From positions 3,593,052 through 3,657,051 of the forward strand of contig NZ_BAFN01000001.1 in the NCBI RefSeq assembly GCF_000949635.1: a stretch of 64,000 nt of DNA, given 5' to 3'. This stretch comes from Candidatus Brocadia sinica JPN1 (GTDB lineage Bacteria; Planctomycetota; Brocadiia; Brocadiales; Brocadiaceae). The notes under the pieces are model-generated. The model worked only from the letters and a program-made list of their open reading frames with translations. It was not told the origin of the DNA and ran no database searches. A program made the translations under genes and the position numbers. Shown piece by piece: positions 1-64,000 of the stretch (the stretch's first letter is position 1; each line of letters begins with the position of its first letter).

Positions 1-23
1 TCCTGCAAAGATATATTTTTCAT
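1..23 (-). CDS. 5' end of a divergent gene cut by the window edge
   Basis: On the minus strand an ATG at 23-21 opens a frame reading M-K-N-I-S-L-Q up to the edge. A strong Shine-Dalgarno AAGGAG lies just upstream of it (complement of about 33-38). Only seven residues are visible, so the product cannot be named. The gene is divergent from the ATPase operon, so 24-313 should hold both promoters; I could not pick out a convincing promoter there. Confidence 0.45.
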
Positions 24-313
24 ATATGACGACTCCTTAATGAAGTATTGAAAACTTATAACACATTTTAAAAATCAATTCTACGAATAGCAAACGTTTT
101 AAACTACGCATTCCTGTTTATAAATAATTGGCTTTTTTCTTGAAACGATGCACATTTCAACGTAACATGAATAGCAATTAACGTTTCAGGAATGACAGGA
201 AACTATCTGGCAACAACCATTGTAAGGAGACGATCATACCCAACTTGCAACACATTGCCTTTCTGCAACTCTTCTGAGCTAAAGGCTCATCAAGTTTTTA
301 GAACAAATTCTCT

Positions 314-628
314 ATGAGCAACCATCTTATCGCAGAAATACTGGAAATCGAGTCAGAAGCGAACACTATTGTGAGGGATGCCAAACAAAAAGCAGAGAAG
401 ATTATTGCCGATATTCACCATGAGATTGGATGTATGAAAGCAACCCTTGAAAATGAATACCGTCAAAAGCTAGAGATATTAAAATCAAAGACCCTCGATT
501 TACAAAAATCAGAAGAAGAACGTCTGAGAAATGAATTTGAATTGTATAAAGAGAAACTTTTCCATATGAACAATCAAATCATGGAAGATGCTGTTGATTG
601 GATAGTAAAACACATTTACGAGAGTTAG
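314..628 (+). CDS. ntpF: V-type ATPase peripheral stalk subunit (NtpF / G-H type)
   Basis: This 104-residue protein is almost entirely charged heptad-like helix, with runs of Glu, Lys and Ala and no membrane segment. That is the form of the G/H stalk subunit, which pairs with subunit E as a coiled coil to tie the V1 head to subunit I in the membrane. It is recognised mainly by place and length: it is the first gene of an operon whose order matches E. hirae ntpFIKECGABD, and it stops one base before ntpI begins. The sequence alone would be too low in complexity for a firm call. A short final segment (residues about 80-104) is less charged and may be the contact with subunit I. Confidence 0.75.
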   Translation: MSNHLIAEILEIESEANTIVRDAKQKAEKIIADIHHEIGCMKATLENEYRQKLEILKSKTLDLQKSEEERLRNEFELYKEKLFHMNNQIMEDAVDWIVKHIYES

Positions 629-629
629 T

Positions 630-2651
630 ATGGCTATTGAAAAGGTTAATAAAGTGACCATTCTACTCCCCGAAAAGGATGCGCATCAGTTTCTCAATCA
701 ACTCTATTACTGGAATATCGTTCATATTACAGACACTTTTACCCAACTCCACAATTCGATTATTCCATCCTTTCAAAGATTTCCCACCACTTTTAATGAT
801 ATAGAGAAGAATATTCAGAAACTTAATACCATCTTTTCCACTCTTAAAACATTCGCCCCAAAAAAGAAAAGCTTTGTTGAAGGTATCTTTCCCATTCCAT
901 TGCAAATTACCCGTAAGGAATTGGCTCAAACACTTTCTCGTATAAATATTAATTCTCTCTTTGAGGAATGCCGGAGCCGATACGAAACATACTTAAGCCT
1001 TCAAAAAAGACAGAAACAATTAAAGGAAGAATTGGACATACTCACAGATTTTTTACCCTTGTCATTTGAATTTACTCAACTCAGAAGCATTAAGAACGTC
1101 TCCTTCTTTTACTGTCAGGCATCTGAGGCTCGATGGAACCGGTTTTTAAGAGATGCAGCAGCCAGTGAATTTCTCACGTGGCAGATTGTTTCAAAGACTA
1201 AAAAAAAATTGAAAATCCTTCTTGCATACTTAAATAACGATAAAGATGACGCGCTCAGGATTCTTGCAAAATTCGGTTTTAAGGAGATACCCTTTCCAAT
1301 CCTATCGGGTAATATAAAAGACCGTAGTGATGAATTAGCACTGGAAATGTCTCATGTGATTCAAGAGCGAGAGCAAATTCGCTGTCGTATCCTTGAGCTA
1401 TCCGGGGAATGGCGTTCTCTGGAGATACTCCTGGGATACTGGGAAAACGAAAGAAATAAGATCCATACACAGCATAGGTGTGTCATATCAAAAAGGGTCT
1501 TTGTGTTAATTGGATACGTCAAAATAACAGATACGCTTAAACTCGACATGTTACTCCACGGCAAATTTCCACAGGCATCGGTTGTTTATGAAGAACCTTC
1601 AGCGATCGATAAAGTACCCGTCTCCATTACGTTAAATAGATTCTTCAAACCTGCCCAATTATTGATAAACATGTTTGGATTACCCAATTATTTTACTTTT
1701 GACCCAACGCCCTTTGTGATGATATCCTTTCTCATCTTCTTTGGGCTCTGTTTTGGCGATGTATTTTACGGAGTGTTTTTAACGGCTTTTTCCGCATGGA
1801 TGGCCAGGAAATATAAATCATCTGAAGCATTTTCCAACTTCTTGAAACTCTTCCTTTATGCTGGTATTAGCACGATGATTTTTGGTGCCATTACCGGTGG
1901 TTGGGCTGGAGATCTCTATAATCCAATGTATCTAGGCGAGAATAACCCTTTACTAAAAATAAAAGAAAGGCTGACACTATTAGACCCTCTCTCAAAACCT
2001 GTTCTTGCACTCTTGTTTGCCATAGGGCTGGGTGTATTGAACCAATTTTACGGCATCACACTCAGGATGTATGGAGAATTGAGAAAAAAGAATATCCTGA
2101 ATGCAATCTGTGACGGATTATTATGGCTTATTATGCTGCCAGGATTTCTGATCCTGATATCAACCATTTTTCTAAAAATACCTGGTAACATCATCAGTAT
2201 TGGGAAATACATGGCCATCATTGGCGCGGTTGGATTGATCTCAACACAGGGACGTAACGAAAAGAGTTTGATCGGTAAAATTTTCACGGGGATTGTTAGT
2301 TTATACGGCATTGTGGGCACCTATGGGTGTACGAGTTTTATTGGGGATATCCTTTCCTATACGCGCATTCTGGCCATCAGTCTTACAACAACGATTGTTG
2401 GTATGGCATTTAATATTGTAGCGACATTGTTCAAAACAGGCACTTTTATTGGTGTTGTATTCTTTATAATCACCTTGATTTTTGGGCATATGTTTAACTT
2501 TGCCATGAGTATTCTCGGCGCCTTTATTCATCCTGCACGGTTAATCTTCCTTGAATTTTTTGGACGATTTTATGAAGGAGGCGCCCCAAAGTTTCAGCCT
2601 TACGGTTTGGGTAACCAACGGATACATATTATAGAAAACGATTCGGAATGA
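630..2651 (+). CDS. ntpI: V-type ATP synthase subunit I (membrane a-type subunit)
   Basis: The 673-residue protein has the two halves expected of subunit I: a cytoplasmic N-terminal arm (about residues 1-345, with coiled coil around 120-145 and 240-270) and a C-terminal half with seven or eight membrane spans starting near residue 350. The subunit forms the two half channels for the ion and contacts the K ring. Two conserved arginines needed for ion release are visible: R579 in a SYTR motif, and R637 in an HPAR motif just before the L-E-F-F-G-R-F-Y-E-G-G segment near the C terminus. Length is normal for the family. It is tightly coupled to ntpF (one base apart), and ntpK follows after 18 bases. 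Confidence 0.95.
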   Translation: MAIEKVNKVTILLPEKDAHQFLNQLYYWNIVHITDTFTQLHNSIIPSFQRFPTTFNDIEKNIQKLNTIFSTLKTFAPKKKSFVEGIFPIPLQITRKELAQTLSRININSLFEECRSRYETYLSLQKRQKQLKEELDILTDFLPLSFEFTQLRSIKNVSFFYCQASEARWNRFLRDAAASEFLTWQIVSKTKKKLKILLAYLNNDKDDALRILAKFGFKEIPFPILSGNIKDRSDELALEMSHVIQEREQIRCRILELSGEWRSLEILLGYWENERNKIHTQHRCVISKRVFVLIGYVKITDTLKLDMLLHGKFPQASVVYEEPSAIDKVPVSITLNRFFKPAQLLINMFGLPNYFTFDPTPFVMISFLIFFGLCFGDVFYGVFLTAFSAWMARKYKSSEAFSNFLKLFLYAGISTMIFGAITGGWAGDLYNPMYLGENNPLLKIKERLTLLDPLSKPVLALLFAIGLGVLNQFYGITLRMYGELRKKNILNAICDGLLWLIMLPGFLILISTIFLKIPGNIISIGKYMAIIGAVGLISTQGRNEKSLIGKIFTGIVSLYGIVGTYGCTSFIGDILSYTRILAISLTTTIVGMAFNIVATLFKTGTFIGVVFFIITLIFGHMFNFAMSILGAFIHPARLIFLEFFGRFYEGGAPKFQPYGLGNQRIHIIENDSE

Positions 2652-3197
<546 letters not shown>

Positions 3198-3285
3198 ATT
3201 TTATCTGTTTTTGAAATATAACCTGATATAAAAATACATGATAGAGGCGAGGTAACCACGTCCCTACAATTACAAATTTTTATTT

Positions 3286-3882
3286 ATGTCCCTCGGACGA
3301 ATCAAAAATTACATTATAGAGAATGCACAAAAAGAGGCCGAACAAATTATCAAAACGGCTGAAGCACAATTTCGCGCCCAGGTTGAAATAACCAAACTCT
3401 CCCTGGAAAAACAACACCAGGAAATGTTGCGCACCGAAGAGGGACGTCTCAACAAGGATGTCAAAGGAACCATCGTTTCATTAAAAAGGTCTTACAAAAT
3501 GAAACTGCTGGAAATTAAAAATCGTGTGCTTGACGACGTCCTGACACGCGCAACAGAACATATACAATCACTTCCTGATAAAGACTATTTAGCATTGATA
3601 GGGAAATGGATGGCAAACATACCCGACCATCTGGAAGGAGAGTTGTTCGTTAATGCAAAGGATTTGAAACGAATAACCGACGCCTTTATCGATACTATTA
3701 ATAAGAATAGAAAGACAAGGATCTGCCGGAATACAACTGCTATTGATATAAGGGGCGGTTTTGTCTTAAAGACTACTTATTATGAAATTGATTGTACCTT
3801 AGATACCCTTGCCAAAAACCTTCGTACCACATTGGCACCCAAGCTAAGCGACATGCTGAAATTGTCTTATGTTGAATTGTAA
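3286..3882 (+). CDS. ntpE: V-type ATP synthase subunit E (peripheral stalk)
   Basis: The protein has 198 residues: a long charged helix (about 1-85) followed by a mixed alpha/beta C-terminal half. This is the layout of subunit E, which pairs with the G/H-type helix made by the first gene of the operon and caps the catalytic head. An Ala- and Glu-rich start (residues about 8-40, for example a run of A-Q-K-E-A-E-Q) marks the coiled coil. The next gene begins about two bases past its stop or, on the longest frame, 14 bases inside it. Length and position match the family; there is no catalytic residue to check. Confidence 0.85.
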   Translation: MSLGRIKNYIIENAQKEAEQIIKTAEAQFRAQVEITKLSLEKQHQEMLRTEEGRLNKDVKGTIVSLKRSYKMKLLEIKNRVLDDVLTRATEHIQSLPDKDYLALIGKWMANIPDHLEGELFVNAKDLKRITDAFIDTINKNRKTRICRNTTAIDIRGGFVLKTTYYEIDCTLDTLAKNLRTTLAPKLSDMLKLSYVEL

Positions 3883-3883
3883 A

Positions 3884-4933
3884 ATGAAGAGCTATATGCC
3901 AAACGGTACATATCATCATGAATGGTGTTATTTATCCGGACGGGTCAATATCCTGGAGTGCTCTTTACTCAGTATGAACTTCTTTGAGAAATTACTATCC
4001 AGCAATAATTTAAATGATGTATTAACAAACTTAAATAACACGCCTTTAAAGGCCTATTTTACAGATTCAAAGCATTTGTACGAATTCGAAACGCTGCTTG
4101 ATGACTATTACCATGATAAGTTATATGAAATACGGTCTTTGTCACCCCACAGTGCCATTTGCGACTTTTTCCTGATAAGGAACGACATCCTCAACTTGAA
4201 GAAATTCATAACGTCCAAAACCTTAGGTATAAACAAAAATACATTTCTTAAAGGGACCATGAGCAAGGATACATGGAACAATGAATGGCATGGGAAAGCA
4301 ACTTCTTTGCCGAAAGTATTCAAAGAATCAATCTCTTTTTTTAAAACTGCCGTGAATAACTTAAAAAAAGAATCATTACCTTTTATAATCGACTTAATAT
4401 GCGACGGCGCTTATTTGAGATACATCGAAAATTTTTCTAACAAAATCAATGTTGAGATTATCCAGCGATACCTGATGATATACCAATGCGTGAAGGGTCT
4501 TAAGGTGATACGGCGTGTAATGGTATTAAAGCTTGATATGAAACTTCTGGAACAATACTTTTTGGAAGGATTTGATAAAGAACATGTTTTTTACAGACTT
4601 ATGAAAAACACTGCATGGATATCAGAAAAGACACTGCGAGAAGCCTTTATAGGAGCTTATTGCAATACACCCCTGCTAGACCAATATTTTATACAAGTGC
4701 TTTCATTGAATTTATTTCCAAATATTTCTTTTCAATACGAAGTAGTAACTGACAATTATTTATTAGATATAATGCAACCCGTGAAGTTCATCCCCTTTGG
4801 GACGGAAAGGGTTTTTGGATACCTATGCGGCCTTACTGTTGAGGTATTCAACTTAAAATTAGTGTTGGGCGGAAAGGTGCACAGGATAGAGAGCAATTTT
4901 TTACGAGAACGCTTACGAAAAACGTATGCATAA
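3884..4933 (+). CDS. ntpC: V-type ATP synthase subunit C (d-type central stalk)
   Basis: This is an all-helical protein of about 349 residues without membrane spans, matching subunit C/d, the funnel that seats the central stalk on the K ring. The longest frame begins at 3869 inside ntpE, but the ATG at 3884, just after the ntpE stop, gives normal spacing and is preferred. ATGs at 3899 and 3974 are further options, and the real N terminus may be nearer N-F-F-E-K-L-L-S, where family similarity seems to begin. The stop overlaps the start of ntpG by eight bases. The family is divergent, so the call rests partly on operon order. Confidence 0.8.
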   Translation: MKSYMPNGTYHHEWCYLSGRVNILECSLLSMNFFEKLLSSNNLNDVLTNLNNTPLKAYFTDSKHLYEFETLLDDYYHDKLYEIRSLSPHSAICDFFLIRNDILNLKKFITSKTLGINKNTFLKGTMSKDTWNNEWHGKATSLPKVFKESISFFKTAVNNLKKESLPFIIDLICDGAYLRYIENFSNKINVEIIQRYLMIYQCVKGLKVIRRVMVLKLDMKLLEQYFLEGFDKEHVFYRLMKNTAWISEKTLREAFIGAYCNTPLLDQYFIQVLSLNLFPNISFQYEVVTDNYLLDIMQPVKFIPFGTERVFGYLCGLTVEVFNLKLVLGGKVHRIESNFLRERLRKTYA

Positions 4934-5246
4934 AATTGTTATCATTGGTGAAAAGGACGATATCCTACCCTATCAAAGCATAGGAGTTGAGATTAAACCT
5001 GTGAAAACAATATTTGAGACCGTTAATATTCTACGGAAAATTGCCCAGGATTCTTCAGTAGGAATTATCCTGATCACTGAGGATATGGCAGAACAATGTC
5101 TTGATACAATTATCGAGTTAAGGACCAAAACTGCCAAGGCGATCACTATTCTTCCTGCACGGCAAGGAAGCAGGCACACTGGTACGATGGAACTCAACAA
5201 AGAGATTGGACGGGCGGTGGGAATGAATATTTTGGAAAAGAAATAG
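4926..5246 (+). CDS. ntpG: V-type ATP synthase subunit F (NtpG)
   Basis: The 106-residue protein begins with a beta strand K-I-V-I-I-G-E and has the small Rossmann-like alternation of strands and helices seen in subunit F, including I-I-L-I-T-E-D-M-A near residue 50 and a flexible Gly/Thr-rich C-terminal tail. Subunit F sits on the rotor beside subunit D. It overlaps ntpC by eight bases, which suggests coupled translation. In intact operons ntpA follows directly; here 3.2 kb of foreign or decayed DNA intervenes. Confidence 0.9.
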   Translation: MHKIVIIGEKDDILPYQSIGVEIKPVKTIFETVNILRKIAQDSSVGIILITEDMAEQCLDTIIELRTKTAKAITILPARQGSRHTGTMELNKEIGRAVGMNILEKK

Positions 5247-5295
5247 CCACTTAATTAAATATGGATATTATCCCATAACTTACAAAGGAGAAGTT

Positions 5296-5726
5296 ATGAA
5301 CTTAGAAAAATTTGCTTCTAAATACAAAAGAGAACCTCGTCAGAACCTAAGCTAAGTCCAGAATATATTGATGAAAGTATGAGACCTTTTCTTTAACCTG
5401 ATATACAGGAGATTGTTTCTGCAACCACTTTAGACAGTCCTTTATCGGCATACGCATTATTGGACGAAATCGTAAAGTTAATAATTACAGCCATGGATGA
5501 TGAAACCAGAAATTGGGTAGAAGGTTGGATAAAGGAATTGGTGATACCTCAAATATCGTTGCAATAGGCGCAGAAGATGAGATGCTAGATGATGCATCTA
5601 TCGATGCGATTATTAAGCTCAAATTGCGATGACACCATCAAATTAAAATTTTCTGAAAGGCATATCCTCAGTTTGCAGGGGAGATTAAAAGCAAGTATAG
5701 AGAAAAATGATTACGAGACGAACTAA
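5296..5726 (+). pseudogene. Decayed gene of unknown family
   Basis: After a good ribosome site (AAGGAG before ATG 5296) a frame of 19 codons stops at 5353-5355. Coding-like sequence continues in other frames: about 57 codons without a stop (D-I-Q-E-I-V-S-A up to P-Q-I-S-L-Q, near 5400-5566), then a segment ending S-I-E-K-N-D-Y-E-T-N with its stop at 5724-5726, a normal distance before the next gene. This looks like one short gene with at least two frameshifts. I do not recognise the family. It fills the 490-base gap after ntpG. Confidence 0.5.
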
Positions 5727-5738
5727 GAGGGCGGTGAC

Positions 5739-6047
5739 ATGAAAATAAAAAATACCTATACAAAGGAAATGATTAAAGATATTTTAGCGAAAAATTATCC
5801 TGTTCTAAAAAAATACAAGGTTAAATCCATAGCGCTTTTTGGGTCTTATGTGCGTGGTAAACAGGTTAAAAAGAGCGATATTGATTTATTAGTCGAATTC
5901 GAAGAGCCTACTTTCCGAAATTATATGGGACTCCTTTCAGAATTAGAAAACATATTTCACAAAAAAATCGATTTGGTTTGTAGAGATGCATTAAAGGAAA
6001 AGATAAAACCCTATATTTTGAAAGAGGCAGAATGGATAGAAAAGTAA
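5739..6047 (+). CDS. Minimal nucleotidyltransferase (MNT antitoxin-like)
   Basis: The 102-residue protein has the nucleotidyltransferase signature G-S-Y-V-R-G followed by S-D-I-D-L-L-V (residues about 35-53). These are the Gly-Ser loop and the paired metal-binding aspartates of the pol-beta/MNT fold. In HEPN-MNT pairs this enzyme neutralises a HEPN ribonuclease by adding nucleotides to it. The start of a HEPN-type partner overlaps its 3' end but is cut short (see 6032-6112), so the antitoxin is now an orphan. The RBS is AGAGGGCGGTGAC just before ATG. The motif is clear, the biological role is inferred. Confidence 0.8.
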   Translation: MKIKNTYTKEMIKDILAKNYPVLKKYKVKSIALFGSYVRGKQVKKSDIDLLVEFEEPTFRNYMGLLSELENIFHKKIDLVCRDALKEKIKPYILKEAEWIEK

Positions 6048-6112
6048 GGCATCACAGACTCTATATTGAAGATACCCTTGAATGTATGGGAAATGTTAAT
6101 ATTGTACCATAA
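6032..6112 (+). pseudogene. Truncated HEPN (DUF86-type) toxin gene
   Basis: An ATG inside the end of the MNT gene opens M-D-R-K-V-R-H-H-R-L-Y-I-E-D-T-L-E-C-M, the usual first turn of DUF86/HEPN proteins that pair with MNT. A stop follows after 26 codons. No HEPN active-site R-x4-6-H is present, so the toxin is lost. From 6113 to the palindrome at 6169 I see nothing coding. Confidence 0.55.
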
Positions 6113-6168
6113 GCTTCATTAGATCAGAAATTAAAGTTAGGATATTAAGGGAAATTGAGCAAATAAGG

Positions 6169-6192
6169 TGTAGGGCAAGGCTTTAGCCTTGC
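6169..6192 (+). repeat. REP-like palindrome, left arm
   Basis: Head TGTAGG followed by a perfect seven-base stem GCAAGGC / GCCTTGC around TTTA. It ends 22 bases before the transposase ATG. Confidence 0.7.
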
Positions 6193-6213
6193 AGAGGTTT
6201 GCCTTTTCGAGAT

Positions 6214-6687
6214 ATGTCAAACAATTACAAAAAACGCATACGGTTAAAAGATTTTGATTATAAAGATTGTTATCGATATTTTGTAACCATATGCACATTC
6301 AATAAAAAGCCCTTATTTACAAACGATTCTTTAGTAACCTGGCTTATTGAACTTTTAAGGGAACGATCAAAATCGTTTAGTTTCAAAATTTGGGCATACT
6401 GCTTCATGCCTGACCATCTTCATCTTTTAATACAAGGGGAACGTGATGACTCTGACATGAGACGATTTATTTCATCGTATAAGCAACAATCAGGTTTTTA
6501 TTATAAGAAAAAGACCGTCTCGTCTCTCTGGCAAATTAATTATTATGAACATATTTTGGGAAAAGAAGAAGACACGAAAGGCATTGCATATTATATTTTT
6601 GCTAACCCTGTAAGAAAAGGTTTAGTTAACGATTTTAAAGAATATAAATTTCTTGGTTCATTTGCGTTTGATATTATGCAATTGTAA
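6214..6687 (+). CDS. REP-associated tyrosine transposase (Y1/HUH)
   Basis: This 157-residue single-strand transposase belongs to the IS200-like Y1 superfamily, RAYT branch. Visible motifs: Y-F-V-T-I-C-T strand near the N terminus, the HUH metal site in P-D-H-L-H-L-L-I, and W-Q-I-N-Y-Y-E-H-I-L with the likely nucleophile tyrosine, followed by Y-I-F-A-N-P-V-R-K-G-L-V as in RAYTs. The long frame begins at a TTG (6199); the ATG at 6214 is preferred. It is intact and flanked by inverted palindromes that are its probable substrates. It lies inside the split ATPase operon. Confidence 0.9.
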   Translation: MSNNYKKRIRLKDFDYKDCYRYFVTICTFNKKPLFTNDSLVTWLIELLRERSKSFSFKIWAYCFMPDHLHLLIQGERDDSDMRRFISSYKQQSGFYYKKKTVSSLWQINYYEHILGKEEDTKGIAYYIFANPVRKGLVNDFKEYKFLGSFAFDIMQL

Positions 6688-6715
6688 GATATTTGTCACA
6701 ATTATTTAGCTTTTT

Positions 6716-6739
6716 GCAAAGCTGAAGCTTTGCCCTACA
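6716..6739 (-). repeat. REP-like palindrome, right arm
   Basis: Inverted relative of 6169-6192: stem GCAAAGCT / AGCTTTGC with a two-base loop and the tail CCTACA, the complement of the TGTAGG head. Confidence 0.7.
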
Positions 6740-6827
6740 GTAAAAACACGACTCTGAAGGGCGCCTAGTAACATATGTATTGAGAATTTTCATAAAACCT
6801 TACTAACAACATAAACAAATCAATAAC

Positions 6828-7850
6828 ATGGGAAAAGTCATTTCATTCATCAACTACAAAGGTGGTGTTGGGAAAACAACTACCACCTATCATATCGGAT
6901 GTGCCCTGGCCCTGTTTCACAATAAGAAGGTATTGCTTGTCGATGTGGATCCGCAAACCAACCTGACCTTTCTCTGCGTTGTACCCGAACGATGGGAAGC
7001 ATTCAAAAAAGATAACGGCACGATTGCTAAGCTCTTTGAATCGTATTTAAAGGATAGTTTTGATACTTACCAAATTGAAAATATTATATGGAAATCTCCT
7101 ATCGAATTGTTTACAAAGGGCAAGGTCACAAAGGATGTAGTGAAGAATCTTGACCTGATTCCGTCGGACGTTGATTTGTTGAGCGTTGATATTGAATTGG
7201 CGTCAAAGACTTGGCGGAAGATAGAGTCGGGCTTTTATCAAGAACAACTCCAAATCCTCAGGCGAACAATCAAGAGTATAAAAGAATTATTCGGCATTGA
7301 TACTTCCGATGATATACGGGATGCCCTCTTTTCCATAGAACAGCGCCATATCCTGAAAAATGCCATTCATAAGATAAAAGACAATTATGATTATATCCTC
7401 ATTGATTGTCCTCCAAACCTCTATCTGGTGACACAAAATGCACTTGCCGCAAGTGATACTTATGTCATAACAACCATACCAGACCATATGTCAACCATAG
7501 GGATAAATATACTCATCAAGAAAATCAGGGAATTACATAATAAGATGAATCACAAATGTCGTTTGACAGAGACGAGAACACAAGACATTGCACATAAAGG
7601 GATACTATTTACCATGGTGCGCACTGTAGGCCAGAGTATTGTCAATACCCATAAAGATAAAATGAATGAGCTCCGAAAGGACTATAATAATATATGTTTT
7701 GCAAATTCTATTTCATGGGGTACTGGCTATACCGAGGCTTCCGCACTTGCAGTTCCTGTTTTTTTGATGGATGATGAAAATACAATGCGTGTGGCAGAAC
7801 AATATAAAGAGGTAACAAAGGAATTCTTAGAGAAAGTCGGTGGTAATTAA
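6828..7850 (+). CDS. ParA/Soj-type AAA ATPase
   Basis: The 340-residue protein opens with the deviant Walker A loop of the ParA/MinD family, K-G-G-V-G-K-T-T at residues 11-18, followed by D-V-D-P-Q-T-N-L-T (switch I type) and the Walker B strand Y-I-L-I-D-C-P-P. Such ATPases partition DNA or position large complexes. It is longer than typical Soj, with an inserted helical stretch between about residues 60 and 175. Its stop overlaps the start of a small partner gene (7852), and no ParB-like gene or parS-like cluster is visible. It sits between ntpG and ntpA in the same direction, so it could be read with the ATPase operon. Confidence 0.85.
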   Translation: MGKVISFINYKGGVGKTTTTYHIGCALALFHNKKVLLVDVDPQTNLTFLCVVPERWEAFKKDNGTIAKLFESYLKDSFDTYQIENIIWKSPIELFTKGKVTKDVVKNLDLIPSDVDLLSVDIELASKTWRKIESGFYQEQLQILRRTIKSIKELFGIDTSDDIRDALFSIEQRHILKNAIHKIKDNYDYILIDCPPNLYLVTQNALAASDTYVITTIPDHMSTIGINILIKKIRELHNKMNHKCRLTETRTQDIAHKGILFTMVRTVGQSIVNTHKDKMNELRKDYNNICFANSISWGTGYTEASALAVPVFLMDDENTMRVAEQYKEVTKEFLEKVGGN

Positions 7851-7851
7851 C

Positions 7852-8376
7852 ATGGTAAAAAGGACAAAAAAACTCGATCTGATAGATACTTTAACAAAAA
7901 TAAAAGAATACCTGCCATTGCTCCCGGGGGAGGATGAGAGACAAAGGATGGCGCAAATTATCCCGGAGATAAAACAAGAACTTGAGTTATTGCGGGAAAG
8001 CATTGGGCGTTTTCCCGATGAATCTGAGACTCGTCAGGTATCCAATGCCATTCAAACCCTGGTATCATTTTTTGATACCCTGAAAGACAAACCCCTCCTT
8101 GCCGAAATGCTCCTTCCAAAAAAAGTTAAACCCAGAAAAACCAAAAGCAGTATCGTTGATGTTGATACTCTGCAAAAACAGTTAGAAAGGCTACCCACTG
8201 AGAAGATCCTTGAAGAACTCACAAAACACAAGAAGGATGTCCTTATTGGGTTATCAACGAAGATGAACATAACAGCGAATAAAAAACTGACGAAAAACGC
8301 CCTGGCAGATAGGATTTTCAAGCTGGGGTTTGCGAATAAGAGAGGGTATGACCTGTTGAGCGGCAAAACAGGCTGA
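7852..8376 (+). CDS. ParA-linked protein of unknown function
   Basis: Start chosen at ATG 7852 (the longer frame opens at 7840 inside parA). The roughly 174-residue protein is basic and helical, with no signal peptide or membrane span. The last 55 residues (K-K-D-V-L-I-G-L-S then K-L-T-K-N-A-L-A-D-R-I) resemble the helix-turn-helix of SAP or Rho-N type nucleic-acid-binding modules, which would suit a DNA-binding partner of the upstream ParA. That is a guess from pattern; no named family was recognised. The four-base overlap with parA indicates coupled expression. Confidence 0.6.
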   Translation: MVKRTKKLDLIDTLTKIKEYLPLLPGEDERQRMAQIIPEIKQELELLRESIGRFPDESETRQVSNAIQTLVSFFDTLKDKPLLAEMLLPKKVKPRKTKSSIVDVDTLQKQLERLPTEKILEELTKHKKDVLIGLSTKMNITANKKLTKNALADRIFKLGFANKRGYDLLSGKTG

Positions 8377-8400
8377 ATATTAAATTACAAAATAAATGGG

Positions 8401-8430
8401 GTGGCACGGACAAACTTGTTTGTCCGTGTC
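8401..8430. repeat. GTGGCACGGAC-type palindrome
   Basis: Near-perfect inverted repeat with arms CACGGACAAAC (8405-8415) and GTTTGTCCGTG (8418-8428) around TT, preceded by GGGGTGG. A larger relative lies at 17571-17624. It could act as a terminator-like hairpin before ntpA but lacks a U tract, so a dispersed REP element is the better reading. Confidence 0.7.
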
Positions 8431-8454
8431 TGATTTAAGATTTAAATTAATAGA

Positions 8455-10215
8455 ATGGGCAATAACGGAACAATCATCAGGGTTTCTGGTCCCCTTGTCG
8501 TAGCCAGGGGATTAGGTGGAACACGCATATACGACATGGTTCGTGTGGGAAATTACAAACTCTTTGGTGAGGTGGTAGAGATACGGGGTGAAGAGTACTC
8601 CATACAGGTCTATGAAGAGACAGAGGGCGTAGGTCCGGGAGAACCCGTCTATCCCACCTTTGGCGCCTTTAGTGTAGAACTGGGACCAGGACTTATCGGC
8701 GGAATTTATGATGGTGTACAGAGACCACTGGATGCCCTGAATCGTTTATACGGTGATTATATTGTAAGAGGTATTGAACAACCACCGCTGGATAGAACAA
8801 AGAGATGGCATTTTTATCCTTTAAAACGTGTAGGTGACGAAATTATTGCTGGTGATATAATTGGTTATGTTCAGGAAACAAAACTTGTACAGCATAAGAT
8901 TATGGTACCAAGGGATATCAAAGGCAAGCTATCCACGATCGAAGAAAAAGAGGGGACGATAGAGGATATCATTGCAAAGGTTGAGACTGCCACTGGTACA
9001 AAAGAGTTGAGCATGCTCCAGAAGTGGCCGGTAAGACAACCGCGGGAAGTAAAGAAAAAACAACATACCACAGTTCCCCTGGTTACAGGCCAACGGGTTA
9101 TCGATATGTTTTTCCCTGTTACAAAGGGTGGCGTTGCCTGCATACCTGGTCCTTTTGGAAGTGGCAAGACGGTAATCCAGCATCAGCTTGCCCGCTGGGC
9201 AGATGCAGATATAATTGTTTATGTGGGGTGTGGTGAACGCGGGAATGAAATGACAGAGGTGTTGATCGATTTCCCCATCTTAAAGGACCCGAAAACGGGC
9301 GAACCCCTCATGGAACGAACGGTATTGATTGCCAATACTTCCAATATGCCTGTAGCGGCACGGGAGGCGTCCATATTTACGGGAATTACTATTGCCGAGT
9401 ATTACCGGGATATGGGGTACAGCGTTGCCCTCATGGCCGATTCCACCTCCCGTTGGGGCGAGGCCATGCGTGAGATGTCCGGCCGACTTGAAGAGATGCC
9501 TGGCGAAGAAGGTTTTCCGACATACCTGGGTTCCAGACTTGCCAGTTTTTATGAGCGGGCGGGAAATGTGGTCTGTCTTGGTTCGGATGGAAGGCAGGGA
9601 AGTTTAAGTGTGGTTGGGGCTGTCTCACCCCCCGGGGGGGATTTGTCTGAACCGGTAACCCAAAGCACCTTGCGGGTTGTCAAGGCCTTCTGGGGACTCG
9701 ATGACAGGCTGGCTTCTCAAAGACAATTCCCGGCGATTAATTGGTTGACCAGCTATTCCCTTTACCAGGATGTCGTGGATGAGTTTTCTACTATTCATGT
9801 CCATAAGGACTGGAAGGCATATCGAATGAAGGCAATGGAACTATTGCAAAGAGAGGCTGAACTTGAGGAATTAGTACGGTTAGTAGGTGTAGAATCTCTT
9901 TCCTCAAGGGATCGGCTTCTCATGGAAGTCGCCCGAATGATCCGCGAAGATTTTCTGTATCAGAATGCCTATGACCTCCGCGATACGTATAGCCCCCTGA
10001 AAAAACAATTCCTTATGTTAGCCATAATCCTCAAATTTTATGACACGGCAAATGAATTGTTGAAATCGCAAGTTGAGCTTTCTGCGATAATCTCCGTATC
10101 AGCCTTATCAGATATTGCACAAATGCGTTTTATTTCTGAGGAAAATCTGGGTGAGTTTGATCAGCTGGAAGTAAAAATGATAAAGGAGTTAAAGGGCTTG
10201 TCAGGAAGTAAATAG
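8455..10215 (+). CDS. ntpA: V-type ATP synthase catalytic subunit A
   Basis: The 586-residue catalytic subunit has the N-terminal beta barrel, the non-homologous insert typical of A subunits (about residues 110-200), and the P-loop G-P-F-G-S-G-K-T at residues 232-239, followed by V-G-C-G-E-R-G-N-E-M with the catalytic Glu region and S-T-S-R-W-G-E-A-M. Length and motifs are complete, so it should be an active ATPase. It is separated from ntpG by the foreign block and starts 24 bases after the palindrome at 8401-8430, so its expression may depend on a new promoter in that block. Confidence 0.97.
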   Translation: MGNNGTIIRVSGPLVVARGLGGTRIYDMVRVGNYKLFGEVVEIRGEEYSIQVYEETEGVGPGEPVYPTFGAFSVELGPGLIGGIYDGVQRPLDALNRLYGDYIVRGIEQPPLDRTKRWHFYPLKRVGDEIIAGDIIGYVQETKLVQHKIMVPRDIKGKLSTIEEKEGTIEDIIAKVETATGTKELSMLQKWPVRQPREVKKKQHTTVPLVTGQRVIDMFFPVTKGGVACIPGPFGSGKTVIQHQLARWADADIIVYVGCGERGNEMTEVLIDFPILKDPKTGEPLMERTVLIANTSNMPVAAREASIFTGITIAEYYRDMGYSVALMADSTSRWGEAMREMSGRLEEMPGEEGFPTYLGSRLASFYERAGNVVCLGSDGRQGSLSVVGAVSPPGGDLSEPVTQSTLRVVKAFWGLDDRLASQRQFPAINWLTSYSLYQDVVDEFSTIHVHKDWKAYRMKAMELLQREAELEELVRLVGVESLSSRDRLLMEVARMIREDFLYQNAYDLRDTYSPLKKQFLMLAIILKFYDTANELLKSQVELSAIISVSALSDIAQMRFISEENLGEFDQLEVKMIKELKGLSGSK

Positions 10216-10280
10216 TCCATAATAAACATGGTCTGTTAGTAAAAAAGGCCTAGTTCTTAAATAAAAATTTAAAAATCAAA

Positions 10281-10652
10281 ATGCAAAATGACAAATCAAA
10301 ATTCAAAGATGAGTTCAAGAGACGAATTTATAGATTCGCACTTGAAATAATTAAGTTCATTGACGAGTTGCTAAAAGAAAAGACCAGTGAAACCATTGGC
10401 AAGCAACTACTTCGGAGTGCTATCAGTATTGGAGCTAATGTGGCTGAGGCCAATGCAGCCAGTTCCAAGAAGGACTACACAAATTTCTTTAATTATGCTT
10501 TAAAATCTGCTAATGAAACCAAATTTTGGTTAGGACTGTTAAGGGACTCAGGTAAAGCTGATAAAACTATGGCTAATAACCTATTGAAAGAAACGACTGA
10601 AATCGCCAACATATTAGCATCCAGTATACTGACTTTGAAGGGCAAGAGGTAG
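10281..10652 (+). CDS. Four-helix-bundle protein of the S23 / IVS type
   Basis: The 123-residue protein matches the family first seen as ORFs in 23S rRNA intervening sequences: R-I-Y-R-F-A-L-E-I-I-K-F at the start, L-L-R-S-A-I-S-I-G-A-N-V-A-E-A in the middle and N-E-T-K-F-W-L-G-L-L-R-D-S near residue 85. These small bundles are found all over chromosomes, and their function is unknown. Here it is wedged between ntpA and ntpB. The flanks are unusually AT-rich (AAATCAAAATG type words on the left, similar words inverted on the right), as is usual for this family and consistent with insertion as a unit. Confidence 0.85.
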   Translation: MQNDKSKFKDEFKRRIYRFALEIIKFIDELLKEKTSETIGKQLLRSAISIGANVAEANAASSKKDYTNFFNYALKSANETKFWLGLLRDSGKADKTMANNLLKETTEIANILASSILTLKGKR

Positions 10653-10797
10653 TTTTTACATTTTGATATGTATTTTAATTTTTTATATTTGCTTTTTGAT
10701 TTCATTAAGTACATTTGTAGTTTCCAATTTCAGGTTAGTTTAACTTAAATTCTAAAGAGGGAAACGTAGTAGTTTACAACAATTTCGAGGCAGAGAA

Positions 10798-12198
10798 TTG
10801 TTTAAAGAATATCTGAATATTCGGGATATCATTGGCCCACTCATTCTGTTACAGGAGGTAGAAGGGGTTTCTTATGGCGAACTTGCCGAAATAAAATTAA
10901 CCAGTGGTGAGATGCGTCGTGGCAGGGTTTTGGAAATTGCAGACCGAAATGCCCTTATTCAGGTATTTGAGGGGACACAGGGAATCGCCAGGGGTAATGT
11001 TAAGGTAAAATTCCTGGGTAAAGGGATGGAGATTGGTGTATCTCCCGATATTATGGGAAGGATCTTCAACGGCGCTGGCGAAACGATTGACGAAGGCCCC
11101 CCTATTATTCCGACTAAATTTTTAAATATCAACGGCAATCCAATCAATCCTTGCGCCAGAGATTATCCAAAAGAATTTATTCAAACGGGCATTTCCTCTC
11201 TTGACAGTATGAATTCCCTCGTACGCGGCCAGAAACTACCTATTTTTTCAGGTGCAGGGCTTCCCCATGCAAAGATTGCCGCTCAGATAGCACGTCAGGC
11301 CAGGGTGCTTCAAGCCGAGGAAAAATTTGCCGTGGTCTTCGCAGCCATGGGAGTAACCTTTGAGGAGTCTGATTATTTTATAACGGATTTTAAACGGACA
11401 GGCGCCATCGAACGGGCAGTACTCTTCATTAATCTGGCTGATGACCCTACCATAGAGCGTATTGCCGTACCACGTATGGCGCTGACCGTAGCCGAATATC
11501 TTGCATACGAACAGGACGCGCACATTTTGGTCATACTCACGGATATGACAAACTATTGTGATACCCTTCGTGAAATCTCTGCAGCACGAAAAGAGATGCC
11601 AGGACGCCGTGGGTATCCGGGTTATTTATATACCGATCTTGCCACCCTCTATGAACGCGCAGGACGGATAAAAGGTAAAAAAGGTTCTATTACCCAGATA
11701 CCCATCCTGACCATGCCGGAAGATGACAAGACACATCCTATCCCTGACCTCACAGGCTATATCACAGAAGGACAGATCATCCTCAGCCGTTTACTTCATT
11801 CACAAGGCATCTATCCTCCCATTGACGTCTTGCCCTCCCTTTCCCGACTCAAAGATAAGGGCATCGGTAAGGACAAGACACGGGAAGACCACTTTGATGT
11901 GGTAAATCAACTCTATGCTGCCCACGCCAGGGGAAAGAATGTCAAGGAACTGGCCATTGTATTGGGCGAATCAGCACTGACCCCTCTGGATGTGCAATAT
12001 ATAAAATTTTCAGAACTCTTTGAAAAGATATTCCTTCAACAGGGCGCGGAAGAGGATAGAACAATCGAAGAAACACTGAACCTTGGGTGGAAGATTTTAG
12101 GATTTTTGCCTAAAACAGAATTAAAAAGGATTAAACAAGAATATATTGAAGGATATTACAAACCCTGGGATAATTTATTACAGAAAAATACGGATTGA
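10798..12198 (+). CDS. ntpB: V-type ATP synthase regulatory subunit B
   Basis: The 466-residue non-catalytic nucleotide-binding subunit begins at a TTG codon ([15 protein letters not shown]), which fits the family N terminus. GAGGCAG just upstream may serve as its ribosome site. The P-loop is degenerate (F-S-G-A-G-L-P-H near residue 150), as expected for B, and [14 protein letters not shown] marks the family. It alternates with three A subunits in the head. The S23 gene and 145 bases of AT-rich DNA separate it from ntpA. Confidence 0.96.
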
Positions 12199-12219
12199 CA
12201 CAGAAAAAATAGATAAATT

Positions 12220-12297
12220 GGTAGCCACAGGCTTCAGCCTGCGTAACCTGGTCCTCGTGTAAAGCGTGAATGGCGCAACCTAAAGGTTGCGGCTACC
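12220..12297. repeat. REPIN-like pair of inverted palindromes
   Basis: Two palindromic units face each other: 12220-12243 (GGTAGCC, then CAGGC-TTCA-GCCTG) and 12274-12297 (GCAACC-TAAA-GGTTGC, then GGCTACC), with a 30-base spacer. Sharing the GGTAGCC end in opposite orientation is the hallmark of REPINs, the mobile doublets moved by RAYT transposases. It lies in the 148-base gap between ntpB and ntpD, where it may also affect mRNA stability. Confidence 0.75.
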
Positions 12298-12346
12298 AGT
12301 GTAATTCCGTGAGGTTCCGTGGTAAACCACAACAAATAAAAGTACA

Positions 12347-12970
12347 ATGAAATTACAAATTAATGCCACCAAGATGGAGTTTTTTAAATTGCGTCGAAGG
12401 CTTTTAATGGCCGTACGGGGGCACAAACTCCTGAAAGATAAAAATGAAGGCCTGATGAAGGAATTTTTGATCCTGGTAAAAGCGTATAAAGAAGCACGTC
12501 AAAAGGTGGATACCGATTTGCCCAACCATATGAAAATGTTTCTCCTTGCACAGATTACCTCTTCTTCTCAAAACATATCCACTGCCTTAGAGCAATCGAA
12601 GGGAACATTAGAACTCAAGACTCTTGCGAAAAGCATATTGAATATTAAAGTACCTGTATTTGAAGTATCTTTAACCGAAGATAACTCCTATAGTCTTATA
12701 GATACGCCCACAGAACTCGATGATGCAATTACACAACTTAAGGAATTTCTTCCTCATATAATTCGGGTCGCTGAATTAGAGCAGTCTATGCGTCTGTTAG
12801 CTAAGGAGATAGAAAAGACCCGCAGGAGGGTAAATGCCCTGGAACACGTGCTTATTCCGCAACTACAGGATTCCATAAAATTTATCAAATCAAAATTGGA
12901 CGAAATGGAACGTTCCAATATAAGCAGGCTCATGAAGATAAAAGAGATGCTGGTCTCAAAAACACGATAG
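12347..12970 (+). CDS. ntpD: V-type ATP synthase subunit D (central rotor)
   Basis: The 207-residue protein is dominated by two long helices (about residues 5-75 and 125-205), the antiparallel coiled coil of the rotor shaft that turns inside the A3B3 head. The start M-K-L-Q-I-N-A-T-K-M-E and the R-R-R-V-N-A-L-E segment near residue 150 are typical of the family. It is the last recognisable ATPase gene. The 183 bases that follow (12971-13153) hold only short broken reading frames. Confidence 0.9.
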   Translation: MKLQINATKMEFFKLRRRLLMAVRGHKLLKDKNEGLMKEFLILVKAYKEARQKVDTDLPNHMKMFLLAQITSSSQNISTALEQSKGTLELKTLAKSILNIKVPVFEVSLTEDNSYSLIDTPTELDDAITQLKEFLPHIIRVAELEQSMRLLAKEIEKTRRRVNALEHVLIPQLQDSIKFIKSKLDEMERSNISRLMKIKEMLVSKTR

Positions 12971-13153
12971 CAAGCACAGAGAGAAAGTTGTAAGGGCAAA
13001 ATGCTGGCCCAAAGCAACTTAAAGATGAGGTTATTTGTCATGAAAACAGCATCGATCAATATATCACTATCAGAAAAACAGCTTTTCTCGAAGCCGCAAA
13101 AATTGCAATTGAAGAAGAAAAGGAACTGAAAGGAACTACCGGGTACTGAAACC

Positions 13154-14101
13154 ATGCACGAAAAAATCAAAATGGGCATCAGCTCCTGTTTGCTTGGGGA
13201 AAAGGTGCGTTATGATGGCAGACATAAACTCGACCGCTTTATAACGGATACCCTTGGGCAGTATTTCGAATGGGTGCCTGTTTGCCCTGAATGTGAATAC
13301 GGGCTTCCCGTACCACGGGAACCTCTACGCCTGGTAGGAAGACCTGAATCTCCGCGACTCATAACCATCAAGACCGGTATTGACCATACGGAAAAGATGC
13401 TACAATGGGCAGAGAAAAAACTCGGGGAATTAGAACAGGAAAATCTCTGCGGTTTCATCTTTAAGAGCAAATCCCCAAGTTCTGGCATTGTCGGTGTCAA
13501 GATGTATACTCCGTCTGGTATACCCAGTCAACGCGGCGCTGGCATCTTTGGCGGCGCTTTCATGAAACACTTTCCACTCATCCCGGTAATTGATGACGGA
13601 CGTCTCCACAACCCCCAGTTAAGGGAAAATTTTATTGAGAACGTTTTTGTTTTTCAACGATGGCAGAAGATTCAGAAATCGAAGAGCATTAACGACCTGG
13701 TAGAGTTTCATACCAACCACAAACTTCTGATGCTGGCTCATAGTCCCAGGCATTACTCATCCCTGGGTCAACTCGTGGCAAGTGCAAAAAGGGTAAAGCA
13801 GGAAGACCTGTTTTCTGCATATATTCAGGGTTTCACGGAAGGAATGAGACTCCTTGCAACTCCAAAGAAAAACGCAAATGTCCTGTTACATATTTCAGGA
13901 TACTTTAAAAAACTTATATCGGCTGATGAAAAGCAGGAATTACTTGAAATTATTGAAAATTATCGCATGTCTTTTATTCCACTAATTGTTCCCATTACCC
14001 TGATAAAACATTACGTCAGAAAATACAACATCGCTTATTTACAAAGACAGCACTATCTCAATCCCCACCCGATGGAACTTATGCTGCGAAACCATGTATA
14101 G
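13154..14101 (+). CDS. DUF523-DUF1722 protein (YbgA-like)
   Basis: The 315-residue protein has two domains. The N-terminal part (about 5-155) is DUF523, with G-I-S-S-C-L-L-G, V-R-Y-D-G, and C-P-E-C; the cysteines suggest a bound metal or cluster. The C-terminal part (about 185-310) is DUF1722, as in E. coli YbgA. In many bacteria ybgA-like genes lie next to photolyase genes, and here it is convergent with one (five bases between stops), which supports a link to DNA repair or to tRNA/nucleotide chemistry that is not yet settled. Start ATG 13154 is chosen by the match M-G-I-S-S-C. Confidence 0.85.
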   Translation: MHEKIKMGISSCLLGEKVRYDGRHKLDRFITDTLGQYFEWVPVCPECEYGLPVPREPLRLVGRPESPRLITIKTGIDHTEKMLQWAEKKLGELEQENLCGFIFKSKSPSSGIVGVKMYTPSGIPSQRGAGIFGGAFMKHFPLIPVIDDGRLHNPQLRENFIENVFVFQRWQKIQKSKSINDLVEFHTNHKLLMLAHSPRHYSSLGQLVASAKRVKQEDLFSAYIQGFTEGMRLLATPKKNANVLLHISGYFKKLISADEKQELLEIIENYRMSFIPLIVPITLIKHYVRKYNIAYLQRQHYLNPHPMELMLRNHV

Positions 14102-14106
14102 CAGTG

Positions 14107-15249
14107 TTATGTGATATGCCATTCTGAAATATTTTCCAATATTTTTTTTGCCCAGTACATCCTCATGTACCCATGCATCTTTCCTCTTTTGACCATCTCT
14201 GACTGAGCAGCATTCCATAGTTCATCATGGGTTCCTGCATTTTCAAACTGCTCCGGCGAATACGTATATTGTCTCTCATCATGCCTGTGTTTGTTCAGGG
14301 TTTCCTTTGCCCAGGCAGGGAAACCCTGAAAATTGTCATACTGCGGATTATAAAAGCAAAAATTATACGACAGCTCACGCCTTACGATAAGTTCCTCGAG
14401 AAACGCATTACCGGATCTGCCCTTGTCAGTCATCTTTAAAATTTCAAGCACTACCCTTTGCGCTGAAATCTGGCCAAAATGAAGATAAGGCGACAGATGA
14501 GACTGGGCATCCCTTGCAGGGTCATTCCTTTGTGTGTCGTAATACTGTAATTGATTCTGCAGGAATTTTGCAAGTGCCTTATTAGCGGCTTTTTCCCCTG
14601 GTTCAATCCATGAAAAAAGTTGACCTGTATCTGTCGCCTTAACAGACTTCACACACGTATCCCAGTCTACTGTATCCACCTGACCATCCCAGAGTACAGG
14701 ATGTTTCCTCACCGGTGGGTATTTATCCAAAAATTCTGGTAAGAGGCGATGTATCTTCGGGCGCAATGTATATGCTCCATATTCCTGTTTCAGTGATGCT
14801 ATCCGGCAAGGCACGATATTATGCGCATCAACCTCGTAGAAAGGAATGTCAATGTTTCCCGCTACAGCATCGTTCCACCCTTGCTTTATTCTGAGGGGAT
14901 TAAAGTCCGTCACAAGAGTACCAACCCTGTATTTTTTGATAAACCGTGGTATTTCACGGTCAGGAGAACCTGTAAGGAGAAAGAAGGGGATATTCCTTTT
15001 CTGTAAGGCTTTTTCCGTCTCCTGTAATCCCCTGAGCATAAAGTGATAATGACTTTTCCCTGCATCAAGAAACCGTGGTACAAGGCAAAATACCACAACC
15101 ATAGCAACTTTCTGCTGAAGGGCTAACTCCTGGGTAAAAATAAGCGCCCAATTGTCACTGGCACGTTGATCACGGCTTATCCAGTAAACAACAGGAAGCA
15201 GAATAATAAATGCCAAGTTCCCTTTTTTCTCATTGACATTTACAATCAT
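14107..15249 (-). CDS. phr: Class II CPD photolyase, C-terminally truncated
   Basis: The 380-residue protein begins with the class II hallmark V-V-Y-W-I-S-R-D-Q-R and carries the antenna-domain fold, E-E-L-I-V-R-R-E-L-S-Y-N-F and K-M-H-G-Y-M-R-M-Y-W-A-K-K-I-L-E, the class II FAD-domain signature. Class II enzymes then continue about 80 more residues (the L-N-D-K-Y-E-L-D-G-R-D-P-N-G and G-G-V-H-D-R-P-W part). Here the frame ends within a few residues after I-L-E, and the next gene begins at once, so the end is missing and not merely frameshifted. FAD binding and repair activity are doubtful. Confidence 0.85.
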   Translation of the reverse strand: MIVNVNEKKGNLAFIILLPVVYWISRDQRASDNWALIFTQELALQQKVAMVVVFCLVPRFLDAGKSHYHFMLRGLQETEKALQKRNIPFFLLTGSPDREIPRFIKKYRVGTLVTDFNPLRIKQGWNDAVAGNIDIPFYEVDAHNIVPCRIASLKQEYGAYTLRPKIHRLLPEFLDKYPPVRKHPVLWDGQVDTVDWDTCVKSVKATDTGQLFSWIEPGEKAANKALAKFLQNQLQYYDTQRNDPARDAQSHLSPYLHFGQISAQRVVLEILKMTDKGRSGNAFLEELIVRRELSYNFCFYNPQYDNFQGFPAWAKETLNKHRHDERQYTYSPEQFENAGTHDELWNAAQSEMVKRGKMHGYMRMYWAKKILENISEWHIT

Positions 15250-15334
15250 TTAGAATTATGCTTGGCGACAAGGGAGAAACAGTATCATAATTTGTTAGCT
15301 TGTCCAAATCTCAAAACCCAAAAGGAGAACAACC

Positions 15335-16795
15335 ATGAAAGACGAGAAGAAGAAACTGACCACCAACGCTGGAGCCCCTGTTCCGGACAATCAGAATGTA
15401 ATGACCGCTGGACCACGTGGTCCGATGCTGCTGCAGGACGTCTGGTTCCTGGAAAAGCTCGCACACTTCGATCGAGAAGTCATCCCCGAGCGGAGAATGC
15501 ACGCCAAGGGTTCTGGCGCATACGGCACCTTTACTGTCACCCACGACATCAGCCGTTATACAAAAGCAAAGATTTTCTCACAAATCGGGAAAAGGACCGA
15601 TCTTTTCACCCGTTTTTCAACGGTGGCAGGTGAGCGTGGCTCTGCTGATGCAGAGCGAGACATCCGGGGCTTTGCCGTCAAGTTCTACACGGAGGAGGGT
15701 AACTGGGACCTCGTAGGGAACAACACACCCGTCTTTTTTCTGCGGGATCCCCTGAAGTTTCCCGACCTCAACCACGCCGTAAAGCGCGATCCCCGCACAA
15801 ATCTGCGCAGCGCCCACAACAATTGGGACTTCTGGACTTCGCTTCCCGAGGCACTACACCAGATCACCATTGTCATGAGTGACCGTGGTATACCCGCCAC
15901 CTACCGTCACATGCACGGATTCGGCAGCCACACATTCAGCCTCATCAACGCCAGGGGTGATCGGCACTGGGTTAAGTTCCATCTGGTCTGCCAGCAGGGC
16001 ATTAAGAACCTGACAGACGAGCAGGCCGGGGCACTCATCGGGAAGGACCGGGATAGCCACCAGCGCGACCTTTACGAAAGCATTGAGAGGCGGGATTTTC
16101 CCCGGTGGAAGCTTTTCATTCAGACAATGACGGAAAAGGAAGCAGCTACCTGCCCTTACAACCCTTTTGACCTCACAAAGGTATGGTTCCACAAGGACTT
16201 CCCCCTCATCGAAGTGGGAATAATGGAACTGAACCGCAACCCTGAAAACTACTTCGCCGAAGTGGAGCAGTCGGCCTTCAACCCGGCGAATGTGGCGCCC
16301 GGCATCGGCTTCTCGCCGGACAAGATGCTGCAGGGACGTCTTTTCTCTTACGGCGACGCCCAGCGCTACCGTCTCGGTGTGAACCACCATTTGATCCCTG
16401 TGAATGCCTCACGTTGTCCTTTCCATAGCTATCACCGAGATGGAGCTATGCGGGTTGACGGCAACCATGGTGGCACTCTCGGTTACGAGCCCAACAGTTA
16501 CGGCGAGTGGAAGCAACAGCAGGAATTCGCCGAACCTCCCTTCGGCCTGGAGGGATCAGCCGACCACTGGAATCACCGGGCGGATGAGGACTACTTCAGC
16601 CAGCCCGGCATGCTGTTCCGTCTCATGAGTTCCGAGCAGCAAGAAGCTCTCTTCAGTAACACTGCACGCGCCTTGGCAGACACACCAAAGGAAATCAAAA
16701 TTCGCCATATAGGACACTGTCTGAAGGCCGATCCTGCCTATGGCAAAGGTGTGGCTGATGCGATTGGCATATCGATCAGCGAAATACTCAAATAG
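15335..16795 (+). CDS. katA: Monofunctional haem catalase
   Basis: The 486-residue protein decomposes hydrogen peroxide. Visible are the distal histidine H56 in E-R-R-M-H-A-K-G, the distal asparagine in [11 protein letters not shown] (about 125-135), and the haem-ligand tyrosine in [14 protein letters not shown] (about 340-353). Length fits the small-subunit type. There is no signal peptide, so it is cytoplasmic. AAAGGAG lies 10 bases upstream of ATG. The coding sequence is visibly richer in G+C than its neighbours, with many G/C third positions, and long antisense frames appear as a result. Both point to recent acquisition. Confidence 0.97.
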
Positions 16796-16806
16796 GAAGC
16801 ACTATC

Positions 16807-16855
16807 AGCTAACAAAGGTATACTGCGGACGCACCGCCAAATTCAGGCGTTAGGC
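16807..16855 (+). other. attC-like recombination site
   Basis: AGCTAACAAA at the 5' end, an inner GCGG/CCGC stem with loop ACGCA, and AGGCGTTAGGC at the 3' end. GTTAGGC fits the core-site consensus GTTRRRY. AGCTAAC departs from RYYYAAC at one base, and the left junction GTTAGCT shows the matching change. At 49 bases it is shorter than most attC sites, so the pairing of inner L boxes is weak. Confidence 0.4.
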
Positions 16856-17074
16856 TAAAAACATTTTTCATGCCCTGCGTGAGCGGCTAGTTATGATATG
16901 AAATAATATCCAATGCACTAATGGATACTATTAAAAAAACCACTTAATTAAAATTGTTAAGCATTACCGGAACACGAGGCGCAGCACGTTCCCAATGTCT
17001 GACTCAACTTTCCGGTAGGATAAAGTCATGCAGTCAATGTAAATCTGACTGGTTTGAAAAGATACCCCTGGACT

Positions 17075-17497
17075 TTATTGGTTACGGGTTTCTGGGGTAT
17101 AATGCGCTTGAAGGTATGTAATAACTTTCTTTATCTCATCCTCCGGGATAAGGGCCCCGTACGTATTGATCATTTTATAAACCTCATCTTCCCACGTGGC
17201 AGCCGGAAGCGGGGGCTGCATGGTAATATACGTAACGCTGTGACACAAGTCGCAGTAACCTTGTATAATCTCGCGGCCTTCACCCGGAGTCAATTCAGGG
17301 GTATAAAGGGGATATGGTCCTACATTATAAATTGAATCCAACGATTGTTGGATAAAATCGGGCTGAATAATACTGTGCAAAATTCCTTTACTATACTGAC
17401 CACTACGAACCAGTCCGGGGAGACCCGTTTTAGCTAAAAGAGGTTTATTCAAGGCGATTACAAGAAGCCCTATCAAAACACATATTATCTTTTTCAT
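17075..17497 (-). CDS. Periplasmic monohaem cytochrome c (SorB-like)
   Basis: The 140-residue protein has a cleavable signal peptide (about residues 1-22, ending L-L-A) and one haem-binding C-D-L-C-H at residues 82-86; M109 in Y-K-M is a likely sixth ligand. The segment M-Q-P-P-L-P-A-A-T-W-E-D-E-V is typical of the small cytochrome subunit of sulfite dehydrogenases. It lies downstream of the molybdopterin subunit on the same strand, with a palindrome between them, so it should take electrons from that enzyme. The gap 16856-17074 towards katA holds no gene. Confidence 0.85.
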   Translation of the reverse strand: MKKIICVLIGLLVIALNKPLLAKTGLPGLVRSGQYSKGILHSIIQPDFIQQSLDSIYNVGPYPLYTPELTPGEGREIIQGYCDLCHSVTYITMQPPLPAATWEDEVYKMINTYGALIPEDEIKKVITYLQAHYTPETRNQ

Positions 17498-17570
17498 CTT
17501 AGACCTTTCTGTGGTCAGTAATCAAAATAAATATCGTCTAAATCTTATTTCTCATCCAGCTATGCATGAA

Positions 17571-17624
17571 CACGGACAAACGAAGTTCGTCGTTCGCCTG
17601 AGCGCTCACGACGAAGTCCGTGCC
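17571..17624. repeat. Long palindrome of the GTGGCACGGAC type
   Basis: The arms CACGGACAAACGAAGTTCG (17571-17589) and the complementary ACGACGAAGTCCGTG ending at 17624 enclose a G+C-rich centre, and TGCCACCC follows. It shares its end with the palindrome at 8401-8430. It lies between the two sulfite dehydrogenase genes. Confidence 0.6.
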
Positions 17625-17670
17625 ACCCAGAAACCAGCATAAATAAAATGAAAATTCCTATACAATTAAA

Positions 17671-18966
17671 CTACTGCGATACATCCACCATCACTTCCTG
17701 TCGTTCGATCTTATTCCACAGGTAACCTTTTGGGTTCCAAACGCCTTCGTCAGTTTGGATATTACCTTTTTCGTCAGTTGCCCGCACGGCAAGTACATAC
17801 TTGCCAGTGTGTTTTGGAACCCAGATTATCTTCCAGGTACGGAAAGAGTACCGTCCATAATCTTCTCCGAGCATGGCATTACTCCATCTGGTGCCATCGT
17901 CTGCAGAGAACTCCACTTTGATAACACGCCCATAACCACTGAAGGCAATGCCACGCACAGTTACCGGCATCTCTAACGGAATTTTACCCGATCCGTCCGG
18001 TGTGATAATAAACGAACGGACGGGCATTATACCGACAGGAACCATACTGACCCTACCCTCCTTGACGTCCTTTGGGGTAGTGTTACCCCGGGGCGTATCA
18101 GGAACACAATATGTCTTCGTCATCCAGAAATTCGTATCTGGTTTGTCCAATACCCGAATCCAGGTTAAGGCCTTGGTCCAATACGTTGAGAATTTGCCAG
18201 GAACAACTAAACGAACCGGGAATCCGTTCAACATGGGAAGCGGCTCACCATTCATCTCATAAGCCACAATGGTTTCATTGATAACCGGGTCATTCAAACT
18301 CAGGGATTTCAGATACCTGTACGAGACACTCTCCTTCAATCCTCTCCCCTTTTCCAGCCCCTCAAACTGTACCTGCACCGAACCTGTCTTAACCCCTGCA
18401 ACATCCAGTAAATCCTTGAGGCGCACTCCTGTAAAGAGGGCGTTACCCATAGCCCCATTCCCCCATTGAGCGCCAGGCACACGAGGCTGAAAGCGACTGC
18501 GGCTATTGCCGGAACACTGGTTGACTGCTGCAATAGAAACGGATTTGAATCGTTTCATGAGGTCGGACATGGTTAAAGCCAGCGTTTTTTCAACATGCCC
18601 TTCCACCAAAAGTCGCCACTCAGAAAGGTTCACGGCATTCGGGATACCTTCCAGGTGCCATCGCACATAAAATGCAGCATTGGGGGTAAACGGAGTAAGG
18701 AAGTAATGCCGGGGGGTTTCCAGCTGGACCGGTCGGTCAGTAAGCTGAATCAACGGAAGTTTCTGAGGATAAATAACAAAGGAACCTATCGCTCCCCAGT
18801 ACGGATTAGCATCCGGTCCGGTAAAGCCGGGCATCGGCTGAATAGCCTGACCAGAGACCTGAGCCAGGGCCGACGGTAACTTGCTCAAACCAAAGAGGGC
18901 AGCTCCTCCCCCAATCAACTTGATCAAAAACCTGCGTGATACCACTTTTGCTTTTTCTCCTGACAT
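17671..18966 (-). CDS. Periplasmic sulfite dehydrogenase, molybdopterin subunit (SorA-like)
   Basis: The 431-residue protein has a twin-arginine signal S-R-R-F-L-I-K (R11, R12) followed by a hydrophobic stretch, so it should be exported folded with its cofactor. The oxidoreductase molybdopterin domain holds the Mo-ligand cysteine C151 in N-Q-C-S-G-N-S-R, and the C-terminal third is the Mo-co dimerisation domain ([13 protein letters not shown]). Sulfite oxidase and SoxC/SorA enzymes share this layout. The cytochrome gene downstream favours a SorAB-type sulfite:cytochrome c oxidoreductase. SoxC-like or nitrate-reductase-like roles are less likely. Confidence 0.85.
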
Positions 18967-19074
18967 CTTATCGCCTTTCTCTTTATACCAGAATTATGGG
19001 AGACGCCTTTAGCTGGTTCGAGCAAAAAATATTTTTCGTAATTTGCAACGGCTTAAGATATTGACTATTTCATA

Positions 19075-19929
19075 TTAAAGAACCACAGCGCTGATAAAAC
19101 CGATCAAGGCGCCAAAAACTCCTCCCCAAACAACCAGCCACCCCAAATGTGTACGCATCATTTCCTCAACGATTTCTTTCACCCGCTGTGGTGTAAATTC
19201 GTTTACCGTAGCATCCACCATAGAGGCAATTTTGGACCGGAAGATTTCAAAATCAGTCTCTTTCTGTAGAACAGAGGCTACGTCAATATTACGCAAAATT
19301 TCAGACGCCTGTCTTTCAAATTCCTTTTTAAATGGTTCACGCATGGGTTCAATGACCTTTTCTCCGCCAAATAAGGTAAACATACCACCGAAAGAAGAAT
19401 TTTTGATCACCGCCACAAAACCACGAAATACCTTATCAAAATCAATCTTGTCCAACACCAACTCTGGCTGTATAGTGTGAGGCAGCGTATTTTGGGTAAC
19501 CTTCACAAAATTTTCTCTGGTAAAAAAGTTCTCTATAATAAGAGAACGAATACTCCCTTTAAACTGATCAAACCTCAGGGCAATAATTCCAGAGCCATAA
19601 AGTCCTGGTATCCTTTCAAAGAGCATATATACAGCAAGCCAGTTCGTCAATGCACCCGATAAGGCAAAAAGACTGGCCAGCATGAGGGCATTTCGGCCGG
19701 TAAATTGAGGGATTACATAAGAAACCCCAAATACAACAGCGGAAATCAAATTGGTCAGGAAACTTTTGTTCCTCAGTATCCTTACTTTATTTAAGTCCAA
19801 CCATGCAGCTTCATCACCAAGCGCCTGTGGCGGAAGCCTGTACGAAATCGCATCTGACTTTTCTTCAGACATTTTCAACATCTCCTGTTTCGCAAACTCA
19901 CATTCTCTATGAATTTGATTAGACAACAA
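19075..19929 (-). CDS. DUF445 membrane protein
   Basis: The 284-residue protein has two hydrophobic spans near residues 57-100 (with G-A-L-T-N-W-L-A-V-Y-M-L-F-E), a long soluble region, and a final span at the C terminus after T-P-Q-R-V-K-E-I-V-E-E-M-M. This is the plan of DUF445 (YheB-like) proteins, whose function is unknown. The first 19 residues look unconserved; a later ATG giving M-S-E-E-K-S-D may be the true start. It is the only gene between the sulfite dehydrogenase and the divergent protease-TPR gene. Confidence 0.8.
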   Translation of the reverse strand: MLSNQIHRECEFAKQEMLKMSEEKSDAISYRLPPQALGDEAAWLDLNKVRILRNKSFLTNLISAVVFGVSYVIPQFTGRNALMLASLFALSGALTNWLAVYMLFERIPGLYGSGIIALRFDQFKGSIRSLIIENFFTRENFVKVTQNTLPHTIQPELVLDKIDFDKVFRGFVAVIKNSSFGGMFTLFGGEKVIEPMREPFKKEFERQASEILRNIDVASVLQKETDFEIFRSKIASMVDATVNEFTPQRVKEIVEEMMRTHLGWLVVWGGVFGALIGFISAVVL

Positions 19930-20281
19930 TACGTTTCAGGTATTAACGGTTAAAATCTTAGGACACAGGCTAAGAAATTCGTAATTCACGTTATACCACA
20001 TAATACAATGAAAAAACCAAAAACAGTACCAAATCATCTCTGACTATGTCATAGTTTATTATTGACCTAGTCCGTAGTCAAGAGATAAGCACCTTCGTTA
20101 AAACTCACCATACTGTTTTATCCGGCTGGATTTCAATCTATTCACCCCAAAACTTCATTTATGACCCAACATGTTTTTGGATAAATAAGAATTGTTTGCT
20201 CAACGTTGAAATAATGACCATGATTTTGCTATCATGGATGATAAAGAGGTTTTTACCAATAATTGACCAGGATGTAAAAAT
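19930..20281. promoter_or_regulatory. Divergent intergenic region with a likely sigma-70 promoter
   Basis: This 352-base gap has no gene. For the rightward gene, TTGAAA (20206-20211) and TATCAT (20230-20235) are spaced by 18 bases and lie about 47 bases before the ATG at 20282. Nothing convincing was found for the leftward DUF445 gene. Confidence 0.4.
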
Positions 20282-22138
20282 ATGAAGATACGGCGGCGGC
20301 TATTGATTTACTGGATCGTCTATATCCTTTGTGTTGCGATTCCGTCCATATCGTTTTCGCAAGAAGACTTATCAGTGGTAGTCAAATATATTCAGTCATC
20401 TGTTGTGGTTGTCTTACCCTATGATAAAAATGGCGAACTCCTCAACCGGGGAAATGGGTTTTTTATCAACAGGGATGGCGATGTTGTTACCAATATCCAT
20501 GTACTTCAGGGCGCCACCAGCGCCCAAATAAAGACGGCATATGGGAGGGCATACACGATTACCAGAGTTTTGGCTCAGGACAAAGAAGGGGATCTTATCC
20601 GGGTATCAGTTGATATCCCTCCGAGAGTGGTACATCCTTTGACGTTGAGCGCCTCTCTTCCTGATGCAGGCGAACAAGTCGTCGTGATCAGCAGTCCGCC
20701 AGGTCCTGAGCAAAAGGTCTCTGGTGGTATAGTCTCCGGAATTAGTGAGGTTCCAACATTTGGAACAACTATGAAAATTACCTCTCCATTCTCTTCTGAA
20801 GGTAGTTGCAACCCTGTGCTAAATATGAGAGGTGAAATCATTGGGCTTGTGACCTTTCAAATCTCTGAAGGTCAAAATCTGAATTTTGCAATTCATACTA
20901 AACGGGTAGAAAAACTTGTCCGGGATAATGACCTGACCCATAACGAATGGGTTGAAGGAGAACCAAACGAATGGTTTTCCAGCGCTGAAGGGTTTTGTAA
21001 CCGCGGAATTATTTCTATCGCAGGAGAAGACTACCGGAATGCAATATCCTGTTTTGAAAATGCGGTTAGGAAAAATCCACGTTATGCCGCTCCTTATTTC
21101 TTCATCGGCTATTGTAATGATGCGCTCGAACGGTACCCAGAAGCGATCGAAGCATACAGGCAGTCAGTCAGGATCGATCCTTATTTTGTCGAAGCACACT
21201 CAAATTTGGGCGCAGATTATGACAGGCTGGAGCGCTACGGGGCAGCAGTCGAGTCTTACAAGCAGGTAACACGCATCCATCCTGAAAATGCCGAAGCGCT
21301 CTACAAACTGGGCAGGGTTTACTGCATGCTTGGACGTCACACGGAAGCAGTCAAAGCCCTCAACCAGTCAATCCTTCTCGATCCTGACCTTATCGCAGTA
21401 TACCCCAGTCTTGGTCTCGCCTATTTCAACCTCGGACGTTATCCTGAGGCAATCGATTCCTACAAACAGGCGATCACTATCAAACCTGATGATGCCAATG
21501 CACACTCCATGCTGGGTGCAGCCTATGAAAAACAAGGAAATTATACAGAAGCAATTGAGGCATGGAAGAAGGTAATCGTTATGAATCCTGACAACGCAGA
21601 GGCATACGACAATCTGGGTGGTGCTTTCAATAAACTCGGACGCTATGCAGAAGCAATTGAGGCTTACAAGCAGGCAACCAGTATGAATCCTGATAATACC
21701 AGGGCGCACTTCAATCTGGGTACAATTTATGACAAACTTGAGTGTTTTAGAGAAGCGGTCGATGCCTATAAACAAGCAATCCGCATCAAGCCCGATGATA
21801 CCGAAGCGCACCTCATGCTGGGCATGTCCTACTTCAAGCTGAAACAATACCAGAAAGCTATCGAAGCTTATAAGCGGGTAATCAGTATCAAGCCTGATGA
21901 TGCCAATGCTTACTACAATTTAGCCCTGGCTCATGGCATCAACGGACATTACCAGGAAGAGATGGAAGCCTACGAGCAGGCAATCCGCTTAAAACCAGAT
22001 TTTGCAGAGGCACATCTCGGTTTGGGGATAGTCTACCTGAACCACGGTGATAAGGAACAGGCGCTGGAGGAGTATAAAATTCTGAAAGACCTGGACAAGG
22101 ATTCAGCCAGCGGGTTGTTTAATCTGATCTTCAAATAA
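20282..22138 (+). CDS. Secreted trypsin-like domain with TPR repeats
   Basis: The 618-residue protein has a signal peptide (about 1-26) and a chymotrypsin-fold domain (about 30-215), followed by about ten tetratricopeptide repeats of 34 residues (about 235-610; N-P-D-N-A-E-A-Y and similar joints). The protease domain shows a histidine in T-N-I-H-V-L-Q-G and an aspartate in K-E-G-D-L-I. The serine site reads E-G-S-C-N-P-V-L-N instead of the usual G-x-S-G-x-P. The serine may be kept but the oxyanion-hole glycine is not, so activity is uncertain. The TPR part implies a scaffold role in the periplasm. Confidence 0.8.
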   Translation: MKIRRRLLIYWIVYILCVAIPSISFSQEDLSVVVKYIQSSVVVVLPYDKNGELLNRGNGFFINRDGDVVTNIHVLQGATSAQIKTAYGRAYTITRVLAQDKEGDLIRVSVDIPPRVVHPLTLSASLPDAGEQVVVISSPPGPEQKVSGGIVSGISEVPTFGTTMKITSPFSSEGSCNPVLNMRGEIIGLVTFQISEGQNLNFAIHTKRVEKLVRDNDLTHNEWVEGEPNEWFSSAEGFCNRGIISIAGEDYRNAISCFENAVRKNPRYAAPYFFIGYCNDALERYPEAIEAYRQSVRIDPYFVEAHSNLGADYDRLERYGAAVESYKQVTRIHPENAEALYKLGRVYCMLGRHTEAVKALNQSILLDPDLIAVYPSLGLAYFNLGRYPEAIDSYKQAITIKPDDANAHSMLGAAYEKQGNYTEAIEAWKKVIVMNPDNAEAYDNLGGAFNKLGRYAEAIEAYKQATSMNPDNTRAHFNLGTIYDKLECFREAVDAYKQAIRIKPDDTEAHLMLGMSYFKLKQYQKAIEAYKRVISIKPDDANAYYNLALAHGINGHYQEEMEAYEQAIRLKPDFAEAHLGLGIVYLNHGDKEQALEEYKILKDLDKDSASGLFNLIFK

Positions 22139-22309
22139 TGCGTATTGAAAATATCAAGCATCCTTCCAATACTGGTAATTCCTGAGATAGCTTAAATATC
22201 CGCGATTGGTTCCATGCCCTGGATATGGCTTTAGTTTTGATTTAAACCCTTTTGTTTTTTCCATTTTTAATTTTTCTTTTGACATTTAAAGATAATAAAT
22301 ATACTCATG

Positions 22310-23375
22310 TCATTAATGTAGAGAACCGCCGGATCAGTGGAAGAAGAGTGGTGCAGCGGCAAGTTCTCTATTTGGAAGAATTCAATGATACTCAACGGGC
22401 GGGATGGGTTCGGACGATAGAGGCACTTTGGGGTGAGAAGAACAAGGTAAAACAACTGACGGGGGAAGATGATTCGCTGGCACAGAAGGACAAGCCGTAT
22501 CGTTGTTTGGATTTGCTGCTTGAGCATCGCGACGATCTGTTTGGTTTTTTAAAAGGGCAATGGGGCAAGCTGCTTGGCGCGAAGTATGATGTGCTGCTGT
22601 ATGATTTGACGAGCACGTATTTTGAAAGTGATCCGCCACCGACGGGATCTGGGGGTAAAAAACGGTTTGGGTACAGCCGGGACAAACGTTCGGATTGCGT
22701 TCAAGTGGCATTGGTATTAACGCCGGAAGGATTTCCCGTGGCCTACGAAGTATATCCCGGCAATACAAGAGATACCGCGACACTGGAGGAGTTTCTGGAT
22801 AGGATCGAAAAGCAGTATGGGAAATTCCGGCGCACCTGGCTTATGGATCGCGGTATTCCAACGGAGGACATGTTGGAAAAGATGCGCTCACGAGGGATTG
22901 ATTATTTGGTTGGCACGCCCAAGGGACATTTGACCCGTGTTGAAAAAACCGTTGCTCGAACAGCCCCTGGATGCAGGCGCGAGAAAGCGTCAGCGTGAAA
23001 AGTCTTCAGCAAGAATCGAAGTTCTACGTCTCTGTGAAAAGCCATGACCGTGTAGCCAAGGATCGCTTTCCATCCGTCCCATATGGCACCAATTGGAAAA
23101 GAGAATTGAAGCCCATATTTTTGTCTCCTTTTTGGCTTTTTGTCTCCACACGGCGTTGCGAAATCTTGCGCGGGGACGAGCCGCAGGGCTGACATCCGAA
23201 GCCATTTGGGAAAAATGTCGAACATTCAAATGATTGATGTTCATTTACCAACCACGGATGGCCGTCACATTGTCATGAGCCGATATACCCAGCCGGAAAA
23301 GGATGTTTCTCTCCTTTTGGCACAATTGGGATTGACGCTTCCTGAACAACCGCCACCCAAGGTTTATGCCTCAGG
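22310..23375 (+). pseudogene. IS1634-family transposase, multiply frameshifted
   Basis: The first block (about 22310-22950) reads like the DDE domain of IS1634/IS4-type transposases: L-L-Y-D-L-T-S-T-Y-F-E, R-F-G-Y-S-R-D-K-R-S-D, then W-L-M-D-R-G-I-P. After a shift near 22950 a second frame gives S-V-K-S-L-Q-Q-E-S and S-H-D-R-V-A-K-D-R. Part of the middle is deleted, then R-I-E-A-H-I-F-V-S-F-L-A-F-C-L-H and I-Q-M-I-D-V-H-L-P-T-T-D-G-R finish the C terminus in two more frames. The N-terminal 100 or so residues are missing. No terminal repeats were identified. Confidence 0.8.
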
Positions 23376-23394
23376 ACAGGTCGGGTCAGCCTTT

Positions 23395-23613
23395 AATGCC
23401 ATCCGACATTTTAATAATAAAAAATTTTACCGATCTTCTATAAAGACTTCGGGACTGCTTTATAAAAATCCTCAGAAGAAGATTTATGTTGAAGTAAGGA
23501 GGGTATTTGAGTTCCTGACATCTACGGGTGTAAAATATGAGATTGATGTTCAATCTATTGAAAGTGAGAGAGTTATCGAGTTAATTAAAGAGAGGGAGAA
23601 TATGCCCTCATAA
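23395..23613 (+). other. Coding-like tail fused to the transposase remnant
   Basis: The last frame of the transposase runs on without a stop into about 70 codons of unrelated, AT-rich sequence (A-F-N-A-I-R-H-F-N-N-K-K-F then K-T-S-G-L-L-Y-K-N-P). This looks like the 3' part of a resident gene whose 5' end was lost when the insertion sequence landed. It ends just before the receiver-like gene, so it may be a former operon partner. I do not recognise the family. Confidence 0.4.
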
Positions 23614-23621
23614 ACAAGCAA

Positions 23622-24086
23622 TTGGCCGCGAAGGGTGACGTAAAGATATTAATTGTGTCCATGAAAGAGGCACGATCCAAATATCTGGAAGACTTGTTAC
23701 GAAAACAGGGATACATTGTTTATGTGGCCAACAAAAAGCAACAGGCCCACCTGAATGTATTGATAGTGAGTGAGAATGAGATTTTTAAAAAAACTTCTGT
23801 GCAATGCATCCAAAGAAAAAACTTAAGATTGTTTTTTGTTAATACTGCAGAACATGCAACTGCTGCCTTGAAGAGATATAAAATTGATTTTATTCTTGTG
23901 GATACTGAGGTTCCGGGTTTAGATGGATGTCGATTCCTTACGTTCGTAAAAAAGAATTTTCCCAATATTATGACTATTGTGGCTTCTAAAAATCTTCAAG
24001 AAAGGTGTGATTTTTTGATAAGCGGTGCAGACAATTTTTTCGCTGAGCAGATTGCCATGAAAGAAGTACTTTCACTCGTAAGTTGA
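23622..24086 (+). CDS. Receiver-domain (CheY-like) protein
   Basis: The 154-residue frame opens at a TTG. Residues about 44-154 form a CheY-like receiver: L-N-V-L-I-V-S-E-N-E-I, then I-D-F-I-L-V-D-T-E-V-P-G-L-D-G with D as the likely phosphorylation site, then I-M-T-I-V-A-S-K-N and S-G-A-D-N-F-F. The first 40 residues repeat the opening strand (K-I-L-I-V-S-M-K-E-A) as if a second receiver start had been fused on. The conserved lysine near the end is not evident. No output domain or kinase is adjacent, so its partners are unknown. Confidence 0.6.
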   Translation: MAAKGDVKILIVSMKEARSKYLEDLLRKQGYIVYVANKKQQAHLNVLIVSENEIFKKTSVQCIQRKNLRLFFVNTAEHATAALKRYKIDFILVDTEVPGLDGCRFLTFVKKNFPNIMTIVASKNLQERCDFLISGADNFFAEQIAMKEVLSLVS

Positions 24087-24240
24087 TGGTGTCTTTCGCT
24101 CTGCACAGCAACAGCATTATTTTGTTAAAAAATACGTGATGAAAAAAACTTTAGGCTATAAGTTGATTTCGATCTGACTGATGACTTATCAATACTTTGC
24201 GACACATCTTCCCCTTGCCTTGCCCCTTTACTCCATTTGT

Positions 24241-24480
24241 TTATTTCACGTGTTCTTCCATAGCACATCGAATTTTGTGCAGTACAGACCAAGCTGAAGA
24301 ATACGAAACATTAATCTCCTTCATTAATTGCATGGCGGAAAAACCTTGCGCTTACGCATGATAAACGCCTCACAAAGCATGCCGTTTCTCTGAGAATAAC
24401 GTTGAAATAATCCTTTAAATTCCTTATACTTCGCGCAAGCATTCAAACGTTGGTTGAAATGGCGCTCCCAAGTGGGGGCT
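24241..24480 (-). pseudogene. Transposase remnant, IS1595-like
   Basis: Read on the minus strand, this stretch gives E-R-H-F-N-Q-R-L-N-A-C-A-K-Y-K, then R-Y-S-Q-R-N-G-M-L-C-E-A-F, and after one frameshift a helix-turn-helix-like A-M-Q-L-M-K-E-I-N-V-S-Y-S-S-A-W with S-V-L-H-K-I-R-C-A-M, ending at a stop complementary to 24241-24243. The last part resembles IS1595-type transposases. It accounts for most of the 448-base gap before mod; 24087-24240 shows no further coding signal. Confidence 0.45.
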
Positions 24481-24810
24481 TACACGTATGATGCAAAATG
24501 AAGAATTAAGTTAAAATAACAAAGCGGGAAATCTATGGCGCGAAAAAGGAAGACAGGATCAAATTCGAAATCTATCGAACAGTACGAACATAAAGACAAA
24601 CAACGGCCCAACAACCCGCCCGTGGGTTTGGTGGATGCACGCACCGATAATGGCGGGCAAAAGAAGAAAAAATACCAATACGACCCCCACCTTGACCCGC
24701 AACTGCAATGGGCAGGCAAGGCTGAACATACCAGCTTTGAAGTGCCTACCGTAAGCCTGCATGTGCACGAACGCATTGACCCGAGGCGAATAATTGAAAC
24801 CGTAAAAATG

Positions 24811-24858
24811 TCCCCCGCTGGCGGGGGTATAGGGGGTGGAGGGCGTGCAGGGGGTGGA
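24811..24858 (+). repeat. G-rich palindrome in mod, copy 1
   Basis: TCCCCCGCTGGCGGGGG followed by AGGGGGTGGA words, read in frame as S-P-A-G-G-G-I-G-G-G-G-R-A-G-G-G, just before the conserved Q-L-S-L-F segment. Confidence 0.8.
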
Positions 24859-26255
24859 CGGCAACTGAGTTTATTTGAAGAACACAAGAAACCCCTGCGG
24901 GAAGCCATTGAATTTTACAAACACAAAGAAGACTGGAGCAATCGCCTCGTAGCGGGCGATAGCCTGCTCGTAATGAACTCACTCTTAGAAAAAGAAGGCA
25001 TGGGCGGCAAGGTGCAGATGGTCTATTTCGACCCGCCTTACGGCATCAAATACGGCAGCAACTTCCAGCCCTTTGTGAACAAGCGTGATGTGAAAGACGG
25101 CAAGGACGAAGACCTGACTGCCGAACCAGAAATGATTAAGGCATTTCGTGATACCTGGGAATTGGGCATACACAGCTACCTCACCTATTTGCGTGACCGT
25201 TTGCTTTTAGCCCGCGAACTGCTGCACGAAAGCGGCAGTGTATTTTTGCAGATTGGGGATGAAAATCTTCATTTAGTTCGAAATCTTTTAGATGAGGTAT
25301 TTGGAAAAGAAAATTTAGTTAGTCAAATAACTTTAAAAAAAGCTGGTACTGCTACTACAATCTATCTTAGTAACATTTCAGATTATTTGCTTTTTTACGC
25401 AAAGGACAAAAATAGGCTTAAATACAGACAACTATTTGAGGATAAGGAAGTAGGAATAGGCGAGTCAACCGGAGGCAGATATGACCAACTTGAGTCTCCT
25501 GATGGCAAAAAAAGAAGGCCTCTATCTACCGAAGAAAGGAAAAATCCCAATTTAATTCCAAAAGGGTGGAGGCCATATAAATTAAGCAATCCATGTTCAA
25601 TGCATGATAATCCAAAGCACAGAGAAGAACCTTTAGTATTTGAAAACAAGCCATATTTTCCTCCTAAAGATAGACAGTGGTCAACAGATTTGGAAAGAAT
25701 GCGAATACTTATAGAGAGAAATAGAATTGTTTCAACAGGAAGTAATCTTGCTTATGTAATGTATTTAGATGATTACCCTGTTATGCCAATAAATAATATT
25801 TGGACTGATGTATTGATGAGAAATGAAAAAACATATGTTGTTGAAACAAGTCCAAAATCTATAGAACGCTGTCTCCTTATGACCACAGACCCGGTGACCT
25901 TGTTTTGGACATCACCTGTGGTAGCGGTACAACAGCATTCGTGGCCGAAGATTGGGGTAGACGATGGATCACCTGTGATACCTCAAGGGTTGCCATCACC
26001 CTTGCCAAACAACGCTTAATGACGGCAAGTTTTGATTACTACGAACTGGCCCATCCGAATGAAGGCGTGGGAAGCGGCTTCAAATACAAGACCGTTCCGC
26101 ATATTACCTTGAAAAGCATAGCCAACAACGAGCCACATGCACAGGAAACCTTATATGACCAGCCGTTTATTGATAGCAAACGATTACGGGTAACTGGACC
26201 CTTCACAGTTGAGGCAGTTCCTGCGCCGGTTGCAAAATCGTTCGAAGAATTCGAG

Positions 26256-26344
26256 TCCTCCCCCCACCCCCTCCAAAGGGGGACAAATCTTCCGCCAGCG
26301 GGGGATACCAATGTCCCCCTCACGGAGGGGGATTCAGGGGGAGG
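26256..26344 (-). repeat. G-rich palindromes in mod, inverted cluster
   Basis: Three units lie together: CACCCCCTCCAAAGGGGGA, CCGCCAGCGGGGG, and CCCCCTCACGGAGGGGG followed by AGGGGGAGGA. The first is in the opposite orientation to copies 1 and 3. They are read in frame as part of the second Mod fragment (P-H-P-L-Q-R-G and D-S-G-G-G). Confidence 0.75.
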
Positions 26345-26519
26345 ACTTGCTGCCGATACATCCATTGCCCGCAGCGGCGAAACCCTGCGCCAAAGCAATT
26401 GGCGTGACGAACTGCTTCGTGCAGGCGTAAGGGCCAAAGGTGGCAAGCTGATTGAATTTACAAGAGTAGAACCACTCAGCGGTACACGGTATTTACAGGC
26501 AGAGGCAGAAACGAAACTG

Positions 26520-26579
26520 TCCCCCTCTGGAGGGGGTGAGGGGGAGGAATTACCCTCTGGAGGGGGTAAGGGGGAGGAA
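26520..26579 (+). repeat. G-rich palindromes in mod, tandem pair
   Basis: Two head-to-tail copies of CCCTCTGGAGGGGG plus a GGGGGAGGA tail, giving L-S-P-S-G-G-G-E-G-E-E and L-P-S-G-G-G-K-G-E-E in the protein. Confidence 0.85.
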
Positions 26580-26910
26580 CCAAAACGGGTATTAGTCTGC
26601 TTTGGCCCCGAGCATGCACCATTGGAGCAACGCATGGTGGAACTGGCATTGGAAGAAGCCATGCACCTGAAACCCAAGCCACATATCGTCTTATTCTGTG
26701 CCTTTCAGTTTGACGAAGAAGCCGCAAAAGACATTGACGAAACAAACTGGCCCGGAGTTACCTTGCTCAAAGCCCAAATGAACGCCGATATGCTTACCGA
26801 CGACCTAAAAAAGAAACGCAGCAGCAACGAAAGTTTCTGGCTCATCGGTCAGCCAGATGTGATACTCCGCAAAGTGTCCCCCTCTGTTGTAAACAAAAAG
26901 AAGGAACTGT

Positions 26911-26938
26911 CCCCCTCTGGAGGGGGCAAGGGGAAGGA
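26911..26938 (+). repeat. G-rich palindrome in mod, last copy
   Basis: TCCCCCTCTGGAGGGGG then CAAGGGGAAGG, in frame as L-S-P-S-G-G-G-K-G-K-E. A broken half copy (TCCCCCTCTG) lies 33 bases upstream at 26878-26887. Confidence 0.8.
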
Positions 26939-27360
26939 ACTCTACCAGGTCGAAGTTCATGGCTTCGATTACTACAACCCCAAAACCGGAACCGTTGAAA
27001 GCGGCGGCAAGGGCGACATTGCCATGTGGATGCTCGATACCGATTACGATGGGCGCAGTTTGTTCCCTTCGCAGGTATTCTTCCCTATGGCGGGAGACAA
27101 AGAAGGTTGGGCAACCTTAGCCAAAAACCTGAAGGCAGAGATTGATAAAGAAAAAATAGAAACGTTCAGAGGAACCGTATCTTTGCCTTTTACCCCAGGC
27201 AAGGCAGTGGCAGTAAAGATTATTGATGCAAGGGGAATTGAGAGTCTGAAGATTATGCGTCTATGATGTCCTTCGCTGACAGAGGTTTCATGAAGTGGCG
27301 GAAGTGGTATCACTCCGCAGGCGGTAAATGCCAATTTCCCTTATAGTGTGAGGACTTGTA

Positions 27361-27393
27361 TGTCCCCCTCTGGAGGGGGATAAAGGGGGAGGA
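27361..27393 (+). repeat. G-rich palindrome supplying the RBS of DUF559 copy 1
   Basis: CCCCCTCTGGAGGGGG followed by ATAAAGGGGGAGGAT; the GGGGGAGGA tail ends a few bases before the ATG at 27395 and can act as its Shine-Dalgarno. An inverted relative (ACTCCCCCGCCAGCGGGGGA) sits at 27790-27809 in the 3' end of the gene. Confidence 0.8.
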
Positions 27394-27394
27394 T

Positions 27395-27829
27395 ATGAAA
27401 ACCGACGAAACCAACAATTACGCTTACAACAAAAAGCTGCAACCTTTTGCAAACAGATTACGCAAAGAAATGACGAAGGCTGAGGCATGTTTATGGAAAT
27501 ATGTATTAAGAGCAAGGCAAATGAAAGGGTATCAATTCAGAAGACAAAGACCCGTTTTAAGCTACATCGCTGATTTTATGTGCAAAGAATTGAAACTGGT
27601 AATCGAAGTGGATGGATCAACGCATCAATGGGAAGAAAAGGCTATAAAAGATTTGAAGAAGGAAAGAGATCTGATAGATGCAGGATTTAAGGTGTTACGG
27701 TTTAAAGACGAAGAAGTATTAAGGCACATTGAGGGCGTGAGAGAAAGCATTGCACTATTTGTTCAGGAAATAGAGCAATCCACCCCCTTACTCCCCCGCC
27801 AGCGGGGGACAGCCAGGCAAGAACCATGA
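27395..27829 (+). CDS. DUF559 Vsr-like endonuclease domain protein, copy 1
   Basis: The 144-residue protein belongs to DUF559, a PD-(D/E)xK nuclease family related to Vsr. Key parts: F-A-N-R-L-R-K-E-M-T-K-A-E at the start, Y-Q-F-R-R-Q-R-P-V, Y-I-A-D-F-M with the aspartate, and L-V-I-E-V-D-G-S-T-H with the acidic E-V-D pair. The frame continues upstream to 27356 through the palindrome, but ATG 27395 with its palindrome-borne ribosome site is the proper start, as in the second copy. The last 15 residues are encoded by an inverted palindrome. Its stop overlaps the start of the truncated res copy. Confidence 0.85.
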   Translation: MKTDETNNYAYNKKLQPFANRLRKEMTKAEACLWKYVLRARQMKGYQFRRQRPVLSYIADFMCKELKLVIEVDGSTHQWEEKAIKDLKKERDLIDAGFKVLRFKDEEVLRHIEGVRESIALFVQEIEQSTPLLPRQRGTARQEP

Positions 27830-28050
27830 AAAAGATTGACAAGCTCATTATCAATTCCCCTTACGAAGAACCACAGCAGTGCGGTAAGGTTGGGTTAATC
27901 ACAACGGACCCAACACATATTTTTATTATGATGGAAAAGGGCGAATGGAATACAGAAGGGCTGGGGAGAGAGGGGTTAAGTCAGTATCATTTTTCTTATG
28001 AAACGAATAGACATAAAAGAATTTTTACGGAGCTTTACAGTTCGACCTAA
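27826..28050 (+). pseudogene. 5' stub of a res gene
   Basis: Begins M-K-K-I-D-K-L-I-I-N-S-P-Y-E-E-P, the same N terminus as the full res gene at 32057, then departs after codon 18 into unrelated sequence. The junction (27885-27917) carries a GGTTGGGTT ... GACCCAACA inverted repeat. The rest of the frame is a chance extension into the Argonaute gene. This stub marks the left breakpoint of the inserted DNA. Confidence 0.7.
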
Positions 28051-31000
28051 TGGTGCGCTGAATGTTTTCCTGGGTGCGGGTGCCTCTGTTCAAGCTGGCA
28101 TTCCGACAGCAGGGATGCTGATTTGGCAATTCAAAAGGATGCTTTATTGCCAGGCCAATAATATCAAAGAAGAAAAATTCAAGGACTTAGAATCAGAGAG
28201 AAATCAAAACACCATTCAAAGCTACTTCGATCTTAAAGGAGGGTATCCAGAACGATATTCGCAAGAAGAATATTCAGCCTATTTTGAACATTGCTTTCCA
28301 AAATCGATAAATAGAAAATACTTTATGCAAAAAATAGTTGAAGGCCGTAACCCATCCATTGGACACAAGTGTCTTGGGGCATTGTTTGACTGCAAAAAAG
28401 TTAATCATATATGGACAACGAACTTTGACGAACTCATTGAGAATGGAATCAAATCCGTAAATAATGCTTCTTCATTTGAGGTCATATCAATTGACAATCA
28501 ACGTCAACTTGCAAACTTGAACAACTATCCGAGAGTGGTCAAACTTCATGGTGACTATAGGTATGACAAACTTCAAAATACAGTAGATGAATTACAGACC
28601 TTAGAAAAAGACTTACACAAATATTTTGCGGACGTTCAAAGTAAAACAGGACTAATAGTTATCGGATACGGCGGGAATGATCAGTCGATTATGTCTGCTT
28701 TTGAGAAAACATTAGAAGCCGACAACCCTTTTCCTTTTGGGCTTTATTGGTGCGTCAGAACGGGACAAAAAACCAACAAAAAAGTAATTGAGTTTATAGA
28801 GAAAGTCCATCAAAAGAATAAAGAGAAGTTGGCCGCTTTTATTGAGATTGACAGCTTTGACGACTTTCTTTATGAGTTGTATAAAACGAACAACTTAGCA
28901 AATGATCACATCGAAAATATTGCAAAATCACGGTTTGAAAAAAGAAAAGCTTTCACGGCACCGCAGATTGGAACTTCGTTTACACCAATTAAACTCAATG
29001 CAATAAAGGCAAAGACTTACCCGAAAAGTATTTATAGCTTCAAAACTGACCTGAAAGGTGGCAAGGATGATTGGGACAAGCTTCGTGAGATAATCAAAGA
29101 CCAGCCTGTTTCTGCCGCCTTAACAAATGAAAATACTGTAGCGTTTGCCAGTGTGAACGATATTAAAAAGTTGTTTTCACATACCTTAAAATCAGAAATC
29201 ACAACCGTTGACATTGACGATAAATTAATTTACAGGCAGGAATCCTTCTATCTGGGGATGCTTTATGACTTGATCGAACATAATCTGCTTAAGAAATTCA
29301 AACTTGAAAAAGTTCCAAATAATCGGCTTAGAAAGTATTACTCCAAGAATTACAAACTAAATACTGAAGAACTTCAGAAGTCGAAAATAAAGACCAGTTT
29401 ATCGGTTTACGAAGCATTTGAAATACAAATCGAATTTCACAATAAAGAACTTTTTTTGATTATACTTCCATCGATCCATATTGACGACAAGGCGGGGCTG
29501 AGCAGATTTGAGAAACAGGAGATTGCTAATAAGATAATTTCAAAAAGGTGGAATCGGATGGTCAATAACCAACTAAGATTTTGGCTTGGCCTTCTTAAAA
29601 ACGACAACACAAATATCGAGTTTTCGATAGATTCCTTTAAAATTGATCTGGAAGAGAAATTTTCAGGAGTAGGAAGTTTTACGTCTTCATATTACATTTT
29701 CAAAGGTGCATTCATATCGAATGAACCTAAACTAAGCTTTCATATATCCGATAGCAATTATAAAACCGTTCATCCTCTAAAAGGTCTTAAAAACTTCGGC
29801 CCACTTGATTACTCATTTGAAAGTAAGCAAACCAATCAACAAGCAATTAAACTCGGTATTATCACTCCTATTTCAGGAATGCAAAGGATTTTAAAGCATC
29901 TAAATGAATTAAACAATGAAATACGTGCAGCTACTGAGAAGGAATATTTGACTGATTATTATCCCTTTTCAAATATCTACAAAAGATATCTCGACATTCC
30001 ACAAAATAAAGACAGCAAATTTTTGGAACTTGTGAATGAGGCTGAAGTCAATAAATTAAATCATTTGGAGTTTTATGACTTTTTAAAAAGAAAGATAGAT
30101 TACTTTTACACGATACGTGGTGAGTTTGATGTGCTGGTTCTTTACTTTCCAAAGGGCTGGACAAAATTCAGAGAACTCAAAAATGATAGTGTGTATTTTG
30201 ATTTACATGATTCAATTAAATTATATTGCGCCAAAAAAAACATCAAGATCCAGTTTGTTGAGGACAAGTCCATTGACTACTTAGACCCAGCAAAAGTCAA
30301 ATGGTGGCTATCCTTAGGACTATATGTAAAAGCTAATGGGCTGCCGTGGCGAAATGTGGTTGTAAATGAGTCTACTGCTTTTGTAGGACTTGATTTTGCC
30401 GTTCAGAGAATAAATAATTCCAATAAGTATGTTTTAGGCAGTAGCCAAATATTTGATTCAAGTGGCCAAGGATTAAGATTTTTGTTGCAGCCGATTGAAC
30501 ACCCCGTTTTTATTGGTAAAAATCCGTTCATGAGCAAAGAAGATGCAAGACGGATGATACTCAAGCTTAAAGAAGCTTATTTCAGGATTGACGGAAACTC
30601 AAAACTGGAAAAGTTGGTAGTCCATAAAGTCTTGCATTATACAAACGATGAAATGACAGGCATTTCAGAGGCATTGGAAGGGATTGAAAACATTGAATTG
30701 TTACAGATTCAGAAATATTCTAAATGGAGAGCAATACGAGGAGATATCGACAGATACACAGGAAAGGTAAAGACAGATCCTCACAACTTCCCGATACAAA
30801 GAGGAACTGTCATTCAGCTTGATGATTTTAGTTTCTTGCTTTGGACACATGGTTCTGTTCAAGAGGATGATGTTGCAGGTCGTCACATGAACTATTACCA
30901 AGGCAAAAGAGGTATCCCTGCACCGTTACTCATAAGGAGATTTAGGGGTACAGACCCAATAGAAATGACAGTTCGAGATATTCTATCTTTAACTAAAATG

Positions 31001-31129
31001 AATTGGAATGGTGGCGAACTTTACAAGACCCTTCCAGTAACACTTGATTTTTCAAAGAGACTTTCGAAGTATGCTAAACAGGCGGAAACGTTGCAAGCAA
31101 TACCGTATGACTTTAGGTTCTTTATGTAA
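27998..31129 (+). CDS. SIR2-Argonaute fusion (single-chain short-pAgo-type defence protein)
   Basis: This 1043-residue protein joins two modules. Residues about 20-290 are a SIR2 domain: G-A-G-A-S at 26-30, T-T-N-F-D at 140-144, K-L-H-G-D at 182-186 (catalytic-type N142 and H185), G-Y-G-G-N-D at 223-228. Residues about 310-640 fit an APAZ-like region, and about 700-1043 are MID-PIWI: F-D-L-H-D-S-I-K, V-K-A-N-G-L-P-W-R, F-V-G-L-D at 795-799, V-V-H-K-V-L-H, L-T-K-M-N-W-N and L-P-V-T-L-D near the end. D799 is kept, but I cannot complete a catalytic D-E-D-X tetrad, so the Argonaute part is probably a guide-directed sensor. Related SIR2-APAZ/pAgo systems deplete NAD on invader recognition. The gene is intact, AT-rich, and flanked by long direct repeats. 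Confidence 0.9.
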   Translation: MKRIDIKEFLRSFTVRPNGALNVFLGAGASVQAGIPTAGMLIWQFKRMLYCQANNIKEEKFKDLESERNQNTIQSYFDLKGGYPERYSQEEYSAYFEHCFPKSINRKYFMQKIVEGRNPSIGHKCLGALFDCKKVNHIWTTNFDELIENGIKSVNNASSFEVISIDNQRQLANLNNYPRVVKLHGDYRYDKLQNTVDELQTLEKDLHKYFADVQSKTGLIVIGYGGNDQSIMSAFEKTLEADNPFPFGLYWCVRTGQKTNKKVIEFIEKVHQKNKEKLAAFIEIDSFDDFLYELYKTNNLANDHIENIAKSRFEKRKAFTAPQIGTSFTPIKLNAIKAKTYPKSIYSFKTDLKGGKDDWDKLREIIKDQPVSAALTNENTVAFASVNDIKKLFSHTLKSEITTVDIDDKLIYRQESFYLGMLYDLIEHNLLKKFKLEKVPNNRLRKYYSKNYKLNTEELQKSKIKTSLSVYEAFEIQIEFHNKELFLIILPSIHIDDKAGLSRFEKQEIANKIISKRWNRMVNNQLRFWLGLLKNDNTNIEFSIDSFKIDLEEKFSGVGSFTSSYYIFKGAFISNEPKLSFHISDSNYKTVHPLKGLKNFGPLDYSFESKQTNQQAIKLGIITPISGMQRILKHLNELNNEIRAATEKEYLTDYYPFSNIYKRYLDIPQNKDSKFLELVNEAEVNKLNHLEFYDFLKRKIDYFYTIRGEFDVLVLYFPKGWTKFRELKNDSVYFDLHDSIKLYCAKKNIKIQFVEDKSIDYLDPAKVKWWLSLGLYVKANGLPWRNVVVNESTAFVGLDFAVQRINNSNKYVLGSSQIFDSSGQGLRFLLQPIEHPVFIGKNPFMSKEDARRMILKLKEAYFRIDGNSKLEKLVVHKVLHYTNDEMTGISEALEGIENIELLQIQKYSKWRAIRGDIDRYTGKVKTDPHNFPIQRGTVIQLDDFSFLLWTHGSVQEDDVAGRHMNYYQGKRGIPAPLLIRRFRGTDPIEMTVRDILSLTKMNWNGGELYKTLPVTLDFSKRLSKYAKQAETLQAIPYDFRFFM

Positions 31130-31138
31130 TAAATACAT

Positions 31139-31246
31139 GAGAAGTGGCTGAGGAAGTCCAGAGTGGACTTGTGGATGCCTGAAGATTTAAGCCGCTATTT
31201 CCGCAAGGAGGTAGTAGAGTCGGCAGAGGTGCAATATGTGCAGTAA
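31139..31246 (+). pseudogene. C-terminal remnant of a nucleotidyltransferase-like protein
   Basis: An open frame without a start gives E-K-W-L-R-K-S-R-V-D-L-W-M-P-E-D-L-S-R-Y and then F-R-K-E-V-V-E-S-A-E-V-Q-Y-V before a stop. The D-L-W-M-P-E-D-L pattern followed by R-K-E-V-V-x-S-A resembles the end of MNT-type antitoxins. It directly follows the Argonaute gene and precedes a small antitoxin-like gene, so it is probably left from a toxin-antitoxin pair. Confidence 0.4.
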
Positions 31247-31296
31247 AGCGGATATTGTGCGAATTAACAAGAGGATGTAGGATAATGGAGGTGATT

Positions 31297-31476
31297 ATGA
31301 AGACAAGGACTGAATATGAAAAGATGATCATTAAGGAAGTTCGGGAAATGCCTGGCGAGGTGCTTCCACAGGTTGTGAAGATCATCCACTCGTTAAAGGA
31401 GGGTGTGCTTTCTGCGAAAGTACGCCACAAGAAGCGTGAAGCCAAAGGGAGCGGTCTCTGCGGCAGAGATAATTAA
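31297..31476 (+). CDS. Small antitoxin-like protein
   Basis: ATG 31297 follows GGAGGTGATT, an excellent ribosome site. The 59-residue product (M-K-T-R-T-E-Y-E-K-M-I-I-K-E-V then P-G-E-V-L-P-Q-V-V-K-I-I-H) resembles short helical proteins of the DUF2281 type found beside toxins. No toxin gene follows. The longer frame from 31255 is not preferred. Between it and the next palindrome (31477-31560) nothing else is seen. Confidence 0.5.
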   Translation: MKTRTEYEKMIIKEVREMPGEVLPQVVKIIHSLKEGVLSAKVRHKKREAKGSGLCGRDN

Positions 31477-31561
31477 GGATATACGTTTGCGCAGTATTCG
31501 GCAGTAGAAAGGAGTCATGAAGTGACGGAGGCGGTATCCCCGCCGTCTGGGGACACCAAAT

Positions 31562-31593
31562 GTCCCCCTCTGGAGGGGGATAAAGGGGGAGGA
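31562..31593 (+). repeat. G-rich palindrome supplying the RBS of DUF559 copy 2
   Basis: TCCCCCTCTGGAGGGGG then ATAAAGGGGGAGGA, ending directly before the ATG at 31596. Inverted relatives lie in the 3' end of the gene at about 31993-32038 (CCCCCGCCAGCGGGGG and a shorter one). Confidence 0.8.
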
Positions 31594-31595
31594 AT

Positions 31596-32054
31596 ATGAA
31601 AGCAGACGAAACCAACAATTACGCCTACAATAAAAAATTACAACCTTTCGCAAACAGATTACGTAAAGAAATGACAAAGGCTGAGGCTTGTTTGTGGAAA
31701 TATGTATTAAGAGCAAGGCAAATGAAAGGGTATCAATTCAGAAGACAAAGACCCGTTTTGAACTACATCGCTGATTTTATGTGCAAAGAATTGAAACTGG
31801 TAATTGAAGTAGATGGATCAACGCATCAATGGGAAGAAACGGCTGTAAAAGATTTGAAGAAGAAAAAAGATCTGATAGAGGCAGGATTTAAGGTGTTACG
31901 GTTTACAGATGAAGAAGTATTAAGGCACATTGAAGGTGTTAGAGATAGCATTGTATTAACTATTCAGGAAATAGAAAAATCCACCCCCTTGATCCCCCGC
32001 CAGCGGGGGACAGACAAAGTACTCCCACGCCAGCGGGGAAATGTCGAGCAATAA
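31596..32054 (+). CDS. DUF559 Vsr-like endonuclease domain protein, copy 2
   Basis: A 152-residue close paralogue of the protein at 27395-27829; roughly 13 differences in the first 128 residues by eye, all outside the nuclease motifs Y-I-A-D-F-M and L-V-I-E-V-D-G. The C terminus is again encoded by inverted palindromes, one unit longer here (R-Q-R-G-T and R-Q-R-G-N). Two bases separate it from res, so it is co-transcribed with the restriction subunit. Whether it acts in restriction, repair or element mobility is unknown. Confidence 0.85.
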   Translation: MKADETNNYAYNKKLQPFANRLRKEMTKAEACLWKYVLRARQMKGYQFRRQRPVLNYIADFMCKELKLVIEVDGSTHQWEETAVKDLKKKKDLIEAGFKVLRFTDEEVLRHIEGVRDSIVLTIQEIEKSTPLIPRQRGTDKVLPRQRGNVEQ

Positions 32055-32056
32055 CC

Positions 32057-34894
32057 ATGAAAAAAATTGACAAACTCATCATCAATTCCCCTTACGAAGA
32101 ACCAAGGCAGTATTGGGAATACATACGTGATACACGGGAATTTATCTTACAGGAAGGTCGCAGACCTGCCGGGTATGTTGTGGCTTCAGAAAACTCAAAA
32201 TCATTTGATGACCCCGGGACTTTTATTGAGATTGAGTTGGTAAACACCATTCGCCCACGAATAAAAAAATGGAGAGAACAAGGCTATCCGGGTATTACCG
32301 GCATTACCAAGAGATTACTGCAACACTGGCAAGACCCAGAAGAACGCAAAGACCGCAGGTTTTTCTTTTGCCAGTTAGAGGCCATTGAGACCTTGATTTG
32401 GCTTACCGAAGCTCCAGAGGCCGACCGCATAGGAATTGACATCCCAAGCGATGGTGGAGATTTTTCACGATGGTGCAGCAAAATGGCAACGGGTTCGGGC
32501 AAGACCATTGTTATGGGTATGCTTATCGCATGGCAAGTCTTGAATAAAGTAGCCAACAGTAGAGATACACGATTCTCCAAAAATATTCTGGTGGTTGCGC
32601 CTGGCTTGACGGTTCGTAACCGATTATTGGTGTTGAATCCCTTCGACAAAGAGAACTACTATGAAGAATTTAACATCGTTCCATCGGGTTTGATGGAATC
32701 ACTTCGACAGGGGAAGGTAAAGATCATCAACTGGCACGCCCTCGCCTGGGACAGTGCAGAAAGACTGGCAAAGAAGAAGACCGTCGACAAACGGGGCGTA
32801 AAAAGTGATGAGGCTTATGTGCGTGAAGTGTTGGGCGATATGGCAAATGCAACAAATCTTGTCGTTATCAACGATGAAGCCCATCATGCCTGGCGTATTC
32901 CGGCGGAGAGTAAAATAAAAGGCGTAAAGAAGGAAGACATTGAAGAAAGCACCGTTTGGATCGGCGGACTGGACAGGATTCACAGGGCAAGGGGAATCAT
33001 TCAATGTTTTGACTTATCGGCCACGCCATTTGCCCCATCAGGCAAAAAAGCAACTGAAGAGGCATTGTTTCCATGGATTGTCAGCGATTTCGGGTTGAAT
33101 GATGCGATTGAGTCAGGATTGGTAAAAACGCCGAGGGTTGTAATCCGTGATGATGTCAATGTAGATGCTAACCTACGTTCACGGCTGTATCATATTTACA
33201 TGGATGCCACTGTGAAAGATGACATCAACCGCAAGGCAGAAGAAGGCGAACCACTTCCTGACCTCATCAAAAATGCCTATCTGCTTTTAGGTAAGGACTG
33301 GAAGGCCGCTAAAGACGATTGGGAAAAGATGGGATATAAAATTCCGCCCGTGATGATAACCGTAGCAAACACCACATACACATCAGCCCGCATCAAATAT
33401 GCCTTTGACCACGATGCATTTTTACTATCCGTTGCCGGATTGGGTGATTTATGCGATCAGGAGAAAACATTGCAGATTGACAGCAGGATTCTTGATAAAG
33501 CAGAGGCCGAAACAGAGGAAGTAGATATTGAAGCTGAAGAATCAGAAGAAAATGATGATAATCAAACCAAAGAAAAGAAGCCGACCAAAAAACAACAGGC
33601 GGAATTATTAAGAAGGACTGTTGATACCGTTGGCAAGATTGGAGAACCTGGTGAACAAAAGCAAAATGTGATTTCCGTAGGTATGCTCAGCGAAGGTTGG
33701 GATGCTAAAACAGTTACTCACATTATGGGCTTACGGGCATTTAGCAGCCAGTTATTGTGTGAGCAGGTCGTTGGCCGTGGTCTTAGAAGAACAAGCTATG
33801 ATGTGAAATCACAAATAGACCCTGTTACAGGTGAAAAAATTGAATTATTTGAACCTGAATATGTAAATATCTTTGGCGTTCCGTTTACATTCCTGCCTCA
33901 CGAAGGCGGAAGTGATGGCCCACCGCCCCCACCACCTCCACCCAAAACCAGGATAGAGCCAGTTAAAGAAAAAGCGGAACACAAAATTTCATTTCCTAAC
34001 ATTCTGAGGATCGACCATATTTACAAGCCACAACTATCCATAAACCTGGAAAGAGTCAAACCGCTTGAACTTGACCCATTTGAATCAATAACAGAAGCAG
34101 AACTGGCCGCCATCATAGCAGGCAAACCAAATCCTGCGGCTCTTACTGAAATTGATTTAAAAGAAATCGGCGAAAAACTTCGTTTACAGTCTATTATTTT
34201 TAGAATTGCTTCCACGATTTACAACACCGAAAAGAAACCAGACTGGAAAGGAAGCAAGGAAACATTTCTCATACAGCTTATTGGTATCATTGAACAATTC
34301 ATCTGCTCTGATAAAATTCAGATAAAAAATCCATTGTTCAATCAGGATGAAGTAAGAAAGAGAATCCTGATTATGCTGAATATGAACAAAGTCATCCAGC
34401 ATATCTGGAATGAAATACGGGCAGAGAATACGACACAACTCACCCCGATATTTGACAAGGAACATCCCATACGTTCGACTGCTGATGTGCGCACATGGTG
34501 GACAAGCAAGCCATGTGAGGACTTCAAAAAAACACATATCAACTTTACTGTTGTTGACAGCAAAATGGAATTCCTTGAGGCAAGAACCATTAACGATTGC
34601 GAGTTTGTAGAATCATTCGTGAAGAACGACCATTTAGGGTTCGTTATTCTGTACAACTACCAGGGAGTTATCAGAAGATATTTTCCAGACTTTATTATCA
34701 AATTGAAAGGTGGAGAACATCTCATTCTTGAAGCCAAGGGACAGGATAGTGAACAGAATAAAACCAAGAGGGCATTTTTAGATGAGTGGTGCAGGGCAGT
34801 GAACCATCATGGTGGTTTTGGCAAATGGATTGGGGCAGTATCATTTGACCCAAATGACCTTAATAAGATCATGGAAGATGCTGCAAGTAAATGA
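32057..34894 (+). CDS. res: Type III restriction enzyme Res subunit
   Basis: The 945-residue protein is a superfamily 2 translocase with a C-terminal nuclease. Motif I M-A-T-G-S-G-K-T is at 143-150, motif II N-D-E-A-H-H around 272-277, motif III D-L-S-A-T-P-F, and motif VI E-Q-V-V-G-R-G-L-R-R after G-W-D-A-K. The endonuclease core is D878 in P-D-F-I-I-K and E892-A-K894 in L-E-A-K-G. All motifs look intact, but the partner mod gene at 24535 is frameshifted, so the system may be inactive unless mod is restored. ATG 32057 is two bases after DUF559 copy 2. Confidence 0.93.
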   Translation: MKKIDKLIINSPYEEPRQYWEYIRDTREFILQEGRRPAGYVVASENSKSFDDPGTFIEIELVNTIRPRIKKWREQGYPGITGITKRLLQHWQDPEERKDRRFFFCQLEAIETLIWLTEAPEADRIGIDIPSDGGDFSRWCSKMATGSGKTIVMGMLIAWQVLNKVANSRDTRFSKNILVVAPGLTVRNRLLVLNPFDKENYYEEFNIVPSGLMESLRQGKVKIINWHALAWDSAERLAKKKTVDKRGVKSDEAYVREVLGDMANATNLVVINDEAHHAWRIPAESKIKGVKKEDIEESTVWIGGLDRIHRARGIIQCFDLSATPFAPSGKKATEEALFPWIVSDFGLNDAIESGLVKTPRVVIRDDVNVDANLRSRLYHIYMDATVKDDINRKAEEGEPLPDLIKNAYLLLGKDWKAAKDDWEKMGYKIPPVMITVANTTYTSARIKYAFDHDAFLLSVAGLGDLCDQEKTLQIDSRILDKAEAETEEVDIEAEESEENDDNQTKEKKPTKKQQAELLRRTVDTVGKIGEPGEQKQNVISVGMLSEGWDAKTVTHIMGLRAFSSQLLCEQVVGRGLRRTSYDVKSQIDPVTGEKIELFEPEYVNIFGVPFTFLPHEGGSDGPPPPPPPPKTRIEPVKEKAEHKISFPNILRIDHIYKPQLSINLERVKPLELDPFESITEAELAAIIAGKPNPAALTEIDLKEIGEKLRLQSIIFRIASTIYNTEKKPDWKGSKETFLIQLIGIIEQFICSDKIQIKNPLFNQDEVRKRILIMLNMNKVIQHIWNEIRAENTTQLTPIFDKEHPIRSTADVRTWWTSKPCEDFKKTHINFTVVDSKMEFLEARTINDCEFVESFVKNDHLGFVILYNYQGVIRRYFPDFIIKLKGGEHLILEAKGQDSEQNKTKRAFLDEWCRAVNHHGGFGKWIGAVSFDPNDLNKIMEDAASK

Positions 34895-34997
34895 ACAAAG
34901 GCGAAATGGACAAGGTATTAGCACAGCATGTTATAAAATATGCAAAAATCCTCTTTTTAGAAAGGATAGTCATGAGGCCATAAAATAGATCTTCGAG

Positions 34998-36089
34998 TTA
35001 AATAATCATCATGCAGTCGCCGTAACTAAAAAAACGGTAGCCTTTATTTTTGGCTATTTCGTAAACATTCATGATATTTTCCCTTCCCGCAAAGGCGGAG
35101 ACCAGCATCAGTAGCGTGGTCTTGGGAAGGTGAAAATTCGTAAGCAGGACATCGACATATTGAAAATTGTAAGGAGGATAGATAAATAAATTTGTCCAAC
35201 CGGAGAATTGCGTCGTTTTATCACTCATGGCAATTGTCTCCAGAACACGGCAGGAAGTGCTTCCAACGGCGACCACGCGTCGATTTTGTTTTCTGGTCTT
35301 TTGTATTTTTTGAATAATGTCTCGCGGGCATTCGTAAAATTCTTTATACATGCGGTGGTCCCGAATATCGTCTGTTTTGATAGGTAAGAATGTACCCATT
35401 CCGACATGGAGGGTAACAAATCCTATTTCTACCCCGCTCTGCTTTATCTTCTCAAGGATGTTTTGACTAAAGTGCAAACCTGCTGTAGGGGCGGCAATCG
35501 CTCCTTCTTTTTGGGCAAACACAGTCTGATATCGTTCTCTGTCTGAATCTGGCAAGGAAGAATCTTCATGCTTATTGCGTTTTATATAGGGCGGTAAAGG
35601 CATTTTCCCGGTTTGATCCAGGAGCTTTTTTACATCATATTTTTTGTTAAATTCGATGAGCCACGAACCGTCTTCGGCTTTACCGAGCAGCTTCGCGGAG
35701 AGTAGGTTGTTCTTGCTATAAATTTCCTCCCCTATTCTCAATTTGGCATTTGATTTAATGAGCGCCTTCCATCGGTTTTCCCCTATCTCTTCGGTGAGCA
35801 ACAATTCAAGAAATGCGCCAGTGATTCTTTTCCCTGGAACCAGTGCAGGTATCACCTTTGTATTGTTCAGGACTAATAAATCTCCGGGATAGAGATATTC
35901 GGTAATTTCATGAAATTTACGATGCTCAATCTTGCCGGTATTCCGATGCAATATCAACATCCTTGCATCTTCTCGGTTTTCTAATGGTTGCTGAGCGATT
36001 AATTCCCTTGGGAGATGGTAGTTGTAGTCAGATAATTTGGTAGAAATTTTAACGGGTTTAGATACGGTAACATTCATTCGTTTATCCAA
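34998..36089 (-). CDS. queA: S-adenosylmethionine:tRNA ribosyltransferase-isomerase
   Basis: QueA moves the ribose of AdoMet to 7-aminomethyl-7-deazaguanine in tRNA, the penultimate step of queuosine synthesis. The match begins at L-S-D-Y-N-Y-H-L-P-R-E-L-I-A-Q-Q-P and includes R-E-D-A-R-M-L-I-L, A-A-P-T-A-G-L-H-F, and T-L-H-V-G-M-G-T-F, with L-L-T-N-F-H-L-P-K-T-T-L near the end. The first 18 or so residues are extra; a start at M-N-V-T-V is possible. The enzyme is full length. Convergent with res and divergent from the mra operon. Confidence 0.96.
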   Translation of the reverse strand: MDKRMNVTVSKPVKISTKLSDYNYHLPRELIAQQPLENREDARMLILHRNTGKIEHRKFHEITEYLYPGDLLVLNNTKVIPALVPGKRITGAFLELLLTEEIGENRWKALIKSNAKLRIGEEIYSKNNLLSAKLLGKAEDGSWLIEFNKKYDVKKLLDQTGKMPLPPYIKRNKHEDSSLPDSDRERYQTVFAQKEGAIAAPTAGLHFSQNILEKIKQSGVEIGFVTLHVGMGTFLPIKTDDIRDHRMYKEFYECPRDIIQKIQKTRKQNRRVVAVGSTSCRVLETIAMSDKTTQFSGWTNLFIYPPYNFQYVDVLLTNFHLPKTTLLMLVSAFAGRENIMNVYEIAKNKGYRFFSYGDCMMII

Positions 36090-36297
36090 AATATCATACC
36101 ATGTTTAAAAAGTATAATCAAGTTGTATAAATGGTATAAATTGAAAAATATCACTCCAAAATATTTACCTATTTTAGTGATAAGTATCACGGTGACTACA
36201 GCACTATATATAGTATTCTTTCTGGTCGAAGTTACAACAGTTTGGATATTAAGGAGACATCATTCATTTACGGTAAAAAGGGCAATAAAAATATTTC

Positions 36298-36360
36298 TTG
36301 ACAATTTAATAAAAAAGTTTATTGTCATAGCCGTTAGTGGTATCGAGTGGTGAAAAGTGG
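36298..36360 (+). promoter_or_regulatory. mra operon promoter with three MraZ-type boxes
   Basis: TTGACA (36298-36303), 16 bases, then TATTGT (36320-36325) forms a good promoter. Three AGTGG boxes follow at 36336-36340, 36346-36350 and 36356-36360, exactly ten bases apart. MraZ is known to bind such spaced GTGG/TGGG repeats upstream of its own gene. The last box runs into GGGGAG (36359-36364), the ribosome site of mraZ, so a bound MraZ ring could block both polymerase and translation. The stretch 36090-36297 has no supported gene. Confidence 0.7.
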
Positions 36361-36369
36361 GGAGCCAAA

Positions 36370-36858
36370 ATGTTCACCGGTGAGTACCATCATACGATTG
36401 ATGACAAGAATAGACTGGCCATACCAGCCCCTCTTCGTGATTGCATTGATATGGAGAAGGAAGGAAAGGGGTTTTTCATAACTCGAGGACTCGATACATG
36501 CCTGTTCATGTACACACCCAAGGTATGGCAGAGTGTCGTTTTTAGGATTGAACAACTCTCTTTTACGAATAAAAAGGCGCGTCAGTTCCAGCGCCTTTTC
36601 TTTTCTAAAGCACAGAAAATTCCCGATTGTGATCAACAAGGGCGTATACTGATCCCACAGTATTTAAAGGATATTGCCAAGATCCAAAAGAATGTGGTGA
36701 TTGTAGGAGTAAGTAGCCGTATTGAGATTTGGGATGAAAAGGCCTGGAAAGATTTTGAGTCTGAACATAACAAGGGATTCGAAGAGATTGCAGAAGATCT
36801 GTTCCAATTGGGTTTTCCTTCCACTGAGATAGGGCAAATACAGCCTCCACCATTATAA
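36370..36858 (+). CDS. mraZ: Transcriptional regulator MraZ
   Basis: A 162-residue protein with two AbrB-like MraZ repeats: M-F-T-G-E-Y-H-H-T-I-D-D-K-N-R-L-A-I-P at the start and D-Q-Q-G-R-I-L-I-P near residue 90, each with the conserved D-x-x-x-R motif. MraZ forms rings that repress the dcw operon. The longer frame begins at 36337 inside the operator; ATG 36370 with GGGGAG six bases before it is the proper start. The rsmH gene follows after 13 bases. Confidence 0.95.
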   Translation: MFTGEYHHTIDDKNRLAIPAPLRDCIDMEKEGKGFFITRGLDTCLFMYTPKVWQSVVFRIEQLSFTNKKARQFQRLFFSKAQKIPDCDQQGRILIPQYLKDIAKIQKNVVIVGVSSRIEIWDEKAWKDFESEHNKGFEEIAEDLFQLGFPSTEIGQIQPPPL

Positions 36859-36871
36859 AGAGATAGACGAA

Positions 36872-37771
36872 ATGGATACCAGAACACATAACCTTCTTCA
36901 CGAACCGGTGATGGTTGAAGAAGTATTAGATTATTTATGTCCGCAACCGGGACAAATCATTTTAGACGGTACTGTGGGAAACGGCGGACATGCAAGCAGA
37001 ATTATGAACAAAATAAGCCCGGGTGGCTTGTTAATTGGCATGGATAAGGACAGGGAAATTTTGCAGATAGCAAAACAATATTTATCGGAAAGAGAATGTC
37101 CCTTTAAACTCTACCATGCGGATTATTCCGATGTCGACGAAGTGTTGAGACAGGCAGGGGTTGATATGGTTCATGGTGTGTTACTTGATTTGGGAGCATC
37201 TTCTTTGCAGTTTGATCAGGCGGAGCGGGGGTTTAGTTTCTCAAAAGAGGGTCCGCTGGATATGAGAATGGACCGGTCGCGGGCTGGTACTGCTCAAGAT
37301 TTAATCCAGAGGCTTTCTGAAAAGAAATTGGAAGAATTGTTGAGAAGATATGGGGAAGAGAGGTGGTCAAGAAGGATTGCCAGGGCTATACGAAAAGAAG
37401 CAGAGGAGGCTGGTATTACTTCGACGAAACAGTTAGCTGCTGTGATTGAACGCGTTGTTCCGAGAGGGAAAAGCAAAATTCATCCTGCAACAAGGGTGTT
37501 CCAGGCGCTGAGGATTGCTGTAAATAAGGAGATGGAAGTTTTGGAGGTTTTTTTGGATAAGATTCATCATTACATGATAATGGGTGCTCGTATTGTAATT
37601 ATAAGTTTTCATTCTCTTGAGGACAGGATTGTAAAGAATACATTTGTAGAAAGGGCGAACCAGAAGATATTCAAGATACTCACGAAGAAGCCTGTAACGC
37701 CGGGTGTGGTTGAGATAGAAAGAAATGTCCGGTGTAGGAGCGCAAAACTAAGATCAGCAGAAAGGATTTAA
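36872..37771 (+). CDS. rsmH: 16S rRNA (cytosine(1402)-N(4))-methyltransferase RsmH
   Basis: A 299-residue methyltransferase. H-E-P-V-M-V-E-E-V-L-D-Y-L is the family start, D-G-T-V-G-N-G-G-H-A-S is the AdoMet loop, and L-L-D-L-G-A-S-S-L-Q-F-D and H-P-A-T-R-V-F-Q-A-L-R-I-A-V-N are further signatures. It methylates C1402 in the ribosomal P site. Standard second gene of dcw clusters. Confidence 0.97.
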   Translation: MDTRTHNLLHEPVMVEEVLDYLCPQPGQIILDGTVGNGGHASRIMNKISPGGLLIGMDKDREILQIAKQYLSERECPFKLYHADYSDVDEVLRQAGVDMVHGVLLDLGASSLQFDQAERGFSFSKEGPLDMRMDRSRAGTAQDLIQRLSEKKLEELLRRYGEERWSRRIARAIRKEAEEAGITSTKQLAAVIERVVPRGKSKIHPATRVFQALRIAVNKEMEVLEVFLDKIHHYMIMGARIVIISFHSLEDRIVKNTFVERANQKIFKILTKKPVTPGVVEIERNVRCRSAKLRSAERI

Positions 37772-37772
37772 T

Positions 37773-38135
37773 ATGGGTGTGCCGAGAATATTGGTAATGT
37801 TTTTCATTGCAATTGCAATGGCCGTGTTTGTGGTGTGGGAAAGAAATAAAATTATAGAAATAGGGTACCAGGTGGCTAAGCTGCAAAGGAATTGTGATGA
37901 GTTATCAGAAGCGAATAGAAAACTGAACTATTATGTCGGCCGGTTAAAAACGCCTGAAAATATTGTCTATAAGGTACAGTCATTAAAGCTACCACTTATT
38001 CTTCAGGAAGATTCACCGGGAACAATGGTGGCTGGTTACATGAAACTGAAAGAGAATGCGGTGAAGGCGAACCAGAATAAGGATTTATATACCCAAAAGG
38101 GGCCGTCATTAAATTGTTGTTCGCTGCATTACTAA
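37773..38135 (+). CDS. ftsL: FtsL-like division protein
   Basis: A 120-residue bitopic protein: short N terminus, one membrane span (about residues 5-22) and a coiled coil (about 28-60, with L-Q-R-N-C-D-E-L-S-E-A-N-R-K-L). FtsL and its relatives link FtsQ to the septal synthase pair FtsW-FtsI. Sequence conservation is low in this family, so the call relies on topology and on its place between rsmH and ftsI. One base separates it from rsmH. Confidence 0.75.
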   Translation: MGVPRILVMFFIAIAMAVFVVWERNKIIEIGYQVAKLQRNCDELSEANRKLNYYVGRLKTPENIVYKVQSLKLPLILQEDSPGTMVAGYMKLKENAVKANQNKDLYTQKGPSLNCCSLHY

Positions 38136-38278
38136 AATTTCTAAGAATTCGGGCAGTTAAAAACCGTTTCCTGCTGATGACAATTAGTGAAGAAGTAGGC
38201 CCTTAACTGCAATATGAAAGGTTGCTTTGCATGCGTTTAAAGCAATTGTTTTTTACTATTTTGGTAAGCCCTCCTCCC

Positions 38279-38321
38279 GGATGCTTTCGGGGCAAAGATG
38301 TTTTTTGTCTCGAAAGCGTCC
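38279..38321 (+). other. Long hairpin upstream of ftsI
   Basis: GGATGCTTTCGGGGCAAA pairs with TTTGTCTCGAAAGCGTCC over about 17 positions, including G-U pairs, around a short loop. It sits in the 245-base gap between ftsL and ftsI. It lacks a following U tract on the plus strand, so it is not a plain terminator; a processing or attenuation site, or a solo palindromic repeat, is possible. Confidence 0.5.
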
Positions 38322-38380
38322 GTAAAAATTTGATTGAATGATTACAGGAGTTTCATAAATAATTCTAGGGAATTGTCAAC

Positions 38381-40099
38381 GTGATGCCTTTAAAAAAACA
38401 CAAATTTTGGGCGAATATAACGGGAATTCTTCTCATTGGGATTTTTATTGCGCTAGCCGTTCATCTGGGGCGTATTCAGCTTGTTGAGCATGATAAATAT
38501 CTTAAACTTGCGAAAGTTCAACAATGTAAAAAGATCGAATTACCCGCAAGAAGGGGTTCCATCTTAGACAGGAATGGAATCAAGCTTGCCGAGTCTCTGC
38601 AAGTCGGTTCTGTTTATGCAGACCCTGCTGAAATTGAAGATGCCTCTTCTGTGGCATATCATTTGAGCAATGTCCTGAAACTGAATGCATCAAAGATAGT
38701 CAAGCTATTGGGTAAAGACAAGCGGTTTGTTTGGATTAAACGGAAGGTTGGCGATGAAGAACTCGGTGCGGTTGCAAAATTATCTTTAAAAGGGGTTTAC
38801 ATAAAACACGAGTATCACCGTTTTTATCCCAATGAACAGTTAGGCAGTCATATTCTTGGATTTACCAACATTGACGAGAGGGGACTCGAGGGGATCGAGC
38901 GGTCATTTGATAATGTATTGTCCGGGAAACCAGGACATAAATTGATTGTTCGGGATGCATTGCAACGTCAGATTATAACGCCGGATGCAGAAGTGCAATT
39001 GCCTCGGCATGGGAATGATGTCGTATTGACGATTGATGCTAAAATTCAGCGTATTACTGAGGAAGAATTGGAAATTGCCTGGAAAAAATGGAAACCCTCC
39101 TCCGCAACGGCGATTGTTATGGATCCAATGACAGGTGAAATATTGGCCATGGCCAACTATCCTACGTTTGATCCGAACCATTTCAAAAAATATTCTCCCG
39201 ATGCCAGAAGAAATCTGGCTATTACTGATTGTTATGAGCCAGGTTCATTAATGAAACCCCTTGTGATTTCAGGTGTGTTTGAGCAGGGTATTGCAAGGCC
39301 TGATGATGTATTTTTTTGCGAAAATGGGAGTGGCAAAGTGGAAGGAAGAATGCTGCGTGACACCCATAAGTATGGTAATCTTACTGCTTCTGAAATTATT
39401 GCTTATTCAAGTAACATAGGAATGGCAAAGATCGGTACGCTTATGGGGAATGAAAAAATGCACCGATATCTTCAGCAATTCAATTTTGGAGAGAGAACAG
39501 GAATAGAGCTGCCAGGGGAAATTGGCGGCATCTTTCGTCCTCTGAAACAGTGGACAAGAAAATATTCCCTGGTATCTATTTCCATGGGACATGAAATAGC
39601 AGTTACCCCTCTTCAGTTTATTACGGCTTTTTGTAGTATTCCCAATGGTGGGCAGTTACTCAGACCAAAAATTGTAAAATCAACAATAAAGAACGACAAT
39701 CAAACAAAAGAAGAACTTCAGTATCCGCAACCAGTGAGACGTGTAATGAGTGCAAACGTCGCACGGAATATCATGAATCCTATACTGATGAAGGTTATAA
39801 CGGAAGGCACAGGGAAAAATGCAAACCTGTTGGAATACGATGTTGCTGGAAAAACGGGTACATCACAGAAGATTCATGGCGAAGGGGGACGATATTCCCA
39901 TGAAAAATATGTGGGTTCTTTTATTGCCTATGCTCCTGCTGAGCGTCCCCGTATGTGTGTGTTAGTTATGATTAATGAACCTCGGAATGGTGAATATTAT
40001 GGTGGCATTGTAGCAGCCCCCGTTGTAGGAGAAATCATGAGACGATCTCTTGTTTATCTTGGTGTGGAACCCTCGGGATTCAAAATGGCAATGCAATAG
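38381..40099 (+). CDS. ftsI: Septal peptidoglycan transpeptidase FtsI (class B PBP)
   Basis: A 572-residue bitopic enzyme: N-terminal span (about 10-28), dimerisation/pedestal region starting L-P-A-R-R-G-S-I-L-D-R-N-G, and the transpeptidase domain with all three active-site motifs: S289-L-M-K292, S343-S-N345 and K491-T-G493. It cross-links septal wall with FtsW. The intact motifs support a real peptidoglycan cell wall in this organism. It begins with ATG-ATG at 38381 after a gap holding a hairpin. Confidence 0.96.
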   Translation: MMPLKKHKFWANITGILLIGIFIALAVHLGRIQLVEHDKYLKLAKVQQCKKIELPARRGSILDRNGIKLAESLQVGSVYADPAEIEDASSVAYHLSNVLKLNASKIVKLLGKDKRFVWIKRKVGDEELGAVAKLSLKGVYIKHEYHRFYPNEQLGSHILGFTNIDERGLEGIERSFDNVLSGKPGHKLIVRDALQRQIITPDAEVQLPRHGNDVVLTIDAKIQRITEEELEIAWKKWKPSSATAIVMDPMTGEILAMANYPTFDPNHFKKYSPDARRNLAITDCYEPGSLMKPLVISGVFEQGIARPDDVFFCENGSGKVEGRMLRDTHKYGNLTASEIIAYSSNIGMAKIGTLMGNEKMHRYLQQFNFGERTGIELPGEIGGIFRPLKQWTRKYSLVSISMGHEIAVTPLQFITAFCSIPNGGQLLRPKIVKSTIKNDNQTKEELQYPQPVRRVMSANVARNIMNPILMKVITEGTGKNANLLEYDVAGKTGTSQKIHGEGGRYSHEKYVGSFIAYAPAERPRMCVLVMINEPRNGEYYGGIVAAPVVGEIMRRSLVYLGVEPSGFKMAMQ

Positions 40100-40177
40100 T
40101 TGTGTTTATAGCATCACTCTGTAAAAACTTCTTTTTTAGTAAGTTTTCTAGTGACTATTCCATTTGTTCGCTTAAGT

Positions 40178-40247
40178 AGGCAGTATGCAATAGGCAGTAG
40201 GCAATAAAATTTATCATTTTTTGCTTACTGCCAACTGCTTACTGCCT
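40178..40247. repeat. Imperfect long inverted repeat
   Basis: The left arm AGGCAGTATGCAATAGGCAG (from 40178, ending GTAGGCAA at 40204) pairs with the right arm 40221-40247 (TTGCTTACTGCC, then ACTGCTTACTGCCT). The internal GGCAGTA(A/G)GCA unit is repeated within each arm. It occupies the 298-base gap between ftsI and the next gene, otherwise empty. Confidence 0.65.
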
Positions 40248-40397
40248 GTTGCATCTTTTTGGTGCAGCTATGCTGTGCCAGATATCTTCTCTTGGAAGGA
40301 GGTGATACGCGATTTTGATGGCTTGAAAAGACAAGAGATTGTGTGATAAAGTATTTTTATGTCCTGCTATGACATGCGAAGAGTTGAGGAGGGAAAG

Positions 40398-40643
40398 ATG
40401 ACACAAAAAGAGATTGAAAAACAAAATTTTATCCTCTGGTACAGTTTGTATGCTACCGAAAAAGAGATTGAGATTGCCCGCACTCGTAATCGGGAAATCC
40501 TGGACAGACTTTTAAAGGAATATGCCCAGGAAGTAGATAAAGTTAACAGGACGAGGCATTTATACGAACGGATTGTTCAATCAAAAGGGAAGAAAACTCA
40601 GGGCTTTGATGCAACATTGAAGATAAACTGTTTTTCACGTTAG
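40398..40643 (+). CDS. Small coiled-coil protein in the dcw cluster
   Basis: ATG 40398 follows GAGGAGGG, a strong ribosome site; the longer frame from 40359 is not preferred. The 81-residue product (M-T-Q-K-E-I-E-K-Q-N-F-I-L-W-Y-S-L-Y) is helical and charged with no membrane span or signal. I do not recognise it. Its position between ftsI and murE and its good start suggest a real gene linked to division. Confidence 0.55.
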   Translation: MTQKEIEKQNFILWYSLYATEKEIEIARTRNREILDRLLKEYAQEVDKVNRTRHLYERIVQSKGKKTQGFDATLKINCFSR

Positions 40644-40682
40644 AGGAACAACGGAATTTTACAGAAAGCAAAGCAGCAGTCT

Positions 40683-42152
40683 ATGAAATTGAGTGAACTT
40701 TGTTCTTGTTTGAAAGATCACCAATCCTGTGATTTTGTGGAAAAGGAAGTGTGTGGAATAACACATGATTCGCGTAAAGTAAAGGGGGGTTATGTGTTTG
40801 TTGCCATCAAAGGTCATACGGTGGACGGACATGATTTTATTGCCGGCGCAATAGAGAAAGGAGCTATCGCCCTTGTTGTAGGAAAAAAGATCGATATAGC
40901 TTTACGAATACCCCAGTTCATTGTATCGAATACACGCTATGCCCTTGCGTCATTGAGTTGCCGTTTTTATGGTGAACCTTCTTCCCAAATGACAGTGGTC
41001 GGTATTACAGGAACAAACGGTAAAACAACCACTTCGTATCTCACGAAATCAATCATTGAGGCCTCCGGCAATAAGGCGGGACTGATTGGCACAATTCAAT
41101 ACGAGACAGGGAAAAGGGTCTTACCGGCACAGGAAACAACTCCTGAGTCGGTTGAAATACAGAGTTATCTCTCTGAAATGCTTAAATCCGGTATAAAATA
41201 CGCAATAGTAGAAGCATCCTCTCACGCCCTCTCTCAGAACCGGTTGGATGAGATTCGTTTTAGTTCTGCGATCTTCACGAATTTATCCATTGAGCATCTC
41301 GATTATCATGTAAATATAAGGAATTATAGAACGGAAAAACTGAAATTAGTAAAAGGATTAGGTACACAGGCATTTGCCATCCTGAATGCCGATCACAATG
41401 CGAGTAAGCACTTTGCTGAGTGTACAAAATCACAAGTAGTTTGGTATGGTATAAAGAAAGAGAAGGCGGATGTGACCGCTGAAATAATAGATATGAGTGC
41501 AGATGTAACAAGATTTTTACTTAATTCTCCCTGGGGAAAAATACTTATTAACGCAAAATTGGTAGGTAAACATAATATTTATAATGCATTGGCAGCTGCT
41601 GCCAATGCATTGGCACTGGGTTTTAAAATTGACACGATAAAAACGGGTATTGAATCTTTAGGCGTAGTACCCGGCCGTCTGGAAAAAGTTGATTGTGGAC
41701 AGGATTTTCATGTCTATATTGACTTTGCACACACACATCAGGCGTTGCAGGTTGTTCTGAGCACCCTGCGGGAGATAACGACAGGACGTATTATACTGGT
41801 CTTTGGATGTGGTGGAAACAGAGACAGAAAAAAAAGACCCAAGATGGGACATATTGCAGAAAAATACGCAGATCTTTCCTGGATAACAAGTGATAATCCT
41901 CGTTCCGAAGACCCTTATAGTATTATATCTGAAATTCAAAAAGGCGTAAGGAAGCAAGGTTGTTTTCGGGTGCAGGCTGATAGGAAGATTGCCATTGAAG
42001 AGGCCGTTTCGGAAGCAAAAAGGGGTGATGTTGTAATTATTGCGGGAAAGGGTCACGAACAATATCAGATATCAAAAGATGCCATACTTCCCTTTGACGA
42101 TCGTGAGATTGTAAGGCAAATCTTATGTGGCAATATGGTATCGCATATGTAA
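40683..42152 (+). CDS. murE: UDP-MurNAc-L-Ala-D-Glu:meso-diaminopimelate ligase
   Basis: A 489-residue Mur ligase. G-I-T-G-T-N-G-K-T-T is the ATP-binding P-loop (about residues 110-120), and S-D-N-P-R-S-E-D-P (about 402-410) carries the D-N-P-R motif that selects meso-diaminopimelate over lysine. So the peptide stem should be of the DAP type. The C-terminal G-K-G-H-E-Q is also standard. Followed by murF after 17 bases. Confidence 0.97.
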   Translation: MKLSELCSCLKDHQSCDFVEKEVCGITHDSRKVKGGYVFVAIKGHTVDGHDFIAGAIEKGAIALVVGKKIDIALRIPQFIVSNTRYALASLSCRFYGEPSSQMTVVGITGTNGKTTTSYLTKSIIEASGNKAGLIGTIQYETGKRVLPAQETTPESVEIQSYLSEMLKSGIKYAIVEASSHALSQNRLDEIRFSSAIFTNLSIEHLDYHVNIRNYRTEKLKLVKGLGTQAFAILNADHNASKHFAECTKSQVVWYGIKKEKADVTAEIIDMSADVTRFLLNSPWGKILINAKLVGKHNIYNALAAAANALALGFKIDTIKTGIESLGVVPGRLEKVDCGQDFHVYIDFAHTHQALQVVLSTLREITTGRIILVFGCGGNRDRKKRPKMGHIAEKYADLSWITSDNPRSEDPYSIISEIQKGVRKQGCFRVQADRKIAIEEAVSEAKRGDVVIIAGKGHEQYQISKDAILPFDDREIVRQILCGNMVSHM

Positions 42153-42169
42153 ATGGGTAAAACAACAGA

Positions 42170-43546
42170 ATGGAAGTTTTATCTCTTGATGAAGTGGTAA
42201 ATGCTGTCTGCGGGCATAGAGTATATTTCGATAAAAATATAAAGGTAAAAGGTATATCCACAGACAGCCGAAATATCCGGAAAGGCGATTTGTTTTTTGC
42301 GCTCAAAGGAGAGCGGTTTGATGGTCATCAGTTTGTCACGCAGGCAATGAATGCCGGAGCAGTGGGCGCAGTTATTTCAACTGAAATGAAACCGGATTAT
42401 GGATATAAGAACTTTTCAACAATTCGGGTAAAGGACGCTGTAACGTCTTTAGGTGACCTGGCAAAGTATTATCGTCAAAAATTGAAAACGAAAATTATCG
42501 GTATTACGGGGAGTAATGGCAAGACCACGACGAAAGAGATGACGCATCACTTATTGTCTCGTTTTGGTCCGGCAGTAAAATCACAAAAAAGTTTTAATAA
42601 TTTTATTGGCGTGCCGGTAACTATATTTGAAATAGAAAACAGGCATCAATATGGCGTGCTTGAAATGGGTACAAATGCCCCCGGTGAAATTCGACGTTTA
42701 TCTGAAATTGGCGCCCCTGATGTTGCAGTAATTGTTAATGTTTCAAAAACGCATCTTGAAGGTCTTGGAAGTATCGAAGGTGTTGCGTTGGCAAAAGGGG
42801 AAATAGTAAAAAATCTCGGTAAAGGCGGGGTCTTTGTGTATAACGCCGATGATCCGTGGTGTAGTAAGATTGCCAGCGGATTTGGGGGAGATACGGTAAG
42901 TTTTGGTTTTAGCCCTCATGCATCAGTACGATGCACCGACATAAAGAAAAAAGACAGGGGTTATATTTTCGTAATTAATGGAAGCCTTGAAATTTGCTTT
43001 CCAATTCCGGGGTATCACAATATTCATAACTGTTTAGCATCATTTGCGGTGTGCCATGCACTGGGTTATAGCATTTACGATCTAAAGGATGTCTTTTCTT
43101 CTTTCTTACTGCCCCAAATGAGGATTGAACAACAACGCATCGGGAATATTACAGTCATTAACGATGCATATAATGCAAATCCTGCGTCTGTGCGCGCGGC
43201 TCTGGAATATCTCAATGAAATTGACGCAACGGGAAGAAAGGTGTTTATTTGTGGAGACATGCTGGAGTTAGGAAATGAGTCTTTTCTATTACACAGTGAA
43301 ATTGGGGAAACAGTGGCTCATTACAATATTGATTTGTTATGGACGGTAGGAGAACGCGCATCCGAAATTGCAAAGGCCGCAAAATTGTCCGGTATGCCTG
43401 AAAACCAGGTTGTCAGTTTCAAGGATGTCTCGGACATTACAGTATCCAAAATACATGAACTGAGAGAAAACGATATGGTATTAATCAAAGGTTCCAGAGG
43501 TATGCATATGGAAAATATTATTGAGAAGTTCAGGAAATTTTCATAA
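42170..43546 (+). CDS. murF: UDP-MurNAc-tripeptide:D-Ala-D-Ala ligase
   Basis: A 458-residue Mur ligase with G-I-T-G-S-N-G-K-T-T-T-K (P-loop), F-N-N-F-I-G-V-P-V-T and the family segment N-D-A-Y-N-A-N-P-A-S-V-R-A-A-L. It adds D-Ala-D-Ala to complete the pentapeptide. The 151-base gap to mraY holds only frames of 20-24 codons, probably chance. Confidence 0.97.
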   Translation: MEVLSLDEVVNAVCGHRVYFDKNIKVKGISTDSRNIRKGDLFFALKGERFDGHQFVTQAMNAGAVGAVISTEMKPDYGYKNFSTIRVKDAVTSLGDLAKYYRQKLKTKIIGITGSNGKTTTKEMTHHLLSRFGPAVKSQKSFNNFIGVPVTIFEIENRHQYGVLEMGTNAPGEIRRLSEIGAPDVAVIVNVSKTHLEGLGSIEGVALAKGEIVKNLGKGGVFVYNADDPWCSKIASGFGGDTVSFGFSPHASVRCTDIKKKDRGYIFVINGSLEICFPIPGYHNIHNCLASFAVCHALGYSIYDLKDVFSSFLLPQMRIEQQRIGNITVINDAYNANPASVRAALEYLNEIDATGRKVFICGDMLELGNESFLLHSEIGETVAHYNIDLLWTVGERASEIAKAAKLSGMPENQVVSFKDVSDITVSKIHELRENDMVLIKGSRGMHMENIIEKFRKFS

Positions 43547-43697
43547 AGCGTTTGTAAATCCATAGCTGTTTTGAATGGGGAAATAATATAATGGTGGAAA
43601 AACAAAGATGCTTCTTGTGGGAAAGAATGAGGTTGCCACGGATGTTCTTGCTGAGAATTTTATAAATTAAAGATCATTAAAAAGAGGTTAAAAAGTT

Positions 43698-44774
43698 TTG
43701 CTTTATAATTTGTTTTCTTCGATACATTCGCTGGAAATATTTAAATACATATCCTCTCGCTCATGTCTGGCTGCTTTTACGGCATTTTTTATCAGTATAT
43801 TCTTTGGTCACTGGTTTATCAAGAAACTTAGGGTGTTGAAGGTTGGAGAGGATACAACAAAAAAAGACTCCGAAGAACTCAAACGTATGCATTTTGACAA
43901 AAAGAATACACCAACAATGGGAGGAATTATTGTAATTATCTCTATCTTAATTTCCACGCTGCTTTGGTGTAATATTTATAATGAATATGTTCTCTTATTA
44001 ATGTTTACGCTAATATGGTTTGGCGTGCTCGGGTTTATTGATGATTATATCAAACTTACGCAGAAAAATGTACCGGGGTTAACTGATGTGTCGAAGTTGT
44101 TGTTTCAATCGGCGTTGGGGCTTATTTTGGGGTTGATATTATACTTCCATTTTACCAAGTTTACATGGGGTACACAACTGGCAATTCCTTTTATTAAGGA
44201 TTTTAAACCCGATGTAGGGCCTTTCTATATATTGATTGCTGCCTTTTTCGTTGTGGGAATGTCAAATGCCGTTAATCTTACGGATGGCCTTGATGGTTTA
44301 GCAATAGGGTGCAGCATTATAGCAGGAATTGCTTTTGCGGTTGTTGCCTATATTTCAGGTAGGGTCGATTTTAGTAACTATTTAAGGATTCCGTACATTC
44401 CAGGAAGCGGGGAATTGAGTGTTTTTTGCGCAGCACTTGCGGGAGGGGGTTTGGGATTTTTGTGGTACAATTGTTTTCCCGCGCAGGTTTTTATGGGGGA
44501 TACAGGATCATTAACATTGGGAGGCATATTAGGACTCATTGCCATTATAGTAAAACAAGAGGTGCTGATGATTATTATAGGGGGCGTCTTTGTCGCAGAG
44601 GCAGTTTCTGTCCTTATGCAGGTTTCTTTCTATAAAATAACAAAGAAAAGGATTCTCCGTTGCGCACCCCTGCACCACCACTTCCAGTTTAAGGGATGGC
44701 CTGAGGCGAAGATCACCCTCAGATTTTGGATAGTCGCAGCCCTGTTGGCAGTATTCAGTTTCGTCTTATTATAA
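43698..44774 (+). CDS. mraY: Phospho-MurNAc-pentapeptide translocase
   Basis: A 358-residue integral membrane enzyme with about ten spans. Family motifs: K-K-N-T-P-T-M-G-G, G-F-I-D-D-Y-I-K, N-A-V-N-L-T-D-G-L-D-G-L-A and H-H-H-F-Q-F-K-G-W-P-E with catalytic Asp and His residues. It makes lipid I. It begins at TTG 43698, with AAAGAGG upstream. In most clusters murD follows; here ftsW comes next. Confidence 0.97.
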   Translation: MLYNLFSSIHSLEIFKYISSRSCLAAFTAFFISIFFGHWFIKKLRVLKVGEDTTKKDSEELKRMHFDKKNTPTMGGIIVIISILISTLLWCNIYNEYVLLLMFTLIWFGVLGFIDDYIKLTQKNVPGLTDVSKLLFQSALGLILGLILYFHFTKFTWGTQLAIPFIKDFKPDVGPFYILIAAFFVVGMSNAVNLTDGLDGLAIGCSIIAGIAFAVVAYISGRVDFSNYLRIPYIPGSGELSVFCAALAGGGLGFLWYNCFPAQVFMGDTGSLTLGGILGLIAIIVKQEVLMIIIGGVFVAEAVSVLMQVSFYKITKKRILRCAPLHHHFQFKGWPEAKITLRFWIVAALLAVFSFVLL

Positions 44775-44786
44775 GGGGGTTTATTT

Positions 44787-45989
44787 GTGAAACCATGGCA
44801 TTTTGTCATATATGTCGTCGTTGCTCTATTGGGATTTAGTATTGTTACGGTGTATAGTACAGATATGGCAACTGTAGGATCAGGTGGAAATGGTTATCAA
44901 TTCATGAAGCATCTTTTGTGGATACTCGTAAGCTCTCTGTTGCTGATGACAATGTCATTGGTAGATTATCATTATCTGCAGAAATTGAGCATTCCCATTC
45001 TTGTTATCTCCCTCATCCTTCTTTCGCTCGTGTTATTGCCGGGAATAGGCACGGTTACTAACGGCGCCCGCAGATGGATTCGGTTCAATCACATTTTGGG
45101 TATTCAGCCCTCTGAATTTGCAAAGTTGGCGGTTATCATATTTATTTCGGGTTACATTGCAAAAAATCATAGTCGCATGTCTGAATTCAAGTGTGGTTTC
45201 ATAGTGCCCATTGGTGTCACAGCGTTAACAAGTGCACTTGTGATGAAGGAACCAGATTTTGGGACTGCTGCATTCATTGCAATACTGTCTTTAATTATGC
45301 TGATTGTTGGGGGAACCAGAATTATTTTTATCTGTTTTACTTCCATAGCTTTTGTGCCATTTATACACAAAATGTTATTTGAGGTCTCGTACAGAAAAGA
45401 TAGATTGACGGCCTTTCTCGATCCATGGAAAGACCCCTCTGGAACGGGGTATCATATAATTCAGTCGTGGATTGCCCTTGGTTCTGGTGGTTTGACAGGA
45501 TTAGGGATTGGGGGCAGTAAACAAAAACTCTTTTTTTTACCGGAAAGCAATAGTGATTTTATATTTACCATTTTGGGTGAAGAGTTTGGTTTTCTCGGAG
45601 TAATAGCTGTTATAGCCCTCTTTTTACTATTACTATGGCAGGGACTCAGAATTGTACATAGAACCAGAGATATGTTTGGGTTTTTTTTGGGGCTTGGGAT
45701 TACCGTAATGTTTGGATTACAGGCAATTATTAACATTGCGGTCGTCTCCGGCATTGTGCCAACGAAAGGTATTCCCTTGCCTTTTGTTAGTTCGGGCGGC
45801 TCTTCGTTGCTATTCTCAATGATAGGAATTGGCATATTGGTTAATGTTGCAAGACAGTCTGTAACAGGAGAAACATCGAGTTTGCCAGTTGATGGGGCAG
45901 AGACTTCGGAAGATACAATGGATGGACTATCACTTGCGAGAGTTTGGCATAAGATTATGTCGAGTGTAGCCAGTTTTTCCTGGCGATAG
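44787..45989 (+). CDS. ftsW: Septal peptidoglycan polymerase FtsW
   Basis: A 400-residue SEDS-family glycosyltransferase with about ten membrane spans, a GTG start, and G-A-R-R-W-I-R near residue 95, Q-P-S-E-F-A-K-L (about 107), and P-F-V-S-S-G-G-S-S near the end, all typical of FtsW/RodA. Its place next to mraY and murG favours FtsW. The C-terminal 35 residues are soluble and unconserved. Confidence 0.94.
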   Translation: MKPWHFVIYVVVALLGFSIVTVYSTDMATVGSGGNGYQFMKHLLWILVSSLLLMTMSLVDYHYLQKLSIPILVISLILLSLVLLPGIGTVTNGARRWIRFNHILGIQPSEFAKLAVIIFISGYIAKNHSRMSEFKCGFIVPIGVTALTSALVMKEPDFGTAAFIAILSLIMLIVGGTRIIFICFTSIAFVPFIHKMLFEVSYRKDRLTAFLDPWKDPSGTGYHIIQSWIALGSGGLTGLGIGGSKQKLFFLPESNSDFIFTILGEEFGFLGVIAVIALFLLLLWQGLRIVHRTRDMFGFFLGLGITVMFGLQAIINIAVVSGIVPTKGIPLPFVSSGGSSLLFSMIGIGILVNVARQSVTGETSSLPVDGAETSEDTMDGLSLARVWHKIMSSVASFSWR

Positions 45990-46111
45990 AAGTGATAGTT
46001 TGAGTAAGTCATGGCGTGTGTGAATCTTAAACACGAGATGATAGCGTAATGTGTCATTTGTGTTTAATTTTTGAACTAGCGTTATTTGTTGATAAAAAAA
46101 GGGGTATAAAA

Positions 46112-47236
46112 ATGAAAGTAATTTTTGCAGGAGGTGGTACTGGTGGACATCTAATGGTTGGGCTGAGTACGGCAGAAGAAATTTGTTCCAGATTTCATGA
46201 GGCAGAAATTATTTTTTTGGGGACGGGCAAAAAATTTGAAAAGCGATGCGTAGAACAGAAAGGATTTCAGTATCAACAGTTACGTGCGAAAAAATGGGGA
46301 AAATCGTACAAATATATCTTTACTTTTATTGGTACAATGCTTGCTAGTATTGTTGAGTCCCTCTTTGTGATGAGAAAATTTAATCCTGATATTGTGGTTG
46401 GTTTGGGTGGATATGTATCCGTTGCTCCAATTGTTGCTGCAAAATTACTCGGTATTCCATCCGTGTTACTTGAACAAAATGTAATTCCCGGGAAGGCAAA
46501 TCGGTTTTTGGCTAGATGGGTTGATGAGGTGTATTGTCATTGGCGTGGACCGATCAAATGGTTTAACAAAGCAAAAGTTGTCAGGGTAACAGGGACGCCA
46601 ATTCGGAAGGATATCTTATTTAGCAAAAGGAGTCGTTCCGCCGAGAAATTTGGGCTAAGTTCTTCTAAAAAAACAATACTGATCATGGGCGGGAGTCAGG
46701 GTGCACAGGCGATCAATGAGGTCATAGTAAAAAGTTTGCCTAAATTAGAGACGTTGTCTGATGACTTACAGATAATCCATTGCACGGGTGATTATGGGTA
46801 TGAGGCAGCAAAGGCGGCATATGCACAAACGAAGATTGATGCATTTGTTTGTAGTTTCCTGGATGATATGGGTGCCGCTTTCAGTATGACAGACATAATT
46901 GTTTGTAGAGCGGGTGCCACGACGATTGCAGAGATTACCGCAATCGGTATTCCCGCCATATTAATACCCTACCCGCACGCTACGGATAATCATCAATACT
47001 GGAATGCAATGGAATTGGTAAGCAATGGGGGAGGGTATTTAGTACAACAGCTTGACTTGACACCTGAAAAAATTGCAGAGCTTGTTACCGATCTTTTTTA
47101 TAATAAAGAGAAGTATGACAGGATGAAGATGTTTAACAGGGGAATGGGGATTCCGAATGCGTCCGTAAATGTTGTTGATAATATATGCAGGGTGATTGGT
47201 CTTAAAAGTACTCAATTTGCGCTGATTGTTGGCTAA
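46112..47236 (+). CDS. murG: Lipid II synthase MurG
   Basis: MurG transfers GlcNAc to lipid I. ATG 46112 with GGGG upstream is preferred to the longer frame (46049) because the family starts at M-K-V-I-F-A-G-G-G-T-G-G-H. Other motifs: V-G-L-G-G-Y-V-S-V-A-P, E-Q-N-V-I-P-G-K-A-N, G-G-S-Q-G-A-Q-A-I-N and C-R-A-G-A-T-T-I-A-E. About 374 residues, slightly longer than usual at the C terminus. Confidence 0.96.
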   Translation: MKVIFAGGGTGGHLMVGLSTAEEICSRFHEAEIIFLGTGKKFEKRCVEQKGFQYQQLRAKKWGKSYKYIFTFIGTMLASIVESLFVMRKFNPDIVVGLGGYVSVAPIVAAKLLGIPSVLLEQNVIPGKANRFLARWVDEVYCHWRGPIKWFNKAKVVRVTGTPIRKDILFSKRSRSAEKFGLSSSKKTILIMGGSQGAQAINEVIVKSLPKLETLSDDLQIIHCTGDYGYEAAKAAYAQTKIDAFVCSFLDDMGAAFSMTDIIVCRAGATTIAEITAIGIPAILIPYPHATDNHQYWNAMELVSNGGGYLVQQLDLTPEKIAELVTDLFYNKEKYDRMKMFNRGMGIPNASVNVVDNICRVIGLKSTQFALIVG

Positions 47237-47378
47237 CGTTCCGTTTCACGATGAGACCTGTATGAACTATGAATTTGCTAAAGAATAGGGGAATATAGTG
47301 TTGCATACTCGTAGTGATATTGGGCGAGGGATAAATCTCGGGTAATACAGATTTTCAAGCAAAAGAGGGAACAATGCT

Positions 47379-48821
47379 ATGAATTTTTCAGAAGGTATAG
47401 ACAGGATGCAATCATCCAAGGTATCATTGGAAAAACAGTTTAATTATCGACCTTTACGTGGGCATTGTGTATACTTTATTGGTATTGGTGGTGTTGGAAT
47501 GAGTGCCGTTGCGCGCATTCTTATAAATGAGGGTTGTATTGTAGCAGGTTCTGATGTACGGACGTCTTCTCTGACTTCTACACTGGAAGAAATGGGGGCC
47601 AAGATTAATACAAAGCAAGATGGAAGTCTGATGCCAGCAGAAACAGATATGGTAGTGGTATCCGCTTCGATTTCTGAAGATAATCCTGACCTCAAAACTG
47701 CCCGTAAGCTGGGCATAAAGGTCGTAAAATATTCCCAAATACTTGGTTCATTAATGAAAGAAAAACGTGGTATTGCAATCAGTGGGACTCACGGTAAGAC
47801 GACTACAAGTGCAATGATCTCAACGATATTAAAAACGGCAGGGCTGGATCCGACATTTGTCATAGGGGGAGAGGTGCCTGATATTGGTGGCAATGCACAT
47901 TTGGGAAAGGGGAATTTATTTGTAGCTGAGGCCTGTGAATATGATCGGTCATTTTTAAATCTCACCCCGCAGGTGGGTGTAATTACCAACATAGAAGAAG
48001 ATCATTTAGATTATTATGAAAATATTGAAAAAATAATCAATGCCTTTGGTGATTTTGCATCCTCAATTTCAAAAAACGGCTTGTTGGTTATAAATAATCG
48101 TGATGATAACACAGCTATTGCAGTAAAAAGGGCACATTGTAAAGTAGAAACATATTCTCTCGACATCTCCTCGGATTGGTGTGGTGAAGTCATTTCTGGA
48201 GGCAGTGGCATAAACAGATTCAAAGTTTTTCATAAAGGCAAATTTTTTGATAACTTTCTGTTAAAAATACCAGGGGCGCATAATGTGTTAAATGCACTGG
48301 CAGCAACTGCTGTATGTACATTTATAGGAGTGGATAGAGATTCTATCAGAACTGCATTAGCATCCTTTACTGGAGCGAATAGGCGGTTTCAAATCATTGG
48401 TGTGAAAAACGACATTACGGTAATCGATGATTATGCGCATCATCCGACAGAGATACGTGTTACATTGAAGGCGGCGCGGGAACTTTATCCCGCAAAGAGG
48501 ATATGGTGCGTATTTCAACCCCATCAATACAGCAGAACACGTCATTTGTTGAAGGGATTTACAAAATCTTTTCAAAATGCCGACAAAGTAATTCTTGCGG
48601 ATATCTACGCAGCGCGTGATAATGATTATGAAAAAACTGCAATGCATTCAGTGAAGTTATACGAAGAAATCCGTAATACAGGTGTGGATGTCCAGTATAT
48701 TCCGCAATTGTGCGATATTGTGCATGTTCTTTCTTCACGTGTGAAACGCGACGATGTTGTTGTGACCATGGGTGCTGGTGATGTGTGGAAAGTCTCTTAC
48801 GACTTAGTTTCGATACTCTAA
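47379..48821 (+). CDS. murC: UDP-N-acetylmuramate:L-alanine ligase
   Basis: A 480-residue Mur ligase: V-Y-F-I-G-I-G-G-V-G-M-S nucleotide fold, S-G-T-H-G-K-T-T-T P-loop, E-A-C-E-Y-D-R-S-F-L, and D-D-Y-A-H-H-P-T-E-I. It adds the first amino acid of the stem. No murB follows, as it would in many bacteria. The 142 bases before it hold no gene. ddl follows after 15 bases with a ribosome site AAAGGAG. Confidence 0.97.
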   Translation: MNFSEGIDRMQSSKVSLEKQFNYRPLRGHCVYFIGIGGVGMSAVARILINEGCIVAGSDVRTSSLTSTLEEMGAKINTKQDGSLMPAETDMVVVSASISEDNPDLKTARKLGIKVVKYSQILGSLMKEKRGIAISGTHGKTTTSAMISTILKTAGLDPTFVIGGEVPDIGGNAHLGKGNLFVAEACEYDRSFLNLTPQVGVITNIEEDHLDYYENIEKIINAFGDFASSISKNGLLVINNRDDNTAIAVKRAHCKVETYSLDISSDWCGEVISGGSGINRFKVFHKGKFFDNFLLKIPGAHNVLNALAATAVCTFIGVDRDSIRTALASFTGANRRFQIIGVKNDITVIDDYAHHPTEIRVTLKAARELYPAKRIWCVFQPHQYSRTRHLLKGFTKSFQNADKVILADIYAARDNDYEKTAMHSVKLYEEIRNTGVDVQYIPQLCDIVHVLSSRVKRDDVVVTMGAGDVWKVSYDLVSIL

Positions 48822-48836
48822 AAAGGAGAGTGTGAG

Positions 48837-49841
48837 GTGAAGCGAAAAAATGTTGTTGTGTTGATGGGCGGAGTATCTCCTGAACGTGAAATTTCATTAC
48901 GTTCCGGTAACGCAGTGGCAAAGGCATTGGCGGATGCAGGATTCAACGTTTCTTGCATCGATGTGAAAGACGAGAAGATTGAGGAATTGGACCATAAGGA
49001 AATAGATGTTGCTTTTGTTGCCTTGCACGGATATTTTGGTGAAGATGGGGGAGTACAACAACTTTTGGAATCAAAGGGGATTCTTTACACTGGTTCTGGG
49101 ATCAAAGCAAGCAAGCTTGCTATGGATAAATTAGCAACAAAAAAATGTTTTATCGAGGCGGGCCTTAAAACGCCGGAGTATATCACTGTGACAGAATTCC
49201 AGGAATTGATTGAGATACAGCATGAAGTAATGAGAATCGGGTTGCCGTTAGTGTTAAAACCCACAAGGAATGGTTCCAGCATAGGCATATCACTAGTGAA
49301 GGATATGAACAATCTTCAACTAGCTTTAGAAAAGGCATTCGAGTTTGGGTATGAGGTGATTATAGAGAAATACATAAAAGGAAGGGAATTTACTATTGGT
49401 ATACTAGATGACAAGGCATTGCCCATTATTGAGATTAAACCAGCAATGGAATTCTTTGATTATGATGCGAAATACAAGGATGATAGAACAGAATACCTGA
49501 TTGTAAAAACAACCCTGAGAGAGAATGGAGAAGCAGTCGGCGCCCCCCCCCGTAACGTTGGGTTTCTCTCATCTTCCCAGTGCGATGAGGCACAAGAATT
49601 GGCTTTAAATGCGCATAGGGTACTTGGTTGTAAAGGATTTTCGAGGGTTGATATGATGCTGGACGATCGGAATGAGTTCTCATTGTTAGAAGTGAATACA
49701 ATTCCGGGTTTTACCGAAAAAAGCCTGCTGCCCAAGGCGGCGAGAGCGGCAGGTATATCCTTCTCGTCTTTATGTGAAAAAATTGTGGATCTTGCTTTCC
49801 AGAGTGTACTGGTAAGTGTCGATGAAACAATACAAAAATAG
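48837..49841 (+). CDS. ddl: D-alanine:D-alanine ligase
   Basis: A 334-residue ATP-grasp ligase with a GTG start. V-L-M-G-G-V-S-P-E-R-E-I-S-L-R-S-G opens the family, K-P-T-R-N-G-S-S-I-G-I and E-K-Y-I-K-G-R-E-F-T follow, and L-E-V-N-T-I-P-G-F-T-E-K-S-L-L-P-K-A is near the end. Between about residues 222 and 245 there are roughly 13 extra residues (around V-G-A-P-P-R-N-V-G) not usual in Ddl, encoded around a run of nine C (49543-49551). The loop is solvent-exposed in the family, so the enzyme may tolerate it. Confidence 0.95.
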   Translation: MKRKNVVVLMGGVSPEREISLRSGNAVAKALADAGFNVSCIDVKDEKIEELDHKEIDVAFVALHGYFGEDGGVQQLLESKGILYTGSGIKASKLAMDKLATKKCFIEAGLKTPEYITVTEFQELIEIQHEVMRIGLPLVLKPTRNGSSIGISLVKDMNNLQLALEKAFEFGYEVIIEKYIKGREFTIGILDDKALPIIEIKPAMEFFDYDAKYKDDRTEYLIVKTTLRENGEAVGAPPRNVGFLSSSQCDEAQELALNAHRVLGCKGFSRVDMMLDDRNEFSLLEVNTIPGFTEKSLLPKAARAAGISFSSLCEKIVDLAFQSVLVSVDETIQK

Positions 49842-50760
49842 CGGGAATAGTATATTCTATCTCAAGGCTTTTATGAACTCCTTTTCCACCAAATTAGGGG
49901 AATTGAAAAGAGTGCTCTATCCCCTTTTTTTACGATTTGGGATATTTGCCTGTATAATAGTTTTTGCGATATGGGGGATAAAAAGGATATGGTGTTCTCT
50001 GACAGATTTAAATATTTTTAAAGTCAGTCCTTCTACGTTTTCTTTTAACACGCCCTCCTGGGTGAATGATAATTTTTCTGAAGATATAAAACATATTGAA
50101 ACTTTGAATGAACGGTATGACATGTATGAAAATAATTTGACACAAAAAATAGCAGACGTTTATGGAGGAATCGTTGTTGTTAAGAAAGTGGACTCTATCA
50201 AGCGGGTTTTTCCTAACAAACTGAATATCAAACTTGTGCTGCGCAAGCCTGTTGCTCTAATTAAAAATGGGAGTAATGCCTATCTCGTAGATGATGAGTG
50301 TGTCCTGTTGCCAAAAGAATATTACAAATTACAAAATGTGGAGTACGATAGTCCCTGTATCCAGAGCAATAAACTTGCCAGGTTGCCTCTTTATGGAAGC
50401 AAATGGAATGATAAAGGCATTGAAGCAGGAATAGAGTTGGTGAAATTTCTCAGGGCAAATAACATCCATAATCTTTTTAAGGTTGTAGCAGTCGATGTGT
50501 CAAATGTATGTAAAAGGCGGTTTACGGGCAAGAGTGATATTGTTTTGTGGACAGAAAGCAATACACAAATACGGTGGGGATGTTCTTCCTTATGTAATGA
50601 ACCCAATGAACTTTCCGATGAAGAGAAGCTGCAAAATCTCCTCAGTATTGCAAGAATAGAAGGAACGAATTTGAAACAGATGGAATATGTTGATGTCCGT
50701 TGGAAGAAACCGTTAGGTAAACGATGGGCAAAGGTGGACGTTTCAACGGAAGAACGTTGA
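49822..50760 (+). CDS. ftsQ: FtsQ/DivIB-like division protein
   Basis: A bitopic protein of about 312 residues: one membrane span (about 38-58), a POTRA-like region and a beta domain with V-L-R-K-P-V-A-L-I-K. The frame can also open at GTG 49816; both starts overlap ddl by 20-26 bases. FtsQ links FtsL to the rest of the divisome. It is the last gene of the dcw cluster here: no ftsA or ftsZ follows. Confidence 0.8.
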   Translation: MKQYKNSGNSIFYLKAFMNSFSTKLGELKRVLYPLFLRFGIFACIIVFAIWGIKRIWCSLTDLNIFKVSPSTFSFNTPSWVNDNFSEDIKHIETLNERYDMYENNLTQKIADVYGGIVVVKKVDSIKRVFPNKLNIKLVLRKPVALIKNGSNAYLVDDECVLLPKEYYKLQNVEYDSPCIQSNKLARLPLYGSKWNDKGIEAGIELVKFLRANNIHNLFKVVAVDVSNVCKRRFTGKSDIVLWTESNTQIRWGCSSLCNEPNELSDEEKLQNLLSIARIEGTNLKQMEYVDVRWKKPLGKRWAKVDVSTEER

Positions 50761-50766
50761 AAATAT

Positions 50767-50997
50767 CTATGGTAAATCGGGATTCTCCGGGCTCCAGATT
50801 AACCCTTGTCCTGCCTGCCTGGTGGGCCAGCCTTCATTTGTTGTTCCATCCGAATTGCCATTCCGTATGCATTCTATATGACCGTCTAAAAAAAGAATGT
50901 TTGCTGCCTTTGAGTGCCTTTGTGCCACGCTCCCATACGAGCCTTCAAAGTTATCAGCTATTCCAGCGCTATTGATGCGACCACCAAAGAGTAACAC
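50767..50997 (-). pseudogene. C-terminal remnant of an H-X9-DG prepilin-associated protein
   Basis: On the minus strand the frame reads V-A-Q-R-H-S-K-A-A-N-I-L-F-L-D-G-H-I-E-C: a histidine, nine residues, then D-G, the exact H-X9-DG signature of the DUF1559-type family greatly expanded in Planctomycetes. The N-terminal prepilin part is missing and no source gene is adjacent. The rest of the gap up to the tRNA (50998-51157) shows nothing else. Confidence 0.7.
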
Positions 50998-51157
50998 GGT
51001 CTTTGTGGGATTTCCGATGGTTATGGATTATGACGGATACGATAACAAGCAGGTAACGGAGATTTAGAACAGCAGAAAAATGTGTTTTGCGTACAGAAAT
51101 GTAAGGAAACTTATAAAAACCGATGGATAAAAAATAATAACGTATTTTTAAAAATGT

Positions 51158-51185
51158 TTGACTTTTTATGGTGTAATGTTAAAAT
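51158..51185 (+). promoter_or_regulatory. Promoter of tRNA-Leu
   Basis: TTGACT (51158-51163), a 16-base spacer and TAAAAT (51180-51185) lie about 46 bases before the tRNA. Confidence 0.55.
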
Positions 51186-51231
51186 TAGCAAGTAGTTTAC
51201 TTTTAATCAGATACGATCAATTCTATTTAAT

Positions 51232-51321
51232 GCGGAAGTGGCGGAATCGGCAGACGCGCTAGTTTGAGGGGCTAGTCCCGCTGATACCGGGGTGGGGGTT
51301 CAAATCCCCCCTTCCGCACCA
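51232..51321 (+). tRNA. tRNA-Leu (anticodon GAG)
   Basis: Acceptor stem GCGGAAG pairs with CTTCCGC (51311-51317), followed by discriminator A and an encoded CCA. The anticodon stem CTAGT/GCTAG holds the loop TTGAGGG with anticodon GAG at 51266-51268. A long variable arm (GTCCCGCTGATACCGGGG) marks it as class II, and GGTTCAAAT is the T arm. It reads CUC and CUU leucine codons. Confidence 0.97.
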
Positions 51322-51482
51322 CTTTGCATTTGCCTGCCCGGTAGTTTATTAAGATCAAACAGATAACATAATATTGTAAACTGATTTTAGTTGCACTTCC
51401 TTGATAATGCGTGACATAAATAATAAAAAATAAGGCTGTATTAATGTAATGAAGAGTTTACCCAGATATGGGAGATTTATTG

Positions 51483-53504
51483 ATGAGCAAATATGCATTC
51501 TTAGGTGTGGCAGTTTTTGTATTGTTTGCAACAAGTTGTAAGGAAATGCAGATAAAAAAGTCTGATTTTGCGCCATTTAAAAAGCCAGTCACTCTTTCTA
51601 CTACTACGGAAGAAGTAGAAAAAAAACCCTGGGAATACGAAATTTCACCTGAAAAAAAGGCTGTAGAAAAAAAAGAAGGGATACCGGATGAATTTGTTTA
51701 TAAGGAAGAACATAAAAGACCAGAACCTTCCCTCCGTAAACCGGAATATACAGGGGAGAAAATCGACATTGCATTTAACTTCGATAGTGCAGAAATAAAA
51801 GACGTTCTCCAGATTATATTGGGTGAGATTCTCAATGTAAATTATATCCTGGATAAACGAGTTGCAGGAACGATTAATCTGCATGCTACCGGACAGGTCT
51901 ACAAAGAGGAACTTCTTTCGATGCTCAATACGCTGCTTTATGTCTATGATTTTGCTATAATGAAGGATGGTGATTTATACAGAATACTTCCTAAAGCAGA
52001 AACCCGTCCGGAGACGGGTATTGTTGTTTATGGGGATAAAATCCCCCCCTGGGATAAAAATATCATGATTCAAATAGTTCCCCTCCAATATGAAAACCCC
52101 AAAAACTTAAATGCGACTTTAAGGCCATTTATGACAAGTGTTGGGAATATTGTTACGCATGGTGACTCACCCTATATAATACTTGTTGAAACTGCCTCAA
52201 ATATGGAAAAACTGCTTACCTTGATAAAGACCTTTGATGTTCCTTTTTTTGCCGGTAAAGCCATAAAATTTTTCGATTTTAAACATGTCGATGGGAAAAA
52301 CGTGGCGAAAGATCTTACTACCCTTGCACAATCGTTAGGAGCAAAAGCAGGCGCAGAGGGAGAGATCAGCTTTGTGCCATTTTCTGATTCCAATAAAATG
52401 TTGGTTGTTACAAAGTTGCCGGAACTTTTGCCAAAAATCGACCTCTGGATAAAAAATATCGATGTTCCTCCGACAGAATTGGAGGAAGATCAAAAGGTAT
52501 ATGTTTATAAAGTACAGCATCAAAAAGCCGAAACGATTGTGCCGGTTCTCACACAAATTTATACTGAAAAGATGGCAGCACAGCCTAAGGTGGTCGGGAA
52601 GAAACAGCTAGAGGCAATGAAGATTGTGGCCGATGCAAAGACAAATACCATCGTTATTAAGGCGCTGCCTACTGACTATAAAGCGATAAAAGCGATTGTT
52701 GAGGCGATAGACGCCACACCTCAACAAGTATTTATTGAAGCGCTTATTTTAGAGGTTGATCTTGTCAGTAGTTTAGACTACGGGACCGAGTGGACTTTGG
52801 ATTCAGGAAATTTGAAATTATTTCAGTTGTTTGAATCGGATTCCCTCAAACGGGAGGCCGGTAAACCAACCCTGATGTATACCAAAGGCAACTTTGAACT
52901 CCTGATGGATATCCTTGCAACAAGAAGCAATGCAAGGGTATTATCAGCGCCGCATATCCTGATACGCGATGAACAGCCGGCAAGCATACAAGTTGGCAGT
53001 GAAGTGCCTATCCTTTCAAGCAAAAGTCAGACAACGGGCACGGATGTTGTATTTGAACAGGTTCAGTATCGTGATACAGGTATCATCCTTACGGTGACCC
53101 CGCACATTGCAGAAAATGATTTTATTACATTGGATATAAAACAGGAAGTGAGCAATGTTCAAGAATCGGCAGGTGTTGTTGCTTCACCGATATTTTCTAC
53201 CCGTCAGGCAGAAACCTCATTAGTAATAAAGAGTGGGCATACAATAACTTTAGGAGGTATAATCGAACAGAAAGATAGCAAAAGTGTAAAGAAAATACCA
53301 CTTCTGGGGGATATTCCTTATGTGGGTAATTTGTTTAAATCCACAGAAATTGATAATAGTAGGACCGAGTTAATCATGCTAATAACCCCCTACATTGCAA
53401 ATAATGCAGAAGAAGCAGATTCGTTGACCAATGCCTTCCAGAAAAAATTAAAAGAAATAGAACCGTTAATAACACAAAGTGTAACCGAAAGTGAGAAGTA
53501 CTAA
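51483..53504 (+). CDS. gspD: Type II secretion secretin GspD
   Basis: The outer-membrane channel of type II secretion. The start at ATG 51483, with GGGAG nine bases upstream, is preferred to 51468. A signal with a possible lipobox (A-T-S-C, cysteine 19) opens the protein, a Lys/Glu-rich linker follows, then N-domains (I-D-I-A-F-N-F-D-S-A-E-I-K-D-V-L), and the secretin core begins near V-F-I-E-A-L-I-L-E-V with V-P-I-L-S and G-I-I-L-T-V-T-P-H-I. About 673 residues, normal length. gspI starts 14 bases before its stop. Confidence 0.93.
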   Translation: MSKYAFLGVAVFVLFATSCKEMQIKKSDFAPFKKPVTLSTTTEEVEKKPWEYEISPEKKAVEKKEGIPDEFVYKEEHKRPEPSLRKPEYTGEKIDIAFNFDSAEIKDVLQIILGEILNVNYILDKRVAGTINLHATGQVYKEELLSMLNTLLYVYDFAIMKDGDLYRILPKAETRPETGIVVYGDKIPPWDKNIMIQIVPLQYENPKNLNATLRPFMTSVGNIVTHGDSPYIILVETASNMEKLLTLIKTFDVPFFAGKAIKFFDFKHVDGKNVAKDLTTLAQSLGAKAGAEGEISFVPFSDSNKMLVVTKLPELLPKIDLWIKNIDVPPTELEEDQKVYVYKVQHQKAETIVPVLTQIYTEKMAAQPKVVGKKQLEAMKIVADAKTNTIVIKALPTDYKAIKAIVEAIDATPQQVFIEALILEVDLVSSLDYGTEWTLDSGNLKLFQLFESDSLKREAGKPTLMYTKGNFELLMDILATRSNARVLSAPHILIRDEQPASIQVGSEVPILSSKSQTTGTDVVFEQVQYRDTGIILTVTPHIAENDFITLDIKQEVSNVQESAGVVASPIFSTRQAETSLVIKSGHTITLGGIIEQKDSKSVKKIPLLGDIPYVGNLFKSTEIDNSRTELIMLITPYIANNAEEADSLTNAFQKKLKEIEPLITQSVTESEKY

Positions 53505-53988
53505 AATCAAGAGTGGAAATGGTTTTACTATCCTTGAGGTTATGGTTGCATTGGCGATCATGGGGATCTCTATCGGGATTTTTTTTGGTTCGATCGGTAA
53601 TTCGTCCAGGTTAAGGGGAAAGATCGACGAACACACAAAATCATTACTTCTTGCGAGAACAAAAATGGAAGAGGCTTTTTTGGGTATACTTGGTAAAAAA
53701 TATGTCAAGTTAAATGAGAAGAAAACTTTTGAAGGTATCACGAAAGATGGTATTCCATGGAAGGTATCAGAAGTGAATAAATATAAAGAAGCAATGGATA
53801 AAATTGATATGAATACCACGGCTATTGGGGAAAATTTTATGGAAGAAGTTCCGCCTGAAGGGACTACGTTGCTCAGTACATTCGTGGAAGGAATAAGCAT
53901 TGAGACGATTTTTTTCACTGAGGAATCCGGGGGAAGTCCCAAAACGGAGGATAGCGAGGAGCAGGAGACAGGATCAGAAGAAGACTAG
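53491..53988 (+). CDS. gspI: Minor pseudopilin GspI
   Basis: A 165-residue pseudopilin with a GTG start. The prepilin peptidase site is G|F-T-I-L-E-V-M-V-A-L-A-I-M-G-I (Gly 11, Glu at +5), followed by one membrane helix and a soluble domain with acidic end. M-V-A-L-A-I is typical of GspI, which sits at the pilus tip with J and K. Overlaps gspD by 14 bases. Confidence 0.85.
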   Translation: MRSTKIKSGNGFTILEVMVALAIMGISIGIFFGSIGNSSRLRGKIDEHTKSLLLARTKMEEAFLGILGKKYVKLNEKKTFEGITKDGIPWKVSEVNKYKEAMDKIDMNTTAIGENFMEEVPPEGTTLLSTFVEGISIETIFFTEESGGSPKTEDSEEQETGSEED

Positions 53989-54006
53989 GTATCAATTCTT
54001 TTTATC

Positions 54007-54798
54007 ATGGAAATACGACTGAAACGTGAAGAGGGTTTCACATTATTTGAACTCCTTATAGCTATTTTTATTGGTACAATATTGATAATGGCTGGTGCCT
54101 ATGCGATTCGGGTCGGTTTGTTTTCTTTGGAAAGGGAGGAGGTTTGGTTTAACGATTCAACCAGGGAAAAGGCCGCTTACGATTTTTTCTGGCAACAGGT
54201 CTCGTCATTGTGTATCCAGAAGGTTCCAAATCCAAACAAGGATGTCGTGCAAACCGAGGTGGGCGAAAAGCCCGGAAAAAAGAAAAGTATTTACTTCATA
54301 GGAGAGAAAGACTTTCTTTCTTTTGTGTCACCTCTTTCTTTTACAAGACATTACGGTCAGGGATTGGTAATCGCTCATTATAAAGTTAAATTGAATGATA
54401 ATGGTTTATGGGACCTCGTTTACTCAGAGGTAAGGGTTAGTCCAACGGCATTAATTAAATTATCAGATGAATCGGAAAGCAGACTGAGTGCTGACAAAGA
54501 CTACACGGTATTTCTCGATGATTGTGATATGATCTCATTTGCCTATCTTGATGCAGCAGATGAGGATGCTGAGAATGAAGGAGACGCTGTCGGAGAAGAA
54601 CAGGCAAATAAAGCAGCAGGAGCACATACAAGGGTTCAGGATGCGGATGTTATAGAAGGCACTGATTTAAAATGGAAAGAAAAAACGAAGGGGAAAGTTC
54701 CCCAGGCAATAAAATTGTTCGTGTTAAAGCACGGAAAGGAACAAGAGCTTATATCTCCAATCATGGTTATGCACTCATTTTCAGCCTCTGGGCAATAG
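54007..54798 (+). CDS. gspJ: Minor pseudopilin GspJ
   Basis: A 263-residue pseudopilin with G|F-T-L-F-E-L-L-I-A-I-F-I-G as the cleavage site and first helix. Larger than I, as usual for J, and it includes an acidic stretch (about 178-200, rich in D, E and A). The last 127 bases also encode the start of gspK in another frame. Confidence 0.85.
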   Translation: MEIRLKREEGFTLFELLIAIFIGTILIMAGAYAIRVGLFSLEREEVWFNDSTREKAAYDFFWQQVSSLCIQKVPNPNKDVVQTEVGEKPGKKKSIYFIGEKDFLSFVSPLSFTRHYGQGLVIAHYKVKLNDNGLWDLVYSEVRVSPTALIKLSDESESRLSADKDYTVFLDDCDMISFAYLDAADEDAENEGDAVGEEQANKAAGAHTRVQDADVIEGTDLKWKEKTKGKVPQAIKLFVLKHGKEQELISPIMVMHSFSASGQ

Positions 54799-55733
54799 TC
54801 GTTTTTGGATTTATTGCAGTAAGTTTTACACGGAATACGAGTATTGCCATTACTACAGAAATTGCTTTTACCGAACGTGTTAAAAATGTTTATGCGGCAC
54901 GAGGCGCCTGTATTTATGCGACACAGAAGCTGTTATCATCAAAGAAACAAGAAAAAACCGGGACGGATGGTAAGGTTGAAAAATTAAAAAAGAACAGGGG
55001 CGCGGATACTCATAAAAAAAACAGAAGCAGCGGTTCCTGGATGCCAAGTAATAGTTCGTATTCAACACGGATAGGTGACAGGAATTGTGAAGTACAAATC
55101 AGCGATGAAAGCGGAAAAATAAATGTAAATACGATAACAGACGATACGAGAGCGGGTTTTGTTAAATTCCTTACCGCTTATAAGATGAAAGAGCTTGTTG
55201 CTGAAACCATAACGGACTCGATACTGGATTGGCTGGATGAAGATGATTTACATCATATCAATGGCGCTGAAAAAAGCTATTATGCGACATTGCAAGAGCC
55301 GTATGAACCAAAAAATGGTCCGTTCGAATCCATTGAGGAATTGACCTTGGTGAAAGGAATTACTCCGCAAATATTTGAATTGTTACGGGATCATCTGACG
55401 GTTTACGGGTCGGGTAAGATCAACATTAATTTTGCATCCAGGGAAGTGCTTCTTTCTGTGCCCGCAATGACCCAGGAAATGGCTGAAACAATAGTTCAAT
55501 TGAGAAAAAAAAAGGGGAAAATTAAAAAGCTCAGTACTTTAAAGGAAATATTCAGGCATTTTGGTATCATTGGCAAGGATTATATGAAGATCCTGGATTA
55601 TTTAACGATAGATGATTCAAACTATATAACGATCAATTCGGTTGCTTCTTCAGGGAAAATAAAAAATTCATATAAATTTCTTGTTCTCAAAGGCGTGGGG
55701 CATTGTAAAGTTATTGCTGCGTATCCTGAATAG
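54672..55733 (+). CDS. gspK: Pseudopilin GspK
   Basis: A 353-residue protein with a hydrophobic N-terminal helix (G-Y-A-L-I-F-S-L-W-A-I-V-V-F-G-F) and the helical SAM-like repeats of GspK: N-V-N-T-I, a D-W-L-D-E-D segment near residue 195, and K-I-N-I-N-F-A-S-R-E-V-L-L-S. GspK caps the pseudopilus. The only usual start codon in frame is ATG 54672, so it shares 127 bases with gspJ. The 35 residues before the helix are basic and longer than a normal leader. Confidence 0.85.
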   Translation: MERKNEGESSPGNKIVRVKARKGTRAYISNHGYALIFSLWAIVVFGFIAVSFTRNTSIAITTEIAFTERVKNVYAARGACIYATQKLLSSKKQEKTGTDGKVEKLKKNRGADTHKKNRSSGSWMPSNSSYSTRIGDRNCEVQISDESGKINVNTITDDTRAGFVKFLTAYKMKELVAETITDSILDWLDEDDLHHINGAEKSYYATLQEPYEPKNGPFESIEELTLVKGITPQIFELLRDHLTVYGSGKININFASREVLLSVPAMTQEMAETIVQLRKKKGKIKKLSTLKEIFRHFGIIGKDYMKILDYLTIDDSNYITINSVASSGKIKNSYKFLVLKGVGHCKVIAAYPE

Positions 55734-55753
55734 CATTGAATAATTCTGGAGTT

Positions 55754-57019
55754 ATGAAAAAAATACCTTTCATCAATATATTTTCCCAGAGTGCGATCGG
55801 ATTGTCTGTCTGTGGAAATGATCTGATTGTGACGACCATTTATAAAAAACTGGTAAAATATTCGCATGAAACATTCAAGGTCAAAGATTTTATGGTCAAG
55901 GATATCCAGCAATTGAAACATGCATTGCTACAGAGAAAAAATTTTATGGGAGAAATTATTCTTTCCTTGCCAAGGGAGCTTGCCATTATCAGAGAAATAG
56001 ATTATCCCCATGCAAATCTGAAGGAGTTAAGGGAAGCGCTTACGTATCAATTGGACAGTTTTATTCCTTTTAGCAATGAAGATGTTTATTTTGATATTCA
56101 TTCATTATCTCAGAACAGACACGATACGAAGATACTCATTGTTGCGGTGAAAAAAATAGAATTGGATAATATATTATCCAGGTTGCAGGCCGTCGAAATG
56201 ACTCCTTCCCGGGTTATTATTTCGCCATTTGCCTTCCTTCCTATCCTGGGAGAAAGAAAGGGTACCATTGTTTACGTCAGTAAAAATGCAAAAAATTATA
56301 GCTATAATCTGTTTAAAAACAATAACCTGGTTTTATCTTCAATCATAAAAACAGAGATTGAACTAGCCAGCCAGGTTAAGGCGAATCTTCCCGATGAAAT
56401 ATTGTTGACAAATGTTAGTGACGGGTTCTTATCGGATGAATACAATATTCCTTCCCAGATATTGGATGAATATACAGAATCATATGGCGCTGCACTGTAT
56501 GGTTTATCAGATTACCCATGCAATCTGAGTCTTGTTAGTTCGGCCAGGAAACGATTAAATTCTCAGACGGTATTTATGTGTTTTTTGATAGGCTTCTTGA
56601 TAGGTTTTGCATTCCTTATTCCTTATATGCAAAAGATCAATAATCTGGCAATCCTAAAAACGGTAAATGCCCAGATGAAATCAATCAAAAAAGACGTTTC
56701 AGTTGTTGAGAAACTGCAAGAGCGTATTGCAATCCTGGAGAAAGCTGTCAATAAGGTCAATGAAATAAAAGGAAACTATATCCCAAGGATCGATGTTATC
56801 CTGGAATTAGCAAAGATACTGCCCAATGACGCATGGGTAAAGGCTATTACAATCGTGGATAATTCTTTTGAGGTAGAAGGTGACGCGGTGTCATCCACAA
56901 ATTTGATACCGATACTGGAAAATTCATCCCTTTTTTCGGGTGTAGGTTTAGCTTCCCCGGTTACAAAGACACAGAGTGGCAGAGAAAAATTCCGAATAAA
57001 AGGGAATATCGAAAAATAA
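55754..57019 (+). CDS. gspL: GspL-like assembly protein (PilM-PilN type fusion)
   Basis: The N-terminal part (about 1-270) has an actin-like PilM/GspL fold (I-G-L-S-V-C-G-N-D-L, E-I-I-L-S-L-P-R-E). One membrane span (about 275-297) and a PilN-like periplasmic region (coiled coil, then I-L-E-L-A-K-I-L-P-N-D-A-W-V) follow. ATG 55754 after CTGGAG is preferred to TTG 55736. GspL anchors the ATPase GspE, which is not in the window. Confidence 0.8.
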   Translation: MKKIPFINIFSQSAIGLSVCGNDLIVTTIYKKLVKYSHETFKVKDFMVKDIQQLKHALLQRKNFMGEIILSLPRELAIIREIDYPHANLKELREALTYQLDSFIPFSNEDVYFDIHSLSQNRHDTKILIVAVKKIELDNILSRLQAVEMTPSRVIISPFAFLPILGERKGTIVYVSKNAKNYSYNLFKNNNLVLSSIIKTEIELASQVKANLPDEILLTNVSDGFLSDEYNIPSQILDEYTESYGAALYGLSDYPCNLSLVSSARKRLNSQTVFMCFLIGFLIGFAFLIPYMQKINNLAILKTVNAQMKSIKKDVSVVEKLQERIAILEKAVNKVNEIKGNYIPRIDVILELAKILPNDAWVKAITIVDNSFEVEGDAVSSTNLIPILENSSLFSGVGLASPVTKTQSGREKFRIKGNIEK

Positions 57020-57033
57020 AAAAATAATAGAAT

Positions 57034-57636
57034 ATGAGAAGACTCTTAGAACGATTTCAAAAATTTAAGGTTAGAGAAAGGGTGTTCTTGATTGTTGCCC
57101 TTGCTATTCTCTTTTATATCAGTATTGACAGAGTAGTAATCACTCCCTTTTTTCAATCAATTAATGAAACGAAAGAGAGGTTAGAGACCCAGGAGCGACT
57201 CCTGAAAAAATACTATTCGTTTGCTGCTCGTAAAAAATACTATGAAACGAGATTAAACGATTTGGAACAATATTATACCAAATTCCAGGAAAAATTTTTG
57301 TCAGAAGAAACGGAAGATCTTGCCTCAGCTAAATTGCAGGAAATAATAAATAATCTGGCTACCAGGAATGGACTCGTTGTGTCCAGAAGTACGGCGTTAA
57401 AAAAAGAGATTATTAACAAAAACCCGTATCTCATTGTGCTATCGATCAATTTCGAAATAACCGATTTAGATAATTCTCAGAAATTACAAAAATTTTTATA
57501 CGATATAGAGTACAATAATGACAAGCTGCTTTTTATCGATAATTTAAGAATAAAAACCCTCGGTTTAAACGTTATAAAAGGTGCAACTGTTTCTTCTACC
57601 TTGATGGCCATTGCCTCTATAGAGAAGAAGTCGTGA
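57034..57636 (+). CDS. gspM: GspM/PilO-like protein
   Basis: A 200-residue bitopic protein: basic N terminus, one span (about 17-35), coiled coil (about 45-90) and a ferredoxin-like C-terminal domain (L-S-I-N-F-E-I-T-D-L). It pairs with the L-type protein upstream. Sequence similarity is low in this family; topology and place decide. Confidence 0.75.
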   Translation: MRRLLERFQKFKVRERVFLIVALAILFYISIDRVVITPFFQSINETKERLETQERLLKKYYSFAARKKYYETRLNDLEQYYTKFQEKFLSEETEDLASAKLQEIINNLATRNGLVVSRSTALKKEIINKNPYLIVLSINFEITDLDNSQKLQKFLYDIEYNNDKLLFIDNLRIKTLGLNVIKGATVSSTLMAIASIEKKS

Positions 57637-58265
57637 CGTCTATGAAATCTTTTCATGTTAATACAAAATCATTATGGCTTGTTTTAGAAGCCTTTATCAA
57701 AAAGGGAAAACAGTGGAAACATTATCTACCTCTCATTAATCTTGTTCTGCTTATAGGGGTTATCGGCCTTACCGTTGTTTGTGTGCTGTTTGTTTATTAT
57801 CCGCCTGAAAATACCTTTACATTACAAAAATATCGGGAGGAAATTTCTGAGAAGAACAATCCTTTGCCTTCTCTGGATGTGAATACTAAACCGATTGATC
57901 AGTATGAACTTATCTTGTCAAATAACCCATTTTCGCCAAATCGTACTGCCTGGAATCCGCAGGAGGTAAAGAGAGATTCCAAACACGAAGAAGAGGTTGT
58001 TCAGCTGCAACCTGTGGAAAACCAGCAAAAACCAAGAGGGATACCGAAAAAGATCACGTTGCGGGGAATCCTGATTCTCGGAAATACCAGGAAGGCTTTG
58101 ATAGAGAATCCGGATCAGAAGACAAACCAAAAACCTTTTATCTTTATTGAAGAAGGGGAAGAGATTGCAGAATACAAAGTAAAAAATATAGAACCGGACC
58201 AGATTAGGCTTGATTGGTATGGCGAAGAACAGATAGTGGTAATGAGATCGAATATTAAAAAATAG
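57633..58265 (+). CDS. gspC: GspC-like inner-membrane protein
   Basis: A 210-residue bitopic protein: one span (about 33-54), a linker, and a homology-region-like beta domain (K-I-T-L-R-G-I-L-I-L-G-N and I-E-E-G-E-E-I-A-E-Y-K-V). GspC/PilP links the inner-membrane platform to the secretin. It may start at GTG 57633 (GTGA overlap with gspM) or ATG 57642. Confidence 0.75.
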   Translation: MTSMKSFHVNTKSLWLVLEAFIKKGKQWKHYLPLINLVLLIGVIGLTVVCVLFVYYPPENTFTLQKYREEISEKNNPLPSLDVNTKPIDQYELILSNNPFSPNRTAWNPQEVKRDSKHEEEVVQLQPVENQQKPRGIPKKITLRGILILGNTRKALIENPDQKTNQKPFIFIEEGEEIAEYKVKNIEPDQIRLDWYGEEQIVVMRSNIKK

Positions 58266-58271
58266 TTGTTT

Positions 58272-59474
58272 ATGAGCACATTTAAATACAAATTATTAAC
58301 GACCTCAAGTGGTATTATAGAGGGGGAAAAAGATGCGCTGAGTAAGGCAGACCTCATTAATGATCTGCGCAAATCAGGCCATATCATTTTACATATTCAA
58401 CAAGCGGATAAGAATAAAAAGTTTGGATTTTTCCTCAATCGAACAAATAAGAAAGCCGTTTTGCCTTTTACCCAGGAACTTGCAACATTGATCGAGGGGG
58501 GTATTCCTATCGACAAAAGCCTGTCTATTTTGTTGTCAGGGCAGGATAATAATACCATTAAAGATGTTGTTGAGGATTTACTGAATGGGATTAAATCTGG
58601 AAAGTCCTTTGCTGAAGCGCTCGGAAATCATGTCAAACTATTTTCCAACGTCTATATAAATATGATACGTGCAGGCGAAGAAGGGGGGGTATTACCTCAG
58701 GTACTTAAGAGGTTGGGGTCATTTCAGGAAAGGCTGCAGAAAGTTAGAAATGAAATTATTTCAGCAATGATTTATCCCCTCTTACTGAGCTGCACCGGTC
58801 TTGTGTGTGTGGGGGCGCTTATCGTTTATGTTATTCCCAAATTTTCTCAGATCTTTGAGGGAATGGGGATTTCTCTTCCTTTTTCGACGATGATACTCAT
58901 GGGCATGAGCCACTATTCTATTCGATATGGTTGGATTTTCATTATTGTTGCCATGGTCGCTTTCTTTTTTTATAAAAGAGCGATGAAAGACAAAAATACA
59001 TCCATAAAAATAGATCAAAAAAAGCTGAGTTTGCCCCTTCTTGGTAACCTCTTGTGGAAAATGCAGATAGCCAGATTTGCCAGAACACTTGGCACATTGC
59101 TGGAAAATGGCGTACCGCTGCTGAAATCAATGGATATTGTTAAAGATGTACTATCCAATCAGTATCTTGCTGACATCCTGGGGCACGTAAAACTTAATGT
59201 AAAAGAGGGCGCAGGCCTTACCGTATCGCTTGCCAAAAGGGGCTTTCTGCCTGAAATTGCCGTCCATTTGCTGAAAGTGGGTGAAGAAACCGGGAACTTG
59301 GATCAAATGCTTCTTAAAGTTGCAGATAATTTTGATGCCGATGTAGAGCAGCGGATGAAAAGGCTTGTAACGATGGTTGAACCTGTACTTATATTACTTA
59401 TGGGGGCTGTTATTGGTGTAATTGTAATTTCTATGTTAACGGCAATCCTCAGTGTAAATGATTTAAGGTTTTAA
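58272..59474 (+). CDS. gspF: Type II secretion platform protein GspF
   Basis: About 400 residues with two repeated GspF domains and three membrane spans (about 170-195, 215-240, 375-395). F-T-Q-E-L-A-T-L-I-E-G-G-I-P and F-A-R-T-L-G-T-L-L-E-N-G-V-P are the paired signatures. ATG 58272 is preferred to TTG 58266. It is the last gene of the secretion operon. Confidence 0.95.
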   Translation: MSTFKYKLLTTSSGIIEGEKDALSKADLINDLRKSGHIILHIQQADKNKKFGFFLNRTNKKAVLPFTQELATLIEGGIPIDKSLSILLSGQDNNTIKDVVEDLLNGIKSGKSFAEALGNHVKLFSNVYINMIRAGEEGGVLPQVLKRLGSFQERLQKVRNEIISAMIYPLLLSCTGLVCVGALIVYVIPKFSQIFEGMGISLPFSTMILMGMSHYSIRYGWIFIIVAMVAFFFYKRAMKDKNTSIKIDQKKLSLPLLGNLLWKMQIARFARTLGTLLENGVPLLKSMDIVKDVLSNQYLADILGHVKLNVKEGAGLTVSLAKRGFLPEIAVHLLKVGEETGNLDQMLLKVADNFDADVEQRMKRLVTMVEPVLILLMGAVIGVIVISMLTAILSVNDLRF

Positions 59475-59507
59475 TTTGATTTAATTCATTAAGCAATAAA
59501 TTCATAG

Positions 59508-60236
59508 ATGAAAGAATGTTTCCTGTCCATAATAATTCCTGCTTATAACGAGGAAAAGAGGTTATTGCCTACCCTTAATAAAATTTGTGCATATCTTTCC
59601 AATCAAGGCTTTCCTTATGAAATAATTGTCGTGGATGATGGCTCTACGGATGATACCTTGCAAATGGTAAGAAATTTTGCAAGTTCAGAGGAAAATGTTG
59701 TTATTTTAGTAAATGGGCAGAATAGTGGTAAGGGGTATTCTGTAAAAAAAGGCATGTTGTCTGCAAGAGGTGAATATGTCTTTTTTACCGATGCAGACCT
59801 TTCTACTCCTATAGAGGAAATAGAAAAATGTCTGCCATACCTTAAAAATGGCTACGATGTGGTTATCGGGTCGCGAAGCTTGCCAGAATCTGATATTACT
59901 ATTCATCAACCCTGGTATAGGGAAAAGATGGGTAAAATCTTTAACTCTATGGTAAATATGGTGTTGGTAAAAGGGATTATTGACACACAATGTGGATTCA
60001 AAGGATTTAAAAAGGAAGTTGTTAAAACAGTCTTTAGCAGATGCGGCATCGATGGTTTTTCCTTTGATGTGGAGGCCCTTTATTTATCACGAAAATTTAA
60101 TTTTAAGATAAAGGAAATTCCGATTCGGTGGGAAAATTCTGCATTGAGTAAGGTGAATCCCGTCAGACATTCCCTTCAGATGTTTCGTGACCTCTTCAGG
60201 ATAAAAATAAAAGATTTGAAGGGGTGTTATCGGTGA
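59508..60236 (+). CDS. Family 2 glycosyltransferase (polyprenyl-phosphate hexose synthase type)
   Basis: A 242-residue GT-A enzyme close to dolichyl-phosphate beta-glucosyltransferase. S-I-I-I-P-A-Y-N-E-E and V-V-D-D-G-S-T-D-D mark the nucleotide-sugar site, and F-T-D-A-D-L-S-T-P the D-x-D metal site. C-G-F-K-G-F follows. No C-terminal membrane spans. It could load the sugar donor used by the GT39-like proteins that face it; its stop is two bases from theirs. Confidence 0.88.
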   Translation: MKECFLSIIIPAYNEEKRLLPTLNKICAYLSNQGFPYEIIVVDDGSTDDTLQMVRNFASSEENVVILVNGQNSGKGYSVKKGMLSARGEYVFFTDADLSTPIEEIEKCLPYLKNGYDVVIGSRSLPESDITIHQPWYREKMGKIFNSMVNMVLVKGIIDTQCGFKGFKKEVVKTVFSRCGIDGFSFDVEALYLSRKFNFKIKEIPIRWENSALSKVNPVRHSLQMFRDLFRIKIKDLKGCYR

Positions 60237-60238
60237 CG

Positions 60239-62233
60239 TTACTTTTTATGAAATAAAACCTGCTCCGGAACGAGAGATTCTTTTCCTCCCGGCGGTGTCC
60301 ACAGGAAGTTCATAATAGCGCCTCCTCCCCCATCGAAATATTTTATGCGCACATGATGAAATCCCTCATCAAGAGGTATAACACCGGAAATATACCTTAT
60401 CGCATGAATATCGTCGTTATCGACGACCATATTCCCATCGATATAAACCACAGAACCGTCATCAGAATTTGTCGCAAATTGATAAATACCTTTTTGCGCA
60501 ATGGACAGGTACCCCTCCCATTCGATACCAAAAGGTGATCTGTAAGGTTTTTTCGTCTCGTCATTATAGGTAAAAGAAATGGGCTCTTTCTCCACCCTTG
60601 ATAAAAAGGGTGTTCCGATACATTCTATATTATAGAAGTATTTTGCGTTTAATCCCTGCTCCAGTTCCGCCTTCAGAATTTTGGTGACTGGGTGAGTAAT
60701 TGTCTTTGCAGTTGCTTCTTTATCAAACTCAATTTCATAAAGCCCCTGCTGTAGATATGCTGAGAGCCAAACACCCGGTCGCAGTACAAAACGTTCCTTT
60801 TTGTAATCTCCCTTTAATTTTTTCTTTAATTCTGTTTCTCCGTTTTTGTCTACAATAATAACGGGGGCATTGGGATTACTAATAACATTTCCCCAGAATT
60901 TTGCATTTTTATATTCCCTGAGGTACCATGGCAGCGGCCAGTATTCTCTTGAAACGATATTGATGGTCATGTTTTTTCCGCATTTGTTCGAGAGGGATTC
61001 TAATCTGTCCAATAAATTATAAATGTCTCGCTTGGTTTGAACATAGACAAGTTCGTACCGTTCGTCATCGTAATTTTTAAAATTCAGCATTATGGACTGA
61101 TAACAAGAGAAACCAAAGATGCAAACGTATATGGGATAAAAGATTGCATAGTGCCATCTCTTTTCTATTATTCTGAATAGATTGTTCATAAAAATCCCTC
61201 CCATGATGGAAAGTGGGAGTAAGATATTTAAAATCAACCAGGGCGTTTTGTAAGGTATAAAAGAATAGACTACGTAGATGATAATAGCCCATGCCGCTAC
61301 AAAAACAGGAAATTTGTTTCCACGCCGAAATGAGTAATAAAATCCAGCAATTCCCAGGACCAGCATGGGAAGTTCAAATTTGTAAAGCAATTTAAAATAG
61401 TAAAAGAATGGTTTGGCATGTCCGCCGCTATGCGTACCCGTTTTTGTCCATATCTTGAGGGTAGTTAAAATGCCCTTGATACCACCATAATACGTCAAAA
61501 ATGACGAATAAAACAAGAAGTTGATAAGGAAAAATATTCCGACGCTAATTCCTATAGCATATTTCTTTTTCCTGCAATCAACTGCAAATGTGGTAAAGAC
61601 GTCTTTAAGGTATTGGAATTTGGCGCCTTTTGATAGGAAAACCATTTCGTAACAATACGCTATAGTGAGAGACAATGCGTACACGGCAAAAGTCAGTATA
61701 TAGGTTTCTTTTATGGTAATGACGAAGGCAAGGCTTGCCGCTGCGAAATAGAGGTACCTTGATTTCCTTGTCTCGGAGTAAAGAAAAAAGGAAACCACGA
61801 CCGCAAGAGAAAAGAAGACTAAATAAATTTCGTGGATGGTGTCCCTTGAAAAAAATGAAATAGCAGGAGAGAGGGCAATAAGTAACCCTGCCGTCAGTAA
61901 ACCCATTTTACCGAAACTTCTCCGGAACGGATACAACAGGGCGACAACCATAATGCCAAAAAGAGCGGGCATGAATCGAAACGCAAAATCGGTAAGGCCG
62001 AAAATATAAAATGGAATTAAACCAATGTAATAGAGGAAAGGGCCATGATAATTGGCGGGGTCATAATGGTAGTAATTCCTATTGAACAAATTCAACAGGA
62101 AAAAACTGTTCACACCCTCATCCGAATGAAAAGGCCTGAGATCGAGGTCCCAGAAACGGATTAGAGATGCAATGAAAACTGGCACAAAAAAAGCAATAAG
62201 TAGTGTAATTCTTTGACTTCGTTCTTCTTTCAT
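60239..62233 (-). CDS. GT39/Agl23-type membrane protein with C-terminal PA14 domain
   Basis: The 664-residue protein has about ten membrane spans in its first 390 residues. The start R-F-W-D-L-D-L-R-P-F-H-S-D-E-G-V-N and Y-D-P-A-N-Y-H-G-P place it with the PMT-like family named flippase-associated Agl23. The extracytoplasmic C-terminal part (about 565-660: S-D-D-G-S-V-V-Y-I-D-G and F-D-G-G-G-G-A) is a PA14-type carbohydrate-binding domain. The likely job is transfer or movement of lipid-linked sugars. A paralogue follows upstream on the same strand. Confidence 0.8.
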   Translation of the reverse strand: MKEERSQRITLLIAFFVPVFIASLIRFWDLDLRPFHSDEGVNSFFLLNLFNRNYYHYDPANYHGPFLYYIGLIPFYIFGLTDFAFRFMPALFGIMVVALLYPFRRSFGKMGLLTAGLLIALSPAISFFSRDTIHEIYLVFFSLAVVVSFFLYSETRKSRYLYFAAASLAFVITIKETYILTFAVYALSLTIAYCYEMVFLSKGAKFQYLKDVFTTFAVDCRKKKYAIGISVGIFFLINFLFYSSFLTYYGGIKGILTTLKIWTKTGTHSGGHAKPFFYYFKLLYKFELPMLVLGIAGFYYSFRRGNKFPVFVAAWAIIIYVVYSFIPYKTPWLILNILLPLSIMGGIFMNNLFRIIEKRWHYAIFYPIYVCIFGFSCYQSIMLNFKNYDDERYELVYVQTKRDIYNLLDRLESLSNKCGKNMTINIVSREYWPLPWYLREYKNAKFWGNVISNPNAPVIIVDKNGETELKKKLKGDYKKERFVLRPGVWLSAYLQQGLYEIEFDKEATAKTITHPVTKILKAELEQGLNAKYFYNIECIGTPFLSRVEKEPISFTYNDETKKPYRSPFGIEWEGYLSIAQKGIYQFATNSDDGSVVYIDGNMVVDNDDIHAIRYISGVIPLDEGFHHVRIKYFDGGGGAIMNFLWTPPGGKESLVPEQVLFHKK

Positions 62234-62468
62234 GGTTTGAAGATTAAAGATTAAAGATGGACGATAAGATTACCTGGTTTTTGATGCAATTGAACCTATA
62301 ATTAGAGATACCTCTTTTGATTCCATAATTAAAGCCCTTCTCTCAAATTAATTTTATAGTTAGCGGTTTTCTCTGATACGATCAATTCTTCCTCTTCAGA
62401 TTTAGCATTATATTTTATTGGCATTCTCCCATTTCCCCTTTTGTACTTCATCTTTTCTCCTTTCTCCT

Positions 62469-64000
62469 TCATCTTTCATCTTTCATCTTTAATCTTTCCC
62501 CCGGTATCTTCCCTTCCACACCTCCCGGCGGTATCCATGATAGCTTAAAAATAGCCCCGCCGCCCCCATCAAAATATTTGATCATTATCTTGTGTTTGCC
62601 TTTTTCCAATGTATGTTTACCTGTCACAGATCTTATTGCATGATAACCACCATTATCTATTATCAATATATCATCTATGGAAAGCCACGAACCGTCATCT
62701 GACGTTAATTTGAATGTATACGTACCGGGCGCTGGAATATCGATATAACCTCTCCAGACTATGCTAAAAGGGCTTGATAGGGGTTTTTCTCCCTCATAGT
62801 CCCAATGAAATTCAATGCCTGTATCGACTTTTTCTTGCACAGGCTCACCCTTCCAATCCACGTTGCCATAATAGCTGGCATGTAATCCATATCCCTGGCT
62901 GATTAACTTCTGTTTATCGTTCGCCTGAGAATCTCTGTCTGATGAAACAAGAGGCTGTTGTTTTTTACCCAGATCGTAAATGGCATAGTTTTTCGTAGTT
63001 ATTATCTGCGTATAATGTGTATCAAAAAATTCCTTGTTTACGCCGATATGTTTCTCGTGAGGACCTATTGTTACATAGCTGGTTTTATATTTATCTATGA
63101 GAGATGCCGCTTCAGGATTACCTTTTAACATCTTTCGAATGTCGTGTTCACGCTTGAATGCATCACTATAGCCGTGACTCCATACATGACCGGGGAAACC
63201 CATCAATGACTTTCTGCCGGATAGGAATACAAGGTGGTTGTGTATGGGCGCATTCAGGAAGATTGCATCTGCCGGTGTTTCTGCGGAAATACGTCCGGCA
63301 AGTTCCATTTCCTCTGTACTAAATTCCTTCCAGCCATAAACGGGGGCCATGGCATATCTGAAAACGTCGATACTTCCTGCAATGGTGAGAAAAAACATGA
63401 TAATGAAAAAGCCCACGCGTGAAAGAACTTTGTAATGTGTATTTTCATATAAACGGGCCATTGCAAAGGCTGCAATAGGGGTAGTTCCCAAAAACCAGTA
63501 AATGAATATTTTTATATTGTCCCAATTCCAGGGTGCGAAGAGTACCAGATTGGGCACGAGGAAGAGTATCAAAAATAGCAAAGTATATATCCCAAGATGT
63601 GTAGGGGCACGGTGCCCCGTGCCCTTACGAAAAACGAAAATTAGTGTGAATCCAGCTATCATCAAAGGCCAGAAAAGACCGGTATTCTTTAACCAGAACC
63701 AGAGAAAATTTTCCTTCCCTGCCATCCATCCAAAATTTGGTTTAAAAAAACTTCCTCCACCCACGTGTCCGGACAGATAAAGCACCTGCGGTAGTGACAG
63801 GATAAAGGCTGGTATAAAGAACAGAAACCATTTCCGCCAGTCCCAAAACATGAGACCCAGTGGTATGGTAACCATCAGCATGGCCAGAAAACTATGTGAG
63901 TGGAAGAATGGCAACGTCCCGCCAAGGATGCCGGCAAAGAGAAATTCTCTCCACTTCTTATATTCAATGCCAGTATAGAGGAGAGAAAAGATTAGCATGG
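62469..64000 (-). CDS. Second GT39-like protein with PA14 domain, partial
   Basis: The gene runs off the right edge; 509 residues are seen after the first internal Met. Several membrane spans (to about residue 220) lead to a soluble part and a C-terminal PA14 domain (about 405-500: S-D-D-G-S-W-L-S-I-D and F-D-G-G-G-G-A-I-F), similar to the neighbour at 60239. A REP-like palindrome is read in frame (63599-63623), giving K-G-T-G-H-R-A-P-T-H-L-G. The 235-base gap to the neighbour (62234-62468) has AT-rich words such as GATTAAAGATTAAAGATG on one side and (T)TTCATC tandem units on the other. Confidence 0.75.
   Translation of the reverse strand, partial: MLIFSLLYTGIEYKKWREFLFAGILGGTLPFFHSHSFLAMLMVTIPLGLMFWDWRKWFLFFIPAFILSLPQVLYLSGHVGGGSFFKPNFGWMAGKENFLWFWLKNTGLFWPLMIAGFTLIFVFRKGTGHRAPTHLGIYTLLFLILFLVPNLVLFAPWNWDNIKIFIYWFLGTTPIAAFAMARLYENTHYKVLSRVGFFIIMFFLTIAGSIDVFRYAMAPVYGWKEFSTEEMELAGRISAETPADAIFLNAPIHNHLVFLSGRKSLMGFPGHVWSHGYSDAFKREHDIRKMLKGNPEAASLIDKYKTSYVTIGPHEKHIGVNKEFFDTHYTQIITTKNYAIYDLGKKQQPLVSSDRDSQANDKQKLISQGYGLHASYYGNVDWKGEPVQEKVDTGIEFHWDYEGEKPLSSPFSIVWRGYIDIPAPGTYTFKLTSDDGSWLSIDDILIIDNGGYHAIRSVTGKHTLEKGKHKIMIKYFDGGGGAIFKLSWIPPGGVEGKIPGERLKMKDER
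63599..63623 (+). repeat. REP-like palindrome inside a coding sequence
   Basis: ATGTGTAGG followed by GGCACGG-TG-CCCCGTGCCC. It shares the TGTAGGG-CA head with the palindromes flanking the transposase at 6169-6739, and lies in frame within the second GT39-like gene. Confidence 0.65.

Follow-up and report, generated by a model that had tools for sequence, protein, structure and literature searches.

A single-chain SIR2-Argonaute of SPARSA type between the mod and res genes of a planctomycete restriction-modification operon

The gene at positions 27998..31129 (forward strand) of the window, as we call the whole 64,000-nucleotide stretch of DNA analyzed here, very likely encodes a single-chain SPARSA of subclade S1A that is of Bacteroidota-like origin, resides as a passenger in an exchangeable defence slot, and would act through guide-triggered loss of NAD+. 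The protein has the domain order and fold of SPARSA, a conserved catalytic dyad and guide 5' pocket, a position within the clade and a foreign affinity, and the flanks of its gene recur in related genomes around different cargo. The known SPARSA/S1A defence family thereby gains a member in an anammox-type planctomycete. Its site is of greater interest than the protein itself, as mod and res genes parted by changing defence genes offer a simple place to seek new systems.

Domain organization and overall structure

The reading frame starts with an ATG and encodes 1043 residues followed by a stop codon, as initially described. SIR2_2 (residues 137–257) is its sole Pfam match. The full-length SIR2 and Argonaute model of PADLOC, PDLC02420, covers residues 1–1043 with 1588 bits, far above chance; the pAgo_I models of PADLOC cover residues 572–1043, and its SIR2-PNTD models also match. 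A phmmer search of the PDB matched the pAgo of Geobacter sulfurreducens SPARSA (GsSPARSA, 8in8_C) to residues 586–1043 (E = 5e-63) and its Sir2 chain (8jkz_A) to residues 21–409 (E = 7e-52), which bears out the suggested kinship to SIR2-APAZ/pAgo systems.

An AlphaFold2 model was computed from an alignment of 16 fused relatives (A2), with a pLDDT of 80.5 and a pTM of 0.69; the pLDDT falls below 50 across most of residues 185–199, directly after the catalytic histidine. The SIR2 NADase-like domain (approximately residues 1–310; 27998..28927) is delimited by the Pfam match, the alignment to GsSir2 and the invariant columns. It is followed by an APAZ (N-L1-L2-like) region (approximately residues 318–561; 28949..29680), supported by the SIR2-PNTD models and by the fold, residues 4–561 superposing on the SPARSA SIR2-APAZ chain 8y80_E with a Z-score of 30.8 (rmsd 4.4, 523 residues aligned). 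The remainder (residues 565–1043; 29690..31126) is a MID-PIWI half without PAZ, matching the SPARSA pAgo 8jkz_B with a Z-score of 40.3 (rmsd 2.2, 460 of 469 residues aligned). Structure prediction and HMM searches, which the preliminary description had proposed as checks, thus place SIR2, APAZ, MID and PIWI in one chain, as it had supposed. Since both SPARSA subunits are matched in turn along the chain, it corresponds to the two subunits end to end, joined near residue 563 in the model. By sequence and predicted structure, we assign the protein to clade S1A as a SPARSA in single-chain form.

Putative functional sites

The NAD-site motifs noted at the outset are present, GAGAS at residues 26–30, TTNFD at 140–144, and KLHGD at 182–186. 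The catalytic pair had been given as N142 and H185. The asparagine (codon 28421..28423) stands, whereas the histidine is H184 (codon 28547..28549), residue 185 being a glycine. N142 and H184 align with N142 and H186 of GsSir2; mutations have established that GsSPARSA requires both of the latter for its activity as a NADase (PMC10781750). Among the fused relatives with a residue at these positions, the asparagine is found in 45 of 45 and the histidine in 47 of 47, and all 32 split relatives have both.

In the MID-PIWI half, H737, K741 and Q752 correspond by alignment to H166, K170 and Q181 of GsAgo, which form the pocket for the guide 5'-phosphate. They are invariant in the 48 fused rows of our alignment (the window protein counted twice) and in the 32 split rows; mutation of K170 lowers the NADase activity of GsSPARSA (PMC10781750). 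The residues E755, Y761 and K766 are aligned with N184, R190 and N195, with which GsAgo reads the guide 5'-AUA. Glutamate and tyrosine are common family-wide at the 755 and 761 columns, making GsAgo the exception at those two positions. The window protein may accordingly differ from GsAgo in its preference for the guide 5' end.

No complete catalytic tetrad had been recognized in PIWI, with D799 singled out as a retained residue. D799 is indeed present in the column that likely corresponds to the first aspartate, but only the window protein and its two closest relatives (L054 and L055) have it, and nearly all others have glycine or serine. We therefore rejected this residue, private to three sequences, as a catalytic remnant. 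The H-K-V stretch at residues 876–878 offers no acid where active Argonautes carry an aspartate; both this stretch and the column of D799 were located by motif and not by superposition on an active Argonaute.

Relatives and probable origin

A search of genome contigs with the single sequence alone found no relative. The MID-PIWI alignment (A1) was used next to search species genomes, and it yielded 80 loci. Relatives above approximately 39% identity are nearly all encoded by one ORF, while those below approximately 36% are nearly all encoded by two genes. The tree holds 47 fused proteins besides that of the window. The phage records contained only partial, SIR2-side relatives, and the plasmids contained split SPARSA. 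A further candidate, on contig C223 of G008, was rejected as a relative; judged from its ORFs, it encodes a short pAgo next to a TIR-like protein.

The window protein is sister to two Bacteroidota sequences with an SH-aLRT support of 100. One of them (L054) is 77% identical in MID-PIWI and broken into two ORFs; the other (L055) is 72% identical and intact. The host is a planctomycete, as had been supposed, of the same order as Ca. Scalindua rubra, and the other planctomycete copies sit further off in the tree than the Bacteroidota pair. This combination indicates horizontal transfer, and the gene was probably acquired from a Bacteroidota-like source. SIR2-pAgo-like loci occur in four genomes of the order (G000, G056, G059, and G061), two of them between mod and res genes. 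That of G056 (L049:6023-8121) encodes a 553-residue SIR2-APAZ protein and then the end of PIWI, MID being lost from this pAgo by an internal deletion.

The restriction-modification operon

The gene lies within a type III-like restriction-modification (RM) operon, whose order is mod (in two frames), DUF559, the start of res, pAgo, the 3' remnant of a nucleotidyltransferase, a short antitoxin-like ORF, a second DUF559, a complete res, and queA on the opposite strand; all other features are on the forward strand. The 5' ORF of mod (24535..26019), a type III-like N6/N4 methyltransferase encoded by one ORF in relatives, overlaps a 3' ORF in a different frame (25905..27266). The first DUF559 (Vsr-like) copy (27395..27829), which has a palindrome at each end (27364 and 27793), runs into 55 bp left over from the 5' end of res (27826..27880). 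The next segment (27881..27973) is shared with two genomes of the same genus, G009 and G006, and the divergence that follows sets the left edge of the pAgo cargo. The right edge lies just before the remnant of an MNT-type nucleotidyltransferase (31162..31246) that is complete in G009. The antitoxin-like ORF (MKTRTEYEKMIIKEVREMPGEV..., 31297..31476) belongs to the right flank common to G009 and G006, while the second DUF559 copy (31596..32054) is not at this side in either genome. The res gene (32057..34894) is intact and encodes a restriction endonuclease of the BPTD_3080 family, which scores 1084 bits with NF046055 over residues 5–941 (cut-off 800). The pAgo gene had been described as splitting a DUF559-res junction; it does lie between mod-DUF559 and res, with the DUF559-res start duplicated around it so that a DUF559 copy flanks it on either side.

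The mod frame is broken near 25889 by a one-base difference in a run of C (GACCCGG in the window, GACCCCGG in L044), and mod is a single ORF in G009 and G010. The break reflects either an error in sequencing or assembly at this point or a true inactivation, in which case the host RM system may no longer work. Together with the duplicated DUF559, the truncated nucleotidyltransferase and the upstream reduction of a res copy to its 5' end, it could be taken to mean that the locus is decaying and that the pAgo gene is a recent, unexpressed arrival. Broken copies in relatives (the MID deletion of G056 and the two ORFs of L054) fit this reading. No clear ribosome-binding site was found on inspection of the 24 bp before the pAgo ATG, and promoter-like matches barely exceed those in shuffled sequence. 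However, the pAgo frame is open over its 1043 codons and keeps every family-invariant residue, the downstream res is intact, and the mod frameshift amounts to a single base in a short homopolymer. We consider decay unlikely as an account of the locus.

A 16-bp palindrome, CCCCC-KCYRGM-GGGGG, occurs at 24812, 26521, 26911, 27364, 27793, 31564 and 31994 of the window. The 4.08-Mb genome has 24 such sites, of which this 7-kb locus holds 7; the reversed control gives 0. Both DUF559 copies have a palindrome at either end, and several palindromes are inside open frames (mod, DUF559 tails), resembling protein-coding palindromic elements. DUF559-like sequence is also found in frame within the mod ORFs of two genomes of the genus, G007 (C26:9938-10255, 1302 aa) and G008 (C58:63662-63973, 1280 aa), which suggests that DUF559 moves as a unit. 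In three other loci (L042:8130-8522, L044:6485-6853, and L047:6949-7335), mod contains an ORF resembling a four-helix bundle (MTTVKSYRDLIVWQKS...) in another frame, through which the mod frame stays open.

The mod-res junction as a proposed cargo slot

The sequences of G009 and G006 align with the window through the 3' part of mod, DUF559, the res remnant and approximately 90 more bases to 27973, diverge across the stretch taken up by pAgo, and resume their alignment at approximately 31159 (G009) or 31282 (G006). Their cargo consists of the antitoxin-like ORF that the window also has, together with MNT genes and genes without known function. At the same queA-linked site, G001 carries MNT-HepT plus IetA/IetS. 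The gene had been thought to replace nothing; it stands where these sister genomes carry other cargo, and the nucleotidyltransferase has been cut to its 3' end. The res-queA side is conserved in G000, G001 and G009, and is the sole internal comparison for the variability of the slot.

Across Brocadiales, 18 collinear mod-res pairs could be measured, a descriptive count without matched control junctions. At least one gene lies between mod and res in 17 of them, the exception being 45 bp on contig C58 of G008. The contents include SIR2-pAgo (G000 and G061), IetAS (G001), AbiU/AIPR (G002), HEC-01 AAA with DUF4276 (G004), KilA-N PDC-S22 (G010), YhcG PDC-S02 (G053), Schlafen-HATPase (G007), MNT-HepT (G043 and G005), DUF559 (G046), uncharacterized genes with MNT (G006 and G009), and IS200-type transposases (G021, G026, and the second operons of G000 and G007). 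A defence gene named by PADLOC is absent from 11 of the 18, which hold MNT-HepT, DUF559, Schlafen-like genes, IS200-type transposases or uncharacterized genes, or are empty. Elsewhere in the phylum, the operons of G233, G319 and G388 are empty by their coordinates (gaps of 24–57 bp), and cargo of 4–5.5 kb is found in G205 (PDC-M68 HNH and DUF2326 with a Schlafen protein) and G121 (a PD-T4-6-like kinase with a type IIG enzyme). One and two genes separate mod and res in Thermus and Planktothrix, respectively.

The tree places the Scalindua SIR2-pAgo pair well apart from the window protein, so the two slot SIR2-pAgos apparently arrived independently. We lean slightly toward regarding the mod-res junction of BPTD_3080 operons in Planctomycetota as a dedicated, reused defence dock, where common flanks permit swaps and SIR2-pAgo has docked at least twice independently. 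Cargo would probably be exchanged by homologous recombination in the flanks. In the open-access papers searched, neither defence genes lying between mod and res nor anammox Argonautes were described.

The shared position could also mean that pAgo works together with the type III-like RM system as a single composite defence, with the Argonaute fed or held back by restriction fragments or by the modification status. It is in line with this that the distant second SIR2-APAZ/pAgo of Ca. Scalindua rubra (L048, the same locus as L102) sits at the same mod-res junction, where the ATG of its SIR2-APAZ gene shares one base with the stop codon that ends the mod 3' ORF, and that a fused pAgo of Eubacteriales (L075) follows a res-like gene by approximately 50 bp. 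However, many unrelated systems occupy the same junction in relatives, and the mod of the window is frameshifted. Moreover, neither of the two nearest relatives, L054 and L055, has a mod or res match within approximately 9 kb, and nothing indicates that pAgo needs the RM proteins. A partnership therefore seems improbable, even more so than decay.

Slot genes of 344, 234/236, 221 and 153 residues, at L043:5064-6880 and in the G006 gap (L161), have no Pfam or PADLOC match (the 153-residue gene was searched against Pfam only) and are candidates for new defence genes.

Proposed function and implications

In SPARSA, guide-directed recognition leads to the loss of NAD+ (PMC10474274, PMC10781750), and the window protein is likened to it by homology. 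We infer that its MID-PIWI half would bind a 5'-phosphorylated guide, RNA by analogy, without cutting. Pairing with invader DNA would cause a change, relayed via APAZ, that opens the SIR2 pocket of N142 and H184. NAD+ would then be destroyed, leading to cell death or growth arrest ahead of any spread of the phage or plasmid. The gene, probably acquired horizontally and lodged between mod and res, would thus encode an autonomous passenger in a slot favouring defence genes, and not a subunit of the RM enzyme.

If the junction is a dedicated docking site, the RM operon would be a carrier that gathers abortive-infection cargo. The slot makes it possible to ask whether recombination within the conserved flanks swaps the cargo, and whether the cargo profits from the RM promoter. 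Genes without assigned function in G006, G009, G175 and G096 are candidate new systems.

Comparison with known systems

The single-chain architecture, regarded as unusual in the preliminary description, is already known. A 2018 catalogue lists, within one branch, 106 short pAgos fused to APAZ, of which 102 carry SIR2 (PMC6299218), and SIR2-APAZ-pAgo fusions define subclade S1A (PMC12205087); the full-length PADLOC model and the fused proteins of our tree agree with this. The window protein shares with the S1A fusions the domain order, the single chain, the SIR2 effector and the absence of PAZ, and no difference in architecture was found; what sets it apart is its anammox-type host and its location inside an RM operon. 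GsSPARSA (PDB 8jkz, 8in8, 8y80; PMC10781750), both subunits of which match nearly full length, has the Asn-His dyad and the phosphate pocket in common with the window protein, but is encoded by two genes and differs in the AUA-reading residues. The mod and res genes have homologs (NF046055) in BPTD_3080-type operons on proteobacterial plasmids; in four alphaproteobacterial plasmids they abut without cargo, approximately 5 bp apart or overlapping, where the window operon carries pAgo.

The Ca. Scalindua rubra genes (MAYW01000027) occupy the same slot in the same kind of RM operon, in a host of the same taxonomic order, and their products are 36–41% identical to the window protein. They form two frames parted by one in-frame TAA, followed by a GAGG-spaced GTG restart (L048:7960-8120). 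With the window gene fused and its Scalindua counterpart interrupted by just one stop codon at an equivalent place in the operon, the two invite a natural comparison. The Scalindua pair falls in a mainly fused region of the tree, as do two other split loci (L057 and L077), whose splits are at different places and are possibly frameshifts. Such interspersed split rows might suggest that the window fusion was newly made from a split operon, independently of the known S1A fusions, but the window protein is nested among fused rows, with its two nearest relatives and most others carrying the fusion, which makes this origin very hard to credit.
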